Made by a program: the position numbers and the translations under genes. 41,350 nt of DNA from Chloroflexota bacterium. Lineage in GTDB: Bacteria > Chloroflexota > Anaerolineae > Anaerolineales > Villigracilaceae. This document shows, in pieces, positions 1-41,350 of this stretch. How positions within the stretch are numbered: the first letter of the stretch is position 1; each line of letters starts with the position of its first letter. The notes under the pieces are model-generated. The model saw only the letters and a list, made by a program, of their open reading frames with translations, searched no databases and had not been told where the DNA came from. Location: NCBI GenBank assembly GCA_019873655.1, contig JAIOAU010000023.1, forward strand, positions 1 to 41,350, given 5' to 3'.

Positions 1-69
1 TGTCAGATATGGAGCTACAAATGCCCATTCTTCGTCACTTACATCACTCGGGTAGGCTTTTCTGGTCAT
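1..69 (-). CDS. IS5-type transposase, N-terminal fragment cut by the window edge
   Basis: Reading leftward from ATG at 69, 23 codons are open to the window edge. They include the stretch SDVSDEEWAFVAPYL, which is typical of the N-terminus of IS5/IS4-like DDE transposases with a DUF4096-type head. The start codon sits inside the palindrome GGTCATGACC (64-73). The rest of the transposase lies outside the window, so the catalytic residues cannot be checked and it may be intact or broken. Codon use is less GC-rich than in the neighbouring gene, as expected for mobile DNA. The family call is by recognition of the motif style, not by alignment. Confidence 0.7.
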   Translation of the reverse strand, partial: MTRKAYPSDVSDEEWAFVAPYLT

Positions 70-112
70 GACCAGAGTCTACCACCTTACCCAAGTTCAT
101 AACACGCTCTAG
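1..112 (-). mobile_element. End of an IS5-family insertion sequence
   Basis: The transposase start is followed outward by about 40 nt of non-coding sequence ending at GCTCTAGAGC (106-115). Read outward-in, the likely element terminus begins GAGCGTGTTATGAACTT, which has the look of an IS5 terminal inverted repeat. The other end is outside the window, so the exact boundary and target duplication cannot be fixed. A CTAG or TA target at 109-112 would place the junction on the stop codon of the M14 peptidase gene. Confidence 0.5.
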
Positions 113-1791
113 AGCGCAACTTCGGCCCGCACCACGCCGGCGCGTTCGTGGCGGGCGGTCAGCCTGACGGTCCCGCCCTGCGGGGCGTGGACGACCCACT
201 CGACCTTGCAGCGGTCGTCGGTGCTGCCTTCCCAGCCGTCGGGGTGGGCGGATTGGTAGGCGCGTCCCTCCAGTTCGCCGGGTTCCTCACGCGGTTTGCC
301 GGTCCGCAGGGCGGCGCCTGGGGGCAGTTCGATTTCGCAAATCACGCCGCGGCTGACTTTCTTCTCGATGGCCTTCTTGGTGACGTAAGTCGGCAGCCAG
401 CCGGTGTTTTCGACCACCAGCCGCACGCGGTAGACCCCGCCGCCCAGGGCTTCGGCCTCGGCCTGTCGCAGCGCCAGGCGGGGCGAAATGCGGGCGTGCC
501 AGACCAGCCATTCGGGGAAGGGCTGGATTTCCTTTTCGAGCAGATGCGCCGGCGGGTTGGCCCAGGTGTAGAGTTCGTCCCAGCCGCCCAGTTCGACCGG
601 CCCCAGTTGGGGATGCTCGAAGGGGAACCAGTCCACGTAGCCCTTGCCGCCCAGGACTTCGTCGTTCCACTTCATCAGTTTCAAATCATCTTCGACCGGG
701 TGTTCGCGGAACCAGTCGATGAATTTGTAGTCCTTGATTCCGGCCTGGGCGATGGGACTCCACAGTTCGACCGTCCAGGCGAAGACGCCGCGCTGGTCGT
801 ACATCCAGGTATCGAAGCCGCCGGTGGTGATCTGTTTGGGGTGGTAGCGGAAGTCGTGATAGACCGAGACATGCTTGTAGCCGGTGATTTGGGTTCCTTT
901 CTCGCCGATCTTCTGGAAGGTCCACAAATCCTCGGCGGGGAATTCGTCGTCGGGGCGGTCGTCGTAGGGGCGCAGAATCACGGCGCTGAAGGTGTGGAAG
1001 GAGACCGAGGCGGTGATGTTGGGGTGTTTGACGACGAAGGCGGCCAGGTTGTGCGTCTCCGGTTCGCTGAGCGGATAGGGGCCGGCGCCGCGCTGTTCGT
1101 TCTCGGCCCGCCAGTTGGCGGGGAAGTTGCGGTTCAGGTCGAGGCCCTCTTTGGGGCCGACCACCTGAATGGTGACGCCGTCGTAGTTCTTGAGCAGGCC
1201 CTCGGGCAGGATGCGGTAGTACGCGCCGCCGCTCTCGGCCGGGTCGCGGCGGACGAGCAGGCGCGGGTCGTCGGGATGCGGCTTCCAGGCCCCGTTGGGG
1301 TCGGGGAGGCGCATGGAGAGGATGCGGCCGTCGCCGTTGATGTCCTCGTTGGGCAGCAGGCCCTCGACGCGCTCCTCGTCGTAGGGATAGGGGCGCGTGC
1401 TGGAGCGGATGATTTTGGGGCGGTCGGCCAGCGCCCATTCGGCCCCGTCGGGGTTGACGCGCGGGACGATGTAGAAGGCGCGCGTGTCGAGGGCGTCGGT
1501 CACCGCCTGGTCCTGGCCGTAGCGGCTGACCAGGGTGTGGATGAGGTAGAGGGCGGCCATCGAACCGGCCACCTCGCAGGCGTGCAGGTTGCCGTCCACC
1601 CACAGGGCGGGTTTTTCGGTATCGGGGCCAGTGGCGAAGTTGGTGGCAGTCACCAGCCAGACGTCGCGCCCCTGGTGGCTCTTGCCGATGGACTCGAGGC
1701 GCAGCAGGCCGGGATGTTCTTTGACCAGCGCCTTGAGCAGGCGGGTCAGTTCGGCGTAGCGGTAGTAGCGGTCGAAGCGGATGCGGGGCAT
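109..1791 (-). CDS. M14 family zinc carboxypeptidase
   Basis: A 560-residue protein with an M14 metallocarboxypeptidase domain. The zinc-binding HxxE is H70-A-C-E73 in DGNLHACEVAG. A later VSFHTFS supplies the third zinc ligand, and FAWTVELWSP carries the expected catalytic Glu. It should remove C-terminal amino acids or hydrolyse amide bonds in a peptide or peptidoglycan-like substrate. No signal peptide is seen. The C-terminal ~130 residues look like a beta-sandwich. The start at 1791 is chosen because GGAGGAACC lies just upstream; a longer in-frame opening to 2190 lacks this and overlaps the upstream gene. The first 46 nt overlap the 3' end of the membrane protein gene, so the two are probably coupled. 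The stop TAG at 109-111 abuts the insertion element. Confidence 0.88.
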   Translation of the reverse strand: MPRIRFDRYYRYAELTRLLKALVKEHPGLLRLESIGKSHQGRDVWLVTATNFATGPDTEKPALWVDGNLHACEVAGSMAALYLIHTLVSRYGQDQAVTDALDTRAFYIVPRVNPDGAEWALADRPKIIRSSTRPYPYDEERVEGLLPNEDINGDGRILSMRLPDPNGAWKPHPDDPRLLVRRDPAESGGAYYRILPEGLLKNYDGVTIQVVGPKEGLDLNRNFPANWRAENEQRGAGPYPLSEPETHNLAAFVVKHPNITASVSFHTFSAVILRPYDDRPDDEFPAEDLWTFQKIGEKGTQITGYKHVSVYHDFRYHPKQITTGGFDTWMYDQRGVFAWTVELWSPIAQAGIKDYKFIDWFREHPVEDDLKLMKWNDEVLGGKGYVDWFPFEHPQLGPVELGGWDELYTWANPPAHLLEKEIQPFPEWLVWHARISPRLALRQAEAEALGGGVYRVRLVVENTGWLPTYVTKKAIEKKVSRGVICEIELPPGAALRTGKPREEPGELEGRAYQSAHPDGWEGSTDDRCKVEWVVHAPQGGTVRLTARHERAGVVRAEVAL

Positions 1792-2216
1792 GGTTCCTCC
1801 GGAGGGGATTTGAGATGGACGAGCAGGCCGGCGGCGGCCAGGAGGAGCAGGCCGGCGGCGTCGAAGACGATGAAGCGCAGCAGGGAGGCGCGCAGGACGG
1901 CGTGTCCCTCCGGCAGTTGGGCGAGGATCCAACTCTCGCCGAGCAGGCCGACGGCCTGCATGACGATCGCCTCCCCCAGGGACAGGCGATGGCGGCGCGG
2001 ATGCCAGAGGGCCACCAGGTAGGGGACGTTCCACATCAGGAAGAGGACGGCGACGCCGCGCACCGCCGCCGCGCCCGGGACGCCGCTCAGTTCGAAGGCC
2101 GGGGCGAAGGCCTGCGGCTGGCGCAGGAAGGCGAGGGCGCATTCCAGGTTCCAGGCGACGACGGCCGCGATCAGCAGGCGCGCCGCCCACAGGCGCAGGT
2201 CGAGGCGGCGTGTCAT
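1746..2216 (-). CDS. Small four-helix membrane protein of unknown function
   Basis: 156 residues with about four hydrophobic helices: around LLIAAVVAWNLECALAFL, VRGVAVLFLMWNVPYLVAL, AIVMQAVGLLGESWIL and FIVFDAAGLLLLAAAGLLV. I do not recognise a family. The start overlaps the glycosyltransferase stop in an ATGA arrangement (2213-2216), and the 3' end overlaps the M14 gene, so it is an internal operon member. The charged linker between helices 2 and 3 (HPRRHR) suggests an inside-facing loop. The function cannot be stated from the sequence; the context suggests an accessory envelope role. Confidence 0.75.
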   Translation of the reverse strand: MTRRLDLRLWAARLLIAAVVAWNLECALAFLRQPQAFAPAFELSGVPGAAAVRGVAVLFLMWNVPYLVALWHPRRHRLSLGEAIVMQAVGLLGESWILAQLPEGHAVLRASLLRFIVFDAAGLLLLAAAGLLVHLKSPPEEPCPASASTATTATPN

Positions 2217-3418
2217 TTCGTCATCCCCTCCAGGATGCCGGCCAGGCGTTCGGTCAGGGCGGGGCGGCTGAAGTGGGCCTCGACGTAGCGCCGCCCGGCC
2301 AGGCCCATGGCGCGCCCGGCGGCGGGATCGGCGGCCAGGCGGCGGACGGCCGCGGCCAGGGCGGCCGGGTCGCCGGGGGGGACGAACACCCCGCCGCCGC
2401 AGGCCTCGACCACCTGGCGGATGACGCCGTCGATGGCGAGCAGGACGGGGCGGCCGGCGGCCATGTAGTCGAAGACTTTGTTGGGGTAGGTGGTCTTGTA
2501 GGCCTCGATGGGTTTGAGGATGGCCAGGCAGGCGTCGGCGCCGGCCAGGGCGGCGGCCATGCCCGACTTGGGGACCGGCGGCAGGAAGGTCACATTGGCG
2601 AGGCCCAGTTCGGCGGCGCGGCGCTGGAGGGCGGGTTTCTCTTTGCCGTCGCCGAGGAAGACGAAGTGGACGCGGGGGTCGTCGGCCAGCAGGCGGGCGC
2701 AGTCCAGCGCCACGCCGAGGTCGTTGGAGAGGCCGTGCGCCCCGGCGTACAGGACGACGAACTTGCCTTCCAGGCCGTGGGCGGTGCGGAAGGCCGCGCC
2801 CGAATCGGCCGGGTCGAACATCTCCGGGTCCGCGCCGTTGGGGACCAGGTCCACGCTCCGGGCGCCGCGCCCCAGGACGTGCTCAACGTAGGCCGGGCTG
2901 TTGACCATCATGTGGTCGGCGCGGCGGTAGAGGAAGCGCTCCAGCCAGAGCGACAGGCGGATGAGCAGGCGGCTGCGCAGGACGCCGACAGCGATGGCGA
3001 AGTCAGGCCACAGGTCGCGGACCTCGAACAGGAAGGGCGCGCCCTTCAGGCGGGCCAGCATCCAGGCAGTGACGCCCTGGAAGATGGGCGGCGAGGTGCC
3101 CCACACCAGGTCCACGCCGCGCACGCCCAGGCCGAGGAAGAACGAGGAAATCATGAAGGAAAAGAAGGCCAGCAGGCGGTGGGCGAAGGATTTGTGGTGG
3201 GCGGCGTAGACGCGGGCGCGCAGGATGCGGATTCGGCCTGCGTGGTCGTCTTGCGCGGCGGGGAGGGGGGAGGCCTGTCCGGTCAGGTAACTTACCGGGC
3301 TGGCGATGACCGTGATGCGCCAGCCGCGCTCGGCCAGCAGACGGGCGAATTCGTGGTGGCGGGTTCCCCCCGGCTCGTCAATCGCTGTGAAGGCTTGATG
3401 GATGAGCAGGATGTGCAT
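2213..3418 (-). CDS. GT4 family glycosyltransferase
   Basis: 401 residues with the two-Rossmann GT-B layout. The N-terminal half begins MHILLIHQAFTAIDEPGGTR and runs into a membrane-associated middle. The C-terminal donor-binding domain has FVVLYAGAHGLSNDLG and the acidic motif region YPNKVFDYMAAGRPVLLAIDG, typical of WcaI/WbuB-like GT4 enzymes. It probably transfers a sugar from a nucleotide donor to a lipid-linked glycan at the inner membrane face. It overlaps the Nudix gene by 41 nt upstream and the membrane protein gene by 4 nt downstream. The donor and acceptor cannot be read from the sequence. Confidence 0.9.
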   Translation of the reverse strand: MHILLIHQAFTAIDEPGGTRHHEFARLLAERGWRITVIASPVSYLTGQASPLPAAQDDHAGRIRILRARVYAAHHKSFAHRLLAFFSFMISSFFLGLGVRGVDLVWGTSPPIFQGVTAWMLARLKGAPFLFEVRDLWPDFAIAVGVLRSRLLIRLSLWLERFLYRRADHMMVNSPAYVEHVLGRGARSVDLVPNGADPEMFDPADSGAAFRTAHGLEGKFVVLYAGAHGLSNDLGVALDCARLLADDPRVHFVFLGDGKEKPALQRRAAELGLANVTFLPPVPKSGMAAALAGADACLAILKPIEAYKTTYPNKVFDYMAAGRPVLLAIDGVIRQVVEACGGGVFVPPGDPAALAAAVRRLAADPAAGRAMGLAGRRYVEAHFSRPALTERLAGILEGMTK

Positions 3419-3854
3419 TTTCTTCGTAGATGACGGGGTGAGGGTCCGGCCAGCCTTCGCGTTGGGCGCGGACGAGCAGTTCGGCCATCGGGCGCGGCAG
3501 GACCGGCTCGTCGAGGACGCGCTCGATGGGCATCCACACCGGACGGTAGGTGCCGCGCTCGGGGATGGGAGTCAGGATTTCCGGCCCGTCGCCGGTCCCA
3601 AACGTCCCGCCGACGGCCTCGGCCAGGTAGTAGAACTGCGGCTTGCCCTTGAACCAGATTTCGGCCACCAGGCGGCGCAGGACGACTTCCAGGCCGAGTT
3701 CTTCGCGGGCCTCGCGCACGGCGGTCTGTTCGGGGGTTTCGCCTTCGTCCACCCCGCCGCCGGGAAAGGTGTAGTAATGATGGCCCTGACGATGACGCTC
3801 GATCAGCGCCACCTGGCCGTCTTGAATCAGGATGATGACTGCGCGTTTGCTCAT
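3378..3854 (-). CDS. Nudix hydrolase
   Basis: 158 residues containing a complete Nudix box, GX5EX7REUXEEXGU, at about residues 33-55 (G33, E39, R47-E48, E51-E52, G54). It should hydrolyse a nucleoside diphosphate linked to another moiety, with Mg2+ bound by the box. Possible substrates in this setting are nucleotide sugars or oxidised nucleotides. The start overlaps the heparinase-like gene stop (ATGA at 3851-3854), and the 3' end overlaps the glycosyltransferase start by 41 nt. The last ~15 residues, in that overlap, are low-complexity (HPAHPSS) and probably lie outside the fold. Confidence 0.88.
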   Translation of the reverse strand: MSKRAVIILIQDGQVALIERHRQGHHYYTFPGGGVDEGETPEQTAVREAREELGLEVVLRRLVAEIWFKGKPQFYYLAEAVGGTFGTGDGPEILTPIPERGTYRPVWMPIERVLDEPVLPRPMAELLVRAQREGWPDPHPVIYEENAHPAHPSSLHSD

Positions 3855-5839
3855 GAGGGGAACCTGAATTCGGTGAGGAATTGGAATGTCTCGGCGGCGC
3901 GGACGACCACCGCCAGCGAGAGGGCTGGCCTCTTTATACCATAGGTTGACGAGATCCAGCCGCGGATCGGCTCCGCCGCGCCCGCGCCGTGGACGACCTC
4001 GCCGCCGCGGACGAGGGAGACCTCCGCCTGAGCGAGCAGCGGGGAAGGATCGGTCGCGGCGGTCAGCGTGACCGACCCATGAGGCGACTCCAGCCTCAGG
4101 ATGAGTTGGCCTTCGCCGTCTTCGATTTGCCAGGGCCAGTCGGGCAGCAGCCAGTGGAGGCGGAAGGCGCGCGGGCGGCGCTTCCAGCGCAGGCCGGGCA
4201 GGAAGAGCAGTTCGTCTTCGATTTGCCAGCGGTCGCCGGCGCGGACGGTGACGGTTCGGGTGTGGCGGATTCCCAGGCGGCGGTAGGCGTAATGGCGCGC
4301 CTGCGCTCTTTGCAGCACCTCTTCATCGGCCGAGAGGAGGGTCTTGTAGTAGGCGTCGGCCCAGTCGAGGTAGAGGAAGCGGCCGGCGCGGGTCATCTGT
4401 TCGCGGCCGTCCACGCTGACGGTGTTGTGGACGAGGGTGGAGGCGAGGGAGTTGTCCCAGGGGGGCGGGGCGTTGTAGAGGTAGGTTCCGGCGTCGCAGG
4501 CGACATTGAGGCCGCGCCACCACAGGTCGAGGTGGAGTTGGTCGGCGTGGGAGGGGCGCGTCGTCAGGCGGACGGCGCGCAGGCAGGCCCAGGAGTCGCG
4601 GCCGGTCAGGTTGTCGCCGGGGTAGCGCGGCAGGTCGAGGGCGCGCGGGGAGTCGAGGGGCAGGCCGAGCCAGAGCGCCATCTCGTCCCAGGGGCCGGCC
4701 GGCAGGCGGTAGTTCAGGAAGGCGCGGGCGGCGGCGTGGGCGACGGGGCGGTAGTCTTCGAAGGGGCAGGTGGAAAGCGGGAGGGGGTAAGCGCCGTCGT
4801 TGGCGCCCAGGTTGGGAGCGCGGCCGGAGACGGGGTCGAGCAGGCCGAGCGTCCAGTGGACGGCGCGCCCCAGGGCTTCGAGGGTCGGGCGCGGCCAGGT
4901 TTCTCCGCGCCGGCGGAGGAGGGCGTCCACCCAGAGGGCCAGTTGCAGCATCAGGCGCTGGTAGTTGGCGCTGTGCTGACTGTATTCGCCGTAGCCGTCG
5001 ATTTGGGTCTGCAGGCCGCGATTGAGCCATTTCCAGCCCAGGGCGCGCCAGTGGGCGGCCTGGGGATGGGAGGGCAGGGCCAGGCCGGCGGTGAACAGGC
5101 CAACGGCCTCGCTGAGCAGGTGGTTGTTGTTCTGGGCGCGGGCATAGACCAGGGTTGGCGGGATGCGGGCGGCGTGGGCGGCGACGGCGCGCCCCAGCCG
5201 AATCCGGCGCGCCGGCGTGGAGGCGGGCGAGGCGGCGAAGACCTGCCCCGCCCAGACGAAGGCCATCAGCCGCAGGGCGACCTCCTGGGCGCTCATCCAG
5301 TGGGGGCCAAGGCAGGGCGGGTTGGCGTCCAGGAACTGCTCGGCCAGGCGCCAGAAGGCCTCGGCGTATTTTTCGCGCCCGCTGAGGAGGTAGGCGCGGC
5401 CGAGCGGGAAGGCCCAGCCGAAGCGGGCCGGCTCCCAGAGGAATTTGACGTCGGGGACCTCGGCGTAGAATTCGGCGAGCAGGGCGGGGCGGCGCTCATA
5501 GACCGTCCAGTGCTGCAAGCGGCGGTCGAAGGCCAGGCGCAGGTCGGCGGGAGGGCCTCCAAAGAGGCGGACTTTGCCAGCGGCGATTTCGTCGGCCTCG
5601 GCCAGCAGGGCGGCCAGGCTCTCCTGGTCGAGGCAGCGCCGGACGGCCTGCAGAGGGGGCAGGGGCAGGAGCGGCTCTAGAGTCCACTCACCGACCGGCA
5701 GGGGACGCCTGGTGAGCCGCCGGTAGTGGCCGCTCCACAAGCCGAAGCGGTAGAGGCCGTAGAGGGCGAGGGGGCCAGGTCCCAGTTGGCGCAGGGCTTT
5801 GAGGGCGAGGAACAGACGAGCCGGGAAAGTCGGTTGCAT
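3851..5839 (-). CDS. Heparinase II/III family protein
   Basis: 662 residues. The N-terminal alpha-toroid (about 60-340) contains RAQNNNHLLSEAVGL and YGEYSQHSANYQRL, where the family places catalytic Asn/His/Tyr residues. The C-terminal beta-domain (about 390-630) contains PSHADQLHLDLWWRG and LVHNTVSVDGREQM, the hallmark of heparinase II/III C-terminal domains. There is no signal peptide, as is common for the copies found in bacterial exopolysaccharide clusters beside a two-domain oxidoreductase, as here. The reaction (polysaccharide lyase or biosynthetic role) is not settled by sequence. The start ATG at 5839 lies in the last unit of the 5836-6103 repeat array and has no Shine-Dalgarno sequence. 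No better start is seen downstream, because family members begin close to this point. Confidence 0.87.
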   Translation of the reverse strand: MQPTFPARLFLALKALRQLGPGPLALYGLYRFGLWSGHYRRLTRRPLPVGEWTLEPLLPLPPLQAVRRCLDQESLAALLAEADEIAAGKVRLFGGPPADLRLAFDRRLQHWTVYERRPALLAEFYAEVPDVKFLWEPARFGWAFPLGRAYLLSGREKYAEAFWRLAEQFLDANPPCLGPHWMSAQEVALRLMAFVWAGQVFAASPASTPARRIRLGRAVAAHAARIPPTLVYARAQNNNHLLSEAVGLFTAGLALPSHPQAAHWRALGWKWLNRGLQTQIDGYGEYSQHSANYQRLMLQLALWVDALLRRRGETWPRPTLEALGRAVHWTLGLLDPVSGRAPNLGANDGAYPLPLSTCPFEDYRPVAHAAARAFLNYRLPAGPWDEMALWLGLPLDSPRALDLPRYPGDNLTGRDSWACLRAVRLTTRPSHADQLHLDLWWRGLNVACDAGTYLYNAPPPWDNSLASTLVHNTVSVDGREQMTRAGRFLYLDWADAYYKTLLSADEEVLQRAQARHYAYRRLGIRHTRTVTVRAGDRWQIEDELLFLPGLRWKRRPRAFRLHWLLPDWPWQIEDGEGQLILRLESPHGSVTLTAATDPSPLLAQAEVSLVRGGEVVHGAGAAEPIRGWISSTYGIKRPALSLAVVVRAAETFQFLTEFRFPS

Positions 5840-6103
5840 CGAATGACGCGAATTATGCGAAGAAGGAACGTTTGAGCATCGAATGGCACGAAGTTTACGA
5901 AAATGAGTTTAGCATCGAATGACACGAATTTCACGAAGGAGGAAAGTTTGGCATCGAATGGCACGAAGTTTACGAAAATGAGTTTAGCATCGAATGGCAC
6001 GAAGTTCACGAAGAAGAAAAGTTTAGCATCGAATGACGCGAATTACGCGAAGGAGAGAAGTTTAGCATCGAAGGACACGAATTTCACGAAGGACGATTAA
6101 TTT
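5836..6103. repeat. Seven-unit array built on TCGAATGRCRCGAA words
   Basis: Seven imperfect units start with GCATCGAA at 5836, 5876, 5912, 5951, 5987, 6026 and 6065, with spacings 40, 36, 39, 36, 39 and 39. Each unit holds two CGAA half-words that change together: units 1 and 6 have GACGCGAATTAYGCGAAG, units 3 and 7 have GACACGAATTTCACGAAG, and units 2 and 4 have GGCACGAAGTTTACGAAA (unit 5 is close). The array supplies the stop codon of the oxidoreductase (TGA, 6084-6086) on one side and the ATG of the heparinase gene (5837-5839) on the other. It is not a CRISPR array, because there are no unique spacers. Confidence 0.9.
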
Positions 6104-8234
6104 CGACAGTGCGGCCGCTGCGCAGCGACTCGACGGCGGCGAAGACGGCGTTGGCGACGCCGAAGAGATGTTCGTAGGGGATGGGCGGCGGGCCGCCGGC
6201 GCGGATGGCCTGGACGAAGGCGCGCCATTCGCCGCGCCAGCCCTTGTCCTGGGCTTGTTTGATCTTCCTGCGGCGTCCATCGTGGACGGTTTCCAGCGCC
6301 CGAAAGTCGTCCAGCACGGCGATCCGGCCGCCGCAGAAGACCTCCAGGCGCTCCTTGGGGTAGGATTTGTCGCCGTTGGCGAGGTAGTCCACCACGCCCA
6401 GCGAGCCGTCGGGGAAGACGAAGGTCATCGAGACGTTGTCCTGGCGGTAGCGGCCGCCGTCGGGCAGGGCGCGGGCGGTCACAGAGAGCGGCGCGGCCCC
6501 GGCCAGGAAGGTCAGGAAGTCGATGAAGTGACAGCCCTCGCCGATGATTCGGCCGCCGCCCTGGGCCGGGTCGTGCAGCCAGTGAGTCGGCGGCAGATAA
6601 CCGGCGTTGATTCGGTAGTGCATGTAGAGCGCTTCCGTGCGGTGGGCAAAGTGGGCGGCAAGTTGCTGGGCGAGAGGCGCGAAACGGCGGTTGAAACCGG
6701 CCATGAGGATGGACGATGGACCGGCGGCGAGGGCCGCTTCGATTTCGGCAAGTTGACCGGGAGCGACGGCCAGCGGTTTTTCGACGAAGACGTGCTTGCC
6801 CGCCCGCAGGGCCTTCACCACCAGGTCGGCGTGCGAGTCGTGACGGGTCAGGATGGCGACGGTGTTGATCTCCGGGTCGTTCAGGATTTCCTCGTCGCTC
6901 GAGGCGGCGTAGCGGAAGCCAAATTTGCGGGCGGCGTGGGCGGCGTGCAGTCCGCCCGCCGAGGCGACGCCGACGCGCTCGACGCCCTCCACCTTCCGCA
7001 GGGCCGGCAGGAGGGTGGCGTTGGCGTACAGGCCGGCGCCCAAGACGCCCAGGCGGACGTCAGACGGCGGACGGCGGCGGGTATCGAATGCGACCGTCTT
7101 CGAGGTTTCGGCTTGCGCCTGCGCATAGGTGAGTAACACGCCGAGGAACGGTTCTTTCTTCTTGCCGGTGATGACGGCGTAGGCTTCGGCGGCCTGCTCG
7201 ATGGGGAAGCGGTGGGTGATCAGCGGCCGGACCTGCAGCCTGCCCGCCGCCATCAGGCCGACCACCGCCTCGAAGTTGCGTCCCTCCGTCCAGCGGACGT
7301 AGCCGAGGGGGTAGTCGCGGCCTTTTTCTTCGTACTGGGGGTCGTAACGGCCCGGTCCGTAGGAACGCGAGTTGATGAAGGAGAGTTCCTTCTCGTAGTA
7401 GAGTTTGCGCGGCAGCGAGAGGCCGACCGCGCCGACGGCGACCACCCGCGCCCGGTCGCGGGCGATCCGGCCGGCCAGTTCGACCGGGTCGCTGGAGGGG
7501 GTGTCGGCGCAGATGAGGACGGCGTCGAAGCCGCGGCCGGCGGTGAACGCCGGGGCGGCCTCCTCGGCCGCCGGGCGGACGACCGCTTCGAGGCCCAGGG
7601 AGGCGGCCAGGGAAACCCGCGCCGGATCGAGGTCGACGCCCAGGACGCGGCAGCCGGCCGCGGCGGCGATCTGCCCGGCCAGCAGGCCCAGGAGTCCCAG
7701 GCCGATGACGGCGACGGTCTCGCCGATCTGCGGCTCGGCCAGGCGAAAGCCGTGCAGGGCAATCGCCCCCAGGGTGGTGAAGGCCGCCGATTCGAAGTCC
7801 ACCTCGTCGGGCAGGGGGGTGAGCAGCAGGCGCGGGACGAGGTTGTACTCGGCGTGGACGGCGTAGCCGCCGCCGGCGCAGGCGACGCGCTGGCCGACGG
7901 AGAAGCCGTCCATGCCCTCGCCCAGGGCGACGATCGTCCCGGCCGAGGAGTAGCCCAGCGCCATCGGCTGGTCGAGGCGGCCGAAGGCGGCCTGCAGGGT
8001 GGGCAGCAGCCCTTCGCGGCGGGCCTTGTCCAGCGCCTGGCGGACCAGGTCGGGCCGCGAGCGCGCCTTGCCGACCAGCGACTTTTCGGCGAACTCGACC
8101 ACCATCCGCTCCGTCCCGGCCGAGACGAGCGAGGCGGCCACGCGCACGAGCGCCTGCCCGGCCTGCGGGGTGGGGACGGGCGTCTCGGCGACGACCGTCT
8201 TGCCGTCTTTCATGTTTTGGAGGACTTGTTTCAT
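6084..8234 (-). CDS. Two-domain oxidoreductase: zinc-type alcohol dehydrogenase fused to Gfo/Idh/MocA
   Basis: 716 residues. The N-terminal ~350 residues are a medium-chain dehydrogenase/reductase with GYSSAGTIVALGEGM and the NAD-binding AVIGLGLLGLLAGQIAAAAG. The C-terminal ~330 residues are a Gfo/Idh/MocA domain, with RLGVLGAGLYANATLLPAL, the signature HVFVEKPLAVAP, and GGGRIIGEGCHFIDFL. It probably oxidises or epimerises a nucleotide sugar or sugar residue. The same fusion is well known next to heparinase II/III proteins in exopolysaccharide loci, which matches the downstream gene. The start at 8234 is chosen over an upstream in-frame ATG because the -10 and -35 elements lie inside that extension. 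The last residues (about NRPS) and the stop codon lie within repeat unit 7, so the array has replaced or grown into the 3' end. Confidence 0.88.
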   Translation of the reverse strand: MKQVLQNMKDGKTVVAETPVPTPQAGQALVRVAASLVSAGTERMVVEFAEKSLVGKARSRPDLVRQALDKARREGLLPTLQAAFGRLDQPMALGYSSAGTIVALGEGMDGFSVGQRVACAGGGYAVHAEYNLVPRLLLTPLPDEVDFESAAFTTLGAIALHGFRLAEPQIGETVAVIGLGLLGLLAGQIAAAAGCRVLGVDLDPARVSLAASLGLEAVVRPAAEEAAPAFTAGRGFDAVLICADTPSSDPVELAGRIARDRARVVAVGAVGLSLPRKLYYEKELSFINSRSYGPGRYDPQYEEKGRDYPLGYVRWTEGRNFEAVVGLMAAGRLQVRPLITHRFPIEQAAEAYAVITGKKKEPFLGVLLTYAQAQAETSKTVAFDTRRRPPSDVRLGVLGAGLYANATLLPALRKVEGVERVGVASAGGLHAAHAARKFGFRYAASSDEEILNDPEINTVAILTRHDSHADLVVKALRAGKHVFVEKPLAVAPGQLAEIEAALAAGPSSILMAGFNRRFAPLAQQLAAHFAHRTEALYMHYRINAGYLPPTHWLHDPAQGGGRIIGEGCHFIDFLTFLAGAAPLSVTARALPDGGRYRQDNVSMTFVFPDGSLGVVDYLANGDKSYPKERLEVFCGGRIAVLDDFRALETVHDGRRRKIKQAQDKGWRGEWRAFVQAIRAGGPPPIPYEHLFGVANAVFAAVESLRSGRTVEINRPS

Positions 8235-8279
8235 GGGGATCCGACCGCAGGAAATTTCGAGGGGAGGATGTTCAGCGTG

Positions 8280-8309
8280 AGTATACCCGAAATGCGTTTT
8301 CTCATGCAA
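8280..8309 (-). promoter_or_regulatory. Sigma70-type promoter for the envelope operon
   Basis: Reading leftward, TTGCAT (8304-8309) is separated by 18 nt from TATACT (8280-8285). It is about 45 nt upstream of the oxidoreductase ATG at 8234 and should drive the six-gene operon down to the M14 peptidase, unless the repeat array interrupts transcription. Confidence 0.55.
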
Positions 8310-8349
8310 AGGCGCTGAGTCTTTCGTTCCCCGGGGGTTAAAACAAAAA

Positions 8350-8421
8350 TGAGCGTGGAGAGACTCGAACTCTCAACCAATGGCTTAAAAGGCCACTGCT
8401 CTGCCATTGAGCTACACGCCC
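8350..8421 (-). tRNA. tRNA-Lys(UUU)
   Basis: A 72-nt cloverleaf on the minus strand. The acceptor stem GGGCGTG/CACGCTC contains one G-T pair, followed by D-stem GCTC/GAGC. The anticodon arm is GTGGC-CTTTTAA-GCCAT with anticodon TTT, and the T-arm is GAGAG-TTCGAGT-CTCTC. The discriminator is A. The CCA tail is not encoded. A T-rich stretch (TTTTTGTTTT) follows directly and may end the transcript. Confidence 0.95.
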
Positions 8422-8432
8422 ATGCGGACGCC

Positions 8433-8461
8433 ATTTTAACACGCCCCGCAGAGGCCGTCAA
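8433..8461 (-). promoter_or_regulatory. Promoter of tRNA-Lys
   Basis: TTGACG (8456-8461), a 17-nt spacer, then TAAAAT (8433-8438) on the minus strand, ending 11 nt before the tRNA 5' end. The -35 element overlaps the surE stop codon, so the tRNA can be transcribed separately from surE. Confidence 0.75.
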
Positions 8462-9261
8462 TTGGAACGCAGATGGTCTTCCAGGGCGGCGAAATCCACC
8501 CGAGCGGTCAGGTCGAGGGTCAGGGGGGTGACGGACACCTCGCGCCGGACGCGCAGGACGTATACGTCGCTGTCCGGTTCGCAGTCCAGGTTGGCGGCCT
8601 GGCGGTAGCCGACGCGCCCCGGCGCGCCCCAGGGACGTTTGGGCGGCGGCGTCGACTCGTAGTACTGCTGGCGCGAGAGACGGGTGATTCGCCAGGCGGT
8701 CTGTGGGGTGGCCTGGCGGGGAATGTCCACCTTGAGCAGGTCCACGCCGGGGGGCAGGCCGTTTTCGAGGATGGCGGCGGCGAACAGGGCGGTGAAATGG
8801 GCGGCGGCCGAGAAATCCACCTCGGTGGAATAGGAGAGATGATGTTCGACGCCGGTTTCGAGCGAGACGGCCAGCGCCGGGATTCCCAGTCCGGCCGCCT
8901 CGAGGGCTGCCCCCACCGTGCCCGAGGCCGTGATTCCCAGGCCGAGGTTTTCGCCGTAGTTGATGCCTGAGACGATCAGGTCGGGCCGGCGCGGGGCGAT
9001 TTCCAGCACGCCGTGCAGCACGGCCTGGGCCGGGCTGCCGCCGACGGCGTACACCGTCCACTCCTGCCCGCCGACGCGCAGCGTCTGGGGCTGGATGGCG
9101 CCGTCGGAGGTGGAGGGCAGGCTGCGGCCCATGCCCGAGGATTGCTCGCGCGGCGCGGTCACGGTCACGTAGCCGAGGGCGGCCAACGCCTGGGCGGCCG
9201 CCCACAACCCCGGCGAGCGGATGCCATCATCGTTGGTCAGCAGGATTTGACGTTTCTTCAT
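8458..9261 (-). CDS. surE: 5'/3'-nucleotidase SurE
   Basis: 267 residues. The N-terminus KKRQILLTNDDGIRSPG carries the metal-binding Asp pair of SurE. Further family signatures are APREQSSGMGRS and SGINYGENLGLGITASGTVGAA. The enzyme dephosphorylates nucleoside monophosphates in the cytoplasm and is linked to stress and stationary phase in other bacteria. The start at 9261 is chosen because the SurE fold begins at once; an in-frame ATG at 9321 would add 20 unrelated residues. The gene lies between two tRNA genes on the same strand, downstream of the tRNA-Arg terminator. Confidence 0.95.
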   Translation of the reverse strand: MKKRQILLTNDDGIRSPGLWAAAQALAALGYVTVTAPREQSSGMGRSLPSTSDGAIQPQTLRVGGQEWTVYAVGGSPAQAVLHGVLEIAPRRPDLIVSGINYGENLGLGITASGTVGAALEAAGLGIPALAVSLETGVEHHLSYSTEVDFSAAAHFTALFAAAILENGLPPGVDLLKVDIPRQATPQTAWRITRLSRQQYYESTPPPKRPWGAPGRVGYRQAANLDCEPDSDVYVLRVRREVSVTPLTLDLTARVDFAALEDHLRSN

Positions 9262-9308
9262 AAAATTGATTTGGACTTTTCCAGAACTCGGAACTCGGTC
9301 TCTTTTTG

Positions 9309-9337
9309 CGTCGAATTGCACGAATTCTACAAAAGGT
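9309..9337. repeat. Solo, degenerate copy of the 5836-6103 repeat word
   Basis: The sequence GCGTCGAATTGCACGAATT followed by CTACAAAAGG matches the array consensus (GCATCGAATGACACGAATT, then TCACGAAGG) at most positions. It lies in the surE leader, 48 nt upstream of the start codon. It is a single unit, more diverged than any in the array. Confidence 0.5.
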
Positions 9338-9370
9338 TTGTGTTCGGCGCTTTGATCTTGCTGTTTGTTC

Positions 9371-9398
9371 TAAAAAGAAAGAAGCGGGTTGGCCCGCT
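9371..9398 (-). terminator. Rho-independent terminator after tRNA-Arg
   Basis: On the minus strand the stem AGCGGG-CCAA-CCCGCT (9383-9398) is followed by a T-rich run, TCTTTCTTTTTA (9371-9382). It starts 8 nt beyond the tRNA 3' end. Confidence 0.8.
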
Positions 9399-9406
9399 CC
9401 TGACAG

Positions 9407-9480
9407 CGCCCCTTGCGTGACTCGAACACGCGGCCTTTTGGTCCGCAACCAAACGCTCTCATCCACTGAGCTAAAGGGGC
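9407..9480 (-). tRNA. tRNA-Arg(GCG)
   Basis: A 74-nt cloverleaf on the minus strand. The acceptor stem GCCCCTT/AAGGGGC is fully paired, with D-stem GCTC/GAGC. The anticodon arm is TTTGG-TTGCGGA-CCAAA, giving anticodon GCG, and the T-arm is GCGTG-TTCGAGT-CACGC. The discriminator is G. The arginine identity features A20 (D-loop AGTGGATGA) and C35 are present. GCG is unusual for bacteria, which normally read CGU/CGC with an ACG tRNA deaminated to inosine. CCA is not encoded. Confidence 0.93.
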
Positions 9481-9497
9481 TGAAATCAAGCGCAAGG

Positions 9498-9526
9498 ATT
9501 TTAATCCAGAACCGGAGGATGGTCAA
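9498..9526 (-). promoter_or_regulatory. Promoter of tRNA-Arg
   Basis: TTGACC (9521-9526), an exact 17-nt spacer, then TAAAAT (9498-9503) on the minus strand, 17 nt before the tRNA 5' end. Confidence 0.75.
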
Positions 9527-9840
9527 GAGACGGAAGATCCGATTCGTCTCTCAGTGTTGTCGTTGTGTGCACCGTGGTCGGAAATGCACGCCGCGGCCCA
9601 AGCCGCATGGGTGTCCGGAAAATGCGCCTCGACGCGCCGGCAGAAGAGGCGGGTATAATTTACACCAGATTGCTCGGCTCCGATGACCTGGCCGGCTGCC
9701 GCTGGCTGATGTACAACACCGAGGAGGGGACGATCTTCAAGGTGAACCGGGAGACGGGGGAACGGATCTACCTGGCCGGATGGGAGATGGAAGATCAAGG
9801 CCAAGATCGAACCCGCCGCGGAAAATCTCCCTTCCTCGAC
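9527..9840. other. Gene-poor stretch with a possible gene remnant
   Basis: No convincing gene. A TATAAT at 9654-9659 has no matching -35. Rightward from 9709 one frame reads MYNTEEGTIFKVNRETGERI and continues with protein-like codon use to about 9790. It then degrades and stays open into the next gene in a wrong frame, with no Shine-Dalgarno sequence. This may be the remnant of a small gene. A leftward open frame across the same stretch (9846-9523) has no recognisable features. Confidence 0.35.
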
Positions 9841-9870
9841 TTGCACAAAGGGGGCAAATTTCCTTATAAT
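9841..9870 (+). promoter_or_regulatory. Promoter of the C39-like/SH3 protein gene
   Basis: TTGCAC (9841-9846), an 18-nt spacer, then TATAAT (9865-9870). The predicted transcript start near 9877 excludes the in-frame ATG at 9869, which overlaps the -10 box, and supports the start at 9908. Confidence 0.7.
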
Positions 9871-9907
9871 GAGTCATCCGATCCTTTACTGCCAAAGCGA
9901 GGTGACC

Positions 9908-11704
9908 ATGGCCTTCAGTCCGAATTTCCTCTCCCAGCGCGACCCTCGATGGAAGGGCGAGTCGCTTGGGTTCGACACGTCCATCACCATCGGCAGCGAC
10001 GGCTGCGCCCTGACCTGCCTGGCGATGCTGGTCAACGGCTACGGCTACGAGGAGACGCCCTCCACGCTGAACGCCAAATTGAAAGGCCTGGGCCCGGGCA
10101 GCGGTTTCCTGGGCGGGCTGATCGTCTGGGGCGGGCTGACGCGCCTCTTCCCCAAGATCACGTTCCAGCGCATCGTCATCTGCCGTGACCAGCCCGCTCC
10201 CATCCAGGCCATCGACCAGTCCCTCGACGCCGGTCAGCCGCTGGTCATCGAAATCGACTCCTCGCCCGCCGCAGGCCTGCAAAACCACTGGGTGGTATTG
10301 TATGGCCGTCAGGGCGGCGATTACCTGATGCTCGATCCCTATCCCTACCCGCCCGACAACCGCGCCATCACCCTCGGCGAGCGCTACGCCAAGGGCCGCC
10401 CCCCGGCCGAATACATCACCGCCGTCGTCTGGTATCAGGCGGTCGGGCTGGGGCCGGGGCCGACGCCCGGCGGCGGCCTGACCCTGCGTATCCCCGACTC
10501 GGTGACCGCTGGCCTGCGGGTGCGCGCCGCCCCGACCACCGCCTCCGCCACCCTGACCATCGAACCGTCCGGCAGCCTGCTCAAATGTCTGGAGCCGGAG
10601 TCGGTCGCCCGCCCGAAGATCGGCGTCTATGACCAATGGCTGCGGGTCAGCACGACCGGCGGCGTGGAAGGCTACGTGGCCGCCTGGTATGTCGAAGCCG
10701 TGGAATCGCCCGCTCCGCCCCCTGCTCCGACCCCTACTCCGACCCCCGCTCCGACCCCTGCGCCGACGCCCACTCCGACTCCTGCTCCTGCTCCGGCCCC
10801 CGCGCCCGAACCCCCGCCGGTCGAGGCCGGTCCGCTGATCGGCAGCGTGGTGCTGAGCGTTGGTTCCAGCGGACTGCGCGTCCGCACCCAGCCCAGCCTG
10901 GCGGGCGGCTACGTCACCACCATCAAGGCCGGGCGGCAGATGACGATTCTCGATTCGCCCGAAGAGGCGCGCGCCAAGGTCGGCAAGGCCGGCCAGTGGC
11001 TCTACATCCGCACCACCGACGGGCGCGAGGGCTACGTCCAGGCCCAGTACGTGACCCTGGGCGACGCCGCCGCCGAGGCCGCCTCTGCCCCGACCCCTGC
11101 TCCGACCCCCGCTCCGACGCCTGCGCCGCAGCCCGAACCCACTCCGACTCCTGCTCCTGCTCCGGCCCCCGCGCCCGAACCCCCGCCGGTCGAGGCCGGT
11201 CCGCTGATCGGCAGCGTGGTGCTGAGCGTTGGTTCCAGCGGACTGCGCGTCCGCACCCAGCCCAGCCTGGCGGGCGGCTACGTCACCACCATCAAGGCCG
11301 GGCGGCAGATGACGATTCTCGATTCGCCCGAAGAGGCGCGCGCCAAGGTCGGCAAGGCCGGCCAGTGGCTCTACATCCGCACCACCGACGGGCGCGAGGG
11401 CTATGTCCAGGCCCAGTACGTGACCCTGGGCGACGCCGCCGCCGAGGCCGCCTCCAGTCCCGCCCCCGCCGCAGCGCTGACGGTCACCGTCTCCGGCCTG
11501 GTCGGGTCGGGCGGACTGCGGCTGCGGGCGGAGCCGTCCACCACCGCCAACACGTTGAAAATCCTCGCCGCCGGCACGCCCCTGACCGTCTTGGAGACGG
11601 CCGCCGCGGCGCAGACTAAGATCGGCGTCTATGACCAGTGGCTGAAGGTGCGCGATCCGCAGGGAACGGAAGGCTACGTCGCCGCCTGGTACGTGCAGAG
11701 GTAA
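9908..11704 (+). CDS. C39-like peptidase with four SH3 domains
   Basis: 598 residues. The N-terminal ~190 residues resemble the peptidase C39-like fold: SQRDPRWKGESLGFD, IGSDGCALTCLAML (candidate nucleophile C33, or C37), NHWVVLYG (H127) and MLDPY (D143). Four bacterial SH3-type domains follow (GLRVRxxP...WxxV...EGYVxxxYV), separated by Pro/Thr/Ala-rich linkers. SH3 domains two and three, with their linker, are nearly identical copies in a 123-residue period. Such domains usually bind cell-wall peptides, so a surface peptidase or wall-binding protein is likely. No signal peptide or lipobox is seen, so the export route is unclear. The start at 9908 has GAGGTG just upstream. Confidence 0.82.
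   Translation: MAFSPNFLSQRDPRWKGESLGFDTSITIGSDGCALTCLAMLVNGYGYEETPSTLNAKLKGLGPGSGFLGGLIVWGGLTRLFPKITFQRIVICRDQPAPIQAIDQSLDAGQPLVIEIDSSPAAGLQNHWVVLYGRQGGDYLMLDPYPYPPDNRAITLGERYAKGRPPAEYITAVVWYQAVGLGPGPTPGGGLTLRIPDSVTAGLRVRAAPTTASATLTIEPSGSLLKCLEPESVARPKIGVYDQWLRVSTTGGVEGYVAAWYVEAVESPAPPPAPTPTPTPAPTPAPTPTPTPAPAPAPAPEPPPVEAGPLIGSVVLSVGSSGLRVRTQPSLAGGYVTTIKAGRQMTILDSPEEARAKVGKAGQWLYIRTTDGREGYVQAQYVTLGDAAAEAASAPTPAPTPAPTPAPQPEPTPTPAPAPAPAPEPPPVEAGPLIGSVVLSVGSSGLRVRTQPSLAGGYVTTIKAGRQMTILDSPEEARAKVGKAGQWLYIRTTDGREGYVQAQYVTLGDAAAEAASSPAPAAALTVTVSGLVGSGGLRLRAEPSTTANTLKILAAGTPLTVLETAAAAQTKIGVYDQWLKVRDPQGTEGYVAAWYVQR
10769..11454 (+). repeat. Near-perfect in-gene tandem duplication, 369-bp period
   Basis: The segments 10769-11085 and 11138-11454 (317 bp each, offset 369 bp) differ at only one position that I can find (11035 C versus 11404 T, a silent change). 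Each codes for the end of a Pro-rich linker plus one SH3 domain. The linker between them has diverged in length and sequence. Confidence 0.93.
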
Positions 11705-11710
11705 GCGCCC

Positions 11711-12721
11711 ATGACGGCCGCAGACTGGTATGAACGCCTCCCCAAGGTCGAATTGCACGTCCACCTGGAGGGGGCCATTCCCCTGCCGGCTTTGTGGGAA
11801 CTCGTCTGCAAGTACGGCGGCGACCCGTCCGCGCCGAATCCGGAGGCGCTGCGCCAGCGTTTCGTCTTCCGCAACTTTCCCCACTTCATCGAGACCTGGG
11901 TCTGGAAGAACGGTTTCCTGCGCGAATACGAAGACTTCACCTTCATCGCCGAGGCCGCGGCGCGCCATCTGGCCGCCCAGAACATCCGCTACGCTGAGGT
12001 CTTCTACTCGCCGCCCGATTTCGCCCGCCGCGGCCTGACGCCCCAGCGCCTGACGGAGGCCATCCGCGCCGGTCTGCGGCGCGTCCCGGAGATCGAAATC
12101 TGGCTGATCGCCGACGTGGTGCGCGACTTCGGCCCGGAGCGCGCCCTCCGCACCCTGGCCGAGGTGGCCGAGGCGCTCGACCAGGGCGTGATCGGAATCG
12201 GGCTGGGCGGCTCGGAGCAGTCCCACCCGCCCGAACCGTTCTGGGAGGTCTTCGCCCGGGCGCGGACCCTCGGCCTGCACACCACCGCCCATGCGGGCGA
12301 GGCGGCCGGGGCCGAGAGCGTCCGCGGCGCGCTGGAAAGCCTGAAAGTCGAACGCCTGGGTCACGCCGTCGCCGCCGAGGAGGACACCATCCTGCTCGAA
12401 CAACTGGCCGAGTGGCAGATTCCGCTCGAACTGTGTCCGATCTCCAACCTGCGCACGGGCGTGGTGGCGGCCATCGAGGATCATCCCGTGCGGCGCTACT
12501 TCGAACGCGGCCTGCTGGTGACGGTCAACACCGACGACCCGCTGATGTTCGGCAACTCGCTGGCCGACGAATACCGCCTGCTGGCGGAGCGTTTCGGCTT
12601 CAGCCCGGACGAGATTCGCGAAGTCATCCTCAACGCCATCCGCGCCTCGTGGATGACGGAGGAGAAGAAAGATCAGATGGAGGCCGCCTTCCGCGCCGAC
12701 CCGGCCTGGGGGGAGGCGTGA
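11711..12721 (+). CDS. add: Adenosine deaminase family enzyme
   Basis: 336 residues with a TIM-barrel amidohydrolase fold. The HxH metal motif is H16/H18 in VELHVHLEGA. Other motifs are TAHAGEAAGAES (metal His and catalytic Glu), ERLGHAVAAEED, LELCPISNLRTG and VTVNTDDPLMFG (metal and catalytic Asp). This is the complete motif set of adenosine deaminases. Related enzymes act on aminodeoxyfutalosine or other purines, and the sequence does not exclude these. It starts 6 nt after the SH3 gene and is probably co-transcribed. The stop is only 3 nt from the stop of the convergent glycosyltransferase gene. Confidence 0.87.
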   Translation: MTAADWYERLPKVELHVHLEGAIPLPALWELVCKYGGDPSAPNPEALRQRFVFRNFPHFIETWVWKNGFLREYEDFTFIAEAAARHLAAQNIRYAEVFYSPPDFARRGLTPQRLTEAIRAGLRRVPEIEIWLIADVVRDFGPERALRTLAEVAEALDQGVIGIGLGGSEQSHPPEPFWEVFARARTLGLHTTAHAGEAAGAESVRGALESLKVERLGHAVAAEEDTILLEQLAEWQIPLELCPISNLRTGVVAAIEDHPVRRYFERGLLVTVNTDDPLMFGNSLADEYRLLAERFGFSPDEIREVILNAIRASWMTEEKKDQMEAAFRADPAWGEA

Positions 12722-12724
12722 CTC

Positions 12725-13846
12725 TCAGGTCGCCGATTGCAACGCGGCCATGAACGCCGCGACCATCCGCTCCAGATTGATTTCCTCACAGACAATCCGA
12801 TAGGATTCGGCCCCCATCGCCCGCAGGCGGGCGGGGTCGGACAGGGCTGCCCGCAGCGCCTCGGTCAGCGCCGGCAGGTCGTCGGGCGGGACCTGCCAGC
12901 CGTTGGCGGGCCGCGCCCCGGAGGGGGCGCGCACCAGGTCGTCGTTGGTGCCGTCGCCGGCGCCCATGATGACCGGCAGGCCGTAGGCCATGGCCTGCTG
13001 GACGGCCAGGCCGCCCGTCCCCGGCAGGACGAACAAATCCGCCGCCAGGAAGTAGGGCAGCAACTCGTCGCCGTGTTTGGCGCCGGGGAATTCGGCGCGC
13101 GGGTAAATCTGCGCCGCCAGTTCCTCCAGGCGGGGACGTGCCGGCCCGTCGCCGACGATGACCAGGGCGGGCTGGAGCGCCTCGGGCAGGGCGGCGCAGG
13201 CGCGCAGCAGCAGGTCGATCCGCTTGCGGGCCTGCAGGCGGCCGACGAACAGCGCCCGCGGCCGGCCGTCGAAGCGCGGCGGGCGGACGGGCAGCGGCCA
13301 GGCCGGGCGCGGCGCGGCCGCGTTCGGGGCGACGAAGATGCGCCTGGCGGGGAATCCCAGGGCGGCGTATTCTTCGGCCCCGCGGCGGCTGTAGGTGAGC
13401 AGGGCATCGAAGCGGCGCAGAAAGGCCAGGCGGGCGGCGTTGCGGACGGCGGCCAGGAGCGCCGCAGGCGGCGCGCCCAGCCCCCAGCCGATCACCGGGC
13501 GGCCGCGGCGCTTCATCCAGTTCACCGCCGCGGGGGTCGAAAGATAGCGCGGGTTGGCCTCCACGATCAGGGCGTCCGGATTCCAGTCGGCCAGCCAGGC
13601 GAGCAAGCCGCGCTGGTAGCACAGGTAGAACGCCCCGCCCAGCAGATGCAGGTTGCGGGCCGGGGCGTAGCGGGCCGCCTCCAGCCGCCCGGCGACGGCG
13701 ATCGACTCGTCCGGGCGCGGCGTCCCGGCGAAGACCGAGAGGCCACCCGCGCAGGCCGCCGCCAGGGCGTCGAAGAAGGGGACGCGGTAGCGCGGCAGCA
13801 CGCGCTGGATCAGGCCGAGTCGTCCGGGGAAGAAGTCGGTTTCCAT
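12725..13846 (-). CDS. GT4 family glycosyltransferase
   Basis: 373 residues, GT-B fold. The N-terminus has RVLPRYRVPFFDALA. The C-terminal donor domain has RPRALFVGRLQARKRIDLLLRA, LVIVGDGPARPRLEEL and DLFVLPGTGGLAVQQAMAYG. The usual EX7E acidic motif is altered here: the sequence reads PGTGGLAVQQAMAYG where many GT4 enzymes read PSxxEGFGxxxxEAMA. A Shine-Dalgarno sequence (AGGAGACCC) precedes the ATG at 13846. It is the last gene of the 17.6-12.7 kb glycan cluster, 12 nt after the membrane protein gene. The donor and acceptor are unknown. Confidence 0.85.
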   Translation of the reverse strand: METDFFPGRLGLIQRVLPRYRVPFFDALAAACAGGLSVFAGTPRPDESIAVAGRLEAARYAPARNLHLLGGAFYLCYQRGLLAWLADWNPDALIVEANPRYLSTPAAVNWMKRRGRPVIGWGLGAPPAALLAAVRNAARLAFLRRFDALLTYSRRGAEEYAALGFPARRIFVAPNAAAPRPAWPLPVRPPRFDGRPRALFVGRLQARKRIDLLLRACAALPEALQPALVIVGDGPARPRLEELAAQIYPRAEFPGAKHGDELLPYFLAADLFVLPGTGGLAVQQAMAYGLPVIMGAGDGTNDDLVRAPSGARPANGWQVPPDDLPALTEALRAALSDPARLRAMGAESYRIVCEEINLERMVAAFMAALQSAT

Positions 13847-13858
13847 GGGTCTCCTCTT

Positions 13859-15292
13859 CTAGGGGCAGGCGCCGCGCCGGTAAAGGACGGCGACCGGGTC
13901 GCGGTAGAGGGCGCACCAGGCCGGGGAGGCGTCCAGGGCGGCCAGCAGATCGGGCTGGGCGGCGGTCGAGACCAGGAGCAGGTTCGCGCCGCTGGCGTCC
14001 AGGCGGGCCTGCCAATCCCAGGCGGCGAGGGAAATCGCCCGGTAGTCCTCCCATTGTTCGGGCGGGAAGACCTCGAAGCGGGTGTCGATCCAGACCGGGC
14101 GTTCGGGCAGGGCGAACTCGAGGTAACTGGAGAAGCCGATCTCGCTCCACAGCGGGCCGGGCAGATCGGGATGGGCGCGCAGCCATTCGACCGCCTCGAC
14201 CGGCGTGTTCTCGACCGCGGGCGGGGATTGCGGCCACCAGCGTTCGCGCACGCCCGGCAGGAGCGTCAGCGGCAGGAGCAGGCAGAGGACGCCCACGCTC
14301 CAGTTCAGGGCCGGGCGGACCGGCGGCGAGGCGGCCCTCCGGCGGCGTTCCCAGTCGCCCAGGGCGGCGGCGGTCAGCGCCGCCAGCAGCAGGACGAACC
14401 AGATGATGTAGCGCAGCCCCGACAGCGCCAGCCAGCCGAAGCCCAGGAACCAGACCCATTCGAGGCGCTCGACCTTGCGGGGCGCAAGGGCCGCCAGCGG
14501 CGGGAAGGCCAGCAGCCAGGCGAAGAACAGGTTCATCTGCCAGCCGCGGTTGAGCGGCGGGGACCATTCGGCCGAAAATTGCTGGCTGGAGGGCGAGGTC
14601 AGCGAATCGTACAGGTAGGTCCAGGCGCCGGGGCCGCGCGGGTTGACCAGTGTCGCCAGCAGCGCGACGGCCAGCGCCGCGGCCAGTCCCTTGCGTTCTC
14701 CGCGCCCGAAGACCAGCGCCGCTCCGCCCAGCAGGAAGAGCATCACGAAGGAGCCGTGGAGGTTGACCCACAACAGGGCCAGCGCAGGCAATCCCCAGAC
14801 GGCGCGCCGATCGCCCGTCTGCCAGCGGATGAGCAGGTAGAGCGCCAGGGCGAAGAGCGGGTAGGCGAGCAACTGCGGCCGCAGCGACCAGTTGTTGCTG
14901 GAAGCCAGCGCCGCCAGGAGGGTCGCCAGCGCGGCGCCGCGCGGCGCGCCGCCCAGACGGCGGGCGGCGGCGAAGACCAGTCCGTACGTCAGCGCCAGGA
15001 GGACGCCGCGCAGGAGGACCGTCAGGGTCAGGCCGCCCGCCCGGTACACCAGCCAGAAGAGGACGGCCGCGCCCCAGGAATGATAGACCACCGGCGCGCC
15101 GGCCCGCGACCAGGTCAGGGCGTCGGCCGTGGGGATGGCTCCCGTCGTCAGCGCCTCGCGGCCGATGCGCAGATACCACCAGTAGTCCTGCGGGGTGACC
15201 GGCAGGAGGAAGGCGATCGCCAGCGCAATCAGCGCGACCGGCCCCAGCCAGAGGACATCGAGGCTCGTCAGGCGGTGGTTCATCGAAGCCAT
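13859..15292 (-). CDS. Polytopic membrane protein, GT-C glycosyltransferase-like
   Basis: 477 residues with about nine or ten hydrophobic helices in the first ~340 residues and a soluble C-terminal domain. The first outside loop, LLPVTPQDYWWYLRIGREAL, has the acidic D-Y-W-W-Y-L-R-I-G pattern seen in GT-C-like polyprenyl-phosphate sugar transferases. The second loop contains SRAGAPVVYHSWGAAVLFW. A role in glycan transfer outside the membrane is inferred from this and from the neighbouring GT4 and FkbM genes. The start could be ATG 15292 or ATG 15283; neither has a strong Shine-Dalgarno sequence. Confidence 0.72.
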   Translation of the reverse strand: MASMNHRLTSLDVLWLGPVALIALAIAFLLPVTPQDYWWYLRIGREALTTGAIPTADALTWSRAGAPVVYHSWGAAVLFWLVYRAGGLTLTVLLRGVLLALTYGLVFAAARRLGGAPRGAALATLLAALASSNNWSLRPQLLAYPLFALALYLLIRWQTGDRRAVWGLPALALLWVNLHGSFVMLFLLGGAALVFGRGERKGLAAALAVALLATLVNPRGPGAWTYLYDSLTSPSSQQFSAEWSPPLNRGWQMNLFFAWLLAFPPLAALAPRKVERLEWVWFLGFGWLALSGLRYIIWFVLLLAALTAAALGDWERRRRAASPPVRPALNWSVGVLCLLLPLTLLPGVRERWWPQSPPAVENTPVEAVEWLRAHPDLPGPLWSEIGFSSYLEFALPERPVWIDTRFEVFPPEQWEDYRAISLAAWDWQARLDASGANLLLVSTAAQPDLLAALDASPAWCALYRDPVAVLYRRGACP

Positions 15293-15304
15293 CCGGACGT
15301 TGAT

Positions 15305-16195
15305 TTACGTTGGCCCTGCAGCGCTGAGGTTGGGAGATTGGGGCGGCATGGCGACCAGGTAGGCTTTCCAGTCGAGGGCCTCGAGCGAGGCGACCGGCGG
15401 ATAGCCGCGCTTCATCCAGCAAATCCGGTATCCGGCGGCGGTCAGCGCTTCCCAGGCGGCGCGGGCCGATTCGGGGCCGTGCAGTTCCATCAGCACCAGC
15501 GGGCGGCCCTCGGTCAGCACCCGCCGCATGCCGGGCAGGGCCAGCACCTCGCCGCCCTCGATGTCCAGTTTGACGACCTGGGGAGGCGGATTCCCCTGGG
15601 CGTAGACGAATTCATCGAGGGAGAGGCCGTCCACGGTGATTTCGGACAGATAGACCTCCTCGCGGCGGCCGGCCGACCCCTCGGCCTTGCCCATCCCGCC
15701 CGAGGCGTGGACGAGGAAGCGCACCGGACCGGCGGCCTGCGTCACCGCTGCGGCGACGACCGTCACCCGCGCCGACAGGTCGTTCAGGTCCAGGTTGCGG
15801 CGCAGGCGCTCGACGTTGGCGGGCAGGGCCTCGAAGGCGAAGACGCGCCCTCTCTCGCCGACCGCTCGCGCCAGGAGGAGCGAAACGTAGCCGATGTTTG
15901 CGCCGACGTCATAGGCCACCGCGCCGGCAGGGACCAGGTCGCGCAGGGCGGTTTGCAGTTCCGGCTCGTAGGTGCCCAGCCAGTAGTCCTTCTCGGTCTG
16001 CAAGTCGAGCAGGAGCGAATACCCGGCCAGGCCGCCGGCGGCGACGCGCGTCACCGTCAGGCCGGTCGGCGCGGCGCGGTTGAGTCCGCCGCGAATCCAG
16101 CGCGCCAGCGGCCCGATTTTGTAGATGGCCTGCTTCCACGAGAGCGGCAGAAGGCGGGCGAAAAAGGAGGCGAGGGAAAGCAGCGGGTTGGTCAT
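15305..16195 (-). CDS. FkbM family SAM-dependent methyltransferase
   Basis: 296 residues from ATG 16195. The SAM-binding motif I is VAYDVGANIGYVSLLLARAVG. VFAFEALPANVERLRRNLDLN follows, and QVVKLDIEGGEVLALPGMRR is the FkbM hallmark. The enzyme probably O-methylates a sugar hydroxyl on a surface glycan. The start is fixed by the ATGA overlap with the preceding gene stop (16192-16195); the open frame continues upstream but inside that gene. The N-terminus (SLASFFARLLPLSWKQAIYK) is amphipathic and may touch the membrane. Confidence 0.88.
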   Translation of the reverse strand: MTNPLLSLASFFARLLPLSWKQAIYKIGPLARWIRGGLNRAAPTGLTVTRVAAGGLAGYSLLLDLQTEKDYWLGTYEPELQTALRDLVPAGAVAYDVGANIGYVSLLLARAVGERGRVFAFEALPANVERLRRNLDLNDLSARVTVVAAAVTQAAGPVRFLVHASGGMGKAEGSAGRREEVYLSEITVDGLSLDEFVYAQGNPPPQVVKLDIEGGEVLALPGMRRVLTEGRPLVLMELHGPESARAAWEALTAAGYRICWMKRGYPPVASLEALDWKAYLVAMPPQSPNLSAAGPT

Positions 16196-16635
16196 TTTTG
16201 CTCGGTCGTCGGCGGGACGTGCGGCGCTTGCCAGGCCGGCGATTTGTGGACGTGAACCACCTTCCATCCGCCGCCCATCTTGACCATCACGCGGCTCTCG
16301 TTGTGGGCGTCCACGCGCACGCCGGCGGGCGTTTCGGCGCTGATGAGGAGGGTGTAACTGGCGATGGCCGTCTCGCCGTAGCGTTGGATGCGCAGATTCG
16401 CCAGGTCGAAGCGCGTCGCCCCGCCCAGGGCGGCCTCGGCCCCAAAGACAGCCCCGCGGCGGGCGTTGGCCTCCATCATGAAGTCATGGAAGGCCAGGCC
16501 GTCGATGCGGTGGGGAGTGACCCACCACTCGTAGAGCGTCAGGTCTTCGTGGGTGGTGGCGTGATAGGTTTCCAGGTCGTTGTTCTGAATGGCTTGCAGA
16601 TGTTTGCGCAAAAAGGCCAGGATTTCGTCGTCCAT
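16192..16635 (-). CDS. NTF2-like protein (CaMKII-association/SnoaL-type)
   Basis: 147 residues with a single cone-shaped NTF2-like domain. The helical start is DDEILAFLRKHLQAIQNNDLETY, and the final strands include SRVMVKMGGGWKVVHVHKSP, a signature of calcium/calmodulin kinase II association-domain-like proteins in bacteria. These often bind small molecules, and some are enzymes. No catalytic residues can be assigned. It lies between a GT4 gene (3 nt gap) and the FkbM gene (4 nt overlap), so it belongs to the glycan operon, where its role is unknown. Confidence 0.75.
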   Translation of the reverse strand: MDDEILAFLRKHLQAIQNNDLETYHATTHEDLTLYEWWVTPHRIDGLAFHDFMMEANARRGAVFGAEAALGGATRFDLANLRIQRYGETAIASYTLLISAETPAGVRVDAHNESRVMVKMGGGWKVVHVHKSPAWQAPHVPPTTEQK

Positions 16636-16638
16636 GTG

Positions 16639-17643
16639 TTACTCCAGAAGGAAGGCCAGGTATTGGTCGGTCATCTTTTCGAGGTCGAAGGCTTCCTCGG
16701 CGCGCGCCCGCGCCGCCCGGCGGAAGCGCGGCTGGTCGGCGAGAATCTCGGCGGCGGCGGCGGCCAAGGCGGAGAGGTCGGGCGGGTCGAGCCGCCAGGG
16801 GTCGCCGCCGTAGGGGACGAGGCGGCCGGCGTCGCCGGTCACCAGTTCGGGCAGGGCGCCGGTCTCGAAGGCCAGGACGGGCAGGCCGCAGGCCAGGGCC
16901 TCGATGACGGCGTTGGGGCAGGCCGGGTTGAGGTCGGCCGAGTAGAGCAGATGGGCGGCGCGGTCGAGGGCCGGGATGGCGTCGCGCCGCACCGCGCCTG
17001 CCCAGACGACCGGGGCGCGGCTGCGGGCGTTGACTCGCGCCTGCAAGTCCGGGGCGACGCGCCCGGCGACCATCCACTCGACCGGAAAGCGGTCGGCCAG
17101 CAGGTTCGCCAGGCCGAGGGCCGTCTCCAGCCCGGTCTCGTAGCCGCCGCCCAGGTTGCCCTCCACCAGCAGGATGCGGAAGCGGTCGGCGGGCGGCTGT
17201 TCCGGGCCGAGGGGGGTGAAGACGGACAAATCCACGCCGTTGTGGATGACGCGGCTGGGGACGCGGGTCGGGCCGCGGCGGGCCTCCCACCAGCGGCGGG
17301 AGAACTCCGATTGGTAGATGACGCCGTCCGCCAGGCGGGCGCGGATGAGGGCCAGCAGGGCGTTGCCGTATTCGGCGCGCAGGAAGTGGCGCAGGCCGGT
17401 GCGCCGCCGGCGGTGCAGCCAGTTCATCCCGTCCAGGCGCTGGACGAGGCGCGCCCCGCGCCGGCGCGCCCGCCAGAGGGCCGCCAGGCGGCGCGTCCCG
17501 CCGATGATCAGAACGGCGTCGCAGGCCTCGTCCGGTTCGTAGCAGACCTGGACGCCGCGCCGCGTCAGGGCCTCCGCCAGGCGCGTTTGGAAGGAGGCCG
17601 GGCCGCCTGCGGCGGCGCGCGGGGTCAGGCAGATGCGGGTCAT
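16639..17643 (-). CDS. GT4 family glycosyltransferase, probably translated from a leaderless mRNA
   Basis: 334 residues, GT-B. The acceptor half starts MTRICLTPRAAAGGPASFQ. The donor half includes SRVIHNGVDLSVFTP, FRILLVEGNLGGGYETGLE and LNPACPNAVIEALACGLPVL, where the acidic Glu of the GT4 motif is retained. It is the first gene of the cluster running down to 12725. There is no Shine-Dalgarno sequence: TATAAT ends 7 nt before the ATG, so the transcript should begin at or near the start codon. Confidence 0.87.
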   Translation of the reverse strand: MTRICLTPRAAAGGPASFQTRLAEALTRRGVQVCYEPDEACDAVLIIGGTRRLAALWRARRRGARLVQRLDGMNWLHRRRRTGLRHFLRAEYGNALLALIRARLADGVIYQSEFSRRWWEARRGPTRVPSRVIHNGVDLSVFTPLGPEQPPADRFRILLVEGNLGGGYETGLETALGLANLLADRFPVEWMVAGRVAPDLQARVNARSRAPVVWAGAVRRDAIPALDRAAHLLYSADLNPACPNAVIEALACGLPVLAFETGALPELVTGDAGRLVPYGGDPWRLDPPDLSALAAAAAEILADQPRFRRAARARAEEAFDLEKMTDQYLAFLLE

Positions 17644-17650
17644 CGGAGCG

Positions 17651-17656
17651 ATTATA
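17651..17656 (-). promoter_or_regulatory. Leaderless promoter -10 box, glycan cluster
   Basis: TATAAT on the minus strand lies exactly 7 nt before the ATG at 17643, with no clear -35. The same geometry, TANAAT-N7-start, occurs at 34460 and 38703. Confidence 0.6.
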
Positions 17657-17673
17657 CCGTAACGGCGGCATGT

Positions 17674-17679
17674 TATAAT
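17674..17679 (+). promoter_or_regulatory. -10 box of the molybdopterin oxidoreductase gene
   Basis: TATAAT lies 20 nt before the ATG at 17700, with the ribosome site CAGGAG between them. It sits back to back with the divergent -10 box at 17651-17656. No good -35 is visible at 17 nt. Confidence 0.55.
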
Positions 17680-17699
17680 TCGGACAGGAGCACTCGTCT

Positions 17700-18335
17700 A
17701 TGTTCGAGAGCAAAGACCGCCGCCAAGAAGAGGCGCGCCTGCGCGCCGAAAACCGCCTGCCGCCCGGCCAGGCGTTGACGCTGAAATTCCCGGTCCTGCA
17801 TTACGGGCCGGTGCCGCCCTTCGACCCCGCCACCTGGGATCTGCGCGTCTGGGGTGAGGTCGAACAGGAAGTACGCTGGACGTGGGAGGAGTTCAACCGC
17901 CTGCCGCGCGTCCAGGTGCGGATGGATTTGCACTGCGTGACGCGCTGGAGCACCTTCGACATGGTGTGGGAGGGCGTCTCGGTGCGGATGCTGGTCGAGC
18001 AGGGGCTGATTCGCCTGAAACCGTCGGCCCGCTACGTGATGCAGCACGCCGAGTACGGCTACACGGTCAACCTGCCGCTGGAGGTGGTCTTGCAGGATAA
18101 CTTCCTGCTGGCGACCCATGTGGACGGCGCGCCGTTGACCCCCGAACACGGCTATCCGCTGCGGGGCGTGGTGGGCGCCATCCCCGGCCGCCCAGACCTG
18201 AAGACGCCGTATTTATGGAAAGGGGCCAAGTGGCTGCGCGGCCTGGAGTTCATGGCCGAGGACCGGCCCGGCTTTTGGGAGCAGGCCGGTTATCACAATG
18301 AGGCCGATGTGTGGAAAGAGGAACGATACGCTTAG
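17700..18335 (+). CDS. Sulfite oxidase-like molybdopterin oxidoreductase
   Basis: 211 residues forming one oxidoreductase molybdopterin-binding domain of the sulfite oxidase/YedY superfamily. The molybdenum-ligating cysteine is C79 in RMDLHCVTRWSTFD. Further family features are YGYTVNLPLEVVLQDNFLLA and HGYPLRGVVGAIPGRPDLKTPYLWKG. There is no dimerisation domain, signal peptide or twin-arginine motif, so the protein is probably cytoplasmic. The substrate is unknown. It is a single-gene unit with its own promoter, and it ends at a strong hairpin shared with the convergent htrA gene. Confidence 0.88.
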   Translation: MFESKDRRQEEARLRAENRLPPGQALTLKFPVLHYGPVPPFDPATWDLRVWGEVEQEVRWTWEEFNRLPRVQVRMDLHCVTRWSTFDMVWEGVSVRMLVEQGLIRLKPSARYVMQHAEYGYTVNLPLEVVLQDNFLLATHVDGAPLTPEHGYPLRGVVGAIPGRPDLKTPYLWKGAKWLRGLEFMAEDRPGFWEQAGYHNEADVWKEERYA

Positions 18336-18356
18336 TTCGAACCTGACTCAAACGCA

Positions 18357-18387
18357 AATGCGACGCACTTCGAAAGTGCGTCGCATT
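18357..18387. terminator. Bidirectional terminator-like hairpin between convergent genes
   Basis: A perfect 14-bp stem (18357-18370 with 18374-18387) closes a 3-nt loop, CGA. It sits 21 nt after the oxidoreductase stop and 9 nt from the htrA stop. Neither side has a proper T run, so it may stop transcription only weakly or mainly protect mRNA 3' ends. Confidence 0.65.
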
Positions 18388-18396
18388 CGATTCGCG

Positions 18397-19542
18397 TCAC
18401 GGGCGCGTGCCCAGCGTCACGGTCAGGTCAACCTGCTCGCCGCCGCGCAGCACGGTCAGGGTAACGGTATCGCCGGGGGATTTGTTGAGGGTCAGGTAAC
18501 TGATCAAATCGTCGAACAGATGAACCGGCTGGCCGTCCACGGCGATGATCAGGTCGCCGCCCTTGTTCACATTCCCGTAGCCGGGGATGCTGATCGCTTG
18601 CGTCCCGGCGCGGAGGCCGGCCCGCTCCGAGGGCCCGCCGCTGACCACATTCGTGACGTAAGCGCCGGTGAAACGCGGCAATTCGAGGGCCTCGATGACC
18701 GGCAGCGGCAGGTTGTCGATCGCGGCGATGCCGAGATAGGGGTAGTCGAAGCGGCCGTTGGCGATGAGGGCCGGCACGATCCGCTTGGCGACGTTGATCG
18801 AGACGGCGAAGCCGATGCCCGAGTTGACCGGCTCGCCCATGTCGGTGTAGCCTTCGGTGCGGATGGCGCGGTTAACGCCGATGACTTCGCCCCTCAGGTT
18901 GAGCAGCGGCCCGCCCGAGTTGCCGGGGTTGAGCGGCGCGTCGGTCTGGATGATGTCGCCTGCCGAGAAGTAGCCGCCGGTCGTCGCCTGGACGTTGGAG
19001 GGCAGGTTGCGCCCCAAGGCCGAGATGACACCGGTGGTCATCGTCCCTTCCAGGCCGAAGGGGTTGCCGATGGCGACCACGATCTGGCCGACCCGCAGGG
19101 TGCTCGAATCGCCCAGCGTCAGCGGATGCAGTTCCTCGGCCGGAACGTCCACGCGGATGACGGCCAGGTCGGCGTGCGGATCCGCCCCGACCACCTCCCC
19201 ATAGGTCTTATACCCCGAGGGGAAATCCACCTCGACGCGGGTCGCCCCTTCGATCACATGCTGGTTGGTGACGATGTAGCCGTCGGCGCTGTACACCCAG
19301 CCCGAACCGAGCGAGCCGCCGCTGGCGGTGGTCACGCGGATGGTCACCACGCCCGGGTTGACCTGTTCATAGAGCGAGACGAGGGCGCTCTCCTCGTCCG
19401 CCAGGTTTACCGAGACGGGTTGCGCGGCGGGCGGGGCCTGTATCACCGCCGGCTGGGTGACCGCCAGCGGGGCCGAACCGCAGGCCAGGATGGACGCGGT
19501 CAATACAATCAGCGATACCGTTAAGAGAATTCTGGATTTCAT
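18397..19542 (-). CDS. HtrA/DegP-type serine protease, lipoprotein
   Basis: 381 residues. The signal peptide ends in lipobox SILA-C21, so the protein should be lipid-anchored outside the membrane. The trypsin-like domain carries the full triad: H95 (TNQHVIEG), D125 (HADLAVIRVD) and S209 (LNPGNSGGPL). One PDZ domain follows (about 280-375: SGGPSERAGLRAGTQAISI). The role is periplasmic or extracellular protein quality control. A strong AGGAGG precedes the ATG at 19542. It lies 8 nt downstream of the J-domain gene, so the two form a protein-quality operon. Confidence 0.93.
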   Translation of the reverse strand: MKSRILLTVSLIVLTASILACGSAPLAVTQPAVIQAPPAAQPVSVNLADEESALVSLYEQVNPGVVTIRVTTASGGSLGSGWVYSADGYIVTNQHVIEGATRVEVDFPSGYKTYGEVVGADPHADLAVIRVDVPAEELHPLTLGDSSTLRVGQIVVAIGNPFGLEGTMTTGVISALGRNLPSNVQATTGGYFSAGDIIQTDAPLNPGNSGGPLLNLRGEVIGVNRAIRTEGYTDMGEPVNSGIGFAVSINVAKRIVPALIANGRFDYPYLGIAAIDNLPLPVIEALELPRFTGAYVTNVVSGGPSERAGLRAGTQAISIPGYGNVNKGGDLIIAVDGQPVHLFDDLISYLTLNKSPGDTVTLTVLRGGEQVDLTVTLGTRP

Positions 19543-19550
19543 TGCTCCTC

Positions 19551-20447
19551 CTACGAAGGCCGCAGGCGACGGGCCTGTTCCAGAAGAGATTTTTGTTGCG
19601 GGGTGAGTTGTTTGGGAATCTGCACCCGGACGCGCACGTACAGGTCGCCTTTGACCTGAGGGTTGCGCAGATGCGGCATGCCGCGCCCGGCCAGGCGGAA
19701 CAACTGGTCGGGCTGGGTGCCGGGCGGGATGGTCAGCAGCACCTTGCCGGTGACGGTATGCACCTCGGCCTCCCCGCCCAGGATGGCGGTGAAGACGTCG
19801 ATGGTCGTCTCGGTGTGCAAGTCATTGCCATCGCGCTCGAAGAGGGGATCCTCGGCCACGTTGATCACCAGGTACAGGTCGCCGGGCTTGCCGTCGGGGC
19901 CGGCCGGGCCGGCGCCGGGCACGCGGACCTTGGTGCCGGTGCGCGCCCCGGGCGGCAGGGAGACCTCGATCCGGCGTCCGCCAACCTGCAGGTGGCGGGT
20001 GGTGCCGGTGTAGGCCTCTTTCAGGCTGATGGTCACGGCCAGTTGGGAGGCCGCCTCCGTCGTCCGGACGCGGCCGCGCCCGGGCGCGCCCATCCCGCCG
20101 AAGATGCTGCGGAAGAAGTCGGAGAACAGGCCCTCGCCGAAGAGGTCCTCCAGGTCGATGCCGCCGGTGGAGGTGGTCCACTGCCCCCAGTTGAAATCGC
20201 CCGGCGCGCCGGACTGCCGCCAGCGGAAGTACTCGTCGCCGAGTTGGTCGTAGCGGGCGCGCTTCTGCGGGTCGCTCAACACCTGATAGGCCTCGTTGAT
20301 CTCCTTGAAGCGCTCCTCGGCGTTCTTGTCGCCGGGATTGCGGTCGGGGTGATATTGCATGGCCAGTTTGCGGTAGGCCGACTTGATTTCGTCGGCGCTG
20401 GCCTTACGATCGACGCCGAGGATTTTGTAGTAATCCTTGTATTCCAT
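19551..20447 (-). CDS. CbpA-like DnaJ co-chaperone
   Basis: 298 residues. The J domain has [19 protein letters not shown] and the HPD motif in [17 protein letters not shown]-rich linker and the DnaJ C-terminal beta-domains follow ([40 protein letters not shown]). The zinc-finger domain is absent, which makes it CbpA/DjlA-type and not canonical DnaJ. It stimulates DnaK. The start at 20447 has GGTGAG upstream; GTG 20456 is an alternative. A TAGAAT at 20467-20472 could be the -10 box. Confidence 0.92.
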
Positions 20448-20585
20448 ATTGCTCACCCATCATCCTATTCTAGGCCGCCGATAGAAGGGAGTCAAGCGCC
20501 GAGAACGGCGGTCTTATCCAATTCTAATGCATCTCCGTCGGCCGCGGGCCGCGGTTGCCGGTTGGCAGTATAATTCATTTGTTAT

Positions 20586-20673
20586 GAGCGGGGCCAAGCC
20601 CCGCTCAAACCAAAGGGCCAAGCCCTGCCGAAGCCGATTCTTACTGTTTTTTGGCGGGGCTAAGCCCCGCCAA
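20586..20673. repeat. Pair of GC-rich palindromes ahead of the LOG gene
   Basis: GAGCGGGGC-CAA-GCCCCGCTC (20586-20606) and TTGGCGGGGC-TAA-GCCCCGCCAA (20651-20673) are perfect hairpins on one theme. A partial copy lies between them (GGGCCAAGCCCTGCC, about 20615-20629). A TATAAT at 20569-20574 precedes them, so the hairpins would be in the leader RNA of the LOG gene. Confidence 0.75.
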
Positions 20674-20720
20674 AAGCAAAATTGCCCAAACCAAAATCGC
20701 CGAAACCAACGAGGTTTTCC

Positions 20721-21302
20721 ATGAACGCCCTCTGCGTGTACTGCGGCTCCGCCGATCACGTCCCCGAAAAATATCTGCACGCCGCCCAACGGATGGGCAA
20801 GGCCCTGGCCCGCCGCGGCCTGACCCTCATTTACGGCGGCGGCAAGACTGGCCTGATGGGCGCCCTGGCCGACGCCGTCCTGGCGGCTGGCGGTCAGGTC
20901 GTGGGCGTCATCGTCGAGACGATGAACACGCCCGCCCTGGCCCACGCCGGCCTGACCCGCATGGAAGTGACTGCTACCATCCATCAGCGCAAGGCGCGCA
21001 TGTACGCCCTGGCCGATGGCTACATCGCCTTGCCCGGCGGCTACGGCACCCTCGACGAACTCTTCGAGACCCTGACCTGGGCGCAAATCGGCGAGCACGC
21101 CAAGCCGGTCGGCCTGTTGGATGTGGACGGTTATTATCAACCCCTGCTGCAAATGCTGGATAAGGCTGCCGCCGAGGGCTTTATTTTCCCCGAACACCGC
21201 CGCGCCCTGCTCTACGCCGCCGACCCCGACGACCTGCTGGATGCCATGGAAGTCTTCGACCCGCCGGTGGAGGCCGTCCGGCGCTGGATGCGGCAGGCCT
21301 AG
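20721..21302 (+). CDS. LOG family nucleotide phosphoribohydrolase
   Basis: 193 residues of the LOG (lonely guy) family. IYGGGKTGLMG binds the nucleotide phosphate, HQRKARM carries the conserved Arg, and ALPGGYGTLDELFE (PGGxGTxxE, about 105-113) is the signature. Family members cleave cytokinin riboside monophosphates or AMP to base and ribose 5-phosphate. In bacteria the physiological substrate is often unknown. The start at 20721 has CGAGG upstream and matches the family N-terminus MNALCVYCGS; an in-frame ATG at 20682 would add only 13 low-complexity residues read from the repeat region. Confidence 0.9.
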   Translation: MNALCVYCGSADHVPEKYLHAAQRMGKALARRGLTLIYGGGKTGLMGALADAVLAAGGQVVGVIVETMNTPALAHAGLTRMEVTATIHQRKARMYALADGYIALPGGYGTLDELFETLTWAQIGEHAKPVGLLDVDGYYQPLLQMLDKAAAEGFIFPEHRRALLYAADPDDLLDAMEVFDPPVEAVRRWMRQA

Positions 21303-21429
21303 CGGCGCGTCGATCGGCGGCATCCGCCTACTGACCGGCCTCTTCAGGAGCGGCCAGGCATAATCATCCGTCTCTGACCATAACGAACAAGGGGACTCGG
21401 ACCGGGCTTTTCATGCGGGGCGGCGCGGC

Positions 21430-24222
21430 CTACGGCCCGACCGTAAATTCCACCTCGGCCTCGGCGGTGTTGCCGACCCGGTCGGCGGCGACTACGCGCA
21501 GGGTGTGGTCGCCGCGCCGCGCCGTCCAGGCGAAGGTGAACGGTTCGCCGGTCAGACTCGTCAGGCGGCGGCCGTCCAGGTAGAACGTCACCTGCGCCAG
21601 GTAGGGGTCGCTGGCCTGAACCTGGAAAAGGACCTGCGGCTCGGCCTGCAAATCGATCGTCTGGCCGGGCCGGGGATAGAGAATTGCCGCCTGCGGCGGG
21701 GTGTTGTCCACGACCACCTGGGTCAGCGCCTGACGGACGCGCTGGCCCTCGTAGATGACCAGCAGGCGCAAGGCGTAGAGGCCGTTCAGGCCGCTCGTAT
21801 CCCAGACCGCCAGGCGGCCTTCAATGACCGGCTCGGCGACATCGCCGCCGATTTGAACCCAGGCCGACGGATTCAGCCCCTGACCATATTCCAGGCGGTA
21901 GGAAACGAACCCCTCGCCGGTCGCTGCGCCGCTGATGGTCACCTCGCCGCGCACATCGGCGAACAACTCGGGCGAACTGATGTGCGCCTCGGCCAGCGGC
22001 GGCTGAGGCTGGATGGAATCGTAGGCGGTCGGCGGGGCGGGCAATCCCTGGCTCTCGGCCCAGGCGCGCGCCTCGGCGGGAACCATCAGGTAAACCCGGC
22101 GCTCGACCAGTTCAGAGGGGGTGAAAATGGTGGCCAGCAGGCCGGTCTCGCGGTTGATTTCGTAGACGCGGTAGAGCGTGTCGGCCTGGACCGGCTCGCT
22201 GCCCGCCAGGAAGACCTCGGTGACCACATTCGGGCAGGCGGGGGTGGGCAGCATGCCCGAGGGATCGCAGACCGAGCGCGTGACGATGCCGGGGGGCGTC
22301 TCCCAGGTTTCGGTCGGCGCGGCGGCCGCGGCCTGGCGCAGCAAGGCGTGCCACAGGCCGCCCGAGGCGACCTGCATGCCGCTCCCCTTGCCCCCGTCCA
22401 CCCAGACGACCACCACCCGCCCCGGCGTGTATCCCACCGTCCAGGCCGAAGTCCCGGAGGCGAAATTGCCCTGCTTGACCCCGGCCGGCAGACCGACTTC
22501 CAGTGGGTTGCCGCGCCCCAGCGACGGCCAGCGGGCGACTTCGTCGCTCAGGACATGGGTCAGGAGGTAGGTGAGTTCGGGGGAAACCACCGACTGGGCG
22601 CGCGGGACGCTCCAATCGCCCCAGACCGCGCCGTCCACGCTGGTGACGGTCAGGACGCTGGAGGGGCGAATCTCTTCGCCGGCGAAGACCTGGCCGACGC
22701 GCCGGCCCTCGGCGGCGAAGATGGCGTATGCGCCGCCCAGGTCGAGCGGAGAGACGGCAAAGTCGCCGGTCAGCAGGTTGGCCTCTGGCGGCAAGGCCAG
22801 GCCGAACGGCTCGCTCAGGCGGCGCACGCTCTCGGCGCCGAATTGGTCGAGCAGACGGGCGGCCGGGGGCAGGTAGTCGTTTGCCAGGGCCGTCCGCAAA
22901 CGCACCGGGCCGCGGTATTGGCCGTCGAAGTTGGCGGCCGGGCCGGGGATATCCCAGGCCAGGCTGGCCGGGCTGAAGCCGCGCGTGAAGGCAGTCAGGT
23001 AAACGAAGGGGGTCAAAATGGTGCCGGCCGGATGGGAGAGAAGCGCCGCCGACTCGCCGCTCGGATAGGTGTCGCCGACGGCGGCCAGCACCTGGCCGAG
23101 GCGCGGGTCGAGAATCAGGGCGCTGGCCGAGGCCTCGGGCAGAGGCGGCAGGGCGGGCAGGGGCGGCAGGAGACGCGCCGCCGCGCATTCCGTCTCCGGC
23201 GCGTCCAGGTTGCCGGTCAGCCGCTCCACCTGGGCCCGGACGGCGCAGGCCGCCTCGGCTTGCAGATCGTAGTCCAGGGTGGTGACCACGACCAGGCCGC
23301 CGCGTTCCACCCGCCCGCCGCCGAAGGCCGCGTCCAGCTGGGCGAGGCTCAGGGACACGAAAGCCGGAGCAAAGGGCGGCTCGGCCTCGGGGTAGGACAT
23401 CAGCACCGGCAGGTGGCCGACCTCCTGGTTGAATTCGTCGGGGGTGAGCATGCCCAGCGCCAGCATGGCGCGCAGGGTCTCCTGGCGGCGCTGTTCGGCG
23501 GCCTGGGGCGCGTCGACCGGGTTGAGGGCCGGGGCGGCGGCGACCGCCGCCAGCAGGGCGCACTCGCTGCGGCCCAGCGCGGCGGCCGATTTGCCAAAGT
23601 ACAACTGGGCGGCGGCCTCCGCGCCGTAGGCGTAGTTCCCGTAGTCGGCGCTGTTCAGATACCATTCCAGCACCTGCGCCCGGCCGTAGCGGGCGGTCAG
23701 TTGGCCGGCCAGCAGGCGTTCCCGCAGGGCGCGCCGAATGGACGGCGGCTCGTTCCACAAGAGCAGGTCCGAAACCAGTTTCTGGGCGATGGTCGGGTGG
23801 CTGGAGGGGTCGCGCCAGCCCGCCAGGCGGTAGCCGGGGCTGCGCCAGAATCCCGGCTCGGCGACGGCGATGGTCGCGTCGAGACAGGCTCGCGGGAAGC
23901 GGTTGTAGGCCAGGAAGGCGCGCGGGGCGTCGACGGGGGCCAGGACGCGCAGCAGGCGCGTCCCGCTGCGGTCGTACAGGCGGGTCGGCTGGCGCAGCAG
24001 GCCAGTCTGGGGATCGAGCAGGACGGGGAGGGTTTCGAGGGAGGGCAGATCGCGGGTCAGGTCGGCGTAGGCCAGGCCGGCGGCCAGCAAGAGGAGGGCC
24101 AGCAGGGTGGTGATGAGAAAGCCGAAGCCGAAGAAGGTCTGGCGGGCGCGCCCATCGGCGCTGCGACGGCGGCGGTCGCGGCGCTGGCGGCGCTGGCGGA
24201 CGACGGTCAGGGTGAAGGACAT
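21430..24222 (-). CDS. PBP1-like protein with lost transpeptidase motifs
   Basis: 930 residues. A basic cytoplasmic tail and one membrane helix (about 30-53) come first, followed by a GT51-like domain (about 80-240), a penicillin-binding fold (about 365-640) and C-terminal beta-domains resembling the PBP1C tail plus Ig-like repeats (about 740-930). The transpeptidase motifs are broken. The SxxK position reads T401-I-L-T404, SxN reads D-Y-L (about 449-451), and KTG reads K583-Q-G585. In the GT51 part, E122, Q147 and E168 remain, but the first motif has a deletion (AEPGFWRSPG) and the usual Lys near 165 is Ala. The protein is probably structural or regulatory, with transglycosylase activity uncertain. 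It follows folP by one nucleotide. Confidence 0.85.
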   Translation of the reverse strand: MSFTLTVVRQRRQRRDRRRRSADGRARQTFFGFGFLITTLLALLLLAAGLAYADLTRDLPSLETLPVLLDPQTGLLRQPTRLYDRSGTRLLRVLAPVDAPRAFLAYNRFPRACLDATIAVAEPGFWRSPGYRLAGWRDPSSHPTIAQKLVSDLLLWNEPPSIRRALRERLLAGQLTARYGRAQVLEWYLNSADYGNYAYGAEAAAQLYFGKSAAALGRSECALLAAVAAAPALNPVDAPQAAEQRRQETLRAMLALGMLTPDEFNQEVGHLPVLMSYPEAEPPFAPAFVSLSLAQLDAAFGGGRVERGGLVVVTTLDYDLQAEAACAVRAQVERLTGNLDAPETECAAARLLPPLPALPPLPEASASALILDPRLGQVLAAVGDTYPSGESAALLSHPAGTILTPFVYLTAFTRGFSPASLAWDIPGPAANFDGQYRGPVRLRTALANDYLPPAARLLDQFGAESVRRLSEPFGLALPPEANLLTGDFAVSPLDLGGAYAIFAAEGRRVGQVFAGEEIRPSSVLTVTSVDGAVWGDWSVPRAQSVVSPELTYLLTHVLSDEVARWPSLGRGNPLEVGLPAGVKQGNFASGTSAWTVGYTPGRVVVVWVDGGKGSGMQVASGGLWHALLRQAAAAAPTETWETPPGIVTRSVCDPSGMLPTPACPNVVTEVFLAGSEPVQADTLYRVYEINRETGLLATIFTPSELVERRVYLMVPAEARAWAESQGLPAPPTAYDSIQPQPPLAEAHISSPELFADVRGEVTISGAATGEGFVSYRLEYGQGLNPSAWVQIGGDVAEPVIEGRLAVWDTSGLNGLYALRLLVIYEGQRVRQALTQVVVDNTPPQAAILYPRPGQTIDLQAEPQVLFQVQASDPYLAQVTFYLDGRRLTSLTGEPFTFAWTARRGDHTLRVVAADRVGNTAEAEVEFTVGP

Positions 24223-24223
24223 G

Positions 24224-25108
24224 TCACTTGCGGCGCACGATGGCGTCGGTCATTTTGACCACCCGCGCCATGGCAGCGACGTCGTGGACGCGGACGATGT
24301 CGGCCCCGCGGGTGACGCCGACGGCGACGGCGGCGGCCGTCCCCTCCAGGCGCTGGTCGGGCGGCAGGTCGAGGGTGTAGCCGATGAAGGATTTGCGCGA
24401 CGGCCCGAGCAGGACGGGGAAGCCCAGGGCGCGAATCTCGCCCAGGCGGTCGATCAATTCCAGGTTTTGCTCCACCGTCTTGCCGAAGCCGATGCCGGGG
24501 TCCAGAATGATGCGGTCGTCGGGGATGCCCGCCCGCCGGGCCAGTTCGACCGAGTCCATCAGGTCGCGCCGGACGTCCGTCAGCAGGTCGGTGTACTCGG
24601 CGCCGCGGTAGGCCGCCCCGAGGCGCTCGCGCACCTCGACGTTGGCCGGCTGGCTGCGATTGTGCATCAGGACGACGGCCGCGCCGCGGCGGGCGACGAC
24701 GGCCGCCAGGTCGGGGTCGGCGCGCAGGCCCCAGACGTCGTTGACGAGGCAGGCCCCGGCCTGCAAGGCCGCCTCGGCCACGGCCGCCTTGTAGGTGTCC
24801 ACCGAGATCAGGGCGTCGGGGAATTCGGCGGCCAGGGCGCGGATGACGGGGACGACGCGGCGCATCTCCTCCTCGGCGGCCACCGGCTGCGAACCGGGGC
24901 GGGTGGATTCGCCGCCGACGTCGAGGAAGTCGGCCCCCGCCGCCAGGAAGGCGCGCGCCTGGGCGACCGCCCGTTCGATCTCATCGCCCGGCGACGAGAG
25001 CAAGCCATCCCCCGAGAAACTATCGGGGGTGACGTTGAGGATGCCCATCAGGTAGGTGCGCTGGCCCCACGTCAGGGCGCGGTTGCGGAGCGTCAGGGTG
25101 GACGGCAT
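24224..25108 (-). CDS. folP: Dihydropteroate synthase
   Basis: 294 residues, TIM barrel. The signature MGILNVTPDSFSGDG and the pterin-binding DVGGESTRPGSQPV are intact. So are ISVDTYKAAVAEAAL, VNDVWGL, ILDPGIGFGKTVEQNLELI and LLGPSRKSFIG. It joins 4-aminobenzoate to hydroxymethyl-dihydropterin diphosphate, the step after FolK, whose gene lies two genes upstream on the same strand. There is no good Shine-Dalgarno sequence. It begins 24 nt after the previous stop, so translation may be coupled. Confidence 0.96.
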   Translation of the reverse strand: MPSTLTLRNRALTWGQRTYLMGILNVTPDSFSGDGLLSSPGDEIERAVAQARAFLAAGADFLDVGGESTRPGSQPVAAEEEMRRVVPVIRALAAEFPDALISVDTYKAAVAEAALQAGACLVNDVWGLRADPDLAAVVARRGAAVVLMHNRSQPANVEVRERLGAAYRGAEYTDLLTDVRRDLMDSVELARRAGIPDDRIILDPGIGFGKTVEQNLELIDRLGEIRALGFPVLLGPSRKSFIGYTLDLPPDQRLEGTAAAVAVGVTRGADIVRVHDVAAMARVVKMTDAIVRRK

Positions 25109-25132
25109 GACGGGAACGGCCTGGCCGCCGAA

Positions 25133-25555
25133 CTACGGCAACTGGTCGAGCGGACGCGAGAGCCAGGCTTCGGCGGCGTCCATGTCGGTGAAGATTTTGA
25201 TGGCCGCCGAGGTCTGGGGCGAAGCGGCGTAGTAGATTTCGCGGACGGCATCAGCGATCTGCTGGTTTGCCACCACCACCGCCAGGCGGATGAAGCGCGC
25301 CGCCGGGTCGTTGTTGACCTCGATGGCGGTGCGGATGGCCTTTTCGGGGATTTCGCCCACCTGGCGCAGGTCGTACAGGTTGCGGGTCAGGCGGTCGGCC
25401 CCGAGCAGGTGTTCGAGGGCGAAGTCGTGCCAGTGCTGAATGGTGGCATCCGACAGGTCGGTGAAGGTGAGGGTCATGCCGCCGTCCGGGCGGCGGACGA
25501 CGTTGTAGCCGATGCCCGGCGCAGGCTGGAAGTGAAGGGGTTTCAATTCAGTCAT
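25133..25555 (-). CDS. Small protein of unknown function, possibly SpoIIAA/STAS-like
   Basis: 140 residues, with AGGAGG before the ATG at 25555 and a TATAAT further upstream. The pattern is strand-helix-strand-helix: MTLTFTDLSDATIQHWHDFA, then RNLYDLRQVG, then FIRLAVVVANQQIADAVREI, and near the end KIFTDMDAAEAWLSRPL. That ending resembles SpoIIAA-like/STAS-type proteins, where a final A-x-x-W-L helix is common. This is a fold-level impression only. It lies between an AIM24-type gene and folP. Confidence 0.7.
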   Translation of the reverse strand: MTELKPLHFQPAPGIGYNVVRRPDGGMTLTFTDLSDATIQHWHDFALEHLLGADRLTRNLYDLRQVGEIPEKAIRTAIEVNNDPAARFIRLAVVVANQQIADAVREIYYAASPQTSAAIKIFTDMDAAEAWLSRPLDQLP

Positions 25556-25577
25556 CTGACCTCCTCGCGTTTCACCC

Positions 25578-25583
25578 ATTATA
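25578..25583 (-). promoter_or_regulatory. -10 box of the small unknown gene
   Basis: TATAAT on the minus strand, 22 nt before the ATG at 25555, with AGGAGG between them. No clear -35: the expected place is occupied by the hairpin at 25596-25617. Confidence 0.5.
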
Positions 25584-25595
25584 ACCCGAGAGTCG

Positions 25596-25617
25596 CCGCT
25601 CCCGTTTCCGGGAGCGG
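25596..25617 (-). terminator. Hairpin after the AIM24-type gene
   Basis: CCGCTCCCG-TTTC-CGGGAGCGG forms a perfect 9-bp stem 12 nt beyond the upstream gene stop. There is no T run on the minus strand, so it may be a weak terminator or an mRNA-end hairpin. Confidence 0.5.
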
Positions 25618-25629
25618 GCGGGGCGGGAG

Positions 25630-26307
25630 TCATTTGTCGTTGGATTTGGGCAGTTGCGGGATGATCCAGTTGATCAGCGCCTGGGGGGAACGCGTCTGGA
25701 TGAAGACCCGTCCGGGGCCGGTCAGTTCGATGACCAGACCCTCGCCCGACAGGAGGGTGGACTTCAGCCCGCCGACCGGCCGCGGCTGGACGCGAATCGT
25801 GCCGTCGAAGGCCACCAGGTGGGAGGAATCGACCACGTACTGTTCGCCGGCGGCGAGCGTCTTTTCGTAGATGGCCCCGTAGGAGGAGACCAGCAGTTTG
25901 CCCGCCCCTTTGGCCTCCAGGATGGACAGCCCCTCGCCGGCCATGAAGGCCTTGCCGGAGAGTTTGGCCTCCACCTCGACGCCGATCTCGGCGGCCATGA
26001 ACGAGCCAATCTGGACCATGACGGTCTCGCCCTGCAATTCGAGGACGGCGATGTCGCCGGGCAGTTCGGGGGCCAGGGTCACCTCGCCGCCCTGCGGCCC
26101 GGCCTTCCAGAAGTTCTGGAAGAGCGATTCGCCGCCCAGGACGGCGCGTCCGAGCGATTTGAGCAGGCCGCCTTCCATCTTGGTCTCGATTTCGACCCCG
26201 GCCGAGAAACTGACCATCGCGCCCGGTTCGGCGCGGATGCGCTCGTTGGCTCCCAGCCGGGCGACGGCCAGGGAATAGGACGGGCGGTGCAGGATTTCGA
26301 TTTCCAT
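25630..26307 (-). CDS. AIM24/TIGR00266 family protein
   Basis: 225 residues of beta-rich repeats typical of the TIGR00266/AIM24 family: RAEPGAMVSFSAGVEIETKM, GGLLKSLGRAVLGGESLF, FMAGEGLSILEAKGAGKLLVSSYG and GPGRVFIQTRSPQALINWI. The biochemical function is unknown in bacteria; the fungal relative is a mitochondrial inner-membrane protein. It has AGGAGG before the ATG, lies downstream of folK across a repeat-bearing gap, and is followed by a hairpin. Confidence 0.9.
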   Translation of the reverse strand: MEIEILHRPSYSLAVARLGANERIRAEPGAMVSFSAGVEIETKMEGGLLKSLGRAVLGGESLFQNFWKAGPQGGEVTLAPELPGDIAVLELQGETVMVQIGSFMAAEIGVEVEAKLSGKAFMAGEGLSILEAKGAGKLLVSSYGAIYEKTLAAGEQYVVDSSHLVAFDGTIRVQPRPVGGLKSTLLSGEGLVIELTGPGRVFIQTRSPQALINWIIPQLPKSNDK

Positions 26308-26349
26308 TCATGCCTCCTTCGGGCAATTTTCAGGAAAAGTATATGTCAA

Positions 26350-26440
26350 ACATCTTGCAAAAGCAATTGGACATTTTGCAAAAGTACGATTACTGCCCTT
26401 CGACTGCGCTCCTCGTTGCCGCTCGTCGCTCCGCTCAGGG
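26350..26440. repeat. Short direct repeat and CTTCGACTGCGCT-type intergenic word
   Basis: ACATCTTGCAAAAG (26350-26363) recurs as ACATTTTGCAAAAG (26371-26384), with a 21-nt period. Next to it, 26396-26440 begins CCCTTCGACTGCGCT and ends GCTCCGCTCAGGG, a partly inverted, C/G-rich stretch of a kind I recognise as a dispersed intergenic word in many bacterial genomes. No gene is seen in this 157-nt gap. Confidence 0.5.
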
Positions 26441-26465
26441 GGCAGGGTGGACTGATGCAAGAGGT

Positions 26466-26966
26466 CTATTGTTTCTCCAGAGCAATCCGTCCATCGCAGC
26501 GCGCGATGCCGGTCGTGTCCACGGCGGCCAGGAGGTCGCGCACCGTCTGCCCGAGGCGCGGGTGGACGAGGTCGGGGGCCAGGTCGGCGAGCGGGACGAG
26601 GACGAAGGCGCGCTCGTGCAGGCGCGGGTGGGGAATCGTCAGCCCCGGCGAGTCGAGCACCAGGTCGTCGTAGAAGAGGATATCTATGTCAATGAGGCGC
26701 GGGCCGTAGCGGACGGAGGGGACGCGCCCCAGTTGGGTTTCCAGACGTTTCAGATAAGAGAGCAAATCCAGCGGCGGCAGGTTCGTCTCGGCCTCGACGG
26801 CCATGTTGAGGAAGGCCGGCTGGTTGGCGATTCCCCAGGGGGGCGTCTCATAGACCGGCGAGGCGCGCCGCAGGAGGACGGCGGGCGGCAGGGCGTTCAG
26901 GGCGGCCTGCAGGTTGGCGCGCCGGTCGCCGAGGTTGCTGCCGAGGGCGAGGTAGATGCGGGCCAC
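26466..26966 (-). CDS. folK: Hydroxymethyl-dihydropterin pyrophosphokinase
   Basis: 166 residues. The start region IYLALGSNLGDRRANLQAAL, VYETPPWGIANQPAFLNMAV and RYGPRLIDIDILFYDD carry the full HPPK signature, including the metal-binding D-I-D pair. It transfers diphosphate from ATP to 6-hydroxymethyl-dihydropterin, giving the FolP substrate. The start is GTG at 26966, with no strong Shine-Dalgarno sequence, 27 nt after the homoserine dehydrogenase stop. Confidence 0.95.
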   Translation of the reverse strand: MARIYLALGSNLGDRRANLQAALNALPPAVLLRRASPVYETPPWGIANQPAFLNMAVEAETNLPPLDLLSYLKRLETQLGRVPSVRYGPRLIDIDILFYDDLVLDSPGLTIPHPRLHERAFVLVPLADLAPDLVHPRLGQTVRDLLAAVDTTGIARCDGRIALEKQ

Positions 26967-26993
26967 GCGCAGGAAACACTCCCCGGCGAGGGT

Positions 26994-28022
26994 CTAGCGC
27001 TCCCGCACGGCGTTGATGAAATCGGCCAGCAAGCCGTAGGCGGTGGTGTGCGGGCCGGGATTCGTCTCGACGATGGACAGGTCGCCCAGCACGTCGGTCT
27101 TGAACTCGACGATGGAGGTCGAACCCTCGACGGCGTAGAGCGGCGAGGAGATCGGGACGCGCTCGGGGGCGACCCGCGCCCGGATGGTCTCGCCTTCCCG
27201 CTCCGCCGAGCAGACCAGTTTGTAGCGTTCGCCCTCGGCCTTGGCCGCGGCGATCATCTGCGGGCTGATGCCGCGGATGCCGGCGCGCTCGACCTGCTGA
27301 GGGGTGAACGGCGTGTCCATCAGGACGGTGATGAGGGCGGCGACCTTGATGGCCGCGTCCCAGCCGTCCACGTCGGCGGAGGGGTCGGTCTCGGCGATGC
27401 CGATTTCCTGGCAGTATTGGACGGCCTGGTTGAACGATTCGCCGGATTCCATGCGGGTCAGGATGATGTTGGTGGTCGAGTTGAGCACGCCGCGGAAGGC
27501 CAACAGACGCGCCGCCGGCAGCGTTTCGCGGAACAGAGAAAAGATCGGCGCGCCGTCCATGACGGTGCTTTCGAAGAGGAACTTTCGGCCCTTGGACCTG
27601 GCCAGTTCGCTCAATTCACGATAGGCGTGCACGACCACGCCTTTGTTGGCGGTGCAGACGTGCATGCCCAGTTCGAGGGCGGCGCGGACGTGGTCAACCG
27701 CCGGCTGGCCGGTCTGGTGATTGACGGGGGTGTTCTCGAACAGGACATCGGCGCCGCATTTGTAGATGAAATCGAAGGAGTTGGCAATCAGCGACTTGGT
27801 AATGAGGTTCAGCGAGCGTTTGGTCTGGAGCAGTTCGATGGCCGCCGCCAGGTTGACGCCGGCCGGCTGGACGACCGTCCCGTGCCGGGCGGTGGCGATG
27901 CCGGTCACGCTGAAGGTGATGTCGTAGCGCTCGGCCAGTTCGACGCGCTTGCGCAGCAGGAGTTCGGCCAGGGCGCGGCCGACGTTGCCGAAACCGAGAA
28001 AGGCAAGTTTATAGTGGGCCAT
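26994..28022 (-). CDS. Homoserine dehydrogenase, short form without ACT domain
   Basis: 342 residues. The Rossmann start is KLAFLGFGNVGRALAELLL. HVCTANKGVVVHAYREL, FRGVLNSTTNIILTRMESG and the catalytic-region ETDPSADVDGWDAAIKVA are all present. It reduces aspartate semialdehyde to homoserine for Thr and Met synthesis. The usual bacterial C-terminal ACT regulatory domain is absent, so feedback by threonine through that domain is not expected. GAGGAG precedes the ATG. It is the first gene of the hom-folK stretch. Confidence 0.93.
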   Translation of the reverse strand: MAHYKLAFLGFGNVGRALAELLLRKRVELAERYDITFSVTGIATARHGTVVQPAGVNLAAAIELLQTKRSLNLITKSLIANSFDFIYKCGADVLFENTPVNHQTGQPAVDHVRAALELGMHVCTANKGVVVHAYRELSELARSKGRKFLFESTVMDGAPIFSLFRETLPAARLLAFRGVLNSTTNIILTRMESGESFNQAVQYCQEIGIAETDPSADVDGWDAAIKVAALITVLMDTPFTPQQVERAGIRGISPQMIAAAKAEGERYKLVCSAEREGETIRARVAPERVPISSPLYAVEGSTSIVEFKTDVLGDLSIVETNPGPHTTAYGLLADFINAVRER

Positions 28023-28090
28023 GGGCTGCTCCTCGAATCAACCGGGTTTCTGTTTCCAAGTTTAGCACGAAACGGGGCAAAAACCGCGCC

Positions 28091-28963
28091 TCAGAGCGGC
28101 TCTTCGAGCAGGCGCAGCAGGTACTCGCCGTAACTGTTGTAGCGCAGGTCGCGCGCCAGGTCGGCCAGTTGATCGCGGCCAATGAAGCCCATGCGGTAGG
28201 CGACCTCTTCAGGGCAGCCGATCATCAGTCCCTGGCGCTCCTCGACCGCCTGGACGAAGGTGGAGGCCTGCAGGAGGGTTTCGTGGGTGCCGGCGTCCAG
28301 CCAGGCGACGCCGCGGCCCAACTGCTGGACGCGCAACTGGCCGCGCTCGAGGTAGATGCGGTTGACGTCGGTGATCTCCAGTTCGCCGCGCGGCGAGGGC
28401 TTGAGGCGGGCGACCAGGTCGCAGACCTGGCGGTCGTAGAAATAGAGGCCGGGGACGGCGTACTTGGAGCGCGGCTTTTCGGGCTTTTCCTCGATGCTGA
28501 GGGCGCGGCCCTGCTCATCGAACTCGATCACGCCGTAACTGCGCGGGTCGCGCACCGGATAGGCAAAGATGAGCGCGCCCTCTTCCAGTTGGGCGGCCCG
28601 GCGCAGGTGGTCCCACAGGCCGGTGCCGAAGAAGATGTTGTCGCCCAGGATGAGGCAACTGGTCTCGCCGCCGATGAAGTCGCGGCCGACGTTGAAGGCG
28701 TCGGCCAGGCCGCGCGGCTCGGTCTGTTCGGCGTACTCGAAGCGCACGCCCCAGCGCGCCCCGTCGCCGAGCAGACGGCGGAACTGCGGCAGGTCTTCGG
28801 GCGAACTGATGACCAGCATCTCGCGGATTCCGGCCAGCATGAGCATCGAGAGCGGGTAATAGACCATCGGTTTGTCGTAGACGGGCAGCAGTTGCTTGCT
28901 GACGCCGATGGTGAGCGGGTAGAGGCGCGTGCCGCGCCCGCCGGCCAGGATGAGTCCTCTCAT
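28091..28963 (-). CDS. rfbA: Glucose-1-phosphate thymidylyltransferase
   Basis: 290 residues. The nucleotidyltransferase signature [16 protein letters not shown] is followed by [37 protein letters not shown] and [12 protein letters not shown]. It makes dTDP-glucose from dTTP and glucose-1-phosphate. The start at 28963 overlaps the rfbB stop (ATGA), and the longer upstream open frame lies inside rfbB. It is the last gene of the dTDP-sugar operon. After the stop a short CCGC/GCGG stem precedes TTTTT, a weak terminator candidate. Confidence 0.97.
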
Positions 28964-30030
28964 GGGGCAAAGTCCTCCCGTTTGGAATAGTTTTTCTGCA
29001 GCCAGGTCTGGTAGTCGTTCTGCTGACGGATGGCCTGCACCCACTCCGGGTGGCCGAGATACCACTCGACGGTGGCGCGCAGGCCAGAGGTCAGATTGTG
29101 GCGCGGCCGCCAGCCCAGTTCGTCCTGGATTTTGCGGGTGTCCATGGCGTAGCGCCGGTCGTGGCCGGGGCGGTCGGGGACGTGGGTGATCAGCCGGGCG
29201 TGCGACGCGCCGGCGGGATGGAATTCGTCCAGCAGGGCGCAAATCTGGCGGACGATGTCCAGGTTGTACGGTTGATTCCCGCCGCCGATGTTGTAGGTCT
29301 CGCCCACGCGGCCGCGGCGCAGGACGAGGCGAATCGCCTCGCAGTGGTCTTCCACGTAGAGCCAGTCGCGGATTTGCCGCCCGTCGCCGTAGACCGGCAG
29401 GGGCTTGCCCTCCAGGGCGTTGAGAATCATGAGCGGGATGAGTTTTTCGGGGAACTGATACGGCCCGTAGTTGTTCGAGCAGTTGGTGAGGGTGACGGGC
29501 AGGCCGTAGGTGTGAAAGTAGGCGCGGACGAGGTGGTCGCTGGCGGCCTTGGAGGCCGAGTAGGGCGAGCGCGGGTCGTAGGGCGTGGTCTCGCAGAAGG
29601 GCGGGTCGTCCGGGCCGAGCGAGCCGAAGACCTCGTCGGTCGAGACGTGGTGGAAGCGCCGGCCCTCGAACTTCCCGCCCCAGGCCTGGCGCGCCGCCTC
29701 GAGCAGGGTGAACGTGCCGACCACGTTGGTCTGGACGAAGGGCGCCGGGCCGAGGATGGAGCGGTCCACGTGGCTCTCGGCGGCAAAGTGGACAATCGCG
29801 TCGATCTCATGCTCCCGCAGCAGGCGCTCGACCAGGGCCGCGTCGCAGATGTCGCCGCGGACGAAGGTGTGGCGCGAGTCGTCCGGCAGGCCGCGCAGGT
29901 TTTCCAGGCTGCCGGCGTAGGTCAGGGCGTCCAGATTGACAAGGCGGACCTCCGGCTCGGCCGCCAGCAGGTAGCGGACGAAGTTCGAGCCGATGAAGCC
30001 CGCGCCGCCGGTGATGAGGACGTTTTTCAT
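28960..30030 (-). CDS. rfbB: dTDP-glucose 4,6-dehydratase
   Basis: 356 residues, extended short-chain dehydrogenase. The NAD motif is [18 protein letters not shown], the active-site region is [12 protein letters not shown] with catalytic Asp/Glu, and the YxxxK dyad is in [35 protein letters not shown] is typical of RmlB. The product, dTDP-4-keto-6-deoxyglucose, is the substrate for the aminotransferase encoded upstream. GGGAGA precedes the ATG. A 63-nt repeat-bearing gap separates it from the preceding gene. Confidence 0.97.
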
Positions 30031-30047
30031 GCAGTCTCCCAGAGTAG

Positions 30048-30110
30048 CACAAATCGGCCACAGATTACACAGATTATCACAGAGGGGAAAAATCTGTGTT
30101 CATCTGCGGC
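30048..30110. repeat. CACAGATT word array with inverted end
   Basis: CACAGATT (30059-30066) and ACACAGATT (30067-30075) are repeated in tandem. AATCTGTGT (30091-30099) pairs perfectly with the second copy across a 15-nt loop. The word fills the gap between rfbB and the aminotransferase gene and reaches the latter's stop codon. Confidence 0.7.
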
Positions 30111-31253
30111 TCAAAAATCGAACTCCAAAATCGCCTCCACCACCCGCTCCTGTTCCTCCTGGGTGAGGATGTTGTGGAAGGGCAGGCGCAGGAGTTGGTC
30201 GCTGACGCGCTCGGTCACGGGGCAATCGCCCTCCCGGCCGCCGAAGCGGCGTCCCATGTCCGAAAGGTGCAAGGGCAGGTAGTGGAAGACGCTGTAGATG
30301 CCGCGCTCGCGCAGGTGGGCGATCAGCCGCTGACGGAGGTCGAGCGTGGGCAGGAGCAGGTAGAACATGTGATAGGCCTGCTCGACGTGCGCCGGAACGT
30401 ACGGCAGTTGCACCTCGTGAGCCTGCGCCCAGTCCTGCAGGGCGGCGTGGTAGAACTCCCACAGGCGCTTGCGGTGGGATTGGATTTTCTCGCGCTGTTC
30501 CAGTTGCCCGTAGAGATAGGCGGCCAGGATGTCGGAGGGCAGGTAGGAGGAGCCGATGTCCACCCAGGTGTACTTGTCCACCTGGCCGCGGAAGAAGCGG
30601 CTGCGGTTGGTGCCTTTCTCGCGCAGGATTTCGGCGCGCTCGACCAGGGCCGGGTCGTTGATGATCAGCGCCCCGCCCTCGCCGCAGGAGAAGTTCTTGG
30701 TCTCGTGGAAGGACTGCGACGCCAGCGCCCCGAACGTGCCGAGGTACCTGCCCTTGTACTTGCCAAAGAGGCCGTGGGCGTTGTCCTCGACCACCCGGAC
30801 CCCGCGCCGGTTCGCCGTTTCGAGGAGGGCGTCCATCTCGCAGCCGACCCCGGCGTAATGGACGGGGACGATGGCCTTCGTACGCGGCGTAAGGAGCGGT
30901 TCGAGGCGGCTCTCGTCCAGGTTGAGCGTGTCGGGGCGGATGTCGGCGAAGACCGGCCGCGCCCCGCGCAGGACGAAGGCGTTGACGGTGGAGACGAAGG
31001 TGAAGGAGGGGATGACGACCTCGTCGCCGGGCTGGATGTCGAGCAGGAGGGCCATCATCTCCAGGGCGTGGGTGCAGGAGGTGGTCAGCAGGACGCGCGG
31101 CGCGCCCAGTTCGGCCTCGAGCAGGGCGGCGACCTTCTTGGTAAACGGCCCATCGCCGGAGTGGTGGCCGCCGCGAATCGCCTCGGCGACGTATTCCATC
31201 TCCCGGCCGACGGGCGCGGGGCGGTTGAAGTCGATTTTGAGCGGGGTGTTCAT
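30111..31253 (-). CDS. rffA: dTDP-4-amino-4,6-dideoxygalactose transaminase (RffA/WecE type)
   Basis: 380 residues, DegT/DnrJ/EryC1/StrS fold-type I PLP enzyme. TTSCTHALEMMALLLDIQPGDEV binds the PLP phosphate region, and VVEDNAHGLFGKYKGRYLG gives the ring-stacking Asp. The PLP-binding Lys is in SFHETKNFSCGEGGALI. The long match to the RffA style suggests conversion of dTDP-4-keto-6-deoxyglucose to dTDP-4-amino-4,6-dideoxygalactose. The closely related VioA product (gluco) cannot be excluded. Its ATG overlaps the preceding gene stop. Confidence 0.9.
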   Translation of the reverse strand: MNTPLKIDFNRPAPVGREMEYVAEAIRGGHHSGDGPFTKKVAALLEAELGAPRVLLTTSCTHALEMMALLLDIQPGDEVVIPSFTFVSTVNAFVLRGARPVFADIRPDTLNLDESRLEPLLTPRTKAIVPVHYAGVGCEMDALLETANRRGVRVVEDNAHGLFGKYKGRYLGTFGALASQSFHETKNFSCGEGGALIINDPALVERAEILREKGTNRSRFFRGQVDKYTWVDIGSSYLPSDILAAYLYGQLEQREKIQSHRKRLWEFYHAALQDWAQAHEVQLPYVPAHVEQAYHMFYLLLPTLDLRQRLIAHLRERGIYSVFHYLPLHLSDMGRRFGGREGDCPVTERVSDQLLRLPFHNILTQEEQERVVEAILEFDF

Positions 31254-32197
31254 GCGAGCAGTCTCAGAATAATATCACAGGTCTGTTCGGCCATGGCGAC
31301 GGTGTAGTGATGGTCGTTGAACAGATTGAGCGCCTGGGCGGCCAGGGATTCGGCCTGCGGGCAGGCTCCCGGCGCGAAGACGCCCGCCAGCGAGGCGTAA
31401 TGCGCCGAAGCGAAGAGGCCGGCGTCGAAAATGGCCTTCAGCGCCCGATCCCGCTCCGGCAGGCGCAGGTTGAAGCGCCAGTTCTGGTAGGCGGGCGGCA
31501 GTTGCGCCTCGGCCGGCAGGCGGGCGGCGTAGACGGCGTTGATTTCCCGGCGGTGGGCCTGCGTCCGCTGCAAGCCCTCGGCCAGGCGCAGGCGGTACTC
31601 ATCCCAGGCGGGCAGGTCGCCGCCGCTCTCCAGCCAGTCGCTGTCGGCGTAGAGGAAGGGCCGCCGGGCGGCCAGGCTTTCTTTATAGGCCTGTTCGAGC
31701 GCCTTCCAATGCTCGGGGCGAAAGGGCAGCGGGCGCGGCGCGTAGGGCAGGTCTGGGCGCAGGAAGGCGTAGCCGCCGAAGCCCAGGTCAACGACCTTGG
31801 CGTAGCCGCTGCTGTAGAGCAGGACGTCGGCCGGGTTGCGTGGATCGGGCGTCAGGTCCGGCGCGCACAGGCAGCGGTCGTCGATGAGCAGCAGGGAGGG
31901 ATGATCCGCCTTGAGGGCGGCGAAGAAATCGAAGGGAGTGGACGGTTCGCCGTAGGTGTGGGCGTAGAGCAGCCCGCCGCAGTCGCCGCGCCGCAAGCGG
32001 TCGGCGGCCGCCGCGAGGTCCATGTGCAGGGTCGTCGGCGAGATGTCCACGAACTCGAAGGGGACGCCGGCCTTGAGGAAGGTGATCGGCACGACGGGGC
32101 AGATGTTGGCCGGGAGGAGGAAGGGGCGGCGGTCGGGGCGGGAGGTCAGCAGGTGGTAGAGGATGGCCGAGGCGCGCCGGTCGAGGACGAGTTTCAT
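31250..32197 (-). CDS. DegT-like aminotransferase homologue, short and diverged
   Basis: 315 residues, about 60 shorter than typical DegT enzymes. The layout still follows the fold: LLPANICPVVPITFLKAGVP, FEFVDISPTTLHMD, LLYAHTYGEPSTPFDFF, then LLLIDDRCLCAPD at the PLP-ring Asp position and SSGYAKVVDLGFGGYAFL at the PLP-Lys position, with Lys present. It may be active on a different amino-sugar or amino-acid substrate, or be a non-catalytic partner. It overlaps the RffA-type gene by 4 nt and lies 9 nt after the methyltransferase gene. Confidence 0.7.
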   Translation of the reverse strand: MKLVLDRRASAILYHLLTSRPDRRPFLLPANICPVVPITFLKAGVPFEFVDISPTTLHMDLAAAADRLRRGDCGGLLYAHTYGEPSTPFDFFAALKADHPSLLLIDDRCLCAPDLTPDPRNPADVLLYSSGYAKVVDLGFGGYAFLRPDLPYAPRPLPFRPEHWKALEQAYKESLAARRPFLYADSDWLESGGDLPAWDEYRLRLAEGLQRTQAHRREINAVYAARLPAEAQLPPAYQNWRFNLRLPERDRALKAIFDAGLFASAHYASLAGVFAPGACPQAESLAAQALNLFNDHHYTVAMAEQTCDIILRLLA

Positions 32198-32206
32198 GGC
32201 CGCGAA

Positions 32207-32842
32207 TCAGACGTCCTTGCGGACGAGGATGGTGAAATCGTACAGGCCGTAATCGTGCAGGAGCGCCACGTTGCGGGCGAAGTTGCGCTTGCAGTAGTCG
32301 AAGTAGAAGAGCGGGTCGCCGTAATACAGGTCGGGGCGCTGGGCCATGCGCTCGGGGTCGGAGTACTTGGTCAACATGTTGAAGGAAAAGCCCCGCGAGC
32401 AGAGGCGGTTCATGTTGTCGAGGGTGCGGAGGGTGAAGTCGCGCCAGTCCTCGTAGGAGGCGTCCATCTTGATGTTGAAGATGGCCCCGGCCAGGAGATA
32501 GTCGGCGGGCGGGACCTCGTTCTCGTCGGTGGTGAAGTGGGCGTTGGGGAACTCGCGGTGGGTTTCGCGCCCGGCGATGACCATTTTTTCGATGATGTCC
32601 ACGCCCCAGTATTCGAACTGCCAGCCCTTGGCGTGCAGGAAGTCGAACATCGCCCCGTAGCCGCAGCCGTAATCGAGGACGGTGAACGGCCGGGACGGGT
32701 CGATGACCTTGACCAGTTGCTCGAAGCGAATCGCCTGTGCTTCGGGGCCGTTGTAGTCCACGCCTTTGGGCGTCGCGCCGAATTGCTCCAGTTTACCGGC
32801 GAAGTAATCGTTCAGTTTACGCAGTGTTTCTTCGAGGCTCAT
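32207..32842 (-). CDS. SAM-dependent methyltransferase
   Basis: 211 residues. The SAM-binding motif is FTVLDYGCGYGAMFDFLHAKG, followed by FEYWGVDIIEKMV and an acidic loop. The FNMLTKYSDPERM and YCKRNFARNVALLHDYGLYD regions resemble methyltransferases found beside WbqC and amino-sugar genes. The target is probably an amino or hydroxyl group of the dTDP-amino-sugar or its acyl group. The ATG at 32842 overlaps the WbqC stop (ATGA); the longer open frame upstream lies within that gene. Confidence 0.82.
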   Translation of the reverse strand: MSLEETLRKLNDYFAGKLEQFGATPKGVDYNGPEAQAIRFEQLVKVIDPSRPFTVLDYGCGYGAMFDFLHAKGWQFEYWGVDIIEKMVIAGRETHREFPNAHFTTDENEVPPADYLLAGAIFNIKMDASYEDWRDFTLRTLDNMNRLCSRGFSFNMLTKYSDPERMAQRPDLYYGDPLFYFDYCKRNFARNVALLHDYGLYDFTILVRKDV

Positions 32843-33543
32843 GATGGTTTCTCTTTTCGGATGATATAGTCCAGCGCCTGCGGCCCGGTCATGAACAGCA
32901 AATCCAGGATGCTGACGTGCGGATCGTAAGGCGGGTACAACTGAGGGTATTCGGGGTAATCGTACTCGATGTAATCGAAGGGGATGCCGGCAGCGGCGAA
33001 TTTCTCCGGCTCGATGTATTCCCTGGCCGAGGGGCCGCTCAGGTAGTGGGTCGCGCCGACGCGCTGGAGGATTTGAATCAGCCGGTCGGTCTTCTCGCCG
33101 GTGATGCCGTCCAGTTCGCTGGAGCGCAGGAAGCGGGTGTGGGTGATGCCCAGTTGGCGCGCCAGGGCGATGGTCAGGTCGATGGTGAAGTCGGCCAGGA
33201 AGCGGTCGCGGCGCTGGTAGAAGGGTTCGAGGAACTCGGCGTAGCGGCGGAAGTAGGGGGCGCGGCTGTAGGCGTAGGTCAGCGCCTTCCAGTGACTCTT
33301 CGCCCAGGGCTTCGACCAGTCGATTTCGATCTCGCGAATCGGGCGGCCCTGCGTCACCCCGGCGCTGTGGACCGGGATGGTCAGCCACTGCTTGCCCTGG
33401 GCGGTCTTGATTTGATTGCGGTTGCGCCAGCCGTGCTTGTCGTACTGGACGTCATCGTAGAAGATGAACAGGTCTGCCCGATAAATCTGGTCGAAGACGC
33501 CGCGCCAGGGAATGTAGGAGGGCTGGAGGATGACGACGTTCAC
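32839..33543 (-). CDS. WbqC family protein
   Basis: 234 residues of the WbqC-like family. VVILQPSYIPWRGVFDQIYR is the characteristic start. FYDDVQYDKHGWRNRNQIK, WLTIPVHSAG and YLSGPSAREYIEPEKFAAAG follow. Family members occur in O-antigen and flagellin-glycan loci and are thought to modify amino sugars, for example by N-acylation with an amino acid. The activity is not settled. The start is GTG at 33543, overlapping the GT2 stop; an in-frame reading further upstream is inside that gene. Confidence 0.88.
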   Translation of the reverse strand: MNVVILQPSYIPWRGVFDQIYRADLFIFYDDVQYDKHGWRNRNQIKTAQGKQWLTIPVHSAGVTQGRPIREIEIDWSKPWAKSHWKALTYAYSRAPYFRRYAEFLEPFYQRRDRFLADFTIDLTIALARQLGITHTRFLRSSELDGITGEKTDRLIQILQRVGATHYLSGPSAREYIEPEKFAAAGIPFDYIEYDYPEYPQLYPPYDPHVSILDLLFMTGPQALDYIIRKEKPS

Positions 33544-34460
33544 CGTTCCGTCCCCACCTGAGCGGCGATGACATACGGCGGCCGGTCCATGATGCGGTCG
33601 AACATGCGCGCCAGGTACTCGCCGAAGATGCCGAGGGCGAACAATTGCGTCCCGCCGAAGATGGAGATGATCGAGGCCAGGAAGGGGAACCCGGGCAGGC
33701 TGCCGGCGGTGAAGTAAATCGCCATCACATACATCAGCACGGCCAGGCCGAAGAGGGTCATGAAAAACCCCAGCCAGGAGGCAAAGCGCAGCGGGGCGGT
33801 GCTGAAGCCGGTCAGAATCAGAATCGCGGCCTTGACCAGCGCGCCGAAGCGGTAGTTCGAGGGCCGTTCGGCGGCTTCGATATCCACCTGCACCGAGGTG
33901 AAGCGGCTGGTGCCCCAGGAGAGGAGCACGTCCAGGGTCAGCGAAGGGCTGCGGAAGTTGACAAAGGCCTCGCGCAACGAGGTGCGGAAGGCGCGAAAGG
34001 CGGAGATGTTGCGCACCGAGGGCACGCCCATCACCCACGCCAGGATGATCTTGATGGCGCGCGTCATCCAGTTGCGCCACCAGGCCTGCGGCAGTTTCTT
34101 CGGCGCGCCGTAGACCACGTCGAAGCCGCGCTCCAGTTCGGCCAGCAGAGTCGGCAGCGCCTCCGGCGGGTGCTGGAGGTCGTCGTCCATGGTGACGCAG
34201 ATCTCGTAGCGGGCGGCGCGCACGCCGCACAGGGTGGCGTTGTGCTGGCCGTAATTGCGCATCAGACGGATGCCGCGCACCCACGGGTACCTTTCGGCCA
34301 GCCCGCAGATGACGGCCCAACTGTCATCCGGGCTGTCGTCGTTGACCAGGATGACCTCGTACTTCTCGGCTAAGGTCGGCAATACCTTCGCCAGCCGTTC
34401 CACCAGAAGCGGCAAGGTTTCCTGACCGCGATAGACGGGAATGACCACCGAACAGTTCAT
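33540..34460 (-). CDS. GT2 glycosyltransferase, polyprenyl-phosphate type with two membrane helices
   Basis: 306 residues. The GT-A domain has CSVVIPVYRGQETLPLLVERL, EVILVNDDSPDDSW and VTMDDDLQHPPEALP, where the DDD triplet binds the metal and nucleotide. Two C-terminal helices follow (about 232-256 and 264-288: SWLGFFMTLFGLAVLMYVMA and FLASIISIFGGTQLFALGIF), as in ArnC/GtrB-like enzymes that load a sugar onto undecaprenyl phosphate. It is the first gene of the dTDP-sugar operon and may transfer the amino sugar. Its ATG is 7 nt after a TAAAAT -10 box with no Shine-Dalgarno sequence. Confidence 0.92.
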   Translation of the reverse strand: MNCSVVIPVYRGQETLPLLVERLAKVLPTLAEKYEVILVNDDSPDDSWAVICGLAERYPWVRGIRLMRNYGQHNATLCGVRAARYEICVTMDDDLQHPPEALPTLLAELERGFDVVYGAPKKLPQAWWRNWMTRAIKIILAWVMGVPSVRNISAFRAFRTSLREAFVNFRSPSLTLDVLLSWGTSRFTSVQVDIEAAERPSNYRFGALVKAAILILTGFSTAPLRFASWLGFFMTLFGLAVLMYVMAIYFTAGSLPGFPFLASIISIFGGTQLFALGIFGEYLARMFDRIMDRPPYVIAAQVGTER

Positions 34461-34467
34461 CGGCGCA

Positions 34468-34473
34468 ATTTTA
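34468..34473 (-). promoter_or_regulatory. Leaderless promoter -10 box of the dTDP-sugar operon
   Basis: TAAAAT on the minus strand, exactly 7 nt before the GT2 ATG at 34460, in the 27-nt gap after glpD. No clear -35. Confidence 0.55.
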
Positions 34474-34487
34474 CTCCAGAGCGGCGC

Positions 34488-36029
34488 TCACAAGCGGACC
34501 CCGTGGCTGTCCGCCAGGATTTGGGCGAGGCGCGTCACTTCGGCCTCTCTGCGCGCCGCGTCCCAGCCGAGGGCCTCGCCCAGCCAGGCGGCGAATTGCT
34601 CCACCCGCTCTCGGGTCAGTTGTCCCAGATAGGCCAGCAGGGTGCGGCGCAGGAGGAGGTCGTCCAGGTGGACGATTTTCTCGCGCTGCGCCATCGCATG
34701 GATTTCCTCGCGGGTGTAATCGGGCGTGGTCTTGAGCGCCGCGGCGTTGGCGCCGGCCCCGATGGGCAGGGACCTGGTGTCGGCGCGGCGCGTCCGCCCC
34801 AGGAGCGCCAGGACGCGGTCGGTCGCCTGCTCGGAGAAGGCGCGGAACGAGGTCCATTTGCCGCCCACCAGCGAAAGGACGGGAATCCCATTCAGGGTGT
34901 CTTCGCGGATGTGATGATCGCGGGTGATCTGGCCGGTCGTCTTGGCCGAGCCGGTGTAGGCCAGCGGACGGACGCCGGAGAAGCGGAAGACGATCTGCTC
35001 GCGGCGGACGGGGATGTCGGGGAAGACGCGCCCGACCATCTCCAGGAAGTATTCCTCCTCTTCTGGGGTGCAGCGCGCCGAATCGGGGTCTTCGATGGGC
35101 AGGTCGGAGGTGCCGATCATGACCTTGTCGAAGAGCGGGAAGATGAGCACGATGCGGCCGTCCTTGTTCTCGAAGAAGAACTCGTGGTCGCCGATGGCGG
35201 CGCGGAGTTCGGGGTTGTCGAGGACGAGGTGCGAGCCTTTGGTCGGGCCGAGGTAGCGCGTCGGCAGGCCAAGGGCGCGGTTGACGCGGTCAATCCAGGG
35301 GCCGGCGGCGTTGATGACGATTTTGGGTCGAAGGTTGAAAGTCGAGCCGGTCAGTTCATCTTGCAGGGTAATCGTCTCCCCCTCAACACCGAGGAGCGAA
35401 ACATAGTTGAGAGCGCGGGCGTGCGGCCCTTCGGCCTCGGCGTCCAGGACGAGTTCGAGGGCGAGGCGCTCCGGCGAGAGCAGCAGGCCGTCGTAGTAGG
35501 TGGCGGCGTAGCGGATGCGCGGGTTCAGGCGGGGGAAGCGCTGCAACGCCTTCTGGCGCGACTCGAAGACGTGGCGCGGCACGACGCGGTTCTTGCCGGT
35601 GTAGGCATCGTAGAGCATCAGGCCGAGTTTGATGACCAGCGCGCCGCGCTCGGCGGGTTTTTCCAGCAGGCCGAGGAATTTGAGCGGGGCGTTGAGCAGG
35701 CCGGAGAAAATCTTGAAGATGGGGATGGTGGTCGGCAGCGGCTTGACCAGGGTCGGGGCGTTCTGGATGAGGCGGTTGCGCTCCTGGACGGCCTCGCGGA
35801 CGAGGCGGAACTCGCCGTTCTCCAGGTAGCGGATGCCGCCGTGCGCCATGCGCGAGGAGGCGGCGGAAGCGCCAGCGCAGAAGTCGCCGCGGTCGATGAG
35901 CAGCGCGTCCACGCCGTTGAGCGCCAGGTCGCGGAACACGCCGATGCCGTTGATGCCCGCCCCGACGATGAGGACGGAGATGTCAGGATGCTTCTGGAGG
36001 TGGGTGAAAATGTTTTGTCTGGAAGTCAT
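34488..36029 (-). CDS. glpD: Glycerol-3-phosphate dehydrogenase, FAD-dependent
   Basis: 513 residues. The FAD-binding dinucleotide motif is VLIVGAGINGIGVFRDLALNG, followed by SAASSRMAHGGIRYLE, the family signature. The substrate domain has INAAGPWIDRVN, GSHLVLDN and FRFSGVRPLAY. The C-terminal helical cap runs to the end. It oxidises glycerol-3-phosphate to dihydroxyacetone phosphate at the membrane and passes electrons to quinone. It lies downstream of glpK across a 166-nt gap filled by 15-mer arrays. Confidence 0.96.
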   Translation of the reverse strand: MTSRQNIFTHLQKHPDISVLIVGAGINGIGVFRDLALNGVDALLIDRGDFCAGASAASSRMAHGGIRYLENGEFRLVREAVQERNRLIQNAPTLVKPLPTTIPIFKIFSGLLNAPLKFLGLLEKPAERGALVIKLGLMLYDAYTGKNRVVPRHVFESRQKALQRFPRLNPRIRYAATYYDGLLLSPERLALELVLDAEAEGPHARALNYVSLLGVEGETITLQDELTGSTFNLRPKIVINAAGPWIDRVNRALGLPTRYLGPTKGSHLVLDNPELRAAIGDHEFFFENKDGRIVLIFPLFDKVMIGTSDLPIEDPDSARCTPEEEEYFLEMVGRVFPDIPVRREQIVFRFSGVRPLAYTGSAKTTGQITRDHHIREDTLNGIPVLSLVGGKWTSFRAFSEQATDRVLALLGRTRRADTRSLPIGAGANAAALKTTPDYTREEIHAMAQREKIVHLDDLLLRRTLLAYLGQLTRERVEQFAAWLGEALGWDAARREAEVTRLAQILADSHGVRL

Positions 36030-36035
36030 AAGTTT

Positions 36036-36194
36036 AGTGCTCCTGTGTTGAGTGTTCCTGTGTCAAGTGTTCCCGTGTCAAGTGTTCCTGTGTCAAGTGT
36101 CATGTCCCGGATATCATTATTTAAGCAGGATGACCTCGACACATGACACCGGAAAACGTGGCACTGGAAAACATGACACCGGAAAACGTGACAC
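36036..36194. repeat. Two opposed 15-bp word arrays between glpK and glpD
   Basis: The left array has four 15-nt units (36036-36050, 36051-36065, 36066-36080, 36081-36095) of AGTGTTCCTGTGTCA type. The right array has 15-nt units at 36143-36157, 36158-36172 and 36173-36187 of ATGACACCGGAAAAC type, plus a partial unit to 36194. Read on the opposite strand the left unit is TGACACAGGAACACT, so the two arrays are inverted versions of one word around a 47-nt centre. The left end runs to within 6 nt of the glpD ATG and the right end to the glpK stop. Confidence 0.88.
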
Positions 36195-36195
36195 A

Positions 36196-37692
36196 CTACT
36201 CCACCCAGCCGAACGTGCGCGTCACGGCTTTCTTCCAGCCGGCGTAGAGGGCTTCGCGTTTGGCGGAGTCCATCTGGGGGCGCCATTCTTTGTCTTTGCC
36301 CCAGTTGGCGCGCAGTTCGTCGTAGTCCTTCCAGAAGCCGACCGCCAGCCCGGCCGCGTAGGCCGCGCCGAGGGCGGTCGTCTCGGCCACCTTCGGGCGG
36401 ATGACCGGCACGCCGAGAATATCGGCCTGGAATTGCATCAGCAGTTCGTTGAAGACCATCCCGCCGTCCACCTTGAGGGCGGTCAATTGGACGCCGGAGT
36501 CCTTTTCCATCGCGTCCAGCACTTCGCGGGTCTGGTAGGCGGTGGCCTCCAGCGCGGCGCGGGCGATGTGACCTTTGTTGACGTAGCGCGTCAGCCCGAC
36601 GATGACGCCGCGGGCGTCCGAGCGCCAGTAGGGGGCGAAGAGGCCGCTGAAAGCCGGGACGAAGTAGATGCCGCCGTTGTCTTCCACCGTGCGCGCCAGG
36701 TCTTCCACCTCGGCAGATTTCGAGATGAGGCCGAGGTTGTCGCGCAGCCACTGGACGAGCGCGCCGGTGATGGCAATCGAGCCTTCCAGCGCGTAGACGG
36801 CGGGCTGGCTGCCGATTTTGTAGCCGAGCGTGGTCAAGAGGCCCGAGGTCGATGGGACGGGCGTCACGCCGGTGTTGAGGAGCATGAAACAGCCCGTGCC
36901 GTAGGTGTTCTTGGCCTCGCCGGGCGAGAAGCAGGTCTGGCCGAAGAGCGCCGCCTGCTGGTCGCCCAGGTCGCCGCAGACGGGGACGCCGCGCAGGGGC
37001 GACTCATCAGTCGTCCCCACATGCCCGTAGATTTCCGAGGAAGAGCGAATCTCTGGCAGCATGGCGCGCGGGATGCCGAGCAGGGCGAGGATGTCCGTGT
37101 CCCAGTCGAGGGTGTGCAGGTTCATCAGCAGGGTGCGGCTGGCGTTGGTGACGTCGGTGACGTGCGCGCCGGTCAGGTTCCAGATGAGCCAGGTATCCAT
37201 GTTGCCGAAGAGGAGTTCGCCCGCCTCGGCCTTTGCCCGCGCCCCGGGGACGTTGTCGAGAATCCACTTGATTTTCGGGCCGGAGAAGTAGGTCGCCAGC
37301 GGCAGGCCAGTCTTTGCCCGGAACCTGTCCTGTCCGCCCTCCTTCGCCAACTCATTGCAAATACCGTCCGTGCGCGTGTCCTGCCAGACGATGGCGTTGT
37401 AGATGGGCTGGCCGGTCGCCCGCTCCCAGACGACGGTCGTCTCGCGCTGGTTGGTGATGCCAATCGCATTGACGATTGACGATTGGCGATTGGCGATTTT
37501 CGCAACCGCAGCGTTGACCACCTCCTGGGTGTTGCGCCAGATTTCGAGCGGGTCGTGCTCCACCCAGCCGGGGCGGGGGTAGATTTGGCGGTGTTCCTTT
37601 TGAGCAAGGGCAACCACGTTCCCGCCGTGGTCGAAGAGGATGCAACGGGTGCTGGTGGTGCCCTGGTCAATGGCGGCGATATACTCTGGCAT
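36196..37692 (-). CDS. glpK: Glycerol kinase
   Basis: 498 residues, FGGY kinase. The start has [18 protein letters not shown] (ATP phosphate loop). [51 protein letters not shown] and the C-terminal [17 protein letters not shown] are all present. The enzyme phosphorylates glycerol for GlpD. Residues 65-76 ([12 protein letters not shown]) are encoded by an in-frame heptanucleotide repeat that is not part of the family consensus; the reading frame is intact. AAGGAGACCC precedes the ATG. Confidence 0.97.
37471..37498. repeat. Heptanucleotide array inside glpK
   Basis: Four perfect 7-mers in a row: GACGATT (37471), GACGATT (37478), GGCGATT (37485) and GGCGATT (37492). A looser match reaches left to 37466. 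The array is open in the glpK frame and adds Asn/Gln/Ser/Ile residues just before the conserved [10 protein letters not shown] block. Confidence 0.88.
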
Positions 37693-37706
37693 AGGGTCTC
37701 CTTTTC

Positions 37707-37769
37707 AACACAAAGGTCTCAAAGATGGACACAAAGTGTCTTTGTGTATCCTTTGTGTCCGTTGTGTTT
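37707..37769. repeat. CACAAAG word quasi-palindrome between fmt and glpK
   Basis: The core ACACAAAG-TGT-CTTTGTGT (37729-37747) is a perfect 8-bp hairpin. It is flanked by further copies of the word (AACACAAAGG at 37707, CCTTTGTGT and GTTGTGTT toward 37769). The fmt stop codon TAA (37768-37770) lies in the right end. Confidence 0.8.
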
Positions 37770-38703
37770 AAACCCAGTCTCTCGCTCCGGCCAGGAAGGC
37801 TTTGCCGGGCATGGGCTTTTTGCCCGCCGGCTGGACTTCCTCGAGGAGGAGAATCCCCTCCCCGCAGCCGAGGGCGGGGCGTCCCTCGACCGTCAGCCTG
37901 CGACCCGCGCCCGGACTTTTTTCTTCGCCGACGCGGGCGCGCAGGACCTTGAGCGGCGCGCCGCGCCACTCGAAGTACGCGCCCGGCCAGGGGTTCATCG
38001 CCCGCACGCGCCGTTCCAGCGCCGCGGCCGGTTGACTGAAATCCAGCAGGCCGTCTTCTTTCTTCAGCATCGGGGCGTAGGTGACGCCCTCCTCGGGCTG
38101 GGGCCGGGGGACGATTTCGCCGCTCAGGTAGCGCGGCAGGGTTTCGAGCAGCAGGTCCGCGCCCAGGCGGGCGAGTTTCTCGAAGAGCGAGCCGCCGGTT
38201 TCATCGGGCGCAATCGGCAGGGCGCGCTGGGCGAGAATCGGGCCGGTGTCCACCCCGGCGTCCATCTTCATGATGGTGACGCCGGTTTCCTTGTCCCCGG
38301 CCAGGATGGCGGCCTGGATGGGGGCCGCGCCGCGCCAGCGCGGCAGGAGCGAGGCGTGGACGTTGACGCACCCGAAGCGCGGCAGGTCGAGCACGTCCGG
38401 GCGCAGAATCTGCCCGAAGGCGGCCACCACGATCAGGTCGGGGGCCCAGGCGCGCAGTTGCTCCATCGCCTCGGGCTGGCGCAGTTTCTCCGGCTGGATG
38501 ACGGGCAATCCGAGGCGCAGAGCCGCCTCCTTGACGGCGGGCGGCTTGAGGGTCCCGCCGCGCCCGGCCGGACGGTCGGGCTGGGTGACGACGCCGACGA
38601 CTGTGTAGGGGCGGGGTTCAACCCTGCCCAAGGCCAGCGCCTCCAGCGTCGGGACGGCGAAGTCCGGCGACCCCATGAAGACGATGCGGACGTTCTCTTC
38701 CAC
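37768..38703 (-). CDS. fmt: Methionyl-tRNA formyltransferase
   Basis: 311 residues. The formyltransferase core has RIVFMGSPDFAVPTLEAL, FGCVNVHASLLPRWRGAAPI (catalytic Asn/His) and GVTIMKMDAGVDTGPIL with the catalytic Asp. The C-terminal OB-like domain has RAMNPWPGAYFEW. It formylates initiator Met-tRNA using 10-formyl-tetrahydrofolate. The start is GTG at 38703 with no Shine-Dalgarno sequence, 7 nt after TAGAAT, so the mRNA is probably leaderless. The stop lies in an intergenic repeat. Confidence 0.96.
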   Translation of the reverse strand: MEENVRIVFMGSPDFAVPTLEALALGRVEPRPYTVVGVVTQPDRPAGRGGTLKPPAVKEAALRLGLPVIQPEKLRQPEAMEQLRAWAPDLIVVAAFGQILRPDVLDLPRFGCVNVHASLLPRWRGAAPIQAAILAGDKETGVTIMKMDAGVDTGPILAQRALPIAPDETGGSLFEKLARLGADLLLETLPRYLSGEIVPRPQPEEGVTYAPMLKKEDGLLDFSQPAAALERRVRAMNPWPGAYFEWRGAPLKVLRARVGEEKSPGAGRRLTVEGRPALGCGEGILLLEEVQPAGKKPMPGKAFLAGARDWV

Positions 38704-38710
38704 GGGAGCG

Positions 38711-38716
38711 ATTCTA
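38711..38716 (-). promoter_or_regulatory. Leaderless promoter -10 box of fmt
   Basis: TAGAAT on the minus strand, exactly 7 nt before the GTG start at 38703. The spacer CGCTCCC closely matches CGCTCCG at 17643. Confidence 0.55.
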
Positions 38717-38738
38717 GCACATAGTACTATAGTGTGCT
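38716..38738. promoter_or_regulatory. Palindrome between divergent promoters, possible operator
   Basis: AGCAC, then the perfect palindrome ATAGTACTAT (38721-38730), then AGTGTGCT form an imperfect inverted repeat. It lies between the fmt -10 box and the promoter of the Tic20-like gene. It could be a regulator site. Confidence 0.35.
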
Positions 38739-38748
38739 TACAAATCGG

Positions 38749-38777
38749 TTGCTTTTTGTCCAGTTTCGTTGTACAAT
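38749..38777 (+). promoter_or_regulatory. Promoter of the Tic20/DUF4870-like gene
   Basis: TTGCTT (38749-38754), a 17-nt spacer, then TACAAT (38772-38777). The predicted leader is about 40 nt and carries AGGAGG before the ATG. Confidence 0.6.
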
Positions 38778-38822
38778 TGCCACATCGAAAGAAATCTATC
38801 CATTCGCTTCGAGGAGGAAAAA

Positions 38823-39155
38823 ATGGCTGAACAACCTGTCAGTGTGGAGATCACCAGCGACGATAAGTTATGGTCGCTTCTGGGCTACATCTTCTCGCCT
38901 CTGATTCCGCTCATCATGCTCCTGATGGAGGAAAAGAAGAAACGTCCTTTCATCAAGTTCCATGCGGTCCAGGCGCTGGTATTGGGCGTCATTCAGGTCA
39001 TTCTTTACATCGTGCTCGGTTGGCTCATCATTGGTTTTTGCCTGGGTCTGCTGGTCTTTGCCTACATGATCTACGTCGGAATCAAGGCTTATCAAGGCGA
39101 GTACACCACCGTCCCGGTGGTCACCGATTTCATCAAGAAACAGGGCTGGGTGTAA
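38823..39155 (+). CDS. Tic20/DUF4870-like small membrane protein
   Basis: 110 residues. DDKLWSLLGYIFSPLIPLIMLL is followed by a charged loop KKKRPFIKFHAVQALVLGVIQ, then two further helices. The pattern F-I-K-F-H-A-x-Q-A is the DUF4870/Tic20-like signature. The function of the bacterial family is unknown. AGGAGG precedes the ATG at 38823. It ends 25 nt before a strong intrinsic terminator and is a single-gene unit. Confidence 0.85.
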   Translation: MAEQPVSVEITSDDKLWSLLGYIFSPLIPLIMLLMEEKKKRPFIKFHAVQALVLGVIQVILYIVLGWLIIGFCLGLLVFAYMIYVGIKAYQGEYTTVPVVTDFIKKQGWV

Positions 39156-39180
39156 ACGTCTTCTGCGGTTTGTTCTTGAA

Positions 39181-39207
39181 AGAGTCTGCCAAGCAGACTC
39201 TTTTTTA
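39181..39207 (+). terminator. Intrinsic terminator
   Basis: AGAGTCTGC-CAA-GCAGACTCT (39181-39201), a perfect 9-bp stem, followed by TTTTTATT. Confidence 0.92.
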
Positions 39208-39288
39208 TTCTCCAACTTTTTGCGGCGTCAGACGTAGATTGTGATAGACTTATTCATTGTCCTTGATTCCGCCTGCTAAGGAGAAAAA

Positions 39289-39774
39289 ATGCCCGCGAGA
39301 AAATCCGTCCAGCCTGAAAAAGAAGAAGCAATTGCGCCTCCCGCGCCGGTTGAACCTCAGCCCGTCGAACCACCTCCTCCTGCGTTCGCACCAAGTTCTG
39401 TATCTCCTGTCCCCGACAAACCGGGGATGGTGCAGGCGATTGCCGTCATGACCCTCATCAACGGAATCTTGAACATCCTGTGGGGGTTGGGAATCACCGG
39501 AAGCGTCGTCGTGAGCACCTGGGGCTTTGGTCTGCTCTGTTCACCGGTCACGATTCTGCCGCTCGTTCTGGGCATTTTCGAGATTCTCTACGCCGCCAAA
39601 TTGCTCTCGACCCCGCCTCAACCGGTCCAGCCTTCGCAGACGATTGCCATCCTGGAGATTTGCTGCATCCTGCTTGGGAATCTCGTCTCGCTGGTGGTCG
39701 GCATCCTGGCGCTCGTGTTCTACTCGGACCCGCAGGTGAAAGCCTACTTCCAGCGCATCAACGGACAGGGATAA
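39289..39774 (+). CDS. Membrane protein with proline-rich N-terminus, unknown function
   Basis: 161 residues. The first ~45 residues are Pro/Glu-rich (PPAPVEPQPVEPPPPAF) and likely disordered. After PDKPGMVQAIAVMTLINGIL come about three hydrophobic helices (to FGLLCSPVTILPLVLGIFEIL and EICCILLGNLVSLVVGILALV), and the protein ends SDPQVKAYFQRINGQG. I do not recognise a named family, although such proteins are common in this kind of genome. AAGGAG precedes the ATG. It lies between two Tic20-like genes. Confidence 0.8.
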   Translation: MPARKSVQPEKEEAIAPPAPVEPQPVEPPPPAFAPSSVSPVPDKPGMVQAIAVMTLINGILNILWGLGITGSVVVSTWGFGLLCSPVTILPLVLGIFEILYAAKLLSTPPQPVQPSQTIAILEICCILLGNLVSLVVGILALVFYSDPQVKAYFQRINGQG

Positions 39775-39849
39775 GTCCTTCCCCCGGCTGCTTGGCGGCG
39801 TTTTTGCGCCCCTCGACCAGCCGCATCCTTCGTTCTCAAGGAGACGCTC

Positions 39850-40344
39850 ATGTCTGCTGCAGAAAAAGTCGATTCCTCCTCTGAAACCGTCGAAGCCGCG
39901 TCCGCTGGCTCTTTGCCGCCCTCCCAGCAACTTGGGGCGGGCGAGGAACGCACCTGGAGCATGCTGGCTCATCTGAGCGTGTTGCTCAACCTGGTGACCG
40001 GCTTTGCCGGCGTAATTGCGGCCTTCGTCATTTACCTGGTCTATAAAGATCGCTCGCGGGTGGTGGCCTATCACGCCTTGCAATCCACCATCTTGCAGGC
40101 CATTTGCTGGTTCGGCGGCGGGGTGCTCATCGGCCTGATGTGGACGGTCGTGGGCATTCTCTCTGCCATTCTGATCGGCATTGTGCTGATTCCCTTTGCC
40201 ATCCTGCTCACCTTCGTATTCGGCCTGCTGCCGCTGGGATCTATCGTCTACGGCGTGATCGGAGCATTGCAGACCAATCAGGGCCAGGACTTCAAGTATT
40301 GGCTGGTCGGCGACTGGGTGCGCGGCACGCTGACGGGCGCTTGA
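39850..40344 (+). CDS. Tic20/DUF4870-like membrane protein
   Basis: 164 residues. A polar, Ser/Glu-rich N-terminal ~33 residues precede three helices. EERTWSMLAHLSVLLNLVTG, LVYKDRSRVVAYHALQSTIL and the final GSIVYGVIGALQTNQGQDFKYW form the DUF4870/Tic20-like pattern. The Y-H-A-x-Q motif is equivalent to F-H-A-V-Q in the 38823 gene. AAGGAG precedes the ATG. It is followed by an intrinsic terminator at 40366. The function is unknown. Confidence 0.85.
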   Translation: MSAAEKVDSSSETVEAASAGSLPPSQQLGAGEERTWSMLAHLSVLLNLVTGFAGVIAAFVIYLVYKDRSRVVAYHALQSTILQAICWFGGGVLIGLMWTVVGILSAILIGIVLIPFAILLTFVFGLLPLGSIVYGVIGALQTNQGQDFKYWLVGDWVRGTLTGA

Positions 40345-40365
40345 CCTCGTCTTGTCCCAGACAGA

Positions 40366-40395
40366 CTGGCGCGGCGACGCGCCGGTTTTCTTTTA
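40366..40395 (+). terminator. Intrinsic terminator
   Basis: CTGGCGCG-GCGA-CGCGCCGG (40366-40385), an 8-bp stem with one G-T pair, followed by TTTTCTTTTA. Confidence 0.88.
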
Positions 40396-40410
40396 TGCCA
40401 AATTTTTAAC

Positions 40411-40439
40411 TTGACTCTCGTTCCTCTTCCTTTTACAAT
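40411..40439 (+). promoter_or_regulatory. Promoter of the riboswitch-gcvH transcript
   Basis: TTGACT (40411-40416), an exact 17-nt spacer, then TACAAT (40434-40439). The predicted transcript start near 40446 is about 18 nt before aptamer 1. Confidence 0.82.
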
Positions 40440-40463
40440 GAATACGCTCTACAACCCAACGGC

Positions 40464-40722
40464 CGCAGGGAAGAGACTCCGAGCCAGGCGAGGAGCGCCG
40501 AAGGGGCAAGCCCGCAGACTGGCGAGAGCGGGCGAAACTCTCAGGCAAAAGGACCCTGCGCCGCCTTCCTCTGGAAAGTTCCCCACACGGGAACACCGAC
40601 GGGGCAAGTTTAGTCAACGAGTCAAATAGTCTGATAGTCGCGAGTCTCATAGTCTGTGAGACTGACGACTGTGAGACTAACGACTATAAGACTAGATGAA
40701 TCTCTCAGGTCTTTTACAGAGG
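40464..40722 (+). promoter_or_regulatory. Tandem glycine riboswitch
   Basis: Aptamer 1 (40464-40560) is closed by P1 CGCAGGG/CCCTGCG and holds GCCGAAGGGGCAAGCCC and ACTCTCAGGCAAAAGGAC, the glycine aptamer consensus. A 7-nt linker follows. Aptamer 2 (40568-40722) is closed by P1 CCTCTG/CAGAGG and holds ACCGACGGGGCAAG and GAATCTCTCAGGTC. Its P3 arm is greatly extended by a repeat array. The 3' strand of P1 in aptamer 2 shares bases 40720-40722 with the terminator stem, so glycine binding should favour read-through into gcvH. That is an on-switch, as is usual for gcv genes. Confidence 0.93.
40611..40694. repeat. AGTCT/CGACT word array forming the P3 arm of glycine aptamer 2
   Basis: Nested pairings: TAGTC 40611-40615 with GACTA 40690-40694, TAGTCT 40627-40632 with AGACTA 40674-40679, AGTCG 40636-40640 with CGACT 40666-40670, and AGTCTCA 40643-40649 with TGAGACT 40657-40663, closing a 7-nt loop. 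All strands are variants of one short word and its complement. Confidence 0.85.
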
Positions 40723-40750
40723 CGCATGATGGTGAATCGTGCGCCTTTTT
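40720..40750 (+). terminator. Riboswitch-controlled terminator
   Basis: Stem 40720-40730 (AGGCGCATGAT) pairs along its whole length, with one G-T pair, with 40736-40746 (ATCGTGCGCCT) over a 5-nt loop. It is followed by TTTT to 40750. Its first three bases overlap P1 of aptamer 2. Confidence 0.9.
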
Positions 40751-40789
40751 CGTTTCGCCAAAAATTTATCTCTTTCGAGGAGACCCAAA

Positions 40790-41167
40790 ATGAACATTCC
40801 TTCCCATCTCAAATACACCAAAACCGATGAATGGTTCGACCCCGCCACCGGCAAGGCCGGGCTGACCGACTATGCCCAGTCGCAACTCTCGGACATCGTC
40901 TTTGTCGAGATCACCGTCGGCGCGGGCGATACGGTCGAGTTTGGCAAGGCGATTGCCTCGGTGGAATCGGTCAAGGCTGCAGCGGAATCCTACGCCCCGG
41001 TGAGCGGCAAGATCGTTGCCGTCAACGAAGGCCTGGCCAACGCTCCCGAAACCCTCAACAGCGACCCCTACGGCGCGGGCTGGCTGGTCCAAATCGAAGG
41101 CGGCGACCCCTCCGGCCTGATGGACGCCGCGGCCTACGAAAAGTATTGCGCAGAGCGCGCCCATTAA
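40790..41167 (+). CDS. gcvH: Glycine cleavage system H protein
   Basis: 125 residues. HLKYTKTDEWFDPATGKAGL leads to the lipoyl domain, with the lipoyl-lysine in ASVESVKAAAESYAPVSGKI. NSDPYGAGWLVQIE follows. GcvH carries the aminomethyl group between GcvP and GcvT and delivers one-carbon units to tetrahydrofolate. GAGGAGA precedes the ATG. It lies directly after the glycine riboswitch. gcvT and gcvP are not in the window. Confidence 0.97.
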   Translation: MNIPSHLKYTKTDEWFDPATGKAGLTDYAQSQLSDIVFVEITVGAGDTVEFGKAIASVESVKAAAESYAPVSGKIVAVNEGLANAPETLNSDPYGAGWLVQIEGGDPSGLMDAAAYEKYCAERAH

Positions 41168-41168
41168 T

Positions 41169-41239
41169 GCAGTCATTAGTCATTAGTAAATAGTAATCAG
41201 TGAGTGGGTGTCAGTCATAAGACTAATCACTGATAACTA
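41169..41239. repeat. AGTCATTAGT word quasi-palindrome after gcvH
   Basis: AGTCATTAGTCATTAGT opens the array. TAGTAATCAGTGA (41191-41203) pairs with TCACTGATAACTA (41227-41239) over 13 positions with one mismatch. There is no T run, so terminator activity is doubtful. Confidence 0.75.
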
Positions 41240-41287
41240 TGTAAAGTCTCATAAATTCGTACCTTTACAGTCTCATAAAATCATACC
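41240..41287. repeat. Two 24-bp direct repeats, possible transposon end
   Basis: Units 41240-41263 and 41264-41287 match at 20 of 24 positions and share AGTCTCATAAA. The first starts with TG. Back-to-back direct repeats starting with TG are typical of the transposase-binding ends of IS21 or Mu-like elements. The remaining 63 nt to the window edge hold no gene I can support. Confidence 0.55.
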
Positions 41288-41350
41288 CCTGACAAAGGGA
41301 TAGGGAGCGGCAATTGAAAAGGCTCTGGAGCAGGCAATTCAGCCAAAGCA

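Follow-up and report, generated by a model that had tools for sequence, protein, structure and literature searches.

A tandem glycine riboswitch lay at the end of the window (the whole 41,350-nt stretch of DNA analysed; G000:C23), upstream of gcvH, and the features from the promoter-like site to the array after gcvH are on the plus strand. Aptamer 1 (40458-40566) scored 51.7 bits and aptamer 2 (40561-40729) 39.7 bits with the RF00504 model (cut-off 32). The earlier note had called two aptamers with a conserved core and proposed an Rfam check of the region; both aptamers were recovered, the model placed the second as given, and its core was intact. Aptamer 1 only was returned by the default Rfam scan of the whole window, and both aptamers exceeded the cut-off when the genome itself was scanned; in the alignment of aptamer 2, 81 nt at the tip of P3 were left unshown. 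The top match of a permissive scan of 40400-40800 was the related family RF03166 (52.1 bits, below its cut-off of 110). A promoter-like site (TTGACT, 17 nt, TACAAT; 10/12 match to the consensus) was present upstream of the riboswitch at 40411-40439; one such site was present, and shuffled sequences gave 0.5 on average. An intrinsic-terminator-like hairpin (GGCGCA...TGCGCC plus a T run; 40718-40748) overlapped with its 5' strand the 3' strand of P1 of aptamer 2 (ACAGAGG, 40716-40722), and the same hairpin and T run were common to G038, G018 and G061. The product of gcvH (40790-41167; glycine cleavage H-protein, 125 aa; PF01597, E 4.5e-31) was closest, among named relatives, to GcvH of Anaerolineales bacterium SKYG130 (86%).

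The aptamer scores, the glycine-related downstream gene and a predicted expression platform with which P1 of aptamer 2 could compete all agreed with membership in RF00504, and the sequence features point to an element that is probably a transcription-attenuation ON switch. With the tandem form of RF00504 it shared two aptamers above the cut-off, conserved cores, the overlap of terminator and P1, and gcvH downstream, but it differed in that P3 of aptamer 2 was a 94-nt repeat-built hairpin, with a P3 of 28 nt in aptamer 1. Glycine aptamer conservation has been described by context (PMC6944388); the terms 'insertion' and 'Chloroflexi' are absent from that article.

The P3 arm of aptamer 2 (40608-40701) contained six AGTC words (starts at 40612, 40620, 40628, 40636, 40643 and 40651) followed by five GACT words (starts at 40660, 40667, 40675, 40682 and 40690), at a spacing of 7-8 nt. 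The arm was bounded by CCGACGGGGCAA and CTCTCAGG, and the stretch between these bounds measured 94 nt in aptamer 2 vs 28 nt in aptamer 1 (40510-40537), where P3 had no array and was identical in same-genus G038. The arm held 11 words; its dinucleotide shuffles (n = 5000) averaged 2.9 and never exceeded 9, and the rest of the window held at most 6 words per 112-nt stretch (peak at 41161). Together with its flanks (40594-40712), the arm was predicted to form one long imperfect hairpin (z -5.75; 0/200 shuffles equally stable). Two adjacent 15-nt units on its 3' side (CTGTGAGACTGACGA and CTGTGAGACTAACGA, 40654-40683) were 93% alike, which suggests local tandem duplication. The arm had been described as about 85 nt of AGTCT/CGACT repeats; the array was confirmed, with TAGTC/GACTA at a period of 8 nt as the better spelling of the word and 94 nt as the length. 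Identity between the G000 and G038 riboswitches was 100% in the aptamer-1 arm, 83% between the arms and 67% in the aptamer-2 arm (same-genus comparison of three genomes).

A second array of related words (AGTCATTAGTC ... GACTAATCACTG) was located at 41170-41243, after gcvH and outside the riboswitch. The earlier note had likened the arm to the other intergenic arrays of the window, which held for this array only as far as the word is concerned. The intergenic quasi-palindromic array at 36036-36194 was built on another word (GTGTCA/TGACAC), with AGTGTTCCTGTGTCA about four times and then TGACACCGGAAAACG about three times, and the sequence between genes at 5836-6091 was a 39/75-nt unit in tandem (GCATCGAATGACACGAA...), again different from the word of the arm. 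A 369-nt unit was present twice (97% alike) at 10722-11454, inside long open frames, as a proline/threonine-rich coding repeat.

The genome G000 contained 13 TAGTC triples, 12 of them outside the arm, and no TAGTT triples. The likeness in quasi-palindromic form was limited: only one of 18 AGTC clusters checked (the first 30 of 51 AGTC-triple matches; some within open frames, where they may be due to chance) was two-armed, with at least 3 GACT words nearby, and the dispersed arrays were mostly one-armed. Because of this low proportion, the cluster counts tie the two-armed form in G000 more to the arm than to the array process.

Riboswitch matches were obtained in 88/100 genomes of the family. 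The sample analysed comprised 86 genomes and 87 loci (two in G089), 82 of which were parsed as tandem pairs; the loci of G025, G044, G045, G060 and G069 were not, and the aptamer-2 arm of G060 was added by hand. With a threshold of at least 8 TRGTY/RACYA-type words in the right halves, array arms were present in 27/82 parsed tandem loci and in the partial locus of G060, and were spread over 11/26 genus codes. The score of each of the 27 arms was reached by 0/500 shuffles, and 171 of their 236 word spacings were exactly 8. The words varied among arms, being TAGTT in some and TAGTC or TGGTC in others. Every array arm was in aptamer 2, and G006 alone had one in aptamer 1 too. The 55/82 parsed tandem loci without an array arm had aptamer-2 arms of 17-94 nt (94 nt in G046). 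The length of P3 in aptamer 1 was 25-29 nt in 78/81 loci and 19, 20 and 133 nt in the others (G081, with a misparsed aptamer-1 arm, excluded); across the family it was mostly 26-28 nt, with a sequence that was often conserved (e.g. ATCTGGAACAGGCGAACCCAGATGAAA). These distributions suggest that the tip of P3 is constrained in aptamer 1, unlike in aptamer 2. The proposal that the array had expanded at a place of length change agreed with the relatives, in which the arm was recurrently array-built, or short or differently built. In locus L162 (G088), the aptamer-2 arm was a near-perfect palindrome of 40 nt, and the two P3 arms were 108 nt apart, about 40 nt more than the usual distance of about 70 nt.

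More distant named loci (L052-L068 and L085; GcvH identity about 45-60%) had both aptamers parsed in 13/18 cases, and none of these 13 had an array, with aptamer-2 arms of 16-34 nt. On these loci the arm is not a conserved ordinary P3, the condition that the earlier note had named as a refutation, and gain of array arms within the family is suggested because the more distant loci have short, array-free arms. The arm of the named locus L043 measured 49 nt and held a one-armed array.

Dispersed arrays, counted as exact TAGTC or TAGTT triples with 2-5 nt spacers in 80/86 genomes (G012, G045, G054, G068, G092 and G097 left out), typically had units of a 5-mer plus three variable bases. At least 3 array matches outside the arm were present in 26/28 array-arm genomes vs 18/49 others (Fisher p = 8.6e-7), and the word type of the arm was the main word type of the genome in 22/26 (p = 8e-4; exceptions G031, G062, G098 and G002), related genomes being non-independent in both tests. 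A tree-controlled test, underpowered with 6 usable starred pairs, gave on average 2.4 pairs in the same direction and 0.0 in the opposite one (median p = 0.5). Fourteen genomes, e.g. G063 and G048, had at least 5 dispersed array matches yet no array arm. The TAGTC word read backwards, used as a control, was frequent in some array genomes (85 vs 64 in G002), which may be explained by the presence of CTGAT in TAGTCTGATAGTC with equal spacing. The backwards control for TAGTT was low except in G021. In a sample of the phylum, at least 3 array matches were present in 10/11 family genomes, and among 140 non-family genomes 21 had any match and 2 had at least 5; by these pattern counts, the 8-nt arrays occur largely within the family.

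The explanation considered likely is that, in the predicted glycine riboswitch, a length-tolerant P3 in aptamer 2 has been rebuilt repeatedly from an 8-nt repeat that is dispersed in these genomes and specific to the family. A degenerate repeat typical of the family, whose members are relatives of the Anaerolineales (TAGTC or TAGTT followed by three variable bases, with a period of 8), would be dispersed in the genome, and the tip of aptamer-2 P3 would tolerate length change. Units in P3 would multiply through tandem duplication together with inverted copying, or be brought in by recombination, and two-armed versions would be kept since they fold away from the core. As any two complementary units can pair, gain or loss of an 8-nt unit would then shift the register and leave the hairpin unbroken, and the fold would survive because repeat units re-pair after slipping. 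The arm would thus turn over with no damage to the core that binds the ligand or to the switch between P1 and terminator. That structured RNA was extended without being destroyed, as the earlier note proposed, is suggested by the conservation of core and terminator. The riboswitch class is known, and its arm here has, as far as sequence comparison indicates, been rebuilt time and again from the repeat dispersed in the same genome.

A bolder version, offered tentatively, is that a genome-specific 8-nt word (TAGTC or TAGTT plus NNN) is written and homogenised at dispersed places, with aptamer-2 P3 acting as a recorder that would stay functional through pairing in any register; such a process would be a bacterial counterpart to the concerted turnover of satellites. 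Under either form of rebuilding, the family offers a comparative set in which a riboswitch with a conserved core is present with or without an arm of the genome's own repeat, and in which repeat turnover inside a functional RNA becomes traceable and testable. Register slip suggests why structured RNA would tolerate repeat-built hairpins, as gains and losses of units would self-heal, and the set suggests that spreading repeats can rebuild RNA at a tolerant spot.

A tree of gcvH DNA from 81 loci of the family, 27 of them with arrays, required at least 16 changes of array state, gains and losses pooled (27/80 inner branches starred and 34/80 open). The starred sister pairs G017/G048, G034/G014, G060/G068 and G000/G061 differed in array state, and the arm of G017 was a 90-nt array vs a 17-nt arm in its sister G048. 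G047 and G056 had identical cores over the 147 nt examined and aptamer-2 arms of 71 vs 17 nt, neither of them a TRGTY array, with the 60 nt downstream 78% alike. Arms can also move as units, because the aptamer-1 arm of G006 and the aptamer-2 arm of G055, in another genus, were 88% identical over 112 nt. In the same locus of G006 (L166), both P3 arms were 133-nt TAGTT arrays, and a third array was close by at G006:C22:109712-109795.

The resemblance across genera between the G006 and G055 arms, together with a far weaker next match in G006 (1.6e-35 vs 3.4e-13), would also be expected if the arm were a transposed discrete hairpin element (REP- or MITE-like) that landed in P3 and was not grown in place. 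This is improbable, since the other matches to the G055 arm in the eight genomes searched were weaker, with an E value of 1.6e-13 at best, and for the most part covered only a portion of it, and the adjacent 15-nt duplicates in the arm of the window suggest local growth. Rickettsia palindromic elements and REP/BIME-type palindromes are dispersed, discrete and of recognisable sequence. The arm resembles them as a dispersed palindrome able to enter functional genes, but it differs in having a degenerate word, variable spacers and a variable number of units.

Recurrent rebuilding from the dispersed repeat was compatible with the predicted behaviour of the fold. In silico, the folding energy left after any 8-nt deletion was 0.85 in 28 array arms vs 0.76 in matched hairpins of identical structure and pair content but non-repeated order, and the array arm tolerated the deletion better in 27/28 (exception G074). 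Across deletion lengths of 4-12 and 16 nt, the advantage of the arrays peaked at 8 nt (0.093), with 0.031-0.069 at the nine others. Substitutions between related arms broke fewer pairs than random ones in 20/21 arm pairs (p < 0.05 in 10), although the pairs shared members and included some non-arrays, and the null ignored word conservation and transition bias; this pattern gives weak support to a constraint on the arms at the RNA level.

The same substitutions, the conservation of words with varying spacers and the strong predicted hairpins would fit a selected functional extension, in which the arm serves, for example, to bind a protein or an RNA or to guide folding, and selection acts on the word itself. 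That more than half of the parsed tandem loci had no array arm and that sister genomes differed speak against it, as do the limits just given for the arm pairs, and it is rated unlikely, slightly below the transposed element. An ordinary, vertically inherited long P3 that looks repetitive since many bacterial P3 arms vary freely is very improbable: the RF00504 consensus allows insertions at the P3 tip and long non-array arms exist (up to the 94 nt of G046), but the word content exceeded that of shuffles and had an exact 8-nt period, array arms were associated with dispersed arrays, and the arms of more distant named loci were short and array-free.

The riboswitch was compared with RNase P RNA, for which 37 genomes were searched, 35 had a match and 30 loci were retained. 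No array was present in the RNase P RNA of these 30 relatives (best score 3-5 vs 8-12 in the 27 riboswitch positives); the scan was judged by score because the regular expression alone recovered 25/27 positives and missed 2/27. On this comparison, array arms as a general process of structured RNA were rejected, and of the earlier claim that the array process extends structured RNA, the part concerning riboswitch P3, where it was recurrent, was retained and the generality was not.

As the nearest precedent, STRR repeats are reportedly present (by title) in the cyanobacterial gene for RNase P RNA. In that case and in the arm, a structured RNA contains a short tandem repeat that is also dispersed in the genome, and the arm was a short-period tandem word (8 nt) with the same word dispersed in the genome (G000). 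They differ in that the cyanobacterial RNA is, by title, catalytic, and here the repeat is in a riboswitch arm, is word-matched to the genome and recurs in one part of the molecule; the RNase P RNA of the 30 relatives, unlike that of the cyanobacteria, had no array. A narrow literature search (intergenic inverted/tandem repeats) found no paper on arrays in Anaerolineae, and a search on repeats in structured RNA gave nothing relevant among the matches listed.

A second repeat type, CTGAGCGGAGG...GAAGG, was considered as a genome-resident source of other arms and rejected as weak, since a strict pattern found few matches. The single match in G035 was the arm itself, 2/3 matches in G043 were overlapping matches to the arm, and 1/2 matches in G069 was inside the riboswitch. 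In G000, eight CTGAGCGGAGG...GAAGG units formed a tandem cluster at G000:C16:64207-64590, about 43 nt apart.
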